Part shown: one piece after another, positions 1-43,353 of the stretch
How positions within the stretch are numbered: the first letter of the stretch is position 1
How the letters are laid out: each line of letters begins with the position of its first letter
Program-made: the position numbers and the translations under genes
Notes under the pieces: model-generated
Databases searched by the model: none
Seen by the model: the letters and a program-made list of their open reading frames with translations, nothing else
Told to the model about the DNA's origin: nothing
Assembly (NCBI GenBank): GCA_003223455.1
Contig: QHVE01000021.1
Coordinates: 1-43,353 of the forward strand
From: Gemmatimonadota bacterium
Lineage (GTDB): Bacteria; Gemmatimonadota; Gemmatimonadetes; Gemmatimonadales; Gemmatimonadaceae
Direction: 5' to 3'
Length of the DNA stretch: 43,353 nucleotides

Positions 1-1
1 C

Positions 2-139
2 CCGAAGACCGCCGAGAGCCCGACGATGCCCGAGGCGGCGCAGAAGGCCGTGCCGCGAGCGCGAGTGATGTCGCTTTCGGCGATCACGCGCTTCGTCACG
101 TCGCTGCCGGCGGGGCAGCCCGAGCGGGAGCACGCATGA
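2..139 (+). CDS. C-terminal end of an unidentified protein (5' truncated)
   Basis: An open frame with no stop runs from the window edge to a TGA at 137-139 and overlaps the next gene's ATG in an ATGA arrangement. Third codon positions are almost all G or C in this frame, unlike the other two forward frames, which supports coding. The 45 visible residues (ending PAGQPEREHA) carry no motif I recognise. The tight overlap with a sensor kinase suggests a signalling partner, but that is inference only. Confidence 0.5.
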   Translation, partial: PKTAESPTMPEAAQKAVPRARVMSLSAITRFVTSLPAGQPEREHA

Positions 140-1914
140 GCACGGGCGCGACTCCGCTGTCCCGCCGTGAGCAGCCCACGCCGGCGAGCGCTCCGTCGCA
201 GAGCACGGAGCCCGGCCCCGGGCCCGTCGAGATCCTGCTCGTCGACGATCGGCCGGAGAACCTGCTCGCGCTGGAGGCGATCCTCGAGCCGCTCGGCCAG
301 ACGCTGATCCGGGCGCACTCGGGGGACGAGGCGCTGCGCAAGCTCCTCCTCCACGACTTCGCCGTCATCCTGCTCGACGTTCAGATGCCGGGGATCAACG
401 GCTTCGAGACCGCGCGGCTGATCAAGTCGCGCGAGCGCACGAAGTACATCCCGATCATCTTCCTCACGGCGATCAGCAAGGACGAGCAGTACGTCTTCCA
501 GGGCTACTCGGTCGGCGCGGTGGACTACCTGGCGAAGCCGTTCCAGCCGGACATCCTGCGCTCGAAGGTCAGCGTCTTCGTCGATCTGTATCTCAAGCAG
601 AAGCAGCTCTCGGAGCAGCAGGTGCTGCTGCGCGCGAGCGAGGTTCGCGAGCTCGAGCTCAAGCACATGCTCGAGATGACCGAATCGGAGGCGCGCTTCT
701 CCGAGATCGTCGGTTCGGCGATGGACGCGATCATCGTGTTCGACACCGACGGGCGCATCTCGCTGTTCAATAGGGCGGCCGAGCGCATGTTCGGATGGCC
801 GGCCGGCGACGCGGTGGGGCGCGACGTGCGCATGCTGCTCCCGGAGCCGCTGCGGCAGGAGTCGCTCGACCGGGTGTGCCAGGCGTCGGACACGGTGTCG
901 AGCGGGGCGGAGACGACGCCGTCGGAGCACATCCTGTCGCTCACCGGGCTCCGCGCCGGCGGCGAGGAGTTCCCGATCGAGGCGACGGCGAGCTGCCTCG
1001 ACGTGCGCGGCCGCCGCACATACACGCTCATCGTGCGCGACATCTCCGAGCGGAAGCGTGCCGAAGCGGAGCTTCAGGCGCAAGCCAAGTCGCTGGAGAA
1101 GGCGATGATGGACCTCAAGGGGCTCAACGACGAGCTGGCCGACCGCCAGGCGGAGCTCGAGCGCGCCATGGCGGCGCGCAGCCGGTTCTACGCCTCGATG
1201 AGCCACGAGCTGCGCACCCCGATCAACGCGGTGCTCGGCTACAGCACGCTGCTGCTCGAGAACATCTATGGTCCGCTCAACGAGAAGCAGGCCGAGGGGA
1301 TCACGCGCACCCACAAGGCAGCCAAGCATCTGCTCGAGCTCGTGAACGACGTGCTCGATCTATCGAAGATCGAGGCGGGGAAGATCGACCTGCGGCTTCA
1401 GCCGGTGTACTTCCCGGCGCTGATCGAAGATCTGTTCGTGACGGTGCGTCCGCTGGCCGACCAGTACGGCTCGCAGCTCTCGCTCGAGCACGACGGGGAG
1501 CCGGTGAAGGTGATCAGCGATCCGCGTCGGTTGCGGCAGATCCTGCTCAACCTCCTCTCGAACGCGATCAAGTTCGGGAAGGGAAAGCCGATCCGTGTCG
1601 GCTCGCGTCCGCGCGATGACGGCGGCGTCGTGATCGAGGTGACGGATCAGGGCGACGGGATCGCACCGGCAGATCAGGAGAAGATCTTCGACGAGTTCGT
1701 GCAGCTCGGGAAGACGCAGCTCACCGAGGGCACCGGACTCGGGCTGCCGATCTCGCGCCGGCTGGCGGAGATGCTGCAGGGCGGGCTCGAGGTGGAATCG
1801 AAAGCGGGCACCGGCAGCACGTTCCGACTGACCCTGCCTGCGACGTCGGACGGACCGGTGACGCGCGTGCCGAAGCACGCGGAATCGAGCGACGTGGCGC
1901 ACATCGCGCGCTGA
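136..1914 (+). CDS. Receiver-PAS-histidine kinase (hybrid sensor kinase, N-terminal receiver)
   Basis: A 592-residue cytoplasmic signalling protein with no membrane segment. Residues about 31-150 form a receiver domain: acidic pair D37/D38, phosphoacceptor D81 in LLDVQMPG, and a K-P switch in YLAKPF. Residues about 187-305 are a PAS domain (FSEIVGSAMDAII ... IVRDISERK). A coiled linker leads to the HisKA helix with SHELRTP (phospho-His357). The HATPase has an N box near 468 (LLNLLSNAIKFG), a DQGDGI G1 box near 504 and GTGLGLPIS near 533. A receiver ahead of the kinase fits a protein controlled by phosphorylation from another kinase, or one that autophosphorylates its own receiver. It overlaps the upstream gene by 4 bases, so the two are probably co-translated. 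The specific signal cannot be read from sequence. Confidence 0.93.
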   Translation: MSTGATPLSRREQPTPASAPSQSTEPGPGPVEILLVDDRPENLLALEAILEPLGQTLIRAHSGDEALRKLLLHDFAVILLDVQMPGINGFETARLIKSRERTKYIPIIFLTAISKDEQYVFQGYSVGAVDYLAKPFQPDILRSKVSVFVDLYLKQKQLSEQQVLLRASEVRELELKHMLEMTESEARFSEIVGSAMDAIIVFDTDGRISLFNRAAERMFGWPAGDAVGRDVRMLLPEPLRQESLDRVCQASDTVSSGAETTPSEHILSLTGLRAGGEEFPIEATASCLDVRGRRTYTLIVRDISERKRAEAELQAQAKSLEKAMMDLKGLNDELADRQAELERAMAARSRFYASMSHELRTPINAVLGYSTLLLENIYGPLNEKQAEGITRTHKAAKHLLELVNDVLDLSKIEAGKIDLRLQPVYFPALIEDLFVTVRPLADQYGSQLSLEHDGEPVKVISDPRRLRQILLNLLSNAIKFGKGKPIRVGSRPRDDGGVVIEVTDQGDGIAPADQEKIFDEFVQLGKTQLTEGTGLGLPISRRLAEMLQGGLEVESKAGTGSTFRLTLPATSDGPVTRVPKHAESSDVAHIAR

Positions 1915-2053
1915 TTCTCGCGCTTGACGATGGCGTGCGACGCGCACACAATGTTCTCCACTCGAGAACGGCGCGCGCCGAGCCTGTCGCTTGGTGATCG
2001 TCGTCACGTCGTCGCGCCGTCGCGTGATTCGCACCGAGATCGACCGTGCGCTC

Positions 2054-2082
2054 TGAACTTCCGTGGCCCAACGCGGTATATT
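2054..2082 (+). promoter_or_regulatory. Candidate promoter of the pseudo-receiver gene
   Basis: A TATATT -10 box lies at 2077-2082, only 5 bases before the ATG at 2088. A weak -35 (TGAACT, 2054-2059) lies 17 bases upstream of it. The expected transcription start falls at or next to the ATG, so a leaderless transcript is likely. The -35 match is poor, so confidence is modest. Confidence 0.4.
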
Positions 2083-2087
2083 CTGGC

Positions 2088-2507
2088 ATGCGTCTGCTCT
2101 GCGTGGGGCGCCACGCCTTCCTCAGCGAGCACCTGTGCCGCTACTTCAGAGGGCTGGGTGCCGACTGTACGGCCGCGGTGGGCGCTTCGGAGGCGCTCCG
2201 CATCGCCACCGAATACGAACCGCACGTGATCGTCTGCGATTGTGATCTCATCACTCCCGCGTTGCTCGACGAGTGGGCGGTGGAGGCGCGAATGGCCGAC
2301 GTGCCGCTGCTCGCCGTGAGTTTGACACGCCGACCCGAGGAGCTGCCGCCGGTCGAGCTGCTGGGGGTTGCCGGTGTGCTGTACCTGCCGACCCTCGATC
2401 GCTCCCAGGTGCTCGCGTTGCTCGCTGGTGCGCATCGCCGGCGCGGTGTGGTACCACCGGTCGGCTGGACGCCACCGCTGCCGTCGCACTCCGTCTCCGC
2501 ACGCTGA
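2088..2507 (+). CDS. Small pseudo-receiver domain protein
   Basis: A 139-residue stand-alone receiver-like fold. It begins MRLLCVGRHAF and keeps the likely phosphoacceptor position D51 in IVCDCDL. The usual acidic pair at the end of strand 1 is replaced by R8/H9, and the conserved Lys-Pro near the C terminus is absent (YLPTLD instead). Magnesium-dependent phosphorylation is therefore doubtful, and it may act as a phosphorylation-independent adaptor. The start at 2088 was chosen over an upstream in-frame GTG (2046) because the domain begins there and a -10 box sits directly in front. It lies between two histidine kinase genes, which suggests a role in their signalling; this is inference. Confidence 0.75.
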   Translation: MRLLCVGRHAFLSEHLCRYFRGLGADCTAAVGASEALRIATEYEPHVIVCDCDLITPALLDEWAVEARMADVPLLAVSLTRRPEELPPVELLGVAGVLYLPTLDRSQVLALLAGAHRRRGVVPPVGWTPPLPSHSVSAR

Positions 2508-2601
2508 GCGGCGCGGCGAACCGGTGCCAGCACGTCGGAGCGGCGGATTCAGCGCCCTGAGCGCAAGCGCGACCCAGCGCGACCTCTCCCTCGTCGAAGA
2601 G

Positions 2602-4131
2602 ATGTCATCGGCCACGTCGCCCCACGGGGCGCTCGACTCGCTGGACACGGGCGTGCTGATGCTGAATCACGAGCTGCGCGTGACGTACGCGAACGCGCGG
2701 TGGACCGCGTGGCGGGGCGCGCCGATCCCGACGGGGGCGTTGCTCTCGTCGCTCGTCGATCTCGCCGCCGGCGAGTCGCTCGTGGCGCTCAGGGCGACGC
2801 TCGCCGACGGCGAGACGCGGAACGCCCACTTCACGCTCAAGACGGCGCACGCGGACACGGCGGCCCGGTTCATCGGCTGCACGGTGCGGCGCATCGGTAC
2901 GGGACTCGTGCTCGAGGCGCGCGGTGAGGTGGACGACGACCGGATGCCGCTGAACGACGTCGCCCGCCGGCTGGCGGAAGTGGTGGACATGGCCGAGGTG
3001 CTGCGCACGCTGTGCGAGATCGCGGCGCGGCAGTGCCATGGCACCGGCGCCGCGGTGCTCCACATGAGGGGAAAGCTCGGCGAAGTGGTGGCGGCGGTCG
3101 GCAACGTGGTGCCGGCGCGCGGGCGCTGCTTCGAGCTCGAAGGCTCGATGCTCGAGGAGGCGCTCGAACTCGGCGACGTCGTGCAGGAGGAGAACTTCAG
3201 CGACTCGGGTCGCCCGCTCATGCGCGTCGTTCCCGAGCTGACGCTCGGGCCGATGCTCGTCGCACCGCTGCGCGCTCACGGCGAGATGCTCGGCATGCTC
3301 GCGGTGACGCGTGGTACCGCGGGGATGGCGTTCACTCCCCGCGACCGGGCGCGGCTGCGCGTGCTGGCCGATCACGCCGCGCTCGCCGTGCACAAGTCGC
3401 TGCTTCTCCAGCAGGCGCAGAGCGCCGACCGCGCGAAGGGACGGTTCCTGGCGACGATGAGCCACGAGCTGCGCACGCCGCTCACCGCGCTGGCGGGTTA
3501 CGGGGAGCTGCTCGCTGACCAGGTGATCGGTCCGATGAGCGAGCCCCAGCTCGACATCCTGGAGCGCATGCGGTCGGTGACGACGCATCTGTCGGCGATG
3601 ATCGAGGAGATCCTCGCCTTCACGAGCCTGGAGGAAGGGCGGGAGATGGTGCGCCCGAGCGAGTTCCTCGCCGAGGATCTCGTGCGGTCGGCATTCGCCG
3701 TGGTGGAGCCGATGGCCGAGCAGCGCGGCATCGCGCTCGAGCTGAAGCTCCAGGCGACGTCAGTGCGGATGACGAGCGACATCGACAAGGCGCGGCAGAT
3801 CCTCGTCAATCTGCTCGGCAACGCGGTGAAATTCACCGATCGCGGTCGGGTGACGCTTCGACTCGCCAGGGCGAGTACCTCGGTGCGGATCGACGTCTCC
3901 GATACCGGGATCGGCATCTCCGCCGACGAACTGCCCCGTCTGTTCCGCCCCTTCGCCCAGGTGGACACGGGGCTGACGCGACGCCACGGTGGCACCGGAC
4001 TCGGGCTCTACATCTCTCGCCGCCTCGCCACGATGCTCGGCGGGCACATCGAGGTCGCGAGCGAACCGGGAATCGGGTCGACGTTCAGTGTCGTGCTGCC
4101 GCTGGAATGGCACGGACCCGAGCTGCGGTGA
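2602..4131 (+). CDS. PAS/GAF-containing histidine kinase
   Basis: A soluble sensor kinase of 509 residues from the chosen ATG. An N-terminal PAS-like segment (LNHELRVTYANARWTAW) is followed by a GAF-like domain (about 120-265; DMAEVLRTLCEIA ... LAVTRG). HisKA has MSHELRTPL with phospho-His288. The HATPase has an N box (LVNLLGNAVKFTD), DTGIGIS and GTGLGLYIS. The frame stays open further upstream (to 2368), but that part overlaps the preceding gene and has low-complexity Arg/Ser/Pro composition unlike a real N terminus. ATG 2602 is preceded by a GAAGAG-like ribosome site; GTG 2524 is the main alternative. No receiver is fused to it, so its partner is probably elsewhere or is the neighbouring pseudo-receiver. 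Confidence 0.88.
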   Translation: MSSATSPHGALDSLDTGVLMLNHELRVTYANARWTAWRGAPIPTGALLSSLVDLAAGESLVALRATLADGETRNAHFTLKTAHADTAARFIGCTVRRIGTGLVLEARGEVDDDRMPLNDVARRLAEVVDMAEVLRTLCEIAARQCHGTGAAVLHMRGKLGEVVAAVGNVVPARGRCFELEGSMLEEALELGDVVQEENFSDSGRPLMRVVPELTLGPMLVAPLRAHGEMLGMLAVTRGTAGMAFTPRDRARLRVLADHAALAVHKSLLLQQAQSADRAKGRFLATMSHELRTPLTALAGYGELLADQVIGPMSEPQLDILERMRSVTTHLSAMIEEILAFTSLEEGREMVRPSEFLAEDLVRSAFAVVEPMAEQRGIALELKLQATSVRMTSDIDKARQILVNLLGNAVKFTDRGRVTLRLARASTSVRIDVSDTGIGISADELPRLFRPFAQVDTGLTRRHGGTGLGLYISRRLATMLGGHIEVASEPGIGSTFSVVLPLEWHGPELR

Positions 4132-4310
4132 GTTGGAGAGTTGGATAGTTAGTGAGTGAGTCGGTGAACCAGTGAACGGAACGGCCCTGGTGACAACCGG
4201 CATGGAAGCCCTATTGAGGGATCTCCACGCTGGTTCGTGGCCAGGGCCGTTCAACTCACCAATCAACCGACCAGCTCACCAACTCACCAACCAACCAACT
4301 CACCAGCGAT
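4129..4310 (+). repeat. Snap-back element: TGAGTTGG-type flanks around a long hairpin core
   Basis: The stretch between the kinase stop codon and sucA is an imperfect inverted repeat. The left flank begins in the stop codon and consists of degenerate 8-base TGAGTTGG units. The right flank (about 4252-4310) consists of the complement (CCAACTCA-like units). The core has a perfect 12-bp arm pair, GAACGGCCCTGG at 4179-4190 and its complement at 4241-4252. An inner near-match pair (4195-4205 with 4225-4235, 9 of 11 bases) and a small CCCT/AGGG hairpin lie inside it. The whole 4179-4252 core can fold almost completely. A sister repeat of the same 8-base unit is at 21029-21070. It carries no gene. 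Confidence 0.75.
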
Positions 4311-4341
4311 CCACCGCCTGCCTTCCCACGGCGTCGACCGC

Positions 4342-4347
4342 TAATTT
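4342..4347 (+). promoter_or_regulatory. Candidate -10 box (TAATTT) for sucA
   Basis: TAATTT lies 8 bases before the sucA ATG, and an AGGGA ribosome site overlaps the remaining space. A weak -35 (CTGCCT, 4318-4323) is 18 bases upstream. The same TAATTT box in a similar position precedes the esterase gene at 18972. Confidence 0.3.
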
Positions 4348-4355
4348 CAGGGAAT

Positions 4356-7109
4356 ATGAGCACCTTCCCTCCGACGACGACCGTCTTCAACGACGGCTAC
4401 ATCGCCGAGACGTACGAGGCCTACCGTCGTGATCCGTCGTCGGTGGACGAGTCCTGGCGACAATTCTTCCGCACCGCCGAATCGCTCGCCGGGATCACGG
4501 GCGCCACGCCCGCGGGCAGCGATCCGGCGCTCCTCCGCAAGACCGCCGGCGCAGCGGCGCTGATCGACGCGATCCGCCACTACGGCCATCTCGCCGTGCA
4601 GCTCGATCCGCTCGGCACCAAGCCGCCCGGCGCGGTGGAGCTGACGCCGGAGTTCCACGGCATCACCGAGCAGGAGCTGGCCGACGTGCCGGCGAGTGCG
4701 CTCGGCTATCAGTCGGGAACGGCGGCGGACGTCGTGCGCGCGTTGCGCGGGGTGTACTGCGGGAAGATCGGTCTCGAGTTCGTGCATCTCGGGAACGAGG
4801 AGGAGCGCCTCTGGTTCCGTCGCACGATGGAAGAAGGCGCGCTCACGCGGCCGCTGAGCCTCGACGAGAAGCTCGCCGTGCTGCGCCGGCTCACCGAGGT
4901 CGATGGCCTCGAGCGATTCCTGCAGCGCGCGTATCTCGGCTACAAGCGGTTCTCGATCGAGGGGACCGACGTGCTGGTCCCGATGATCGACGAGGCGATC
5001 GCGCGCGGGGCGCAGGGGGGCGCACGCCAGGTCGTGATGGGGATGGCGCACCGCGGACGTCTCAACGTGCTGACCCACGTGATGGGGATGAGCTACGTCG
5101 AGATGTTCGGAGAGTTCGAGGGACGGCAGGGAGAGACGAGCGCCGACAGCAGCACGGGCGACGTGAAGTACCACCTGGGCTACGAGGGAGAGCGGAAGGT
5201 CGGCGCTACGACGATCAAGTTGGAGCTCGCGCCGAATCCCAGTCATCTCGAGGTGGTGAACCCCGTGATGTCGGGAATGGCGCGCGCCTACCAGCGGATG
5301 GCCGGCGCCCAGGACGGCCGAAACGAGCGGCTCGTGCTGCCGATCTGCATCCACGGCGACGCGGCGTTCCCGGGTGAGGGCGTGGTGCCGGAGACGTTCA
5401 ATCTCTCGCGGCTGCGCGGCTATCGGGTGGGCGGTACGCTGCACATCATCGTCAACAACCAGGTCGGCTTCACGACCGATCCGATCGACGCGCGCTCGAC
5501 GCACTACGCCAGCGATCCGGCGAAGGGGTTCGAGGTGCCCGTGCTGCACGTGAACGCCGACGACGCGGACGCATGCATCGCCGCAGTGCGGCTCGCAGTG
5601 GCGTACCGCGACCAGTTCGCCCAGGACGTGCTGATCGACGTCGTGGGCTACCGGCGCTGGGGACACAACGAGACCGACGAGCCGGCGTTCACGCAGCCGA
5701 AGCTGTACGAGCTGGTGAAGCAGCACCCGACGCCGCGGCAGGTGTGGGGCGCGCGGCTGGTCAGCGAAGGGATCGTCAGCGACGCACAGGTCGCGGCGAT
5801 CGACAAGGAGTTCGCCGACAAGATCACGGCGGTCTACCACGAGATGAAGGCCACCCCGGAAGAGTCGACCGATGCCCAGCGGTCGGCTCCGAGTGCGCCC
5901 GCGCCCGATCCCGCGACGGCGGTGCAGGGCGAGACGCTGGAGTCGATCAACACGCGGCTGCTCGAATGGCCGCAGGGGTTCAAGGTCCATTCGCGCCTCG
6001 CGAAGACGCTCGAGCGCCGGCGCGACGCGCTCCACACCGGCGCCATCGACTGGGGGCACGCCGAGGCGCTCGCCTTCGGCTCGCTCCTGCTCGACGGGAT
6101 CAACGTGCGCCTCAGCGGCCAGGACGCCGAACGCGGTACCTTCGCGCACCGTCACGCCGTCGTACACGACGTCGAGACGGGAGTGACGCACACGCCGCTC
6201 GCCACGCTGCCGCAGTCGCGTGGTGGCACGTTCGAGATCTACAACAGCCCCCTCTCCGAGACGGCGGTGATGGGGTTCGAGTACGGCTTCTCCACCGCGG
6301 CGCCGCGCGACCTGGTGCTGTGGGAGGCGCAGTACGGCGACTTCGTGAACGTCGCGCAACCGATCATCGACCAGTTCATCTCGGCCGACCGTGCGAAGTG
6401 GGGGCAGCGGAGCGGCCTGGTGCTGCTGCTCCCGCACGGCTACGAGGGAGGCGGTCCGGAGCACTCGAGCGCACGCCTCGAGCGGTTCCTGCAGCTCTGC
6501 GCCGAGCGGAACATGGTCGTGGCGTATCCGTCGACGCCGGGACAGTACTTCCACATCCTGCGCCGGCAGGCGCTGCGCGCCGACCGGCAGCCGCTGGTGC
6601 TGATGCAGCCGAAGAGCCTCCTGCGTCTGCCTGCGGCGGCGTCGCGGCTGGAGGATCTCGCCAACGGCGGGTTCCTGTCGGTGATCGACGACGCGGCGGT
6701 GGCCGATCACCGCGACGAGGTGCGACGTCTGGTGCTCTGCACGGCGAAGATGTACTACGATCTGCTGGCGTCGCGACCGGCGGGCGCGGACGTTGCCCTG
6801 GTGCGCGTCGACGAGCTGTATCCCTGGCCTGGGGACGCCGTGGCGGAGATCGTCGACCAGTACCCGAACCTCGAGGACGTGGTGTGGGCACAGGAGGAGC
6901 CGAAGAACATGGGTGCCTGGAGCTACGTCGCGCCGCAGCTGCGCGTCGCCACGGGGAACATGCTGACGATCCGCTACATCGGGCGCCCGGAACGCGCGAG
7001 CCCTGCCGAGGGTTACTCGAAGGCGCACGAGGAAGAACAGAAGCGCATCGTGGCCGAGGTGCTCAACCCCGCGCCGACCAGCGCAAAACGAAAGACCTCC
7101 AAGGTATGA
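4356..7109 (+). CDS. sucA: 2-oxoglutarate dehydrogenase E1 component
   Basis: Thiamine-diphosphate-dependent E1 subunit of the 2-oxoglutarate dehydrogenase complex (TCA cycle): it decarboxylates 2-oxoglutarate and transfers succinyl to the lipoyl group of E2. At 917 residues it is close to the usual length (about 930). The N-terminal E1 signature (FNDGYIAETYEAYRRDPSSV) is intact. The TPP-binding half carries MAHRGRLNVL, HGDAAFPGEG, VNNQVGFTT and GYRRWGHNETDEPAFTQP. The pyrimidine-binding half carries GQDAERGTFAHRHAV, and the C terminus has the expected VWAQEEPKNMGAW. AGGGA lies just before the ATG. No E2 (sucB) or E3 follows; instead the stop overlaps a PIG-L gene by 4 bases, an unusual context. 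Confidence 0.96.
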   Translation: MSTFPPTTTVFNDGYIAETYEAYRRDPSSVDESWRQFFRTAESLAGITGATPAGSDPALLRKTAGAAALIDAIRHYGHLAVQLDPLGTKPPGAVELTPEFHGITEQELADVPASALGYQSGTAADVVRALRGVYCGKIGLEFVHLGNEEERLWFRRTMEEGALTRPLSLDEKLAVLRRLTEVDGLERFLQRAYLGYKRFSIEGTDVLVPMIDEAIARGAQGGARQVVMGMAHRGRLNVLTHVMGMSYVEMFGEFEGRQGETSADSSTGDVKYHLGYEGERKVGATTIKLELAPNPSHLEVVNPVMSGMARAYQRMAGAQDGRNERLVLPICIHGDAAFPGEGVVPETFNLSRLRGYRVGGTLHIIVNNQVGFTTDPIDARSTHYASDPAKGFEVPVLHVNADDADACIAAVRLAVAYRDQFAQDVLIDVVGYRRWGHNETDEPAFTQPKLYELVKQHPTPRQVWGARLVSEGIVSDAQVAAIDKEFADKITAVYHEMKATPEESTDAQRSAPSAPAPDPATAVQGETLESINTRLLEWPQGFKVHSRLAKTLERRRDALHTGAIDWGHAEALAFGSLLLDGINVRLSGQDAERGTFAHRHAVVHDVETGVTHTPLATLPQSRGGTFEIYNSPLSETAVMGFEYGFSTAAPRDLVLWEAQYGDFVNVAQPIIDQFISADRAKWGQRSGLVLLLPHGYEGGGPEHSSARLERFLQLCAERNMVVAYPSTPGQYFHILRRQALRADRQPLVLMQPKSLLRLPAAASRLEDLANGGFLSVIDDAAVADHRDEVRRLVLCTAKMYYDLLASRPAGADVALVRVDELYPWPGDAVAEIVDQYPNLEDVVWAQEEPKNMGAWSYVAPQLRVATGNMLTIRYIGRPERASPAEGYSKAHEEEQKRIVAEVLNPAPTSAKRKTSKV

Positions 7110-9736
7110 CGAGAGCGATGCGGCTTCTGGCCGCGACCATTTTCGTCCTCGCCGCGCCGCGACTCCTCTCAGCCCAGGAGCGCGGCGCAGTCGCGTTGGG
7201 CGAGGCCGTGGCGGGGCTCGACGTGACGACTCGCGTGCTGTTGATCGGCGCCCATCCGGACGACGAGGACACGCAGCTCCTCACCTGGCTGGCGCGCGGA
7301 CGCCAGGTGGAGACGGCGTATCTCTCGCTGACGCGCGGCGACGGCGGCCAGAACCTGATCGGCAACGAGCTCGGACCGCTGCTCGGCATGATCCGCACGG
7401 AGGAGCTGCTCGCGGCGCGTCGGCTGGATGGCGGGCGACAGTTCTTCACGCGCGCCTACGACTTCGGGTTCTCGAAGACCGCCGAGGAGACGTACACGCA
7501 CTGGGTGAAGGACTCGATCCTGCGTGACGTCGTGACGGTGGTGCGCGCGTTCCGGCCGCAGATCATCGTGGCCGTGTTCAGCGGCACACCGCGCGACGGG
7601 CACGGGCATCATCAGGTGTCGGGGATCCTGGCGCGCGAGGCGTTCGACGCGGCGGCGGACACGATGCGCTTCCCACGCGCCGCCACGGTCGGACTCGGCG
7701 CGTGGGTGCCGGCGAAGTTCTACCGCGCGCAGCGGTTCAACCCGGCGGATGCGACGCTGACGATGAACGTCGGTGAGCTGAGCCCATTCCGCGGGATGAC
7801 GTACGCCGAGATCGCGTCGGTGAGTCGGTCGCAGCATCTGTCGCAGGGATTCGGCGCACTGCAGCGGCGCGGCACGTGGTTCGACTACGTGAAGCTGGAA
7901 GCGTCGCACGTGTCGCCGCCGATCGTGCGCGAGACGTCGATGTTCGAGACGCTCGCCACGGGATGGGGGCGCTTCGCCAGTGCACAGCTCCCTGCGGGCG
8001 CGCGCGCGGCGATCGACTCGCTCGACGGTGCGATCGCCGACGTCCGGCGCGCCGAGAACCTCGCCGCGCCGGCGCCGATGGTGGCGCCGCTGGCGCGCGT
8101 CGTCGGATTGCTGGAGCGCGCGCGATCGGGGCTGACCTGTCCGCGCAACGGGTTCGCCGGCGGATGCATGGGCGTGGAGGGCGATCTCGCGATATCGCTC
8201 GAGACCGCGCTGCGGCGGGCGCAGCAGGCGCTGCTCTCCGCGGCGGGCGTGCTGGTGGAGGCGACGGCGCCGCGCGAGCTCGTTGCCGTGCACGATACGA
8301 TTCCCGTGACCGTGTCGGTGTACAACCAGGGCCGCGGCGACGTGGTGCTCGACGGCGCGTCGGCGTGGATGCAGAACGTGTACGGAACGCCACCCGCCGG
8401 CACGCCGGTGACGATCGTACCGGATAGTTCGGCGCGTGTCACCCTGCCGCTCGTCTCGGAGTGGGCGAGCGCGCCGTGGTGGATGGAGAACGGCTTCCAG
8501 CCGGGCACCGACATGTTCCGCCCGCCGCCGGGCGGGATCATCAGTGCGAACGGCCCGATCGGCGAGGACCGCGTCGCCGAGACGCACGCGCGCGCCGCGC
8601 TTCGCATCGCCGGCGCATCGTTCGTCGTCGACGCGGGGCCGGTGGTGTACCGCTATGCCGACCCGGCACGGGGCGAGCTGCGACGGCCGGTGGCATCGGT
8701 GCCGGCGGTGAGCCTGCGGTTCGACGACCAGGTGGAGTACGCCCGCGTGGGCACTGCGCTCGACCGCGAGTACGCGCTGCGCGTCGCGTCGTCCGCGACC
8801 GCGGCGCGCGCGGTCACCGTCGAGCTCACGCTGCCGAAGGGGCTCGTGACCGATTCCACCGTCCGGCACGTCGCGCTCGATCCGTTCAGCAGCAAGACGG
8901 TGGTGTTCAGGGTGAAGGGTCAGCTGCCGAAGGGACGGCACTACGTGAATGCCACGGCGTCGAGCGGCGGCGAGAAGTTCATGACGGGGTGGCTGCCGAT
9001 CACGTACGAGCACATCCGGCCGCTGCGCTACTACCGGATGGCGACCGTGCAGATCGAAGCGGTGGAGGCGCAGCTCCCGCGCAATCCGCAGGTCGCGTAC
9101 GTGAAGGGGGTGAGTGACAACGTCGCGCCGATGCTCTACCAGCTCGGTATTCGCGTGACGATGCTGTCGCCCGAGCTGCTGGCGACGGCCGACCTCTCGC
9201 GCTACGGCGCCGTGGTGGTGGGGCCGCGTGCCTTCGCCGCCACCCCGCTCATCGCGGCGAGCGCGGCACGGTTGCAGGAGTACGCGCGTGCCGGGGGGAC
9301 CGTCGTCGTGCAGTACGGTCAGCAGGAGATGCAGACGCCGGGTTACCTGCCGTACCCCGTCACGCTTTCGCGCACGGCGGAGCGCGTCACCGACGAGAAC
9401 GCGCCGGTGAAGGTGCTGGAGCCGTCGTCGCGGCTGCTGGCGTATCCGAACCGGATCACGCCGGACGACTTCAAGGGATGGGTGCAGGAGCGGGCGACGT
9501 ACATGCCCACGACCGCCGATCCCCACTATCGTCGACTGCTCGAGATGCACGACCCAGGGGAGCCGCCGAACGAGAACGCCGTACTGGTGGCGCCGCTCGG
9601 CAAGGGCGCGTACGTCTACTGCACGCTCGCGCTGTTCCGCCAGCTGCCAGCCGGTGTCCCGGGCGGCGCGCGGATCTTCCTCAATCTGCTCGCCGCCACC
9701 GGAGAGTCGACGGCGAGCGCGCTGCCACGGCCATGA
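7106..9736 (+). CDS. Exported PIG-L/LmbE-family deacetylase with NEW3-like and C-terminal amidotransferase-like region
   Basis: An 876-residue secreted protein; residues 1-23 form a Sec signal peptide ending LLSAQ. The LmbE/PIG-L metal site is visible as HPDDE at 50-54, with RGDGGQNLIGNELG and the later HGHHQVSG supplying further zinc ligands. These zinc enzymes remove N-acetyl groups from amino sugars. Beta-rich segments in the middle (about 390-620; PVTVSVYNQGRGDVVL, VELTLPKGLVTD) resemble NPCBM-associated NEW3 modules. The C terminus (about 650-876; VVVGPRAFAATP, GTVVVQYGQQEM, GKGAYVYCTLALF) resembles a class I glutamine-amidotransferase-like fold without an evident catalytic Cys. The frame is open much further upstream, but that part is the shadow of sucA; the signal peptide and ATGA overlap fix the start at 7106. 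A sugar or glycoconjugate substrate is inferred from the family. Confidence 0.9.
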   Translation: MTRAMRLLAATIFVLAAPRLLSAQERGAVALGEAVAGLDVTTRVLLIGAHPDDEDTQLLTWLARGRQVETAYLSLTRGDGGQNLIGNELGPLLGMIRTEELLAARRLDGGRQFFTRAYDFGFSKTAEETYTHWVKDSILRDVVTVVRAFRPQIIVAVFSGTPRDGHGHHQVSGILAREAFDAAADTMRFPRAATVGLGAWVPAKFYRAQRFNPADATLTMNVGELSPFRGMTYAEIASVSRSQHLSQGFGALQRRGTWFDYVKLEASHVSPPIVRETSMFETLATGWGRFASAQLPAGARAAIDSLDGAIADVRRAENLAAPAPMVAPLARVVGLLERARSGLTCPRNGFAGGCMGVEGDLAISLETALRRAQQALLSAAGVLVEATAPRELVAVHDTIPVTVSVYNQGRGDVVLDGASAWMQNVYGTPPAGTPVTIVPDSSARVTLPLVSEWASAPWWMENGFQPGTDMFRPPPGGIISANGPIGEDRVAETHARAALRIAGASFVVDAGPVVYRYADPARGELRRPVASVPAVSLRFDDQVEYARVGTALDREYALRVASSATAARAVTVELTLPKGLVTDSTVRHVALDPFSSKTVVFRVKGQLPKGRHYVNATASSGGEKFMTGWLPITYEHIRPLRYYRMATVQIEAVEAQLPRNPQVAYVKGVSDNVAPMLYQLGIRVTMLSPELLATADLSRYGAVVVGPRAFAATPLIAASAARLQEYARAGGTVVVQYGQQEMQTPGYLPYPVTLSRTAERVTDENAPVKVLEPSSRLLAYPNRITPDDFKGWVQERATYMPTTADPHYRRLLEMHDPGEPPNENAVLVAPLGKGAYVYCTLALFRQLPAGVPGGARIFLNLLAATGESTASALPRP

Positions 9737-10410
9737 CGGCGTCCCTGCTCGCGTTCATCCCCGTCGCGCTGCTGCTCACGCTGCTGCCCGGTGCCGACAC
9801 GGCGCTGGTGACGCGCAACGCACTCACGCTCGGACTCGGCGGCGCGCGGTGGACGATCCTCGGGATCCTCACCGGTTGCCTCATGCACGCGACGGCGTCG
9901 GCGCTCGGACTGTCGGCGATCCTCGCGACGTCGGCGCGCGCGTACGAGACGGTAAAGCTCGTGGGCGCGGCGTACCTGGTGTGGATCGGCGTGCAGGCCA
10001 TTCGCCACGCCCAGGGAGGTGCAGATCCCTCGAGTGCGCTCGGGATGACTGAGGCTCGTCATCCCGAGCGAGCGCAGCGAGTCGAGGGATCTGCACCTGC
10101 ACCGACGGCGCCCGGCGGGCATCCCTTCATGCAGGGATTCCTGACCAACATCCTGAACCCGAAGGTCGCGCTGTTCTACCTCACCTTCCTTCCGCAGTTC
10201 ATTCCGGCAGGCGCGCCGGTGCTGCGCACGTCGCTCCTGCTGGCGATGATCCACAACGCGCTCGGCTTCGCCTGGCTGTCGCTCTACGCGCAGTTCGTCG
10301 ACCGCCTGCGCGTCGCGCTGACGCGTCCCGTGGTGAAAGCGTGGCTCGAGCGCGCGACTGGTGGCGTGCTCGTCGCGCTCGGCGCGCGTCTCGCGTGGGA
10401 CCGCCGATGA
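9733..10410 (+). CDS. LysE/RhtB-family amino-acid exporter carrying a repeat-derived loop
   Basis: A 225-residue inner-membrane protein of the LysE/RhtB type, which exports amino acids or small metabolites. Hallmarks are LLPGADTALVTRNAL in the first helix and FMQGFLTNILNPKVALFYLTFLPQF after the central loop, with about six membrane helices in all. The start overlaps the PIG-L stop (ATGA). Residues about 95-122, in the cytoplasmic loop between VWIGVQAIRHAQG and TAPGGHPFMQGF, are encoded by an inverted pair of a dispersed palindromic repeat (10017-10098). They look like an in-frame insertion that left the reading frame open. Family members usually have only a short linker here, so the protein may still function. 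Confidence 0.88.
   Translation: MTASLLAFIPVALLLTLLPGADTALVTRNALTLGLGGARWTILGILTGCLMHATASALGLSAILATSARAYETVKLVGAAYLVWIGVQAIRHAQGGADPSSALGMTEARHPERAQRVEGSAPAPTAPGGHPFMQGFLTNILNPKVALFYLTFLPQFIPAGAPVLRTSLLLAMIHNALGFAWLSLYAQFVDRLRVALTRPVVKAWLERATGGVLVALGARLAWDRR
10017..10098 (+). repeat. Dispersed palindromic repeat, inverted pair, inside a coding sequence
   Basis: The right arm (10059-10098) is the complement of AGGTGCAGATCCCTCGA followed by a CTCGCTGCGCTCGCTCGGGATGA tract. The left arm (10017-10048) is a shortened version with the same two ends facing the other way. The two arms can pair into a hairpin. Related copies are at 25352-25397 and 41784-41850. It is translated as about 28 residues of the exporter gene. 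Confidence 0.85.
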
Positions 10411-11447
10411 AGCGCGGCGCGCGGCCGTTCGCCCTCGCGTCGCTCGCGCTGCTCGCCGCCTGCAGCGGCGGCGACGGACGCACCGTGCTCACGATCTACT
10501 CGCCGCACGGGAAGGATCTGCTCGAGTACTACGAGAAGGGGTTCGAGGCGACGCATCCCACGATCGACGTGCAATGGGTCGACATGGGATCGCAGGAGGT
10601 GCTCGACCGCCTGCGCGCCGAGAAGGCGAACCCGCAGGCCGATCTGTGGTTCGGCGCGCCGTCGGAGATCTTCGGGCGCGCGGCGACCGAAGGGCTCCTC
10701 GATCCGTACACGCCGACGTGGGCGGACAAGGTGCCGGCGGAAGCGAAGGATGCGCAGGCACGCTGGTTCGGTACGTACATGACCCCCGAGGTGATCGCGT
10801 ACAACACCCAGGCCGTGAGCGCCGCCGACGCGCCGAAGGACTGGGACGAGGTGATCGATCCGAAGTGGAAGGGGAAAGTGCTCATCCGGAATCCCGTCGA
10901 GTCGGGGACGATGCGCGCCATCTTCGGCGCGATCCTCGCGCGATCGATCGCCCGGACCGGATCGACGGCGCAGGGATGGGACTGGCTGCGCAAGCTCGAC
11001 GCGAACACGAAGGAGTACGTGCTCAACCCCGCGCTCCTCTACCAGAAGCTCGGGCGCCAGGAGGGAGTGATCACGCTGTACAACATGCCCGACATCGCGA
11101 CGCTCGAGGCGCGGACGAAGACGCCCGTGGGGTTCGTCTTTCCGGCGAGCGGCACGCCGCTGCTCGTCGACGCGATCGCGCTCGTGCATGGAAGCCGGCG
11201 GCAGGCGGCGGCGAAACAGTTCTACGAGTACGTCACGACGCCCGCCGCGTTCACGGATGCGGCGGTGAAGTTCCTGCGCATCCCGGCGCGCACCGACCTG
11301 CCGGTGGACTCGCTCCCCGAGCCGGTCCGTCGCGCCAGGACGGAGCTCAAGGCGATGCCGGTCGATGCGAAGCTGCTCGCCGACAGCCTCGACACATGGA
11401 TGAAGTTCTGGGACAGCAGCATCCGCAACAGCCAGCGCGGCAAGTGA
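10407..11447 (+). CDS. ABC importer substrate-binding lipoprotein (ferric iron/thiamine-type)
   Basis: A 346-residue lipoprotein with lipobox LLAAC near residue 18, followed by a periplasmic-binding-protein fold. Segments typical of the extracellular solute-binding family that includes iron(III) binders (FbpA/AfuA) are visible: TIYSPHGKDLLEYYEKGFEA, ADLWFGAPSEIF, VIAYNTQAV, WDEVIDPKWKGKV and GFVFPASGTPLLVDAIALV. Phosphonate- and sugar-phosphate-binding relatives share this fold, so the substrate is not fixed. The start at 10407 overlaps the exporter stop by 4 bases and places the signal peptide correctly. The ATPase and permease genes follow directly, so this is the receptor of a complete importer. 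Confidence 0.88.
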   Translation: MKRGARPFALASLALLAACSGGDGRTVLTIYSPHGKDLLEYYEKGFEATHPTIDVQWVDMGSQEVLDRLRAEKANPQADLWFGAPSEIFGRAATEGLLDPYTPTWADKVPAEAKDAQARWFGTYMTPEVIAYNTQAVSAADAPKDWDEVIDPKWKGKVLIRNPVESGTMRAIFGAILARSIARTGSTAQGWDWLRKLDANTKEYVLNPALLYQKLGRQEGVITLYNMPDIATLEARTKTPVGFVFPASGTPLLVDAIALVHGSRRQAAAKQFYEYVTTPAAFTDAAVKFLRIPARTDLPVDSLPEPVRRARTELKAMPVDAKLLADSLDTWMKFWDSSIRNSQRGK

Positions 11448-12556
11448 CCTCCGCGCGCGACGCCGGCGGCGGAGCGCGACGCGCGAGCGCGCTGGTGCTC
11501 GAGCAGGTGACGCGCCGCTATCCGGGCAACCCCGAGCCCTCGGTCGACGGCGTCTCGCTGTCGATCGCACCAGGCGAGCTCCTCGCGCTCGTCGGCGCAT
11601 CGGGCTCGGGGAAGACCACGACGCTGCGCATCGCGGCGGGCTACGAGACCCCCGACTCCGGGCGCGTCATGCTCACCGACGAGTCGGGGGCGACGCGGGA
11701 CATCACGCACGAGACGCCGCAGCGACGTGGCTTCGGCATGGTGTTCCAGCACTACGCGCTGTTCCCCCACATGACGGTGGAGCAGAACGTCGCGTTCGGG
11801 CTCGAGGCGCGCGGCGTCGGGAAGGCGGAGCGGCTGGCGAAGGCGCGTGAGGCGCTCGCCGGCGTCGGCCTCGACGACAAGGCGGCGCGGCCGGTGCAGG
11901 CGCTTTCTGGCGGAGAACAACAGAGGGTAGCACTGGCCAGAGCGCTCGTGATCTCGCCGCGCGTTCTCCTGCTCGACGAGCCGCTCTCCAACCTCGATCC
12001 CACGCTGCGCCAGTCGATGCGCGACGAGCTGCGCGCCACGCTCCGGCACTCCGGCGTGACCGCGCTGTTCGTGACGCACGATCAGGAGGACGCGTTCGCC
12101 GTCGCCGATCGGATCGCGATGCTGGCCCAGGGGAGGCTGCTGCAAGTCGGCACACCGGAAGAGCTCTATCACGCGCCGGCGACGCGCGAGGTGGCGGAGT
12201 TCGTCGGACGCGCCGCGCTGCTCCCCGCCGAGCGGATGAGCGAGGGGGTGTGGGTCACGGTGGGCAGCGTCGCGCTGGCGGCGCCGGCCCGCCCCGACGC
12301 GAATGCCGACGGCGGCTCCGGCGCGCTCGCCGCCGTGCTGCGTCCCGAATCGCTCGTGCTCGTGGACGACGACGAGCAGCCGGCGTGGGAGGGCACCGTC
12401 GCGGGGCGGCGATTCGCCGGTGGACATACCGTCTATCAGGTGCGTCTGGAGAGCGGTGCGGTCGTCGAGGTGATGGGGAACGGCTTCGGCGCGCCGGAGA
12501 GAGGGACGGTGCGCGTGCGGCTGTCCGGACAACCGATCGCCACGGTGCGCGCATGA
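11444..12556 (+). CDS. ABC importer ATPase (PotA/FbpC-like, with TOBE domain)
   Basis: A 370-residue ATP-binding subunit powering the importer. It has Walker A GASGSGKTT, the Q loop in FGMVFQHYALFPHMT, signature LSGGEQQRVALARAL, Walker B VLLLDEPLSNLD and the switch His in FVTHDQEDA. Past residue about 240 a TOBE-like regulatory region (AAVLRPESLVLVDDD, VEVMGNGFG) is present, as in FbpC/PotA/CysA proteins. The start is GTG at 11444, overlapping the receptor stop as GTGA; the open frame upstream is a shadow. About 13 poorly conserved residues precede the NBD. Confidence 0.92.
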   Translation: MTSARDAGGGARRASALVLEQVTRRYPGNPEPSVDGVSLSIAPGELLALVGASGSGKTTTLRIAAGYETPDSGRVMLTDESGATRDITHETPQRRGFGMVFQHYALFPHMTVEQNVAFGLEARGVGKAERLAKAREALAGVGLDDKAARPVQALSGGEQQRVALARALVISPRVLLLDEPLSNLDPTLRQSMRDELRATLRHSGVTALFVTHDQEDAFAVADRIAMLAQGRLLQVGTPEELYHAPATREVAEFVGRAALLPAERMSEGVWVTVGSVALAAPARPDANADGGSGALAAVLRPESLVLVDDDEQPAWEGTVAGRRFAGGHTVYQVRLESGAVVEVMGNGFGAPERGTVRVRLSGQPIATVRA

Positions 12557-14256
12557 TGCGTGCGGCGCGGCTCCGGCGCCCGCCGGGCGGCTGGGCCACG
12601 GCGCTCGTGGCGGCCGCGCTGCTCGCGCTCCTGCTGTGGAGCGTCGTCTATCCGAACGCGGCGATCATCGTCGGCAGCTTCGAGCGCGGACTCGGCGACT
12701 GGCGGGACTTCGCCGGCAGCCCAGCCGACCGCGACGCGTTGTGGGGAACGGTGGTCGTGTCGATCGGGTCCGTGATCGGCGCACTGTTGATCGGTGTGCC
12801 CCTCGCGTTCCTGCTCTCGCGCACGGAGTTCCGCGGACGGCGCGTGTTGAGCGCCGTGGCCACGCTGCCCGCAGCGCTCCCGCCGCTCGTCGGCGTCCTC
12901 GCATTCCTGTTCCTCTACGGGGAGAGCGGCGTCGTCACGCGCGCCGTGCAGCACGTGCTCGGGCTCGAGTCGGCGCCGTGGACGCTGACGGGGATTCCCG
13001 CGGTGATCTTCGTCCACGCCTACACGATGTACGTGTACGTCTTCCTGTTCGTGAGCGCGGGCCTCGAGCGGTACGACACGACGCTCGACGAGGCGGCAGC
13101 GGGGCTCGGGGCATCGCGCGCACTCACGCTGCGACGCGTCACGCTGCCGCTCCTCACGCCCTCGCTGGCCGGCGCGATGCTGCTCGTCTTCATGAGCGCG
13201 CTCGGCTCGTTCTCGGCGCCGTACATCTTCGGTGGCGGCGCACGCGTGCTGGCGACGCAGATCCTCGTGTCGAAGCTGAACGGCGCGCTCGGGCTGGCGT
13301 ACGTCGAGACCACGGTGCTCGCCGTGACCGCCGTGCTCGCGCTCCTCCTGCTGCGGCGGCTGGAGGGGAAGCGGCAGTACAGTGTGGCAGGCAAGGGGCG
13401 CGCGACGCGGCAGATGCTGCGGTCCGGCACCGCGCGCGCGCTGCTGCCGCCACTCGCGCTCACCCTCGTCGTGCTGCTCGTCCTGCCCCACCTGATGGTC
13501 GTGCTCGTGAGCTTCGCGCGCGACGGCGCGTGGACGACGCAGATCATGCCCCCCGAGTACACGCTCGACAACTACCGGCGGCTCGCCACCGAGCGGCAGC
13601 TCTGGCGCCCGATCACGAACAGCATCGGCATGTCCGCGGCGGCAACGACAGCGAACGCGATCGTGTGCTTCGCCATCGCCTACGTCGTCGTGCTCTCGCG
13701 CGCCCCGGGGCGGCGAGCGATCGCGCTGCTCGCCGCGCTCCCCTGGGCGATCCCCGCCACGGCGATCGCGCTCGGGCTAGCGGCGACGTTTGACCGGAAC
13801 GCGCCGGAGCAGTTGCGCGTGCTGCTCGTCGGCACGTTCTGGATCCTGCCGCTCGCGTACTTCGTGCGGAACATCCCGCTCGTCACGAGCGCCGTGGAAG
13901 GCTCGCTGCGTCAGATGGATCCGACGCTCGAGGACGCGGCGCGCGGGCTCGGCGCCTCGCGCTGGCTCGCGCTGCGGCGCGTCATCATCCCCGCGGCGCG
14001 GCCCGGCCTCGTGGCCGGCACGATGCTCGCCGGCGTCGCGGCGGTCGGAGAGTTCGTCGCGAGCGTGGTGCTGTACACGCACGCGAGCCGTCCGATCTCC
14101 GTGGAGATCCTCTCGCAGATCCGGAACACCGCGTTCGGTACGGCAGCGGCCTATAGCGTCCTGCTCATCCTGCTCGTGCTGGCGATCACCATCGGCGCGC
14201 GCTGGCTCGAGGGACGGTTCATCGCGGGGGAAGGGGTGATGAACGCCGGGCGGTGA
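12553..14256 (+). CDS. ABC importer permease, two fused transmembrane domains (FbpB/ThiP-like)
   Basis: A 567-residue inner-membrane permease in which two binding-protein-dependent transport domains are fused head to tail, about 12 helices in total. Each half has an EAA-type coupling loop: DEAAAGLGASRALTLRRVTLP in the first half and EDAARGLGASRWLALRRVII in the second. Fused permeases are typical of ferric-iron (FbpB) and thiamine (ThiP) importers, which is why that substrate class is favoured. The ATG overlaps the ATPase stop; a second ATG follows at once. It ends 9 bases from the convergent SARP-like gene. Confidence 0.92.
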   Translation: MMRAARLRRPPGGWATALVAAALLALLLWSVVYPNAAIIVGSFERGLGDWRDFAGSPADRDALWGTVVVSIGSVIGALLIGVPLAFLLSRTEFRGRRVLSAVATLPAALPPLVGVLAFLFLYGESGVVTRAVQHVLGLESAPWTLTGIPAVIFVHAYTMYVYVFLFVSAGLERYDTTLDEAAAGLGASRALTLRRVTLPLLTPSLAGAMLLVFMSALGSFSAPYIFGGGARVLATQILVSKLNGALGLAYVETTVLAVTAVLALLLLRRLEGKRQYSVAGKGRATRQMLRSGTARALLPPLALTLVVLLVLPHLMVVLVSFARDGAWTTQIMPPEYTLDNYRRLATERQLWRPITNSIGMSAAATTANAIVCFAIAYVVVLSRAPGRRAIALLAALPWAIPATAIALGLAATFDRNAPEQLRVLLVGTFWILPLAYFVRNIPLVTSAVEGSLRQMDPTLEDAARGLGASRWLALRRVIIPAARPGLVAGTMLAGVAAVGEFVASVVLYTHASRPISVEILSQIRNTAFGTAAAYSVLLILLVLAITIGARWLEGRFIAGEGVMNAGR

Positions 14257-14265
14257 CGGCGTTCG

Positions 14266-16386
14266 TCAGGCCAGGTTCATCTGCCGCATCAGGGCGCGGA
14301 AGCGCGGATGCGCGCGCAGCGGGGCGAGCAGGAACGAGCCCTTGATCGCGTACGCCGGACCGGCGCGCTCGGCGACCGCACGCTCCAAGTAGTCCATCGC
14401 TCGCTCGGCGTCACCGAGGCCGGTGTGGACGTACGCGAAGTAGTACGGCGGGACGTACAACTCTCGCGAGCACTCGTCCAGCGTGCGCAGGACGTCGTTC
14501 GCTCGCTCGACTTTTCCCGCCAACGCGTACGCCTCGCCGAGCTGGGCCAGCCACATGAGCGAGCCGGGATCCATCGCTACCGCGGCTTCGAGCTCGGCCA
14601 GCCCTTCCTCGTGTCGCCCCTTGAGGAAGTACGCCCAGCCCAGTGTCGCGCGAATGCGTTCGTGCGGCTCGAGCTCGAGCGCGGCCTCGGCGCGCTCGAG
14701 TGCCTCGTCGATGCGGCCGGCGCGCAGAAGCGTGGTCGTGATGTCGACGCGATGCGCGAGCGGATCGAGCTCCACGGCCCGTTCCAGCAGAGCGATCGCC
14801 TGATCGTACCGCTCGATCCCCGCGCAGACGCGTCCATACAGGTCGTAGGTGTCGGCGCCACTCGGATTGAGCTCCAGCGCGCGCTCGAATTCCCGTTCGG
14901 CACCGACCCAATCGTACTCGCGGACCGCCTTGAGGAATCCGAGCGCACAGTGCGCGGTGTCGAGATCGGGATCGAGCCGCAGTGCCTCGTGCGCCGCCTC
15001 GGCGGCACGGGCGTACGCATTGGCGGGCTCGAAGATCCCCATCTCCGCCAGCTGGGCGTGCACCATGGCGAGCATCGCGTGCGCCGACGCGAAGTCGGGA
15101 TCGCGCGCGATCGCGCGCGCGAGGAACGCCAGGGAGCTCAGCATCGCATCCGTGGTGTATCGGCCGAGCACCTGCCGACCCTGCAGGAAGAGGTGATACG
15201 CTTGCAGGTCGTTCGTCGGCGTGCGACGCACGCGCGTGTGCTCGGACGGCGACAGCTCGGCCTCGAGCGCCGAGGCGATCTGGAGCGCGACCTCGGACTG
15301 GATGGTGAAGATGTCCGCCATCCGGCGGTCGTACGTCTCCGACCAGAGATGCCGATCGGTCTCCGCGTCCGTCAGCTGCGCAACGATCCGCACACGATCG
15401 TCCGCCCGCCGCACGCTGCCGGCCAGCACGACGTTGGCGCCGAGCGTCGCGCCGACCTCCCTGAGCGGAGGGTGCTCCTCCTTGAAGCGCATCACCGAGG
15501 CGCGCGAGATCACCTTGAACGCCCGGATCTTGGACAGGTTGGCGATCACGTCCTCCGTGATCCCGTCGGCGAAGTACGCGTTCTCGGGATCCGTGCTCAG
15601 GTTGCGGAACGGCAGGACCGCGATCGTCGCCGACGGCTCGTGCACGGTCGCGACGGTCGTCGGCTGTCGCTTCGGTGGCGCCGTGCGCAACCGGGCCGCG
15701 AGTGCCTCGACGTCGGCGTCGGGTTCGAGCTCGAGGTCGGTGCGGCGACGTTGGGCGTGCTCCGCCGCATGCTGCACCGCGCCGATCCAGTCACCCGCCG
15801 CGTCGAGCGCGTGCATCAGCGCCAGCGCGTACACGCTCGAGTGCGGATCGGCGACGACCAGCCGCCGGCAGGTGCCCACGCGTCCGTACACGTCACCCGC
15901 CCGCTCCTGACGTTCGGCGAGCGCGCGGAGAGCGCCGATGTACGCGTGGTCGAGCTCGCGGCGCCGCTCTTCGAGCCAGTAATCGAACTCGATCGCGTCG
16001 TCGAGATGGAACCCGTCCAGCAGGGGTCCCGTGTACGAGCCCACGACGGTCTCGAGGTCGTCCGCCGCCATCGCCATGCGAAGCTCGTGCAGGTCGCAGC
16101 GCAGACGGGAGGGATCGAAGAGCAGCGCGTCGCCCGCCGAGGCGATGGCGCCTTCCCCGAGTGCGGCGCGGAGGACGTGCACGGCGAGATTCAGCAGCCG
16201 GCGGGCATTGGACGTGTCCCGCTCCGGCCAGAGCAGCGCCGTGGCGCGGTCCCGAGCCAGCGGCTGCGGCCACGCGGCGACGACCAGCGTGAGGAGAGCG
16301 ATGCGATGACGCTGCGTGGGCGGACCGCTGATCGGCGTGTCTCCGGAACGCAGGGTGGCGCCCCCGAGCAGTTGGACCGTGATCAT
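14266..16386 (-). CDS. SARP-like transcriptional regulator: wHTH-BTAD, TolB-like domain and TPR array
   Basis: A 706-residue regulator. Residues about 1-90 form a winged-helix DNA-binding domain (MITVQLLGGATLRSG ... LLWPERDTSNARRLLNLAVHVLR). Residues about 95-240 are the bacterial transcriptional activator (BTAD) helices (DLHELRMAMAADDLE, YTGPLLDGF). Residues about 252-370 resemble the TolB N-terminal/adenylate-cyclase-linked region (TIAVLPFRNLSTDPENAYFA, ITEDVIANLSKI). Residues about 385-700 contain repeated TPR motifs (AEREFERALELNPSGADTYD). This architecture is abundant in Gemmatimonadota. GAGAGG lies before the ATG. The divergent partner is a small lipoprotein, and an 11-bp-spaced direct repeat, the classic SARP target geometry, lies between them. 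Confidence 0.9.
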   Translation of the reverse strand: MITVQLLGGATLRSGDTPISGPPTQRHRIALLTLVVAAWPQPLARDRATALLWPERDTSNARRLLNLAVHVLRAALGEGAIASAGDALLFDPSRLRCDLHELRMAMAADDLETVVGSYTGPLLDGFHLDDAIEFDYWLEERRRELDHAYIGALRALAERQERAGDVYGRVGTCRRLVVADPHSSVYALALMHALDAAGDWIGAVQHAAEHAQRRRTDLELEPDADVEALAARLRTAPPKRQPTTVATVHEPSATIAVLPFRNLSTDPENAYFADGITEDVIANLSKIRAFKVISRASVMRFKEEHPPLREVGATLGANVVLAGSVRRADDRVRIVAQLTDAETDRHLWSETYDRRMADIFTIQSEVALQIASALEAELSPSEHTRVRRTPTNDLQAYHLFLQGRQVLGRYTTDAMLSSLAFLARAIARDPDFASAHAMLAMVHAQLAEMGIFEPANAYARAAEAAHEALRLDPDLDTAHCALGFLKAVREYDWVGAEREFERALELNPSGADTYDLYGRVCAGIERYDQAIALLERAVELDPLAHRVDITTTLLRAGRIDEALERAEAALELEPHERIRATLGWAYFLKGRHEEGLAELEAAVAMDPGSLMWLAQLGEAYALAGKVERANDVLRTLDECSRELYVPPYYFAYVHTGLGDAERAMDYLERAVAERAGPAYAIKGSFLLAPLRAHPRFRALMRQMNLA

Positions 16387-16401
16387 CGCCTCTCGTGAGT
16401 C

Positions 16402-16421
16402 GCTAATTCCTGGCTAATTCC
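16402..16421 (+). promoter_or_regulatory. Direct repeat with 11-bp period (candidate SARP operator)
   Basis: GCTAATTCC at 16402-16410 recurs as GCTAATTCC at 16413-16421, one helical turn apart (11 bp). A partial third copy (GCTAACC) starts at 16436. The repeat sits between the regulator start (16386, minus strand) and the lipoprotein start (16498, plus strand). SARP regulators are known to bind heptamer direct repeats spaced 11 bp. Binding here is inferred. Confidence 0.5.
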
Positions 16422-16497
16422 CGGCGCAAGAGACAGCTAACCGACCCGCCTCATGTTGCGTGACCGATCAAGATCACTCTCACCGCACGAGGCCACA

Positions 16498-17046
16498 ATG
16501 CGACGGATCTCTTTACTGGTCCTCGGGATCGCCCTTCTGGGCGCATGCTCCGAGTCGACGACTACCGGAACGATGAACCCCCAGGATGCCTTGGCGTCGG
16601 CCAGCCGCGCGGCGGCGTCCGAGAACCAGGATCTGGCGACCCTGCACGCAGCGACGGCGCGGTTCCACCGCTTCGAGGTGGCGAAGGACGCCCAGTACAC
16701 GTTCCTGTTCATGAACATGTGCATGGTGGACGACAGCCAGCAGAAGCTGGGCGGCATGGGCTACCACTACGTCAACACAGGGCTGCTGGACGGCCACGTC
16801 GATGTCGCGAACCCCGAGGCGCTGCTCTACGAGCCCGAAGGCAATGGGCAGCTTCGGCTCGTCGCGGTCGAGTACGTGATCCCCGCCGACCAGTGGCACG
16901 CCGATACCCTCCCGCGGCTGTTCGGACAGCAGCTCAAGCTGAACGCCTTCAACCTGTACGCGCTCCACGTCTGGGCCTGGGAGAACAACCCGAGCGGCAT
17001 CTACGCCAACTGGAACCCGCGCGTCAATTGCGACAATGCGCCGTGA
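16498..17046 (+). CDS. Small secreted lipoprotein of unknown function
   Basis: A 182-residue protein whose first 18 residues are a lipoprotein signal with lipobox LLGAC. The remainder is soluble and Met/Asn/Tyr/Trp-rich (FLFMNMCMVDDSQQKLGGMGYHYVN, broken by no helix). EPEGNGQLRLVAVEYVIP and WAWENNPSGIYANWNPRVNC are segments seen in uncharacterised exported proteins. The Met/His-rich patch would be compatible with metal binding, but that is speculation. The frame opens at 16453, but the lipoprotein signal and a GAGG ribosome site place the start at 16498. It is divergent from the SARP-like regulator and 45 bases upstream of the DUF4242 gene, with which it is probably co-transcribed. Confidence 0.8.
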   Translation: MRRISLLVLGIALLGACSESTTTGTMNPQDALASASRAAASENQDLATLHAATARFHRFEVAKDAQYTFLFMNMCMVDDSQQKLGGMGYHYVNTGLLDGHVDVANPEALLYEPEGNGQLRLVAVEYVIPADQWHADTLPRLFGQQLKLNAFNLYALHVWAWENNPSGIYANWNPRVNCDNAP

Positions 17047-17091
17047 CGCGCCCGCCGACAGCGCGACCCTCAACGCCGATCGGAGAGGCCG

Positions 17092-17394
17092 ATGCCGAGA
17101 TACATCATCGAACGTGAGATCCCGAACGCGGCGACGCTCTCCGCCGCCGACCTGAAGTCGATCTCGCAGCGCTCCTGCGCCGCGCTGCAACAGCTCGGGC
17201 CGAGCATCCAGTGGGTCCAGAGCTTCGTCACCGAGGACAAGATCACCTGTGTCTACATCGCCCCCGCCCCGGCGATGATCCGGGAACACGGCCGGTTGGG
17301 GGGATTCCCAGCCGACCGCGTGCTCGAGGTAGCGGCCGTCATCGATCCGACGACGGCCGAGTGGAACGAGCTCGCAGCCATGGCAGCGGGATAG
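17092..17394 (+). CDS. DUF4242 family small protein
   Basis: A 100-residue compact ferredoxin-like protein matching DUF4242 (the group that includes the nickel-binding SCO4226 of Streptomyces). The N terminus MPRYIIEREIPNA and the segments SIQWVQSFVTEDKITCVYIA and HGRLGGFPADRVLEVAAVID are characteristic. Family members form small alpha/beta dimers. A function beyond possible metal binding is not established. GGAGAGG lies 3 bases before the ATG. It follows the lipoprotein gene and is followed by a hairpin and a terminator. Confidence 0.85.
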   Translation: MPRYIIEREIPNAATLSAADLKSISQRSCAALQQLGPSIQWVQSFVTEDKITCVYIAPAPAMIREHGRLGGFPADRVLEVAAVIDPTTAEWNELAAMAAG

Positions 17395-17418
17395 CGAATC
17401 GGAAGTGGGTGGTGTCGT

Positions 17419-17457
17419 CGATGCCCGGATTGGCGCGTCTCGCCGAGCCGGGCATCG
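17419..17457 (+). other. Stable hairpin in the 3' region of the DUF4242 gene
   Basis: CGATGCCCGG (17419-17428) pairs perfectly with CCGGGCATCG (17448-17457). Inside the loop GGCG and CGCC add a second stem. No U tract follows directly, so it is not by itself a terminator; it may protect the 3' end of the message. The 260-base gap 17395-17654 otherwise holds only the terminator listed next. Confidence 0.55.
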
Positions 17458-17478
17458 CTCATCCGGCAACGGTTCACG

Positions 17479-17499
17479 ACGGCCGAGCCCGCCGTTTTT
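17479..17499 (+). terminator. Probable intrinsic terminator
   Basis: ACGGC (17479-17483) and GCCGT (17491-17495) form a short stem around a 7-base loop, and the arm runs into five consecutive T residues (17495-17499). It lies after the lipoprotein-DUF4242 pair and upstream of the next gene, a sensible place for termination. Confidence 0.55.
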
Positions 17500-17654
17500 C
17501 GTACGTGCGCCGCTTACTCTCTGCGCTCCACGGCGGTATGCTGAACCTCCCCGCGCCACCGTCCCGCGCGCGGGAAATGCAGCGACTGGTTTGTGGCTGA
17601 CGATGAGGTCGGCGCCGCAGCAGAAGCAGCAGCAGTCCGTCTCGTCACCGCCGC

Positions 17655-18854
17655 ATGAGCGAGCACCTCGAGTCCGAACCCGCGGCGTGGGCTGCCGTCG
17701 ACCGCTTCACGCGCGACGGACGCGAGCGTCGCGGGTGGCTCAGACGCACCGTCCCGTTCAAGGATCTCGGCGACGCGCGCATGCGGCGCCAGATCGTGCG
17801 ATGGATCGGCCGCGAGTATCACGGCCCCACCCCCGCGATCGTCGAGACGCTGCGCGCCGCGCTCGCCGACCACGACTGGGAGGTGAGAGCCAGCGCGATC
17901 ATCGTCAGCGCGCGCGTCCGCCTCCAGGAACTGCGTGGGCTCGTACGCGAGACCGTCCTGCCGTCGGCCAACGAGCACGGCCTGTCGGAGCGCGACGTCC
18001 GCGTGCTCGTCGCGTCGCGCATCATCGCCATCGAGTCGCTCGCCTCGGCCAGCCCGGACGACATGGACCGGGCGCAGGTCATCCTGCGCCAGCTCTCCGA
18101 CGCACCGCGCCATCTCGTGCGCAGCGTGCTCGGGCTCTCCGTCGAGCAGCACGACGGCGCCTGGCTCCTGCTCCATTCGCTGGCCACCCCGAACGAGCTC
18201 GCAGATCCGCGCCCCGACCCGCTCCCGCCAGGACTGACACTGCACGACCAGCGCGCCTGGCTCTCAGGGGTCGTCGAGCTGTGCTGGGTGTCGCCGCAGA
18301 CGCACCTCGTGGGGGGCGATCATCTGCAGTGGGAGCACCAGCCCAAGGCGCTCGACCTGCGCGAGCACACGCCGGCGGGCGGATTCTTCATCGCGCGCCG
18401 GCCCCTGTCAGCCGCTGCGGCGCTGCAGCTTGGCCTCGGTCCCTTCCCGTCGCGGCCGCCGTCCGACCCGACGCTCGCGGCACGGCTCGCCGAAACCCAG
18501 GATCCTCCACTCGCCCTCACGCACGACGAGGCACTCGCGTTGTGCGAGCACATCTCGACGCGCACCGGCGCCGCCGTCACGCTACCGACGGCGGACGAGC
18601 TCGAGTGCGCGGCCCGCGGCACCGACGGGCGCCGCTTCCCGTGGGGGAACGGGCTCGAGAAGCTGGATGGACGGGTACGATCGCCGCACGGCATCGAGCG
18701 CTTCGCGTCGCCGATCGCGCAGTGGACGAGTACGAGTGACGAAAACGGCGTCCCGCTCGTGCTCGGCGGCCTGCTCTCGCCACACTGCGCGGGGCGGGCG
18801 CCGTCGCAATCCGTGAACGCGGTGAGGCCGGTGGTGAGGGGGAAGGCGCGTTGA
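17655..18854 (+). CDS. HEAT-like plus compact formylglycine-generating-enzyme-like (FGE/SUMF1) protein
   Basis: A 399-residue soluble protein. The N-terminal half (about 20-170) is built of helical pairs resembling HEAT/armadillo repeats (MRRQIVRWIGREYHGPTP, LRAALADHDWEVRASAIIVS). The C-terminal half (about 210-395) has the skeleton of an FGE-sulfatase domain: GGFFIARRPLSAAAAL, LTHDEALALCEHI, LPTADELECAARG, RRFPWGNG and PIAQWTS. The usual second conserved block (GLYDMxGNVWEW) is reduced to a short SPIAQWTSTSD. Only one Cys (SPHCAG) is near the place of the catalytic pair. Formylglycine-forming activity is therefore doubtful, and the domain may be a binding module. No convincing Shine-Dalgarno precedes the ATG. 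Confidence 0.72.
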   Translation: MSEHLESEPAAWAAVDRFTRDGRERRGWLRRTVPFKDLGDARMRRQIVRWIGREYHGPTPAIVETLRAALADHDWEVRASAIIVSARVRLQELRGLVRETVLPSANEHGLSERDVRVLVASRIIAIESLASASPDDMDRAQVILRQLSDAPRHLVRSVLGLSVEQHDGAWLLLHSLATPNELADPRPDPLPPGLTLHDQRAWLSGVVELCWVSPQTHLVGGDHLQWEHQPKALDLREHTPAGGFFIARRPLSAAAALQLGLGPFPSRPPSDPTLAARLAETQDPPLALTHDEALALCEHISTRTGAAVTLPTADELECAARGTDGRRFPWGNGLEKLDGRVRSPHGIERFASPIAQWTSTSDENGVPLVLGGLLSPHCAGRAPSQSVNAVRPVVRGKAR

Positions 18855-18971
18855 CTGCTTTCACAGCAGTACGGATGTCGAGCGACCTTCCGGGAGCGCG
18901 CTGACCGGGTCTGGGTACTCGCTACGTCCGTCGTACTGGGTAGTCGCCGTGGCGGTTAATTTCATCCTCCC

Positions 18972-19721
18972 ATGCCGCTTCTCTCGCGACTCGCGCCTCT
19001 CCTCGCCCTTTCCTTCCTCGCGCTGCGCGCCGAGCCGATCACCGTCTGGCTCGCGGGCGATTCGACCATGGCGCAGAAGCAGCCCGACAAGCGCCCGGAG
19101 ACCGGATGGGGTGAGGCGCTTCAACCCTGCTTCGACTCGACCGAGGTGCGCATCGCCAACCGCGCGATGAACGGGCGCAGCACGCGGTCATTCGTCGCCG
19201 AGGGGCGGTGGAAGGCCATCCTCGACAGCCTGAAGACGGGCGACTACGTGTTCATCCAGTTCGGGCACAACGACGAGAAGGTCGGCACGGCCAATTACTC
19301 GTCGCCCGACGACTATCGGCGAAACCTGCTTCACTTCGTCGAGGACGTGCGTTCGCGCGGTGGCCATCCCGTGCTGTTCACTCCCGTCGTGCGTCGGCGG
19401 TTCGAGGGTGCGCGCCTCCTCGACACGCACGACGGGTATCCGGATGCCGCACGCGCGGCGGCGACCGAGAGTCACGTCCCGCTCGTCGACATGACGCGGG
19501 CGAGCGCCGAGCTCGTCGAGCCGATGGGCCAGGACTCGTCGCGCGCGCTGTGGTTGCACCTCGAGCCGGGTGCGAACCCGAACTATCCCGCCGGCGTGCA
19601 CGACGACACGCACTTCAACCCGCTGGGCGCGCAGCGCATGGCCGGTCTCGCGCTCGATGCCCTGCGCGGCCTGCACCTCGAGCTCGCGACCCACCTGCGC
19701 AGCTGCGCGGCGAGGCCGTGA
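18972..19721 (+). CDS. SGNH-hydrolase, rhamnogalacturonan acetylesterase-like (CE12)
   Basis: A 249-residue exported esterase with an N-terminal signal segment (LLSRLAPLLALSFLALRA). SGNH blocks are intact: block I AGDSTM with nucleophile S31, the oxyanion Gly in NRAMNGRSTRSF, Asn in QFGHNDE, and the catalytic D211/H214 in DDTHFNPLGAQ. CE12 enzymes remove acetyl groups from pectic rhamnogalacturonan and related polysaccharides; the exact substrate is not determined. A TAATTT box at 18957-18962 lies 9 bases before the ATG. The 117-base upstream gap shows nothing else convincing. The stop overlaps the NDH-2 gene (GTGA). Confidence 0.88.
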   Translation: MPLLSRLAPLLALSFLALRAEPITVWLAGDSTMAQKQPDKRPETGWGEALQPCFDSTEVRIANRAMNGRSTRSFVAEGRWKAILDSLKTGDYVFIQFGHNDEKVGTANYSSPDDYRRNLLHFVEDVRSRGGHPVLFTPVVRRRFEGARLLDTHDGYPDAARAAATESHVPLVDMTRASAELVEPMGQDSSRALWLHLEPGANPNYPAGVHDDTHFNPLGAQRMAGLALDALRGLHLELATHLRSCAARP

Positions 19722-21031
19722 CGACCTCCCTCACGCCATGGGCGCGCGAGCGCCGCCGCCCGCGCGTCGTCATCGTGGGCGGTGGCTTCGGAGGACTGTA
19801 CGCGGCCCGCGCGCTCAAGCGTGACGACGTCGACGTCCTGCTGCTCGACCGGACCAATCACCATCTGTTCCAGCCGCTGCTGTATCAGGTGGCGACCGCG
19901 ACGCTCGCGCCGACGGACATCACCGCGCCGATCCGCTGGCTGCTGCGCAAGCAGTCCAACGCATCGGTCTTGATGGAGGAAGTCGCGCGGATCGATGCGG
20001 AGCGGCGGGTCGTCGCCACCGCCGAAGGGCACGAGTACGCGTACGACTACCTCATCGTCGCGGCGGGTGCGCGGCACGCGTACTTCAATCATCCGGAGTG
20101 GGAAGCCCTCGCGCCCGGGCTCAAGAGCATCGACGACGCGATCGAGCTGCGCCGGCGGATCCTCACGGCGTTCGAGCGCGCCGAGATGATCGACGATCCC
20201 GAGGAGCGCGCGGCGTGGCTCACCTTCATCATCGTCGGTGGCGGCCCGACCGGGACAGAGCTTGCGGGAATGCTGCCGACGATCGCCCGCCATGCGCTCG
20301 ATCACGACTTCCGGCGCATCGATCCGAAGAGTGCGCGGGTGATCCTCGTCGAGGGCGGGCCGAGGATCCTCGCCACGTACCCCGCCGAGCTGAGCGAGCA
20401 TGCGCGACGCGATCTCACCAACCTCGGCGTCGACGTGCGCACCGGAACGCTCGTCTCGGAGATCGGTCCGCACTACGTGGTTGCCGGTACGGAGCGCATC
20501 CACGCGCACACGATCCTCTGGGCGGCGGGAAACGCCGCGTCCCCGCTCGGCAGGGATCTGCACGCGAAACTGGATCGCGCGGGCCGCGTCGAGGTCGACC
20601 CCGACCTCAGCGTGCCCGGCCGACGCGAGGTGTTCGTCATCGGCGATCTCGCCGCGACGACGACGGACGGCAAGCCGGTGCCCGGCGTCGCGCCCGCCGC
20701 GATGCAGATGGGCGCGCTCGCCGCGAAGAACATCCGCCGCGATCTCGAGCAGCGCGAGCGCGTCCCGTTCCGATACCGGAACAAGGGAGACCTCGCGACG
20801 ATCGGCCGCTACCGCGCGATCGCGGATTTCGGCCGACTCCGCGTCACCGGCGGCCTCGCGTGGTGGTTCTGGCTCTTTCTCCACATCATGTACCTCGCCG
20901 GCTTCCGCAACCGCATCAGCGTGCTCGTCGAGTGGGCGTACAGCTACTTCACGTACGAGCGGGGGGCGAGGTTGATCACGGGACGGAAGATGGAGCCGGG
21001 GCGCGAGCAGCCGATTCCTGGGAAGTGGTGA
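19718..21031 (+). CDS. ndh: Type II NADH dehydrogenase (NDH-2)
   Basis: A 437-residue single-subunit flavoprotein that oxidises NADH and reduces the quinone pool at the membrane without pumping protons. The FAD-binding GGGFGG is at 21-26. A second dinucleotide motif, IIVGGGPTGTELAG, is near 172-185. The late FAD/quinone motif GDLAATTTDGKPVPGVAPAAMQMG is present. The C terminus has an amphipathic/aromatic membrane-anchor segment (GGLAWWFWLFLHIMYLAGF). The start is GTG 19718, overlapping the esterase stop as GTGA; the long upstream open frame is a shadow. The C-terminal stop codon begins a tandem TGAGTTGG repeat. Confidence 0.94.
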   Translation: MTTSLTPWARERRRPRVVIVGGGFGGLYAARALKRDDVDVLLLDRTNHHLFQPLLYQVATATLAPTDITAPIRWLLRKQSNASVLMEEVARIDAERRVVATAEGHEYAYDYLIVAAGARHAYFNHPEWEALAPGLKSIDDAIELRRRILTAFERAEMIDDPEERAAWLTFIIVGGGPTGTELAGMLPTIARHALDHDFRRIDPKSARVILVEGGPRILATYPAELSEHARRDLTNLGVDVRTGTLVSEIGPHYVVAGTERIHAHTILWAAGNAASPLGRDLHAKLDRAGRVEVDPDLSVPGRREVFVIGDLAATTTDGKPVPGVAPAAMQMGALAAKNIRRDLEQRERVPFRYRNKGDLATIGRYRAIADFGRLRVTGGLAWWFWLFLHIMYLAGFRNRISVLVEWAYSYFTYERGARLITGRKMEPGREQPIPGKW

Positions 21032-21070
21032 GTTCGTGAGTTGGTGAGTTGGTGAGTTGGTGAGTTGGTC
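21029..21070 (+). repeat. Tandem 8-base repeat (TGAGTTGG) directly after ndh
   Basis: About five copies of TGAGTTGG, the first with one mismatch, begin in the ndh stop codon and end in TCGG, followed by a short complement (AACTCACC, 21074-21081). This is the same unit as the flanks of the snap-back element at 4129-4310, where it also begins in a stop codon. The remaining gap to 21120 holds nothing else recognisable. Confidence 0.8.
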
Positions 21071-21120
21071 GGTAACTCACCCATTTGACGCCAAGCATCT
21101 CCCGGCCCCAACCTTCCCCC

Positions 21121-23049
21121 ATGTCCACTCTCTCCCCCGCCGAGCAGGAATACGCTCGACTCGACGCACTGCTCGAGGCCGTGCCGTTGGCGGTGGCGGT
21201 GTTCGACGGGGCACTGCTGCTCGCGGCGACGAATGCGCGATATCGCGACCTCACCGGCGTCGACGTCACGCAGGCCGTGGGGCGATCGGTGTACGACGCG
21301 TTCCCCAACGCGCTCGCCGACCTGACCGAGCAGGTCGACATCGCGGCCGGCGGCGTGCCGGTCGTATCGGTCCGCGTTCCCTTCCAGTACCGCGGAGGGC
21401 GTCGGCTCGTGGAGGCCACCTTCTCGCCGCTGCTCGACGCGCGCGGTGGCCGAGGACTGCTCTTCGCCGGCAGCGACATCACCGAGCGCGAAGGGTTGCG
21501 CGAGGATCTCGCGCGCAGCGTCGCCCAGCTCGAGTCGATCTTCGACGTGCTCCCGGATTCCGTGCGTGTCGTGGACGCCGAGGGCGGCACCGTGCGCACG
21601 AACTCGCAGGCCCAGCAGGAGCATGCGCCGGGCAACCCGCAGACGCTGCGCGAGCTCTGGCAGCTCGACCGACCGCGCACACTCGGTGGCACGACGCTGT
21701 TCGTGCACGAGCATCCCACGGCGCGCGCGCTGCGCGGTGAGCGCGTGCGCGGCGAGACGCTCGAGGTGCGACGCGGCGGCGAGTCGGCCGTCATCGAGGT
21801 GAACTCGAACCCGCTGTACGACCCACACAAGCGGGTTCGCGGCGCGGTGACGGTCGAGCGCGACGTGACCGAGCGCACGCGCCTCCAGCAGCGCGTGCAG
21901 ACGGAAGCGGAGCGCCTCGAGCGCATGGTGAACGAGCGCACGCGCGAGCTGCTCGCGCTCCAGGAAGCCGCCGCGCGCGATCGCCGGCTGGCGGCCGTCG
22001 GGCAGCTCGCCGCGGGTGTGATGCACGACGTGAACAACGCCCTCAATCCGATCATGGCCGCGGCGTATCTGCTCGAGATGAACGCCGAGAACCCCGCGGC
22101 CGTGCGCGACTACGCTCTGCGAATCGCCCGCGCGGCGGAGACGGGAGCCGCGACCGCGGCGCGCGTCGGGCGATTCATCCGGCAGGAGCCGCTGCTCGGC
22201 TCGCGGGAGGACGTCGTCGACCTTTCCGTCATGGTCGAGGAGGTCGTCGCCATGACGCGTCCGCTCTGGCAGGAGCGCGCAAAGGGCGGCGTCGTCAAGC
22301 TCGAGCCGAGCCTCGCGACCGACGTCGTGGTGCGCGGGATCGCGGGCGAGTTGCGCGAGGCGCTGCTCAACCTCGTCCAGAACGCGCTCGACGCGATGCC
22401 GGGCGGCGGCGTGCTTCGTATTGTGACCCAGCTCACACCCACCGAGGCCAGTGTCGCCGTCGGCGACACCGGTACCGGCATGTCGGCCGAAGTGCGTGAA
22501 CGTGCGTTCGAGCCGTTCTTCACGACGAAGGGCGTGAACGGCACCGGCCTCGGCCTCGCCGAGGTATATGGCATCGCGCGTCGGCATCGGGGACGCGCCG
22601 AGATCGAGTCGACGCTCGGCGAAGGGACGACCGTGCGCCTTGTGTTTCCGCCCGCGTCGCCCGGCACGAGCCGGCCTGCCAGCGCGCGCGCGGCGCGGCC
22701 GCGTCGGCACATCCTCCTCGTGGAAGATCACATCGACAGCCGGGAGTTCATGCAGTCGTTGCTCGAGAGTGACGGACACACGGTGGAGGCGGTCCGAACC
22801 GTCCAGGAAGGACGGGCTCGGATCGCCGACCTCGCACGTCCGCTCGACGTGCTCGTCACCGACATCGGACTGCCCGATGGCAGCGGTTGGGACCTCGTCG
22901 CGTTTGGCCGCGACGTACGTCCAGCGCTTCGCATCGGCGTCGTGACCGGGTGGGAGCCGCGCAACGAACAGGATCCGGCCTGCGACTTCACGCTGCGCAA
23001 GCCGGTCGGCGCAACCGAATTCCTGATGCAGATTGCGGGAGAAGGGTGA
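21121..23049 (+). CDS. Hybrid histidine kinase: PAS-PAS-HisKA-HATPase-receiver
   Basis: A 642-residue soluble sensor. PAS domains lie at about 16-125 (LEAVPLAVAVFDGALLLAA ... DITERE) and 138-260 (FDVLPDSVRVVD ... ERDVTERTRLQQ). A coiled coil leads to the phosphoacceptor helix with VMHDVNNALNPI (His302), a variant H-box. The HATPase has LLNLVQNALDAMPGG, DTGTGMS and NGTGLGLAEV. The C-terminal receiver (about 540-642) keeps the acidic pair in LLVEDH, D581 in VTDIGLPDGSG and LRKPVG. It is followed 48 bases later by an ANTAR response regulator, the likely downstream partner. ATG 21121 was preferred over TTG 21085 because the upstream residues lack conservation. Confidence 0.9.
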   Translation: MSTLSPAEQEYARLDALLEAVPLAVAVFDGALLLAATNARYRDLTGVDVTQAVGRSVYDAFPNALADLTEQVDIAAGGVPVVSVRVPFQYRGGRRLVEATFSPLLDARGGRGLLFAGSDITEREGLREDLARSVAQLESIFDVLPDSVRVVDAEGGTVRTNSQAQQEHAPGNPQTLRELWQLDRPRTLGGTTLFVHEHPTARALRGERVRGETLEVRRGGESAVIEVNSNPLYDPHKRVRGAVTVERDVTERTRLQQRVQTEAERLERMVNERTRELLALQEAAARDRRLAAVGQLAAGVMHDVNNALNPIMAAAYLLEMNAENPAAVRDYALRIARAAETGAATAARVGRFIRQEPLLGSREDVVDLSVMVEEVVAMTRPLWQERAKGGVVKLEPSLATDVVVRGIAGELREALLNLVQNALDAMPGGGVLRIVTQLTPTEASVAVGDTGTGMSAEVRERAFEPFFTTKGVNGTGLGLAEVYGIARRHRGRAEIESTLGEGTTVRLVFPPASPGTSRPASARAARPRRHILLVEDHIDSREFMQSLLESDGHTVEAVRTVQEGRARIADLARPLDVLVTDIGLPDGSGWDLVAFGRDVRPALRIGVVTGWEPRNEQDPACDFTLRKPVGATEFLMQIAGEG

Positions 23050-23097
23050 ATCGACCCAGATTCACATTCTCGCACATCTCTCTTTTCGACCAACGCA

Positions 23098-23712
23098 ATG
23101 CCTGACACGGGCTCGATCCGCATCCTCATCGCCGAAGACGACGACAACGCGCGCGCGCTCCTCGTGGACCTGCTCAATTCCATGGGGCACGTGGTGGTCG
23201 CCGAAGTGACTGGCGGACGCGACGCGATCGAGCGGGCCAGGGACGTCGTGCCCGACGTCGTACTGCTCGACGTGCACATGCCCGACGGCTCGGGGATCGA
23301 GGCGGCCGAGGAGATCGCGAAGGAGATACCGGGCGTGGCTGTCGTGCTGTTCAGCGGCGATCAGACGATCACCTTGAGTGAGCGCGAGGTCGCTGCCACG
23401 GCGGCGATCGCGTTCCTCCCGAAGCCGACCCCGCCTCGCGTGCTGGACTCGACGCTTCGGCTCGCCGTGAGCCGCGCGCGTGAGTTGATGACGGCCAGAC
23501 AGGACGCTGCCGCGGCTCGTGGCGCACTCGAGAATCGCAAGATGATCGAGCGCGCCAAGGGGATTCTCATGCGCCGCACGGGATCGTCGGAGCAGGAGGC
23601 GTATCGCATCCTGCAGCGCACCAGCCAGGATCGCTCGGTACCGATGGTCGAGATCGCGCGCGCCGTGCTGGCGAGCGAGCCCGGGCTCCAGGAGCACGCG
23701 AAGGACAAGTGA
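23098..23712 (+). CDS. Response regulator with ANTAR RNA-binding output domain
   Basis: A 204-residue AmiR/NasR-type regulator. Receiver residues about 7-125 include acidic residues EDDD (13-16), D58 in LLDVHMPDGSG and a Lys in FLPKPTPPRV. After a short coiled coil, residues about 138-194 form an ANTAR domain (ENRKMIERAKGILMRRTGSSEQEAYRILQ), a three-helix domain that binds paired RNA hairpins and blocks transcription termination when phosphorylated. The gene follows a hybrid kinase and overlaps a tandem esterase gene by 4 bases. Its output is expected at the level of nascent RNA; no ANTAR-type double hairpin was identified in this window. Confidence 0.93.
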   Translation: MPDTGSIRILIAEDDDNARALLVDLLNSMGHVVVAEVTGGRDAIERARDVVPDVVLLDVHMPDGSGIEAAEEIAKEIPGVAVVLFSGDQTITLSEREVAATAAIAFLPKPTPPRVLDSTLRLAVSRARELMTARQDAAAARGALENRKMIERAKGILMRRTGSSEQEAYRILQRTSQDRSVPMVEIARAVLASEPGLQEHAKDK

Positions 23713-25319
23713 GCGCGGCGCGGCGGGTCGTCGTCGCGCTCGTCGTCACGATCAGCGCCGCGCTCGGCTGCGCGCGATCCTCGGCGCCGGTCGCCACCGC
23801 CTCGGCGTCGGCCGCAGGCCCCGCGCGCGTGACGTCGCGGCCGGCACTCTTCATCGCCGGCAACTCCACCGCGGCGCGCGGGGCCGGCGAACGCCAGCAG
23901 GGGTGGGGCGTCCCCTTCGCCGACTACTTCGACACGACGAAGGTGAGCGTCGTGAACCGCGCGCGCGGCGGGCGCAGCAGCCGCACGTTCGTCACGGAAG
24001 GGTTGTGGGAGCGCCTGATCGCCGACGTGCGGCCTGGCGACGTCGTGCTCATCGAGTTCGGCCACAACGATGGCGGCGCGATCAACGACACGCTGCGCGC
24101 GCGCGGATCGATCCCCGGGCTCGGTGACGACTCCGTGGCGATCGACAACCTCATCACCAAGCGTCACGAGGTCGTCCACAGCTTCGGCTGGTACATGCGG
24201 AAGATGATCGCCGAGACGAAGGCGAAGGGCGCGACGCCGATCGTGCTGTCGCTCTCGGTGCGCAATCTGTGGAAGGACGGCCAGATCGAGCGCGGCTCCG
24301 GGCGCTATGGCGCGTGGTCGGCAGCGCTCGCGCGGGAGGCCGGCGTCAGGTTCATCGACCTCACGGACCTCGTCGCCGATTCGCTGCAGCGCCTCGGGCC
24401 CGAGCGCACGAAGACGATGTACGTGCAGGACTACGTGCACTTCAACGCCGAGGGTGCCGACCTGCACGCGCGCACGGTGGTGTCGGCGCTGAAGGCACTG
24501 CGTCCGAGCGCAGTGCCGCGCACGTGGCTGTCGGCGAAGGGCGACTCCGTTCGCCCCGACCCGCTCGTCGGGCTGGGGCTGTCGTGGCCGGCCGACCGCA
24601 CGCGCCCGACGCTGTTCCTCGTCGGCAACTCGACGGTGCGGAACGGTCGCGGCGACGGGGCGGGCGGACAGTGGGGATGGGGCGACTTCATCGCCCCCTG
24701 GTTCGACACGACGAGGATCAACGTCGTGAACCGCGCCGTCGGTGGCTTGAGCGCGCGGACGTTCATCTCACAGGGGTACTGGGATCGCGTGCTCGCCCTC
24801 GTGAAGCAGGGCGACTTCGTGATGGTGGAGTTCGGCCACAACGATGCGAGCCCGGTGAACGACACGCTCCGCGCGCGCGGCGTGCTGCGCGGCATCGGCC
24901 GCGACTCGGTGGTGATCGACAACCTGATCACGAAGCAGCGCGGCGAGGTGGTGTACACCTTCGGCGAGTACCTGCGGAAGTTCGTGCGAGAGACACGCGC
25001 GCGCGGCGCCACGCCGATCATCAACTCGCTCACGCCGCGCAAGTTCTGGAAGGACGGTCGCATCGTCCGCAACCGCGACAGCTTCGCCGACTGGGCGGAG
25101 CAGGTGGCGCGCACGGAGGGGGTGGCGTTCGTGAACCTGACGGAGCTCGCCTCGGCGAAGATGGACACGATGCCACCAGCGCGCGTGGATTCTCTGTTCG
25201 GCGATGCGAATCTGCACTCGAGTGCACGCGGGGCCGAGTTGAATGCGGCTGCGGTGGTCGAGGGACTCCGGGCGCTCGGCGCTACGAATCCACTGCGCGA
25301 GTACCTGCGACAGCAATAG
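23709..25319 (+). CDS. Lipoprotein with two tandem SGNH/CE12-like esterase domains
   Basis: A 536-residue protein with a lipobox (AALGC21), so it is membrane-tethered. It consists of two homologous SGNH domains of about 240 residues. Domain 1: AGNSTAARG (S53), GGRSSRTF, EFGHNDGG and DYVHFNAEG (D241/H244). Domain 2: VGNSTVRNG (S308), GGLSARTF, EFGHNDAS and DANLHSSARGAE (D499/H503). Both use GNS instead of the usual GDS. In domain 2 the Asp lies four, not three, residues before His, so its catalytic dyad may be displaced. Both domains share unusual long insertions (INDTLRARG ... SVAIDNLITK; VNDTLRARG ... SVVIDNLITK), which shows they arose by internal duplication. The start is GTG overlapping the ANTAR stop. 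Confidence 0.88.
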   Translation: MSAARRVVVALVVTISAALGCARSSAPVATASASAAGPARVTSRPALFIAGNSTAARGAGERQQGWGVPFADYFDTTKVSVVNRARGGRSSRTFVTEGLWERLIADVRPGDVVLIEFGHNDGGAINDTLRARGSIPGLGDDSVAIDNLITKRHEVVHSFGWYMRKMIAETKAKGATPIVLSLSVRNLWKDGQIERGSGRYGAWSAALAREAGVRFIDLTDLVADSLQRLGPERTKTMYVQDYVHFNAEGADLHARTVVSALKALRPSAVPRTWLSAKGDSVRPDPLVGLGLSWPADRTRPTLFLVGNSTVRNGRGDGAGGQWGWGDFIAPWFDTTRINVVNRAVGGLSARTFISQGYWDRVLALVKQGDFVMVEFGHNDASPVNDTLRARGVLRGIGRDSVVIDNLITKQRGEVVYTFGEYLRKFVRETRARGATPIINSLTPRKFWKDGRIVRNRDSFADWAEQVARTEGVAFVNLTELASAKMDTMPPARVDSLFGDANLHSSARGAELNAAAVVEGLRALGATNPLREYLRQQ

Positions 25320-25351
25320 AGGCTCCCGGGCGGGCCACGAGCCGCCAGCGT

Positions 25352-25397
25352 CTCTTCGACTGCGCTCGGGATGACAGCGGGAAGTGCAGATCCCTCG
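25352..25397 (+). repeat. Dispersed palindromic repeat, rearranged intergenic copy
   Basis: CTTCGACTGCGCTCGGGATGACA (broken here as CTTCGACTG and CGCTCGGGATGACA) is followed by GTGCAGATCCCTCG: the two ends of the repeat family in reversed order. GGGAT and ATCCC can pair. This fills most of the 25320-25440 gap, which otherwise has no gene. Confidence 0.65.
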
Positions 25398-25440
25398 TGC
25401 GGGGTCGCCGCACTCGGCGAGATGCGTTTTCAGAGTCGGA

Positions 25441-25468
25441 TTGACAGACCCGCAACGGGGGTTATAGT
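25441..25468 (+). promoter_or_regulatory. Near-consensus sigma-70-type promoter of arsR-SRPBCC-hydrolase
   Basis: TTGACA at 25441-25446 and TATAGT at 25463-25468 are separated by 16 bases. The predicted transcription start is at or within a base or two of the ATG at 25476, so the message is probably leaderless. There is no Shine-Dalgarno. Confidence 0.75.
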
Positions 25469-25484
25469 TAAGTAAATGCTTAAC
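25467..25484 (+). promoter_or_regulatory. Inverted-repeat operator overlapping -10 and start codon
   Basis: GTTAAG (25467-25472) and CTTAAC (25479-25484) form a perfect dyad around a 6-base spacer that contains the ATG. A repressor bound here would cover the end of the -10 box and the transcription start. Autorepression by the encoded ArsR protein is inferred from family behaviour. Confidence 0.65.
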
Positions 25485-25847
25485 CATCCCCAGCTCGACG
25501 TCGTCTTCCAGGCCCTCTCCGATCCGTCGCGGCGGATGATGGTCGAGCGGCTCAGTCGCGGGCCGGCCTCGGTGAGCGACCTCGCGCAGCCGCTCGAGAT
25601 GTCGCTGCCCGCGGTGATGCAGCACCTGCAGGTGCTCGAGACGAGTGGCCTGGTGCGATCGGAGAAGACGGGACGCGTGCGGATGTGTCGCATCGAGCCG
25701 AAGGCGCTCGCGACGGCGGAGGGGTGGTTCGCCAAGCGTCGCGCGAGCTGGGAGCGGCGGTTCGATCGGCTCGAAGCCTTCCTCGCCGACGAGGAGAAGC
25801 AGGAGGCGCCACGGACGCAACCACGCAAGTCAGGGAGACGATCATGA
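25476..25847 (+). CDS. ArsR-family transcriptional repressor
   Basis: A 123-residue winged-helix regulator. The HTH covers about residues 30-75 (SVSDLAQPLEMSLPAVMQHLQVLETSGLVRSEKTGR), followed by a beta wing (RVRMCRIEP) and a basic, Gln/Arg-rich tail. It lacks the Cys metal-sensing motif (ELCVCDL) of ArsR/SmtB, so it belongs to the non-metal branch commonly paired with SRPBCC proteins. Its stop overlaps such a gene (ATGA). The start codon lies inside the operator dyad, implying tight autoregulation of a leaderless message. Confidence 0.92.
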   Translation: MLNHPQLDVVFQALSDPSRRMMVERLSRGPASVSDLAQPLEMSLPAVMQHLQVLETSGLVRSEKTGRVRMCRIEPKALATAEGWFAKRRASWERRFDRLEAFLADEEKQEAPRTQPRKSGRRS

Positions 25848-26308
25848 CCGCTTCGCCCACGCAGCACGACACCTTCGTCATCGAGCGGCGCCTGACGTCG
25901 CCGCCGACGCGCGTGTTCGCGGCGTTCGCCGACCAGAAGAAGAAGGCACGCTGGTTCGGGTGCGTCGAAGGATGGGAGGTCGCCGAGCACACACTCGACT
26001 TCCGCGTCGGCGGCCGCGAGGTGTGGCGCGGCGGGCCCCCGGGCCATGCGCCACATCGCAACGACACGGTCTATCACGACATCGTTCCGGACGAGCGAAT
26101 CGTCTGGAGCTACGCGATGCAGGTCGGCGGACGGCGCATCTCCGTGTCGCTCGCCACGCTGGAGCTCTCGGCACTCGGCACTGGCACGCACATGCGCTTC
26201 ATCGAGCAGGGAGTCTACCTCGACGGGCGTGATGGTCTGGCCGAGCGCGAGCGCGGCACGAAGGACCTGCTGGACAACCTCGAGCGCGCGCTGCGCGAGG
26301 AGGGATGA
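25844..26308 (+). CDS. SRPBCC domain protein (AHSA1-like)
   Basis: A 154-residue START-like protein of the activator-of-Hsp90-ATPase-homologue-1 group. The N terminus FVIERRLTSPPTRVFAAFADQKKKARWFG, the core segments FRVGGREVWRGG and VPDERIVWSYAM, and the C-terminal helix RGTKDLLDNLERALREE are typical. The fold encloses a hydrophobic ligand cavity; the ligand is unknown. Start ATG 25844 overlaps the ArsR stop, with GGGAG just upstream. The ArsR/SRPBCC pairing suggests a small hydrophobic ligand sensed or handled by the unit. Confidence 0.9.
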   Translation: MTASPTQHDTFVIERRLTSPPTRVFAAFADQKKKARWFGCVEGWEVAEHTLDFRVGGREVWRGGPPGHAPHRNDTVYHDIVPDERIVWSYAMQVGGRRISVSLATLELSALGTGTHMRFIEQGVYLDGRDGLAERERGTKDLLDNLERALREEG

Positions 26309-26309
26309 G

Positions 26310-27191
26310 ATGAGACTCGCCCTCACGCCGCTGTTGGCCATCGCACTCAGCTCGAGTGCCGCGCTGCCCTCACGTGCGCAGACGCCCCGAGCGAACCCCC
26401 GGACCTCCGGATTCCCGAAATCCGGCTTCGTCCGCGTGAACGGACTCGACATGTATTACGAGCTCCACGGCGCCGGCGGCACGCCGCTCGTGCTCATCCA
26501 CGGCGGCGGCTCGACGATCGGCACGAACTTCAGCCGGGTCCTGCCGCTGCTGTCACGAAACCGGCGCGTGATCGCGGTCGAGGTACAGGCGCATGGCCAC
26601 ACGCGCGACATCGACCGGCCGTTCACCTTCGAGCAGGACGCGGACGACATCGCCGCGCTGCTCGATTCGCTGCACGTACCGCATGCGGACATCCTCGGGT
26701 TCAGCAACGGCGGCACGACGGCACTCCAGATCGCGATCCGTCACCCGGCCAAGGTGAACCGCCTCGTGATCGCCTCGTCGAACTACAAGCGCGACGGGAT
26801 GGCGGCGGGGTTCTGGGACTTCATGGAGAAGGGCACGTACGCCGACATGCCCAAGCCGTACGAGGATGCCTACCTGAAGATCAATCCGAGTCAGGCGGGT
26901 GTGCACGCGATGCAGGACCGCGACGCCAAGCGGATGCTCGGGTTCAAGGACATCCCCGATGCCTCGATCCGCGGCATCCAGGCGCCGACGCTGGTCGTCG
27001 TCGGCGACCGCGACGTGATCCGCCCCGAACATGCGCTCGAGCTCTCACGCACGCTGCCGCACGCGCGGCTGTGCATCCTCCCAGGTACCCACGGCAGCTA
27101 CCTCGGCGAGATCATGACGCCAAAGGTGAGCGATCGCACCGTGGCGATCTTCGCAGACCTCGTCCTCGATTTTCTAGACGGGCGAGAGTAG
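26310..27191 (+). CDS. Secreted alpha/beta hydrolase
   Basis: A 293-residue protein with a signal peptide (LTPLLAIALSSSAALPSRAQ) and an alpha/beta hydrolase fold. It has an oxyanion-region HGGG (LVLIHGGGSTIG), a nucleophile elbow GFSNGG (S132), an acid candidate in VVVGDRDVI and the catalytic His in PGTHGSY. Such enzymes cleave esters, lactones or similar bonds; the substrate is unknown. It begins 1 base after the SRPBCC stop with a strong GAGGAGGG ribosome site, so it is the third gene of the ArsR operon and may act on or release that unit's ligand. It converges with the MFS gene; the 75-base gap contains no clear terminator. Confidence 0.88.
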   Translation: MRLALTPLLAIALSSSAALPSRAQTPRANPRTSGFPKSGFVRVNGLDMYYELHGAGGTPLVLIHGGGSTIGTNFSRVLPLLSRNRRVIAVEVQAHGHTRDIDRPFTFEQDADDIAALLDSLHVPHADILGFSNGGTTALQIAIRHPAKVNRLVIASSNYKRDGMAAGFWDFMEKGTYADMPKPYEDAYLKINPSQAGVHAMQDRDAKRMLGFKDIPDASIRGIQAPTLVVVGDRDVIRPEHALELSRTLPHARLCILPGTHGSYLGEIMTPKVSDRTVAIFADLVLDFLDGRE

Positions 27192-27266
27192 TCGGGCTGG
27201 CTCCGTCGTTTCCGCGTTCCGTCGCTCTATCATTCAATCGTCGGAACGCCAATCGAATCCTGCGAG

Positions 27267-28568
27267 CTACGCCGCTGCCGGCTTCGCGTCGCTGCGGGTG
27301 TACGCCTCCATGCCAAGTCCGAGATAGACGGTGAACAACACCAACGTCGCCGAGACGAGGAAGGGGAGACCGCTGCCGCGGTCGTAGAGGAATCCGAAGA
27401 GAATCGGAAAGAGCACGCGGGCCATGCCCCCGAACGTCTGCTGCACACCCATGTAGAGCCCGCGCTCCTTGCTCGAGATCACGCGCGAGAGCAGCGACGT
27501 CACGCATGGGAAGGTGAACGCGGTGCCCAGCGGGAGGAAGGCGACCGCGATGGCGAGCGGGAGATAGGGAAGCAGGGCGACCGCGCGCGCGGGCAGCACG
27601 CCGCCCAGCATCGCGGCCACGGCGGCGGGATCCGCGAGTGGTCGGATGAACGACAGCAATGCAAGTCCGGTCGCCAGCAGAATCTGTCCGATGCGCGCCA
27701 GGCGCGGCTCGCCGAACCGGTCGATCATCGGCCCCAGGATCAGCGCGCGCGTCACCACGCTGAGGACGCCGGTATACGCGAAGAAGTAGCCGATCGTGTT
27801 CGCGGTCACACCGAATCGTGCCGACAGCAGGAGCGCGAGCATCGACATGACGCCCTGGAACGCTCCGAGCCCGATGGCGTAGATCCAGATGAGTCGCGAT
27901 GCCGGCGCGGCAGGATGACTGACGACGCGCCCGATCGCGTCGCGTGAGCGCCCGCGCTTCGTCGTGTCCGCCTTCGACTCCGCCGCCTCCTTCATGTCGC
28001 GCGACTCGTTGAGGTAGCGCCACGCGAACGCGATGTTGAGCACGCAGAGCACGGCGGCGAACAGGCCCGGACCACGCTCGCCCCAGCGGAGCGTCAGCGG
28101 TCCGATGAGCGGCCCGATCGCGACGCCCGCGTTCGTCGCCGCGGAGAGCCAGCCGAGCGCCTTGGCACGCTCCTCGGGTGCGGTCGCGTCGGCGACGTAC
28201 GCCTGGATCACGCTCACCGTCCCGCCTCCTGCGCCCTGCACGATGCGCGAGAGGAAGAGGAAGAACAGCGGATGCGGCAGCGAGAGCGCGAAGGCGAAGA
28301 CGATGTATGCGATGACCGACGCGCTCAGCCCGACGAGCAGCGCCGGCCGCCGGCCGTACGCGTCGGAGAACCGCCCCCACATCGGCGCGCTGATGAGCTG
28401 CGCCACCGCGAACGAGCTGATGAGCGTTCCGACGACGAGCCCACCCGCGCCGAGCGACTTCGCGTAGAAGGGCAGCAGCGGGATGACCATCAACAGCCCC
28501 ACCATGTCGATGAAGGCCGTGATCATCAGGATCCAGAGCTTGCTGCGACTGCTCGTCGACAACGCCAT
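27267..28568 (-). CDS. Major facilitator superfamily transporter (TetA/multidrug-like)
   Basis: A 433-residue inner-membrane protein of about 12 helices. Motif A appears as WGRFSDAYGRRPAL between helices 2 and 3, and the family-like IVQGAGGGTVSVIQAYVAD and GLYMGVQQTFGGMARVL are present. A charged central loop (ESKADTTKRGRSRD) separates the halves. Members of this group export drugs such as tetracycline or take up or release metabolites by proton antiport. It starts 16 bases after the nucleoside-importer permease on the same strand, so it is probably the last gene of that operon. Confidence 0.9.
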   Translation of the reverse strand: MALSTSSRSKLWILMITAFIDMVGLLMVIPLLPFYAKSLGAGGLVVGTLISSFAVAQLISAPMWGRFSDAYGRRPALLVGLSASVIAYIVFAFALSLPHPLFFLFLSRIVQGAGGGTVSVIQAYVADATAPEERAKALGWLSAATNAGVAIGPLIGPLTLRWGERGPGLFAAVLCVLNIAFAWRYLNESRDMKEAAESKADTTKRGRSRDAIGRVVSHPAAPASRLIWIYAIGLGAFQGVMSMLALLLSARFGVTANTIGYFFAYTGVLSVVTRALILGPMIDRFGEPRLARIGQILLATGLALLSFIRPLADPAAVAAMLGGVLPARAVALLPYLPLAIAVAFLPLGTAFTFPCVTSLLSRVISSKERGLYMGVQQTFGGMARVLFPILFGFLYDRGSGLPFLVSATLVLFTVYLGLGMEAYTRSDAKPAAA

Positions 28569-28584
28569 CGCGCCTATGGACTCG

Positions 28585-29469
28585 TCATTCGATCGTCGTC
28601 TTTCCCAGCGCGGCGGGCGCGACGGCGCGCCCCACCACTCCCGCGAGCGCGACGATCGTCAGCGCGTACGGTATCATCTCCACGAATTGCGACGGGATCG
28701 CCTGCGTTCCCTGTAACTGGATCTGGAGCGTCTCCGCCGCGGCGAACAGCAGGCACGCGAGGCCGGCGCGCAGCGGATCCCAGCGACCGAAGATCGTCGC
28801 GGCCAGCGCGATGAAGCCGCGTCCCGCCGTCATGCCGTCGGTGAACTGGTGCTGATCGAGCGCGAGGTACGCGCCACCGAGACCGGCGAGCATGCCGCTC
28901 ACCAGCACCGCGAGATAGCGAACCCGCGCGACCGGTACCCCGACCGACGCGGCCGCGGCGGGATGCTCACCCACGGCGCGCACGCGCAGTCCGAACGGCG
29001 TGCGGTACAACAGCCACGCCGCCGCCGGGATCACGGCGATCCCGAGCCAGACGACGGGATTCTGCACCAACGCCCCGAATCCGGTGCCGCTCCCCTGCGA
29101 AGTGAACCCCGCCACGCGCGGCGAGTTGGAGGAGGAATCGAAGAACAGGCGCAGCAGAAACCGCGTCAGCCCGATGGCCAACAAATTGATCGCGATGCCG
29201 ACCACGACCTGGTCGGCGCGGAAGCGGATCGCGCTCACGGCATACAACAGCGCGAGCAGCGCACCTCCTGCGACGGCCGCGAGCACACCGAGCCAGGGAG
29301 AGCCGGACGCAAAGCTCGCGGCGACGGCGCAGAACGCGCCGCCGAGCATGTAGCCCTCGAGCGTCAGCCCGATCAGCCCCGCGCGCTCGCTCATCACGCC
29401 GCCCGCAGCGGCGAGCAGATACGGGATCGCGATGCGCAGCGTCTGCGCGAAAAAGGCGAGCGCGATCAT
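28585..29469 (-). CDS. BMP-type nucleoside ABC importer permease 2 (NupQ/YufQ-like)
   Basis: A 294-residue membrane permease of the BPD_transp_2 family. The opening IALAFFAQTLRIAIPYLLAAAGGVMSERAG and the segment TLEGYMLGGAFCAV match the second permease of the Bacillus NupNOPQ/Yuf guanosine-type importers. ADQVVVGIAINLLAIGLTRFL and RAVGEHPAAAASVGVPVARVRY are further family marks. The start overlaps the upstream permease by 4 bases. Together with its neighbours it builds a complete importer, probably for nucleosides or purine derivatives. Confidence 0.92.
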   Translation of the reverse strand: MIALAFFAQTLRIAIPYLLAAAGGVMSERAGLIGLTLEGYMLGGAFCAVAASFASGSPWLGVLAAVAGGALLALLYAVSAIRFRADQVVVGIAINLLAIGLTRFLLRLFFDSSSNSPRVAGFTSQGSGTGFGALVQNPVVWLGIAVIPAAAWLLYRTPFGLRVRAVGEHPAAAASVGVPVARVRYLAVLVSGMLAGLGGAYLALDQHQFTDGMTAGRGFIALAATIFGRWDPLRAGLACLLFAAAETLQIQLQGTQAIPSQFVEMIPYALTIVALAGVVGRAVAPAALGKTTIE

Positions 29470-30605
29470 CGCTCGGCGCTCCGCCGAGCGCCGCGCAGCA
29501 GCCGCCGCACCTCGGGCACCGAGGTCGCCACGGCGAGGATCACCACCGCCTGCAGCACGTCCACCATCTGCTTCGGCACGAGCGCGTTCACCGCGAGGCC
29601 ACCCTGGGAGAGAGTGGCGAACAACAACGCCGCCAGCCCGATACCGATGGGATGGCTGCGCCCAACAAGCGCCACCGCGATGCCGAGAAAGCCGGCGCCG
29701 GTCGCGAACCCTTCCTCATAGTAGTGCTTGTAGCCCAGCACGTAGTTCAACCCGCCGATGCCGGCGATGGCGCCGGAGATCGACAGCGCGCGCCACGTCA
29801 CGCTCCCGACATGTACGCCGGCGTATTCCGCCGCGTGCGGCTGCAACCCCACGGCACGCAGCTCGAACCCGCGCCGCGTGCGGAAGAGGAACCACCAGAG
29901 CGCGATCATCGCGAGCAGCGCGAGCAGGATGGTCGCGTTGGCCGCCGAGCCCTGGAACGACGGCACCACGTCCGACACGCGCGGCAGCACGCCGCTCCCG
30001 ATCTCCGCCGTGTGCAGCGTGTCCGGCACGTGCAGCCTGGTCGACGTGAGATAGTTCAGCAGCGCGAGCACGATGAAGTTGAGCATGATGGTGACGATCA
30101 CTTCGTGCGCGCCGAAGCGTGCCTTCAACACACCCGGCACCGCACCGACCACGCCTCCGCCGAGCGCCGCGGCGAGGATGTAGATCGGGAGACAGAGCAG
30201 CGACGGAATCCCCACCGGCAGCAGCAGCCCGACGATCGCCGCGCAGAACCCGCCCGCCGCGAGCTGGCTCTCCGCGCCGATGTTGAACAATCCGGCACGC
30301 AGGCCGAGTGCGACGGCCAGCCCGGTGAACACGAGCGTCGTCGCCTTGTAGAGGACCTGCCCGAACCCGTACGCATTCCCCCAGGTGCCGTCGACGAGGA
30401 GGCGGTATACCGCGCCGGGAGACTGCCCGAAGCTGAGGATGAGCACATCGCCCACCACCGCAGCGAGCAGCAGGGCAACCAGCGGCGGCAGCACCGCCTC
30501 CTCGATCGACGCGCGTCGCGATGCGCGGTCGCTCACGGCCGACGCTGCGGCCGGCGTGGGCGTATCGCCGCCAACGCGCGCGATCGTCGGATCGGTCGTG
30601 CTCAT
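29466..30605 (-). CDS. BMP-type nucleoside ABC importer permease 1 (NupP/YufP-like)
   Basis: A 379-residue permease with a roughly 30-residue cytoplasmic N-terminal extension, then about 8-10 helices. Typical segments are LILSFGQSPGAVYRLLVDG, GLRAGLFNIGAESQLAAGG, FGAHEVIVTIMLNFIVL and FELRAVGLQPHAAEYAGV. The first gene of a permease pair in BMP-family importers is usually this longer form. It overlaps the ATPase stop by 4 bases and the next permease start by 4 bases, so translation of the three is probably coupled. Confidence 0.92.
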   Translation of the reverse strand: MSTTDPTIARVGGDTPTPAAASAVSDRASRRASIEEAVLPPLVALLLAAVVGDVLILSFGQSPGAVYRLLVDGTWGNAYGFGQVLYKATTLVFTGLAVALGLRAGLFNIGAESQLAAGGFCAAIVGLLLPVGIPSLLCLPIYILAAALGGGVVGAVPGVLKARFGAHEVIVTIMLNFIVLALLNYLTSTRLHVPDTLHTAEIGSGVLPRVSDVVPSFQGSAANATILLALLAMIALWWFLFRTRRGFELRAVGLQPHAAEYAGVHVGSVTWRALSISGAIAGIGGLNYVLGYKHYYEEGFATGAGFLGIAVALVGRSHPIGIGLAALLFATLSQGGLAVNALVPKQMVDVLQAVVILAVATSVPEVRRLLRGARRSAER

Positions 30606-32158
30606 GCCGCGCGCTCCGCGCCGGTCATGTAGGGGCCGAGGGTTTCGGGGGAGGCGTCGCTCCGCGGCAGCAGCGCGACGATCCGCCCGCCGTACATCAC
30701 GGCGACGCGGTCGGAGAGGGCGAGCACTTCGGCGAGATCCGCCGAGACGAGCAGTACCGCCTTGCCCTGGTCGCGCGCTTCACGCAAGCGCGCGTGGATG
30801 AACTCGATGGCGCCGACGTCGACGCCGCGCGTCGGCTGCGCCGCCAGCAGGACCTTGAAATCGCGCGACATCTCGCGCGCCACGACGATCTTCTGCTGGT
30901 TGCCGCCGGACAGCGCGCGCGCCGGCAGCGCCGCATCCGGCGGACGGATGTCGTAGTGCGTGATGAGCGCGCGCGCGTGCGCGAGGATGCGTCCCGTATC
31001 GAGCGCCGCGCCGCGCGTGAACCGGTGCTGCTGACCGAGCACGAGGTTCTCGGCGACGGAGTAGTCGAGCACCAGCGCGCGCTCGTGCCGGTCCTCGGGG
31101 ATGTGCGACAGTCCTGCGTCGCCGCGCCGGCGGACGTCGAGCGGCATGAGGTCGCGCCCGCCCAGGGCGATCGTGCCCGTGGCCGCACGAAGTCCGGCGA
31201 TCGCCTCGATCAGCTCCGTCTGCCCGTTGCCCTCGACGCCGGCGATGCCGAGGATCTCGCCGGGCGCGATGCTGAACTCGACGTTCCGCACGACCGGGTG
31301 TCCGGCCGCCGAGCTCACCGAGAGCTCGCGCACCTCGAGCAGTGCCGGCACCGCGCCGAGCTGCTGAACGGCGGGTACGCCGGCGTAGTCCGCGTCGAGC
31401 GCGAGGGCGACGTCGCGCCCCACCATCGCACGCGCAATTGCCTGCGGTGTCGTGCCCGCGGTCGGCATGCGCGCCACCGTGCGGCCGGCGCGCATCACGG
31501 TGATCGTCTCGGAGATGTCGATCACCTCGTCGAGCTTGTGGGTGATGAGCACGATCGTGTCGCCCTGGTCGCGCAGCGCACGCAGCACCGTCCACAGCTC
31601 CTGCACCTCGGGGGGCGAGAGCACGGCGGTGGGTTCGTCGAGCACGAGGATCTTCGCGCCGCGGTAGAGCGTCTTGAGGATCTCCACCCGTTGTGCCTGG
31701 CCGACCGACAGCTCGCGCACCAGCGCGTGCGGCGGCACGACGAGCCCCGTGCGCTCGCTCAGCTCACGCACCGCACGTTCAGCGGCCGCGCGGTCGAGTA
31801 CCGGGCCGCGCGTGAGCTCGGAGCCGAGCACCACGTTCTCGGCGACGGTGAGCGTGGGAACGAGCATGAAATGCTGGTGCACCATGCCCACGCCCGCCGC
31901 GATCGCATCGGCGGTGCTCCACCCGGTGACGTCGCGTCCGTTCACGGCCATCTGGCCGGAGTTGGGTGCGTACATGCCCGCCAGCACGCGCATGAGCGTC
32001 GACTTGCCGGCGCCGTTCTCGCCGACGAGCGCGTGGATCTCGCCTCGTGCCACCTCGAGCTCCGCGCCGCGGTTCGCCTGCACCGGCCCGAACGACTTGA
32101 CGATGTCGCGCAGACGGATCGCGGGAGTGGGTGCTGTCGATGCGGAGGGATCGGCCAT
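30602..32158 (-). CDS. BMP-type nucleoside ABC importer ATPase (two NBDs; NupO/YufO-like)
   Basis: A 518-residue protein containing two nucleotide-binding domains. NBD1 has [38 protein letters not shown] and [17 protein letters not shown]2 has the degenerate P-loop [40 protein letters not shown] and AAQPTRGVD, the usual pattern for sugar- and nucleoside-type importers. The frame is open to 32284, but the residues before MADPSAS are Arg-rich and unlike the family, so ATG at 32158 is preferred; it lies 58 bases after the binding-protein gene. Confidence 0.92.
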
Positions 32159-32216
32159 GCGTGGTCCAGGGGGAACGGCGCGCGTCGTCGCGCGTCGCGA
32201 GCGCCGGTGAGGAAGT

Positions 32217-33254
32217 CTACCGCGTGCTCGGCACCACGATACGGCCAGCGACGATCTCCTGCCTGAGCTGCTCCAGCCTCGCATGCACCACGGGGGGGAT
32301 CAACCGCTCGTTGTTCTTGTCGTACACGTAGCCGACGCCGGATTCGGCGAGCCCGTACTGATAGATGCCGCCCCTGAACTGGCCGTCCTTCACCTTTCGG
32401 ATCGCGTCGTAGACCGCGTTGTCGACCCCTTTCACCATCGAGCTCAGCACATAGCCCGGCGCCTCACTGTACTGATCGGCGTCGACACCGATGGCGAGCT
32501 TGTTCGTCTGGCGTGCCGCCTCGAACACGCCGAGTCCCGTGGAACCCGAGGCGTGGAAGATCACGTTCACCCCCTGCTGGTATTGCGAGAGGGCGATCTC
32601 CTTCCCCTTGCCCGGATTGCGGAACGCTTCAGGGGTGACGCCGGCGTACTGCGAGAGCACGATGCAGTCGGGGCAGACCTGCTTCACGCCCGCCCTGTAG
32701 CCCATCTCGAACTTCTGGATGAGGGGCGAGTCCATCCCGCCGACGAAGCCCACCTTCTTGGACTTTCCGACGAGTGCGGCGAGCGCTCCGACGAGATACG
32801 AGCCCTGCTCCTCGCGGAACTTGAGCGCGGCGAGGTTGGCTGGTGGGGGTACGACCTTGCCGGATGGATCGGTGGCGACCGAGTAGTCGACGCCGGCGAA
32901 CTTCGTGTTGGGATACTCCCTGGCCAACTGCGTGAGGTCGTCGGTGAAGATGAATCCGACACCGATCACGAGATCCATCCCCTCTGCGGCGAGCAGGCGA
33001 AGCCCCGATTCTCTGTCCGAGCCTTCGCCTGGCTCGATGAAGCGGACCTGGACGCCCAGCGCTTTCTCGGCGCGCTCGGCGCCGAGGTAGGCGCCGTCGT
33101 TGAAGGACTTGTCGCCGCGTCCGCCGAGGTCGAAGACGACCCCCACATCTATGGTATGACCGGCCGGTGGAGCGGCGGCGCCCGCGGGATGGATGAACAG
33201 GAGGGCGACGTGGGCGACGAGCAGGGCGGCCACGAGGAGAAGCAGCTTCCGCAT
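32217..33254 (-). CDS. BMP-family nucleoside-binding protein
   Basis: A 345-residue exported binding protein (PnrA/BmpA family), receptor of the adjacent importer. The signal sequence LLLLVAALLVAHVALLF ends near AGAAAPPAG without a lipobox Cys, so it may be soluble periplasmic or held by an uncleaved anchor. The family core is clear: VGVVFDLGGRGDKSFNDGAY, IGVGFIFTDDLTQLA, NTKFAGVDYS, REEQGSYLVGALAAL, VGFVGGMDSPLIQKFEMGY and GVDADQYSEAPG. Conserved Asp, Phe and Glu residues of the ligand pocket fall in these segments. It is the first gene of the minus-strand operon; the 112-base upstream gap (33255-33366) shows no confident promoter. Confidence 0.93.
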   Translation of the reverse strand: MRKLLLLVAALLVAHVALLFIHPAGAAAPPAGHTIDVGVVFDLGGRGDKSFNDGAYLGAERAEKALGVQVRFIEPGEGSDRESGLRLLAAEGMDLVIGVGFIFTDDLTQLAREYPNTKFAGVDYSVATDPSGKVVPPPANLAALKFREEQGSYLVGALAALVGKSKKVGFVGGMDSPLIQKFEMGYRAGVKQVCPDCIVLSQYAGVTPEAFRNPGKGKEIALSQYQQGVNVIFHASGSTGLGVFEAARQTNKLAIGVDADQYSEAPGYVLSSMVKGVDNAVYDAIRKVKDGQFRGGIYQYGLAESGVGYVYDKNNERLIPPVVHARLEQLRQEIVAGRIVVPSTR

Positions 33255-33366
33255 GATGCGCGAAAACTGGCGCGCGGGCGGGAGGTGGGGAAGGCGGGAG
33301 CGCTAGCGCCGCGACATGGGCAACGACTCGACGCGCGCGATCGACGTCGACGAGTTGCTGCTCTCC

Positions 33367-34257
33367 CTACGGCGCGCGGAGCGACTGCCGCCGCGCCGGC
33401 AGGTCGACCGAGATCGTGGGATACGTGCGCACTCTGGGGCGCGTCTCGATGGCCGCGTGTTTCGCCGCCCAATCGAGCGCATAGTCGGCGACTTCCTCCC
33501 AGCCCTTCTGTGCCGTGAGCAGATGCGCACGCCCCTCGAACAGCTTCACCTCGGTGAGCGACCGCGACTCGTAGTGCGCCGCGTTCGAGCGCTGGACCAC
33601 GGGGGGCATGAGATGATCGGCCGATCCCGAGATGAACAGCAGCGGCGGGCGCGCGTCGTTGTGATAGTTCACGAAGGCGTCCTGCGGGCCGGGGATGAGG
33701 TTCGCGAGCAGGCTGTCCCAGAAGATCGGTCCGGACGCCGGGATCGCGTAGCGTTTGTAGAGCTCCAGCGACGCCGCTTCCGTGAAGGTGTTGGTGAACG
33801 CGTATCGCCACTGCTCCGGAGTGAGCGCCACGGCGCGGTGGCGGTTCGTCGGATTCCTCAGCACGGGAAACACCGACCGGAGCTGAGTGAACGGAGCGAC
33901 GACCACTCCCTCCGTCGGCGCGGAGTTGATGGCGACCCCCGCGGCGCCGAACCCGTGATCGAGCAGGATCTGCACGAACACACCACCTGCCGAATGCCCG
34001 ATGAGGAGAGGCGGGGCATCGAGCGCACCGATGATCTTCTCCAAGTGCGCGATGATCTGCGGAACCGTCACCCGTTCGATCGGCGACGGGTCGGCATTGA
34101 GCGCCTCGACCTCGAGCTCGAAGCCGGGATATGCGGGCGCGATGACCTTGTAACCTTTCGCCTCGTAGTACGGGATCCAGTGCTCCCAACTCCGTGGAGT
34201 CACCAAGAAGCCGTGGACGAGGACGATCGTGTCAGGAGCCAGAGTGCGATCGGTCAT
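33367..34257 (-). CDS. Alpha/beta hydrolase
   Basis: A 296-residue cytoplasmic hydrolase with no signal peptide. The oxyanion HGF is in VLVHGFLVTPRSWEHW, nucleophile S89 in LLIGHSAGG, the acid in ISGSADHLMP and His in EGRAHLLTAQKGWEE. The segment SAPTEGVVVAPF matches a common but uncharacterised bacterial group of this superfamily. It is divergent from an AraC regulator, which could control it. A 12-bp inverted repeat (34269-34305) lies 11 bases before the ATG. Confidence 0.88.
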   Translation of the reverse strand: MTDRTLAPDTIVLVHGFLVTPRSWEHWIPYYEAKGYKVIAPAYPGFELEVEALNADPSPIERVTVPQIIAHLEKIIGALDAPPLLIGHSAGGVFVQILLDHGFGAAGVAINSAPTEGVVVAPFTQLRSVFPVLRNPTNRHRAVALTPEQWRYAFTNTFTEAASLELYKRYAIPASGPIFWDSLLANLIPGPQDAFVNYHNDARPPLLFISGSADHLMPPVVQRSNAAHYESRSLTEVKLFEGRAHLLTAQKGWEEVADYALDWAAKHAAIETRPRVRTYPTISVDLPARRQSLRAP

Positions 34258-34268
34258 GATGCGCTGAG

Positions 34269-34305
34269 TTCGACTGAGCGTGCGGTGCGGACGCGCTCAG
34301 TCGAA
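34269..34305. promoter_or_regulatory. Perfect 12-bp inverted repeat between hydrolase and AraC gene
   Basis: TTCGACTGAGCG (34269-34280) and its exact complement (34294-34305) surround a 13-base loop. It could be an operator of the divergent AraC regulator or a 5' hairpin in the hydrolase message. The rest of the 292-base gap 34258-34549 has an isolated TTGACA (34451-34456) without a matching -10, and nothing else recognisable. Confidence 0.55.
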
Positions 34306-34549
34306 AGGGGTGATTGCCACGGTGGATGTCGAAAAGTGGACACCGTCCGTCGGCAGAGCTTGATCGTACATGCCATTTCTGGAATCTGCGTGCAGACTCG
34401 ACCAAAAAACCAGTCACGATTTCGCGACGGGATCAACAATGTGCCTTTCCTTGACAGTATCGGCGAGTAGAGACACCTTTGCGTCGGGATGCCCCCGCTG
34501 TCGCGACAGCGCTCACCGACCATCCGTCACGCCTGAAAGGAGCGGTGCC

Positions 34550-35473
34550 GTGCGCAGTCCTCGCCATCTCTCGTCGCCTGTGGAAGTGGCGGCGGCGCTC
34601 AGCGATACGGCCCCGGAGGAAGGCGCGATCTCGCTCCACCTCTCCGATTGGTCGGAGCTACAGCTCGTCCAGCTGCATTTCCACGGCGCTGGCAAGTGCG
34701 AGATCGCTCCCATCGCGTTCCACGCCGTTTCGACGTTCACCGGGAGCGCCTCGTACATGAGCGAGGAGGGCAACGGCTATCGGCATCCGCTGCATCTTCC
34801 TGCGGGCGCGACATGCTTTCGGGGAGCGAGCACGGGCGCGCGCTACGTCTGGACGGCGCCGCACGAGGCGAGCATCACCTGTCTCGACCCGGAGCTGGTG
34901 CGTCGCTCTGCTCTGGAGACTGGCCTGGCCAACCCAGATCGGATCGAGATCGAGAATGCCTTTCAGGAGCGCGACCCCGTATGCGCGCACCTGGTGCACG
35001 CGCTCGAAGCGGAGGCGCAGATCGGGCCCTACGCGGCGCAGTCGCTCGTCGTCCAGTCGATCGCGAGCGCGCTGGCCAGCCGGATCCTCGCGCGGCACAA
35101 CACCCTCGGCGCGCGCGACAAGCCTCTGCACGGCGGACTCGGAATCCGAACGCTGCGGCGCGTGCGAGCCTACATCGAGGAGCACGTCGGCGAGCCGATC
35201 TCCCTCGACGACCTCGCACGCGTCGCAGGAGTGAGCCGCTTCCACTTCGCCCGAATGTTCCGCGTCAGCACCGGCGAGAGCCCGATGGGGTTCCTGCTGC
35301 GCGCGCGGATCGAGCGCGGGAAGGCTCGCCTCAAGGAGCGCGACGTCAGCGTGTCGCGTCTCGCCACGGAGCTCGGCTTCGCCGACCAGAGCCACTTCAC
35401 GCGCACGTTCCGGCGGCTGGTGGGCACGTCGCCAAAACGGTTCGCGCGTCTGCAGGACGACGCGAAGAGCTGA
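34550..35473 (+). CDS. AraC-family transcriptional regulator
   Basis: A 307-residue regulator. The N-terminal half (about 1-190) is a ligand-sensing region without a clear family (LHLSDWSELQLVQLHFHG, YRHPLHLPAGATCFRG). The C-terminal 100 residues are a double HTH: EPISLDDLARVAGVSRFHFARMF and VSVSRLATELGFADQSHFTRTF, ending GTSPKRFARL. The start is GTG 34550, preceded by a strong GAAAGGAG seven bases away. The frame is open to 34370, but that extra N terminus is Cys/Ser/Arg-rich and lacks a ribosome site. It is divergent from the alpha/beta hydrolase. Confidence 0.9.
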   Translation: MRSPRHLSSPVEVAAALSDTAPEEGAISLHLSDWSELQLVQLHFHGAGKCEIAPIAFHAVSTFTGSASYMSEEGNGYRHPLHLPAGATCFRGASTGARYVWTAPHEASITCLDPELVRRSALETGLANPDRIEIENAFQERDPVCAHLVHALEAEAQIGPYAAQSLVVQSIASALASRILARHNTLGARDKPLHGGLGIRTLRRVRAYIEEHVGEPISLDDLARVAGVSRFHFARMFRVSTGESPMGFLLRARIERGKARLKERDVSVSRLATELGFADQSHFTRTFRRLVGTSPKRFARLQDDAKS

Positions 35474-35502
35474 GCGACCGAGCGGCGACCCGAGGCGACG
35501 GG

Positions 35503-35531
35503 CTGACGCTCACCGCCTCGCGGCGTATAAC
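35503..35531 (+). promoter_or_regulatory. Candidate promoter of the small membrane protein gene
   Basis: CTGACG (35503-35508), 17 bases, TATAAC (35526-35531). The expected start is near 35538, giving a leader of about 22 bases. The good spacing and -10 match make it plausible. Confidence 0.5.
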
Positions 35532-35559
35532 TTCGCTCCGCACACAGGTCGTCGGATCG

Positions 35560-36033
35560 ATGCGGCTCGCGGGCGGAGCGATCATTCGCGCGCTGCTCAT
35601 CGTGTCCGGTGTGTTCCTCCTCATTCCTGGACGGAATACGCAGGGCGATCCGTGGCACGAGCGCGAGATGGCGAGTTGTACGCTGTCCGACAGCGCCGAG
35701 GTGACGCTCTATCAGGGTGAGGGCGGCGGATCGGAGCCCACCTGGTATTCCGTCACGCACAATCCGAGAGGGCTCGAGCGCGAGCGGCAGATCCTTTACC
35801 GCTCCCGCTCGCCCGGCCTGTACGATCTCTTCTGCGACAGCACCGGTGTCGTCATCCAGACCGGAGGCGAGCCGATCACGCTCACCGCGAAGCAGGCGCG
35901 CCAGCTTCGCGAGTCGCCAGCAGCGGGTGCGCGATCCCGTCTCACGGTGCGCCCGGTGTTCGGAGCCGTGCTGCTGATCGCGGGCGGGGCGCTGCTCTGG
36001 TCCCTGAGGCCAAGGCGGGACGACGACGTATGA
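35560..36033 (+). CDS. Small membrane protein of unknown function
   Basis: A 157-residue protein with one hydrophobic helix at each end: residues about 7-24 (AIIRALLIVSGVFLLIPG) and about 133-151 (FGAVLLIAGGALLWSL). The segment between them has about 100 polar residues with two Cys (MASCTLSD, LFCDSTG) that could form a disulfide if it faces the periplasm. No family recognised. ATG 35560 gives the intact first helix; upstream residues in the same frame are the AraC shadow. It lies 86 bases after the AraC gene with its own candidate promoter, and converges with the SRPBCC gene. Confidence 0.7.
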   Translation: MRLAGGAIIRALLIVSGVFLLIPGRNTQGDPWHEREMASCTLSDSAEVTLYQGEGGGSEPTWYSVTHNPRGLERERQILYRSRSPGLYDLFCDSTGVVIQTGGEPITLTAKQARQLRESPAAGARSRLTVRPVFGAVLLIAGGALLWSLRPRRDDDV

Positions 36034-36098
36034 CGAGCGGCCGTGGCGCGCGCGCCGTCCGCAGCGCGCGCGCCCACTGAGCTACGAACTCTCGAAGT

Positions 36099-36623
36099 TC
36101 ACGGCCACGTCTGCGCCGTCGTCATCGGCGAGCCGCTCTCCAGCAGCGACTTGAGGTCGCTGAGAATCCACAGCCAACCGCCGCCCTCGCCCGGTCCCTG
36201 CAGCACACCGGCGACCATCGCCGCGTGACCCGGGGTCTTCTCGAGGTCGTGGATGACACTGAGCCGGCTCACGCCGCCCTTGCCCTCGACGATCTCGTAG
36301 GTGAGACGCGTGAACCCCTCCGCGTGGAGGGTCGGATCGATTGCCATGCGCCAGGTGACCACGAGCTTGCGCGGCGGATCGGACTCGATGACCTCGCCGT
36401 CGACGATGACGCCGGACATTCCCATCGCGGCCATTCCTTCGTTGGCGAGTCCGCGATACTTGCCGCCCGGACGCAGGTCGTACTCGTCGCGCAGGCCATA
36501 GCCGAAGCGCTGCGTCCATTCGGGCTTGGTGATGGCATCCCAGATCGCCTGCGGTGTGGCCCTGATGAAGATGCGATAGACCTGCGTCGTCGTGCCCGTC
36601 TCCGTCGGTGCGATGCTCGTCAT
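36099..36623 (-). CDS. SRPBCC domain protein (AHSA1/ArsR-linked)
   Basis: A 174-residue START-like protein. Family features: YRIFIRATPQAIWDAITKPEWTQRFGYG, DLRPGGKYRG, ESDPPRKLVVTWRMA, FTRLTYEIVEGKGGVSRLSV and the C-terminal GGGWLWILSDLKSLLESG. It encloses a hydrophobic pocket; the ligand is unknown. The start overlaps the ArsR stop (ATGA), as in the cassette at 25476. Residues before the chosen ATG in this frame are antisense-like shadow of the ArsR gene. Confidence 0.9.
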   Translation of the reverse strand: MTSIAPTETGTTTQVYRIFIRATPQAIWDAITKPEWTQRFGYGLRDEYDLRPGGKYRGLANEGMAAMGMSGVIVDGEVIESDPPRKLVVTWRMAIDPTLHAEGFTRLTYEIVEGKGGVSRLSVIHDLEKTPGHAAMVAGVLQGPGEGGGWLWILSDLKSLLESGSPMTTAQTWP

Positions 36624-36940
36624 GCCGAGTCCTCCTCCAGTCGTCGCTTCAGATCCGTGAGCGCCGAAACGCGGCGCTCGGTGAACTTGTCGATCCAACG
36701 GTCGTGGATGAGCCGGATCGGGACGACGTTGAGGAAGTGCAGCTTCTCCCTCCCTACCTTCCGGGTCACCACGAGCCCCGCGTCCTCGAGCACGCGGAGG
36801 TGCTTCATCACCCCGAACCGGGTCATCTCCAGATCGGATTCGAGCTCCGTGAGCGTGCGGCCGTCGCGCGCGAAGAGCCGATCGAGGAGATGCCGCCGCG
36901 TGGCGTCGGCGAGTGCCTTGAACACGCGGTCGTCGGTCAT
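36620..36940 (-). CDS. ArsR-family transcriptional repressor
   Basis: A 106-residue winged-helix regulator: VFKALADATRRHLLDRLFARDG, HTH TLTELESDLEMTRFGVMKHLRVLEDAGLV, wing TRKVGREKLHFLN, then a helical dimer tail (IHDRWIDKFTERRVSALTDLKRRLEE). It has no metal-binding Cys motif. It is paired with an SRPBCC gene by a 4-base overlap. It is preceded by a near-consensus promoter with a dyad between -35 and -10, and its ATG is 5 bases from the -10 box, so the message is probably leaderless and self-repressed. Confidence 0.93.
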   Translation of the reverse strand: MTDDRVFKALADATRRHLLDRLFARDGRTLTELESDLEMTRFGVMKHLRVLEDAGLVVTRKVGREKLHFLNVVPIRLIHDRWIDKFTERRVSALTDLKRRLEEDSA

Positions 36941-36945
36941 GGGAC

Positions 36946-36975
36946 ATAATAGGTGACTAAAAGGTCACCTGTCAA
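36946..36975 (-). promoter_or_regulatory. Promoter and embedded operator of the second arsR-SRPBCC pair
   Basis: On the minus strand, TTGACA (36975-36970), 18 bases, TATTAT (36951-36946), then five bases to the ATG. The dyad AGGTGAC (36951-36957) / GTCACCT (36964-36970) with a 6-base spacer fills the space exactly between -35 and -10. A repressor here would exclude RNA polymerase; it also lies in the upstream region of the divergent AidB-like gene. Confidence 0.8.
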
Positions 36976-37075
36976 GCCGAGGTGTTTTGGCCGCGTGGGA
37001 GAGCTCGAAGCGCGGACTCGTGGCGCGCGGGTACAGCGGCGACCTTACGAGTGTCTGGAACGCAGGGACAGTGTC

Positions 37076-38734
37076 ATGCCGATCGCCGACCGCTTCCGCA
37101 CGCACGAGGTGGAGAACCAGCCTTCGCCGCTCGCGCCGTACGACGCGTATGCCACCGACGTCGCGCTGCGCGAGGCGCTCGCGCGTGAGGGCGGTGCGTG
37201 GGCGGAAGACCAGGTCGCCGTCTACGGCCCGATCGCCGGCGGCGAGGCGATGGCGCTCGGCGTGGCCGCGAACGCACAGCGCCCGACGCTCCGTGCGTAC
37301 GACCGGTTCGGCGACCGTACGGACGACGTCGAGTTCCATCCCGCCTACCACCGATTGATGGAGCTGGCGATCGGCCACGGGGTGACGGGCTTCGCGTGGC
37401 GCGCCGCGCGCCCGGAGGGCGCCCACGTCGCGCGCGCGGCGCTGCTGTACCTGCACAATCAGGCCGACCAGGGGACGAGCTGCCCGCTGACGATGACCTA
37501 CGCGTGCGTGCCCTCGCTCGAGCTGCAGCCGGGGCTCGCGCACGAGTGGCTGCCGCGCATCGTCGCGCCGACGTACGACGGCCGCAGCGTGCCCGCGTGG
37601 GAGAAGGCGGGCAACACCGTCGGCATGGGAATGACGGAGAAGCAGGGTGGCTCCGACGTACGCGCGATCACGACACGCGCCACTCCGGTCGACAGGTCGG
37701 AGCCCGGTGCGCTCCACGAGCTCGTCGGACACAAGTGGTTCTTCTCGGCGCCGATGTCCGACGCGTTCCTCGTGCTCGCGCAGACCGACGATGGGCTCTC
37801 GTGCTTCCTGCTGCCGAGATTCGCCCCCGACGGATCGCGCAATGCGGTGCGCATCCAGCGGCTGAAGGACAAGCTCGGCGACTGGAGCAACGCGAGCGCC
37901 GAGGTCGAGCTTCAGGGCGCGCTGGCGTGGATGGTCGGCGAGCCGGGACGCGGCATCGCGACGATTCTTCAGATGGTGATGCTCACGCGCCAGGACTGCA
38001 TCATCGGGTCGGCCAGCATCATGCGTCAGGCGCTCGTGCAGGCGGTGCATCAGGCGCGGCACCGCCGGGCGTTCGGCAAGGCGCTCGTAGATCAGCCACT
38101 GATGCGGAACGTCCTGGCGGACCTCGCGCTGGAGAGCGAGGCGGCGACGGCGCTGGCGTTCCGCGTCGCGCGCGCCGTCGACGCGAGCGGACGCGACGAG
38201 CGGGAGCGCGCGCTGGCACGCATCGTCACCGCGATCGGGAAGTACTGGGTGTGCAAGCGGTGCCCGCCGTTCGTGAGCGAGGCACAGGAGTGCCTGGGCG
38301 GCAACGGCTACGTCGAGGACTCGGGGATGCCGCGGCTGTATCGCCAGGCGCCGCTCAACTCGATCTGGGAGGGGAGCGGCAACATCCAGTGCCTCGACGT
38401 GCTGCGCGCGCTGAAGAAGGAGCCCGCGAGCGAGGAGGCATTCTTCGCCGAGCTGGAAGCGGTCCGTGGGGGCAATACGCCGCTCGACCGCGAGGCGGGT
38501 GCGCTGCGCAAGCTGCTGGCGGCGGATGCCGACGACCTGGAGCCGCGCTCGCGCCGGATCGTGGAGCGGATGGCGATGGTGCTGCAGGCGGCCTGCCTCG
38601 TTCGCAGCGGCAACGTCGCCATCGCCGACGCGTTCGCCGAGAACCGGCTCGCACGCACGCACGGCGTCGCCTTCGGCACGCTCGAGCCGAGCGCACCGTT
38701 GGCGGCGCTGATCGAGCGCGCGTTCCCCGGATGA
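37076..38734 (+). CDS. aidB: AidB-like acyl-CoA dehydrogenase
   Basis: A 552-residue FAD protein of the AidB branch. Diagnostic segments: DRFGDRTDDVEFHPAYH, HNQADQGTSCPLTMTYA, GMGMTEKQGGSDVRAITTRA (FAD/substrate loop), GHKWFFSAPMSDAFLVLAQ, RRAFGKALVDQPLMRNVLADLA, ECLGGNGYVEDSGMPRLYR and LNSIWEGSGNIQCLDVLR. E. coli AidB is part of the adaptive response to alkylating agents and binds DNA through a C-terminal domain; whether that holds here is unknown. ATG 37076 has AGGGA upstream. The gene is divergent from the second ArsR/SRPBCC pair and may share its regulation. Confidence 0.92.
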   Translation: MPIADRFRTHEVENQPSPLAPYDAYATDVALREALAREGGAWAEDQVAVYGPIAGGEAMALGVAANAQRPTLRAYDRFGDRTDDVEFHPAYHRLMELAIGHGVTGFAWRAARPEGAHVARAALLYLHNQADQGTSCPLTMTYACVPSLELQPGLAHEWLPRIVAPTYDGRSVPAWEKAGNTVGMGMTEKQGGSDVRAITTRATPVDRSEPGALHELVGHKWFFSAPMSDAFLVLAQTDDGLSCFLLPRFAPDGSRNAVRIQRLKDKLGDWSNASAEVELQGALAWMVGEPGRGIATILQMVMLTRQDCIIGSASIMRQALVQAVHQARHRRAFGKALVDQPLMRNVLADLALESEAATALAFRVARAVDASGRDERERALARIVTAIGKYWVCKRCPPFVSEAQECLGGNGYVEDSGMPRLYRQAPLNSIWEGSGNIQCLDVLRALKKEPASEEAFFAELEAVRGGNTPLDREAGALRKLLAADADDLEPRSRRIVERMAMVLQAACLVRSGNVAIADAFAENRLARTHGVAFGTLEPSAPLAALIERAFPG

Positions 38735-38805
38735 GCGACGCCATTGCGGATCGGAATTCCATGAGCATCATCGTCGACGCACGCCCATCACTCGTCACCA
38801 CTCTC

Positions 38806-39258
38806 ATGCACCGACTCCTCTCCCACGTCACGCTCCTGCTCGCGCTGTCCGCGCCGCCACTCGTCGCCCAGCAGAAGTCCGCCACCACGAGTCCGGGCGC
38901 CGAGCTCATTCGCCTCGAAAACCAGTGGACCACGGGACTCGTCAAGCGCGACCGCGTCCTGTTCGACAAGCTCCTCGCACCCAAGTTCGTGTACACGGAG
39001 AACGACAAGCTGATGAGTCGCGCCGAGGTGCTGCACGAAGTGGCCGACGGGAGCGACCGCGTCACCGCGGCGCACAACGAAGGGATGGTCGTGCACGAGT
39101 ACGGGCCGACGACCGCCGTCGTGACGGGGTGGCTGATCGTCGCCTTCCAGGGGAAGAGCGGTGCATACACCAACCGCTATCGCTTCACCGACACCTGGGT
39201 GAAGGGAGGTCAGGGCTGGCAGATCGTCGCGGCGCAGGATTATCTGGCGCCCAAGTAG
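38806..39258 (+). CDS. Exported SnoaL-like/DUF4440 protein
   Basis: A 150-residue protein with signal peptide MHRLLSHVTLLLALSAPPLVAQ and an NTF2-like fold of the DUF4440 group. The family pattern is visible in ELIRLENQWTTGLVKRDRVLFDKLLAPKFVYTEN, the strand MVVHEYGPTTAVVTGWLIV and the end YRFTDTWVKGGQGWQIVAAQ. NTF2-like domains bind or isomerise small molecules; the role is unknown. In-frame ATGs at 38731 (overlapping the aidB stop as ATGA) and 38761 are alternatives. I chose 38806 because the hydrophobic signal starts there, but coupled translation from 38731 is possible. Confidence 0.78.
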   Translation: MHRLLSHVTLLLALSAPPLVAQQKSATTSPGAELIRLENQWTTGLVKRDRVLFDKLLAPKFVYTENDKLMSRAEVLHEVADGSDRVTAAHNEGMVVHEYGPTTAVVTGWLIVAFQGKSGAYTNRYRFTDTWVKGGQGWQIVAAQDYLAPK

Positions 39259-39262
39259 CGGC

Positions 39263-39778
39263 GTGCACTACGAGATTCGCGACCTTCGGCCATCCGAGTT
39301 CGAGTCGCTCGGCCGGCTGATGGTACGAGTCTACTCGAGCCTCGAGGGCTTTCCGACGCCGGCCGAGCAGCCAGCGTACTACGAGCTGCTGGCGAACATC
39401 GGGCAGTTCAGCGAGCGGCCGCATGCCCGCGTGCTCGTCGCCGTCGACAGATCGGGCACGATCCTGGGTGGCGTGGTCTACTTCGGCGACATGGCGCACT
39501 ACGGCTCGGGCGGGATTGCGTCGGAGGAGAGGAACGCATCGGGGATCCGGCTGCTCGGCGTCGATCCCGCGCACCGCGGCGCGGGGGTGGGCAGGGCGCT
39601 CACGAACGCATGCATCGAGCTGGCGAGAGAGGCAGGGCACGCGCAGGTCGTGCTGCACACGACGCAGGTGATGCGTGCGGCGTGGAGCCTCTACGAACGA
39701 CTCGGCTTCGTGCGCGCGCCCGAGCTCGACTTCCTCCAGGAGGGCTTTCCCGTGTTCGGCTTCCGGCTGACGCTATGA
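39263..39778 (+). CDS. GNAT-family N-acetyltransferase
   Basis: A 171-residue acetyltransferase. The acetyl-CoA loop is in GIRLLGVDPAHRGAGVGRALTNACIELAR (motif A, Q/RxxGxG/A form RGAGVG). Motif B is AWSLYERLGFVRAPELDF. Substrates range from amines and antibiotics to proteins; nothing fixes it here. It starts at GTG 39263, only 4 bases after the previous stop, without a strong ribosome site, and its stop overlaps the sulfatase ATG. Confidence 0.88.
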   Translation: MHYEIRDLRPSEFESLGRLMVRVYSSLEGFPTPAEQPAYYELLANIGQFSERPHARVLVAVDRSGTILGGVVYFGDMAHYGSGGIASEERNASGIRLLGVDPAHRGAGVGRALTNACIELAREAGHAQVVLHTTQVMRAAWSLYERLGFVRAPELDFLQEGFPVFGFRLTL

Positions 39779-41309
39779 CGGCACGAAATCGCTTCCTGGG
39801 CGCGACCGTCGCGACGCTGGCCGCGCTCGCGCTGCTTCCCGCCGCGGTACGCCCGCAGGGCTCGCGGACCTCGCGGCCGAACATCCTGTTCATCATGACC
39901 GACGACCACGCCGCACACGCCATCGGCGCGTATGGATCGCGGGTGAACAAGACGCCCAATCTCGACCGACTCGCACGCGAGGGAGCGCGGCTGACGAGCG
40001 TCTTCGCCACGAACTCGATCTGCACCCCGAGCCGCGCGGCCATTCTCACCGGTCAGTACTCGCACCTGAACGGCGTGACGATGTTCAACCGCTTCGACGG
40101 CTCGCGCATGACCGTCGCGCGGCTGCTGCAGCGCGGCGGCTATTACACCGGCATGATCGGGAAATGGCACCTCGGCAGCGACCCGGTCGGGTTCGACCGC
40201 TGGGAGATCCTGCCCGGTCAGGGCGTGTACTTCGATCCCGTGATGTACACGGCGACCTCCGAGACGACGTACGTCGGCAAGTACGCCACGGATGTCATCA
40301 CCGAGCGCGCGATCGACTTCCTGGACAAGCGTCCGCGCGACAAGCCGTTCTTCCTGATGATGCATCACAAGGCGCCGCATCGGCCGTGGGACCCGGACTC
40401 CGTTCACGCCGCGCATTTCGCCTCGATGCGCATCCCCGAGCCGACGACCTTCTGGGACGGCTACGAGACGCGCACCGATGCGCTGCACGAGAACCAGCAG
40501 CGCGTGGCGAAGGATCTCACCAACCGCGACCTCAAGCGAACGCCTCCCACAGGACTCGACGCGGCGGCGCTCGGGCGCTGGCAGCAGACGAAGCCGGACA
40601 CACGGGCGAAGCGCTCACGCGCTGGAAGTACCAGCGGTACATGCAGGACTACCTCGCCACCGTACAGTCGGTGGACGAGAGCGTGGGAAAAGTGCTCGAC
40701 TACCTCGACCGCAACCGACTCGCCCGCAACACGCTCGTGATCTACACGAGCGACCAGGGGTTCTTCCTCGGCGATCACGGCCTGTTCGACAAGCGGTTCA
40801 TGTACGAGGAATCGATCCGCATGCCCTTCCTCGTGCGCTGGCCGGCGGAGATAACGGCGGGGACCGTGAGCGACGCGATGGGCCTCAACGTGGACTTCGC
40901 ACCGACCTTCCTCGACGTCGCCGGGCTGCCGCCGTCGGCGGAGATGCAGGGGCGCAGCCTGCGCGCCGTGCTGCGCGGACGTACGCCGGCGGACTGGCGG
41001 ACGAGCATGTACTACCGCTACTACCACGACCCCGGCGATCACAACACACGCGCGCACTACGGCGTACGCACGCGCACGCACAAGCTGATCTATTACTGGA
41101 AGAAGGATCAGTGGGAGCTGTTCGATCTCGTGAACGACCCCTACGAGCTGCACAACCTGTACGGCCAGCCGGGAACGGAGCAGCTCACCGCCTCGCTCAA
41201 GGCGGAGCTCGCGCGGCTCAAGCGCGAGGTGCGTGACGAGGATCAGCTGGCCGACGTGCAGATCCCGAACGGTGTGGACGGTCCGGTGGCGCGACTGCGC
41301 GGGAAGTGA
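39775..41309 (+). pseudogene. Sulfatase (arylsulfatase/DUF-type), split by a frameshift
   Basis: A sulfatase of about 510 residues if the frame is repaired. The first part has a signal peptide, PNILFIMTDDHAAHAIG (metal ligands), the formylglycine motif C83-T-P-S-R87 in NSICTPSRAAILTGQ and MIGKWHLG. Near 40598-40606, within CCGGACACACGGGC, the coding frame moves. The first frame degenerates into Arg/Ser/Thr residues and stops at 40738-40740. The family sequence resumes in the other frame as GEALTRWKYQRYMQDYLATV and continues through TSDQGFFLGDHGLFDKRF to 41309. A net gain of two bases (an extra AC) or loss of one explains it. The late metal ligands (SDQG) are lost in the truncated product, so that form would be inactive. 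The cause could also be a sequencing or assembly error. Confidence 0.85.
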
Positions 41310-41929
41310 GCATCGCCGCGATCTGGCGACGCCTCGACGTGCCGGGGCACGATGCCTGTCGGCTCGACGAGGTGAAGGATGGCTGGCGGCTTCACGGCAC
41401 GGCCGTATTCCGTCTCGACGACTTACCGACACGTCTGGACTACCACGTGGAGTGCAGCCGGGACTGGCTCGCACGCGGCGCGCGCGTCGAGGGATGGGCC
41501 GGCGCGGCATCGATCGGGATCACCATCGCTCATGCCGCCGACGGTCGGTGGCTGCTCGATGGCGTGCCCGTGCCCGGGCTCGAGGACTGTGTCGACGTCG
41601 ATTTCGGCTTCACGCCAGCGACGAACCTGTTGCAACTGCGGCGCGTCGATCTTGGCGTCGGCGAAGCGGCGAACGTGCCGGTCGCGTGGCTCGACGTGCC
41701 GGCGAACACGCTCGAGCGTCTCGAGCAGCGCTATCATCGGCTGACCGACTCGGCGTACGACTACGAGTCGCGATGGCTCTCGGAGGTGCAGATCCCTCGA
41801 CTCGCTGCGCTCGCTCGGGATGACAGAGGCGCGGCTGCGCTCGCTCGGGAGGACTATCACGCCGTGCTGGAGACGGCGTCGGACGGATTCGTGCGGCGCT
41901 ATCCGGGGCTCTGGGAGCTCGAAGGCTGA
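41306..41929 (+). CDS. Putative glycolipid-binding family protein with repeat-encoded insert
   Basis: A 207-residue soluble protein resembling the 'putative glycolipid-binding' family (PF06475 type): [73 protein letters not shown] and the end [13 protein letters not shown]. Family proteins run straight from the YxYES segment to the last strands. Here residues about 160-182 ([16 protein letters not shown]...) are encoded by a dispersed palindromic repeat (41784-41850), an apparent in-frame insertion. The start is GTG overlapping the sulfatase stop. The real function of the family is not established. Confidence 0.82.
41784..41850 (+). repeat. Dispersed palindromic repeat, full copy plus partial tandem copy, inside a gene
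   Basis: AGGTGCAGATCCCTCGA begins at 41784 and the unit ends GGGATGACA at 41825. Its last part, CTGCGCTCGCTCGGGA, occurs at 41805-41820 and again at 41835-41850. It is the same family as 10017-10098 and 25352-25397. It is translated as part of the glycolipid-binding-family protein. Confidence 0.85.
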
Positions 41930-41932
41930 GGG

Positions 41933-41938
41933 TAGATT
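41933..41938 (+). promoter_or_regulatory. Candidate -10 box (TAGATT) of the reductase gene
   Basis: TAGATT lies 7 bases before the ATG at 41946, the same distance as the -10 of the arsR gene at 25476. No good -35 is visible and no ribosome site precedes the ATG. A leaderless transcript is possible but weakly supported. Confidence 0.35.
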
Positions 41939-41945
41939 CGTCGTC

Positions 41946-43055
41946 ATGGCCACACCGCATCTCTTCACTCCGCTCCGCGCCGGCACGCTCGCCCTCGCGA
42001 ACCGCATCGTCATCGCGCCGATGTGCCAGTATTCGGCCGTCGACGGCTGCATGACCGACTGGCATCTCATTCACCTCGGACATCTCGCACTTTCGGGCGC
42101 GGCACTGCTCACGATCGAGGCGACCGCCGTCGTCCCCGAGGGACGGATCACCTACGCCGATGTCGGTCTCTGGTCGGACGAGACGGAGACCGCGATGGCG
42201 CGGACGCTCGAGAGCGTCCGTCGCTGGTCGGACATGCCGATCGCGATCCAGCTCGCGCACGCCGGCCGGAAGTCGTCGCACGAGATTCCGTGGAAGGGCG
42301 GGAGACAGATCCAGCCCGACGAGCCGAATGGCTGGCAGACGGAATCGCCGTCGCCGATCCCGTTCGAGCCGGCCGAGCATCCGCCCGTCGCGCTCGACCG
42401 CGACGGGCTCGCGCGCGTGCGCGACGCGTTCGCCGATGCGGCCCGTCGCGCGGCACGGATCGGCATCGACGCCGTGCAGCTGCACGGCGCGCACGGCTAC
42501 CTGCTGCACGAGTTCCTCTCGCCGCTGTCCAACCGGCGCGACGACGAGTACGGCGGCCGCCTGGAGAACCGGATGCGCTTTCCGCTCGAGGTGTTCGACG
42601 CGGTGCGCGCCGCGTTCCCCAGCGACCGCTCGGTGAGTGTGCGCGTGTCGGGCACCGACTGGGCGGATGGCGGTTGGGACGAGGAGCAGACGGTCGCCTT
42701 CGCGAAGGCACTCGAGGCACGCGGATGCGGTGCGATCCACGTCTCGAGCGGCGGGCTCACGCCGGAGCAGAAGATTCCCGTGGGGCCGGGCTACCAGGTA
42801 CCGCTCGCACGCGCGGTGAAGGCGGCGACGTCGATGCCCGTCGTCGCCGTCGGGCTGATCACCGACTACGATCAGGCCGAGGCGATCATCGCGTCGGGCG
42901 ACGCGGACCTGATCGCACTCGCGCGCGGCATCCTCTACGATCCGCGCTGGCCGTGGCACGCGGCGGCACACCTCGGCGCGAAGGTCCGCGCGCCGAAGCA
43001 GTATCTGCGCTCGCAGCCGAGGCAGTTCCGCGAGCTGTTCGACGAAGGGGAGTGA
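41946..43055 (+). CDS. NADH:flavin oxidoreductase, old yellow enzyme family (YqjM-like)
   Basis: A 369-residue FMN enzyme of the YqjM (thermophilic-like) class that reduces activated C=C bonds using NAD(P)H. C27 and Y29 in IAPMCQYSA are the class signature (Cys26/Tyr28 of YqjM). Further marks are [46 protein letters not shown] (His pair of the active site) and [17 protein letters not shown]. Phosphate-binding Gly/Arg segments occur near the end ([32 protein letters not shown]). No signal peptide. It stands 16 bases after the previous gene. Confidence 0.95.
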
Positions 43056-43068
43056 GCGGGAGGACGAG

Positions 43069-43353
43069 ATGACTGCGGCAGGTGCAAGCACGGCGGAGGA
43101 TCTGCGACGCGAGCTGCTCGCGCTCGCGGCGGAAGACCAGCGGGTCCGCGCGGAGCTCGCCGAGGAGGGGACGTTGTTCGACGGCTACCATCCGCGGATG
43201 GAGGCGGTGCACCGCAGCAACGCCGCGTACCTCGCCGCAGTGCTCGGCCACCACGGTTGGCCCGGTACGGCGCTCGTCGGCGCTGACGGTGCCGACGCGG
43301 CGTGGCTGATCGCGCAGCACGCCATTGGCGAGCCGGAGTTCCAGCGCCGGTGC
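43069..43353 (+). CDS. DUF6624-like protein, N-terminal part (cut by window end)
   Basis: Ninety-five codons are visible to the window edge without a stop. The start ATG has GGGAGG seven bases upstream. The segment [19 protein letters not shown] ... [37 protein letters not shown] and [13 protein letters not shown] follow the pattern I associate with DUF6624, a family of unknown function in which His, Asp and Trp positions are conserved. It is 13 bases downstream of the reductase and probably co-transcribed with it. Confidence 0.75.

Follow-up and report, generated by a model that had tools for sequence, protein, structure and literature searches.

The stretch of DNA analysed here (the window) comprises positions 1 to 43,353 of contig QHVE01000021.1 from a Gemmatimonadota bacterium, and contains, at 41306..41929 on the + strand, a gene with a GTG start coding for a 207-aa protein of the Glycolipid_bind family (DUF1089, PF06475). 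The family assignment made in the preliminary description is borne out by the PF06475 profile, which matches the protein with an E-value of 2.7e-42 and 144.8 bits (gathering cut-off 25). The gene carries a 72-nt insertion at 41783..41854 (+), corresponding to 24 codons (E160-D183), which was delimited by alignment with 94 relatives; its exact ends may shift by a few bases, and 41783-41854 is the best placement against the relatives. It is composed of a full repeat unit of 42 nt (41783..41824, +), in which the 34-nt core spans 41791-41824 and the - strand carries the GTC-tagged hairpin, and of an adjoining tandem array unit of 30 nt (41825..41854, +), a partial copy which consists of AGAGGCGCG followed by a terminal GCTGCGCTCGCTCGGGAGGAC and is devoid of the GATCCC arm. 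The core is read in the host gene as GTG-CAG-ATC-CCT-CGA, and translation that skips 41783-41854 yields ESRWLSYHAVLE, in which the Y and A common in the family turn are retained.

Relatives of the host protein were collected from 119 related genomes and from public genomes; a contig scan with a single protein query gave no matches, and an alignment-based query recovered them. The best relatives are about 52-58% identical to the host protein. The spacing from S155 to L188 is exactly 8 residues in 90 of the 94 aligned relatives and 6, 7, 9 or 10 residues in the remaining ones, as compared with 32 in the window protein. Conservation of the insert in family members without the repeat had been named beforehand as an observation that would count against a repeat-derived insert, and the 24-residue insert was found in 0/94 of these relatives. 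Full repeat and partial tandem copy are indeed read in frame within this gene, as had been proposed, and the initial placement at 41784-41850 with roughly 25 residues was close to the 41783-41854 and 24 residues (160-183) given here. Positions conserved in at least 80% of the relatives are retained in the host protein on both sides of the insert (48/53 before it and 8/9 after it), indicating that the downstream frame is still constrained. Among the relatives gathered, no ortholog is close enough to provide an empty site at the DNA level, and the insertion event is therefore inferred from proteins. Judged by alignment and modelling, the 72-nt repeat appears to have been inserted in frame into a surface beta-hairpin that tolerates it.

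The closest structural counterpart of the host protein is 2H1T (PA1994), another Glycolipid_bind (DUF1089) protein, which is its PDB homologue both by sequence and by fold and its best Foldseek match (E 1.6e-11, TM 0.76 by target length). The two share a common fold over the whole domain, but 2H1T has no counterpart of the 24-residue loop that separates two late strands in the host protein. A single-sequence AlphaFold model reached a pLDDT of 39.5 and was replaced by an AlphaFold2 model with a 46-sequence alignment, with a mean pLDDT of 89.7, while natural relatives and 2H1T served as the loop-less control. The structure prediction suggested in the preliminary description gives a flexible loop at residues 160-180 and intact flanking strands (150-157 and 184-190), in agreement with the original placement of the insert just ahead of the C-terminal strands. 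Since pLDDT drops below 50 solely at 160-180, between these two strands, the insert is predicted to be a disordered extension of the beta-hairpin.

A second intragenic site lies in a LysE-family gene (9733-10407), and is occupied by a dimer of a left element of the 26-nt type (10024..10049, +) and a right element of the 34-nt type (10058..10091, -) which pairs with it; the two elements together form a long hairpin (-39 kcal/mol, z about -9). The repeat at 41784-41824 matches 10058-10098 as its reverse complement over all 41 nt (100%), which confirms the earlier statement that it is read in the opposite orientation to the right arm of the copy at 10059-10098. The left arm of the LysE dimer is read as GCA-GAT-CCC-TCG and the right arm in antisense (11 residues), so that the codon readings in both genes also support the view that a different gene and a different frame are involved. 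Comparison of the LysE loop between genomes (window 10014-10100; loci L238 and L239) revealed that the tags lie inside in the own-genome dimer and outside in the differently arranged dimer of a relative, G022. The ortholog in the same-genus genome G007 contains a degenerate repeat-like sequence and a frameshift, and the loop is short in other LysE relatives. The LysE loop looks like a recurrent or ancient insertion site. A degenerate further copy is located at 25364..25407 (+; GCTCGGGATGAC ... GTGCAGATCCCTCG). Inverted copies of a different repeat family (CAACTCACCAACTCACC type) are found in the window at 4258-4328 and 21019-21073, with a further occurrence near the repeat in locus L003. An Rfam search found no family in the window.

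In its own genome the repeat has 22 core copies, while a reversed control pattern had zero matches, and the repeat is thus not a product of chance. The core is present in 19 of the 60 genomes examined, including its own; two relatives hold 109 and 102 core copies, and most same-genus and same-family relatives have zero. Such a patchy distribution among relatives is typical of dispersing repeats. Copies lying 20 codons or more within a coding-like frame amounted to 3/22, 10/50 and 6/31 in three copy sets, as opposed to 205/252, 295/356 and 181/222 random positions in the same loci (about 82%), with the intragenic counts resting on a crude GC3-based gene call. In view of this strong depletion of copies from genes, the intragenic copies look like survivors. 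Repeat copies are also read inside an exonuclease-domain ORF in G022 (L115:1144-2238) and an M48-peptidase ORF in G007 (L127:168-2900), and a repeat cluster is read through in a LigD-like protein (L014:561-3026, -), within the linker that joins its DNA ligase C-terminal domain to the primase-polymerase domain.

The array part of the insert has parallels in G007, where 17 of the 35 sampled copies of the 34-nt type are followed by one to three array units, 16/28 of them exactly 30 nt long. Neighboring units are 87% identical, versus 68% between arrays, which fits local tandem duplication. The window insert is a two-unit array of the design common in G007. A simple 30-nt tandem duplication within the host gene was rejected as the source of the partial copy, because the preceding 9 nt (AGAGGCGCG) differ from the flanking TATCACGCC and resemble the array units of another genome.

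When single elements were folded as DNA with standard nearest-neighbour energies, no stable hairpin resulted. The GTC-tagged strand can be drawn as a stem that starts with ATCCC/GGGAT, continues with tandem G.A pairs and G-C pairs, and ends in a GNA loop; this stem has 5 Watson-Crick pairs (ATCCC/GGGAT), and reaches 9 pairs only if two G.A pairs are counted. The 34-nt form has one extra GAGC/GCGA module, and both own-genome forms require a bulged T. The paired fraction over 50 unique cores is 0.757, compared to 0.647 in a control which shuffled only the free positions, i.e. those not fixed by the search pattern (sd 0.014, maximum 0.701 of 1000), and the opposite strand has no such G.A-type pairing. 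GNA loops and sheared G.A pairs are generally known to be stable. Taken together, the pairing pattern points to a putative GNA-closed hairpin with G.A pairs on the GTC strand. We tentatively entertain a broader proposal, which we regard as possible but rather doubtful: that a strand-specific hairpin of stackable modules (tandem G.A and G-C pairs capped by a GNA triloop, with whole GAGC/GCGA modules adding length) may be the functional form of a CGTC-like REP family that spreads without a tyrosine transposase and repeatedly enters the same tolerant protein loops, as with the LysE loop, which holds dimers of opposite type in two genera. A G.A-based hairpin would offer a testable handle on the recognition of transposase-less CGTC-type repeats.

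The preliminary description had suggested that openness in several frames could be a selected property of the element, and had proposed a six-frame stop-codon count in comparison with shuffled sequences. Its remark on the absence of stop codons is correct for the frame in which the host gene reads the repeat, but not for one of the six frames, in which the 34-nt consensus has its only stop, the TGA of GGGATGAC; five of six frames are open. This single stop compares with 1.38 in mononucleotide and 0.74 in dinucleotide shuffles (P(<=obs) 0.58 and 0.89), and the 72-nt insert (73 nt tested) contains 1 stop versus 2.54 and 1.72 (P(<=obs) 0.25 and 0.44). Over the 26-nt form, the 45-nt extended form, the insert and the LysE dimer, shuffling likewise revealed no stop deficit (P(<=obs) 0.25 to 1.0). 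Pooled cores, with about 1.2 stops, lack a clear deficit, being slightly below mononucleotide shuffles (1.2-1.5) and above dinucleotide ones (0.6-0.7). Flank-extended copies have fewer stops than both types of shuffles in the own genome (1.18 versus 2.02 and 1.57) and in G007 (1.35 versus 2.41 and 1.86), and not fewer in G022 (2.16 versus 2.06 and 1.46); the consensus test is the fair one, because copies within one genome are near-identical and not independent. Stop frequency is not below the expectation from composition, which is the outcome that the preliminary description had named as refuting its suggestion, and the openness of the element is what the base composition of GC-rich DNA yields, with no selection needed. 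An element selected to stay open in several frames, and spreading inside genes as a “selfish exon”, would agree with the five open frames and with the use of several frames and both orientations in coding-like ORFs, but we consider it very improbable: shuffles reveal no shortage of stops in the core, which retains a fixed TGA, and copies are depleted from genes about 4-6 fold.

We find it highly probable that a copy of a dispersed REP-like repeat of the CGTC type entered the gene at a surface beta-hairpin, where it persists as a surviving, near-neutral 24-residue loop. The palindromic copy may have arrived through mobility or recombination, and array units may have arisen by slippage or tandem duplication; the insert comprises a repeat copy and an additional 30-nt array unit like those adjoining many G007 copies. 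With its length of 72 nt and a reading frame that avoids the sole stop, it leaves the downstream frame and, in the model, the C-terminal strands intact, and the protein would gain a flexible loop of 24 residues, as predicted, which is presumably functionally neutral. Gene-breaking copies would be purged by selection, and the host-gene copy could survive as near-neutral. If the added loop had instead been co-opted for a role in binding, regulation or stability of the protein, one would expect the reading frame and downstream conserved residues to be kept, as they are, and the sequence is still open though its last unit has diverged (GATGAC to GAGGAC). The loop is, however, predicted to be disordered, and near-identical copies exist elsewhere in the genome, mostly outside genes, suggesting that the insert is recent and not adapted; we consider co-option very improbable. 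It is barely conceivable that the insert interrupts a dead gene through an assembly or frame artefact: the draft genome is split into 127 contigs, but the insert is an exact multiple of three with conserved residues kept downstream, and arrays built in the same way are numerous in G007, an independent genome.

Insertion of a dispersed repeat copy would be compatible with mobilization by a transposase of the RAYT type (IS200/IS605-like), the mode known from GTAG REPs and REPINs, and Y1_Tnp genes do occur, one in the own genome and two in G007, while the copies are paired in opposite orientation. Such mobilization nevertheless seems unlikely, as no core copy lies within about 1.5 kb of any Y1_Tnp gene found, and G022 (99% complete) yielded no Y1_Tnp match despite its 102 copies; a RAYT partnership is not supported. 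The sole Y1_Tnp (RAYT-like) gene of the own genome (L033; G000:C32, ~27136-27471) appears to be flanked by another repeat, which translates as GSDSLKT / FKESDP and is unrelated to the window element. REPINs and GTAG REPs with their RAYTs (PMC3116915) share with the window element short palindromes, opposite-orientation pairs and within-genome spread, but are characterized by a GTAG tag and an adjacent RAYT, whereas the window element has a GTC tag and no RAYT beside its copies.

Comparison with known repeats shows that the element resembles REPs of the CGTC type, as opposed to GTAG REPs/REPINs, by described features rather than by family sequences. In the account of Di Nocera et al. (2013; PMC3733652), CGTC-tagged REPs are dispersed short palindromes that carry CGTC (often TGTC or CCTC) at one end and have an 8-9 bp stem starting with AT and a short unpaired tail, in most cases CCA. 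They are mostly intergenic, often form opposite-orientation dimers and have no dedicated flanking transposase; intragenic copies, mostly dimers or groups, encode 20-30 aa. The window element shares the GTC tag with the following AT, the opposite-orientation pairs, the mostly intergenic location, the lack of a flanking tyrosine transposase, and intragenic copies of comparable coding length, here 24 residues. The base preceding GTC in the 22 own copies is T in 11, C in 8, G in 2 and A in 1, giving TGTC or CGTC in 19/22. The CCA tail is not matched, the tail being CTGCAC(C/T)TCC in most copies, although CCA is given in that account as the tail in most cases and is not strictly defining. Unlike CGTC REPs, the window element needs tandem G.A pairs in its stem, and has a 34-nt form with the GAGC/GCGA module and local arrays of ~30-nt units.

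The same paper (PMC3733652) assigns the Rickettsia elements RPE-4 and RPE-6 to the CGTC REPs, and describes RPE-1 as longer. The Rickettsia palindromic elements are likened to the present repeat by behavior only: in both cases a palindromic repeat is found in frame in unrelated proteins, but the host here is GC-rich, with a composition that is not Rickettsia-like. As the missing stops are just what GC-rich DNA gives, the case adds a new instance to a known phenomenon, the “decoration” of proteins by palindromic repeats. It shows that a GC-rich element can be frame-open without selection, adds a further bacterial group to those with decorated proteins, and provides a clean control for decoration in the uninterrupted 8-residue turn common to 90/94 relatives.
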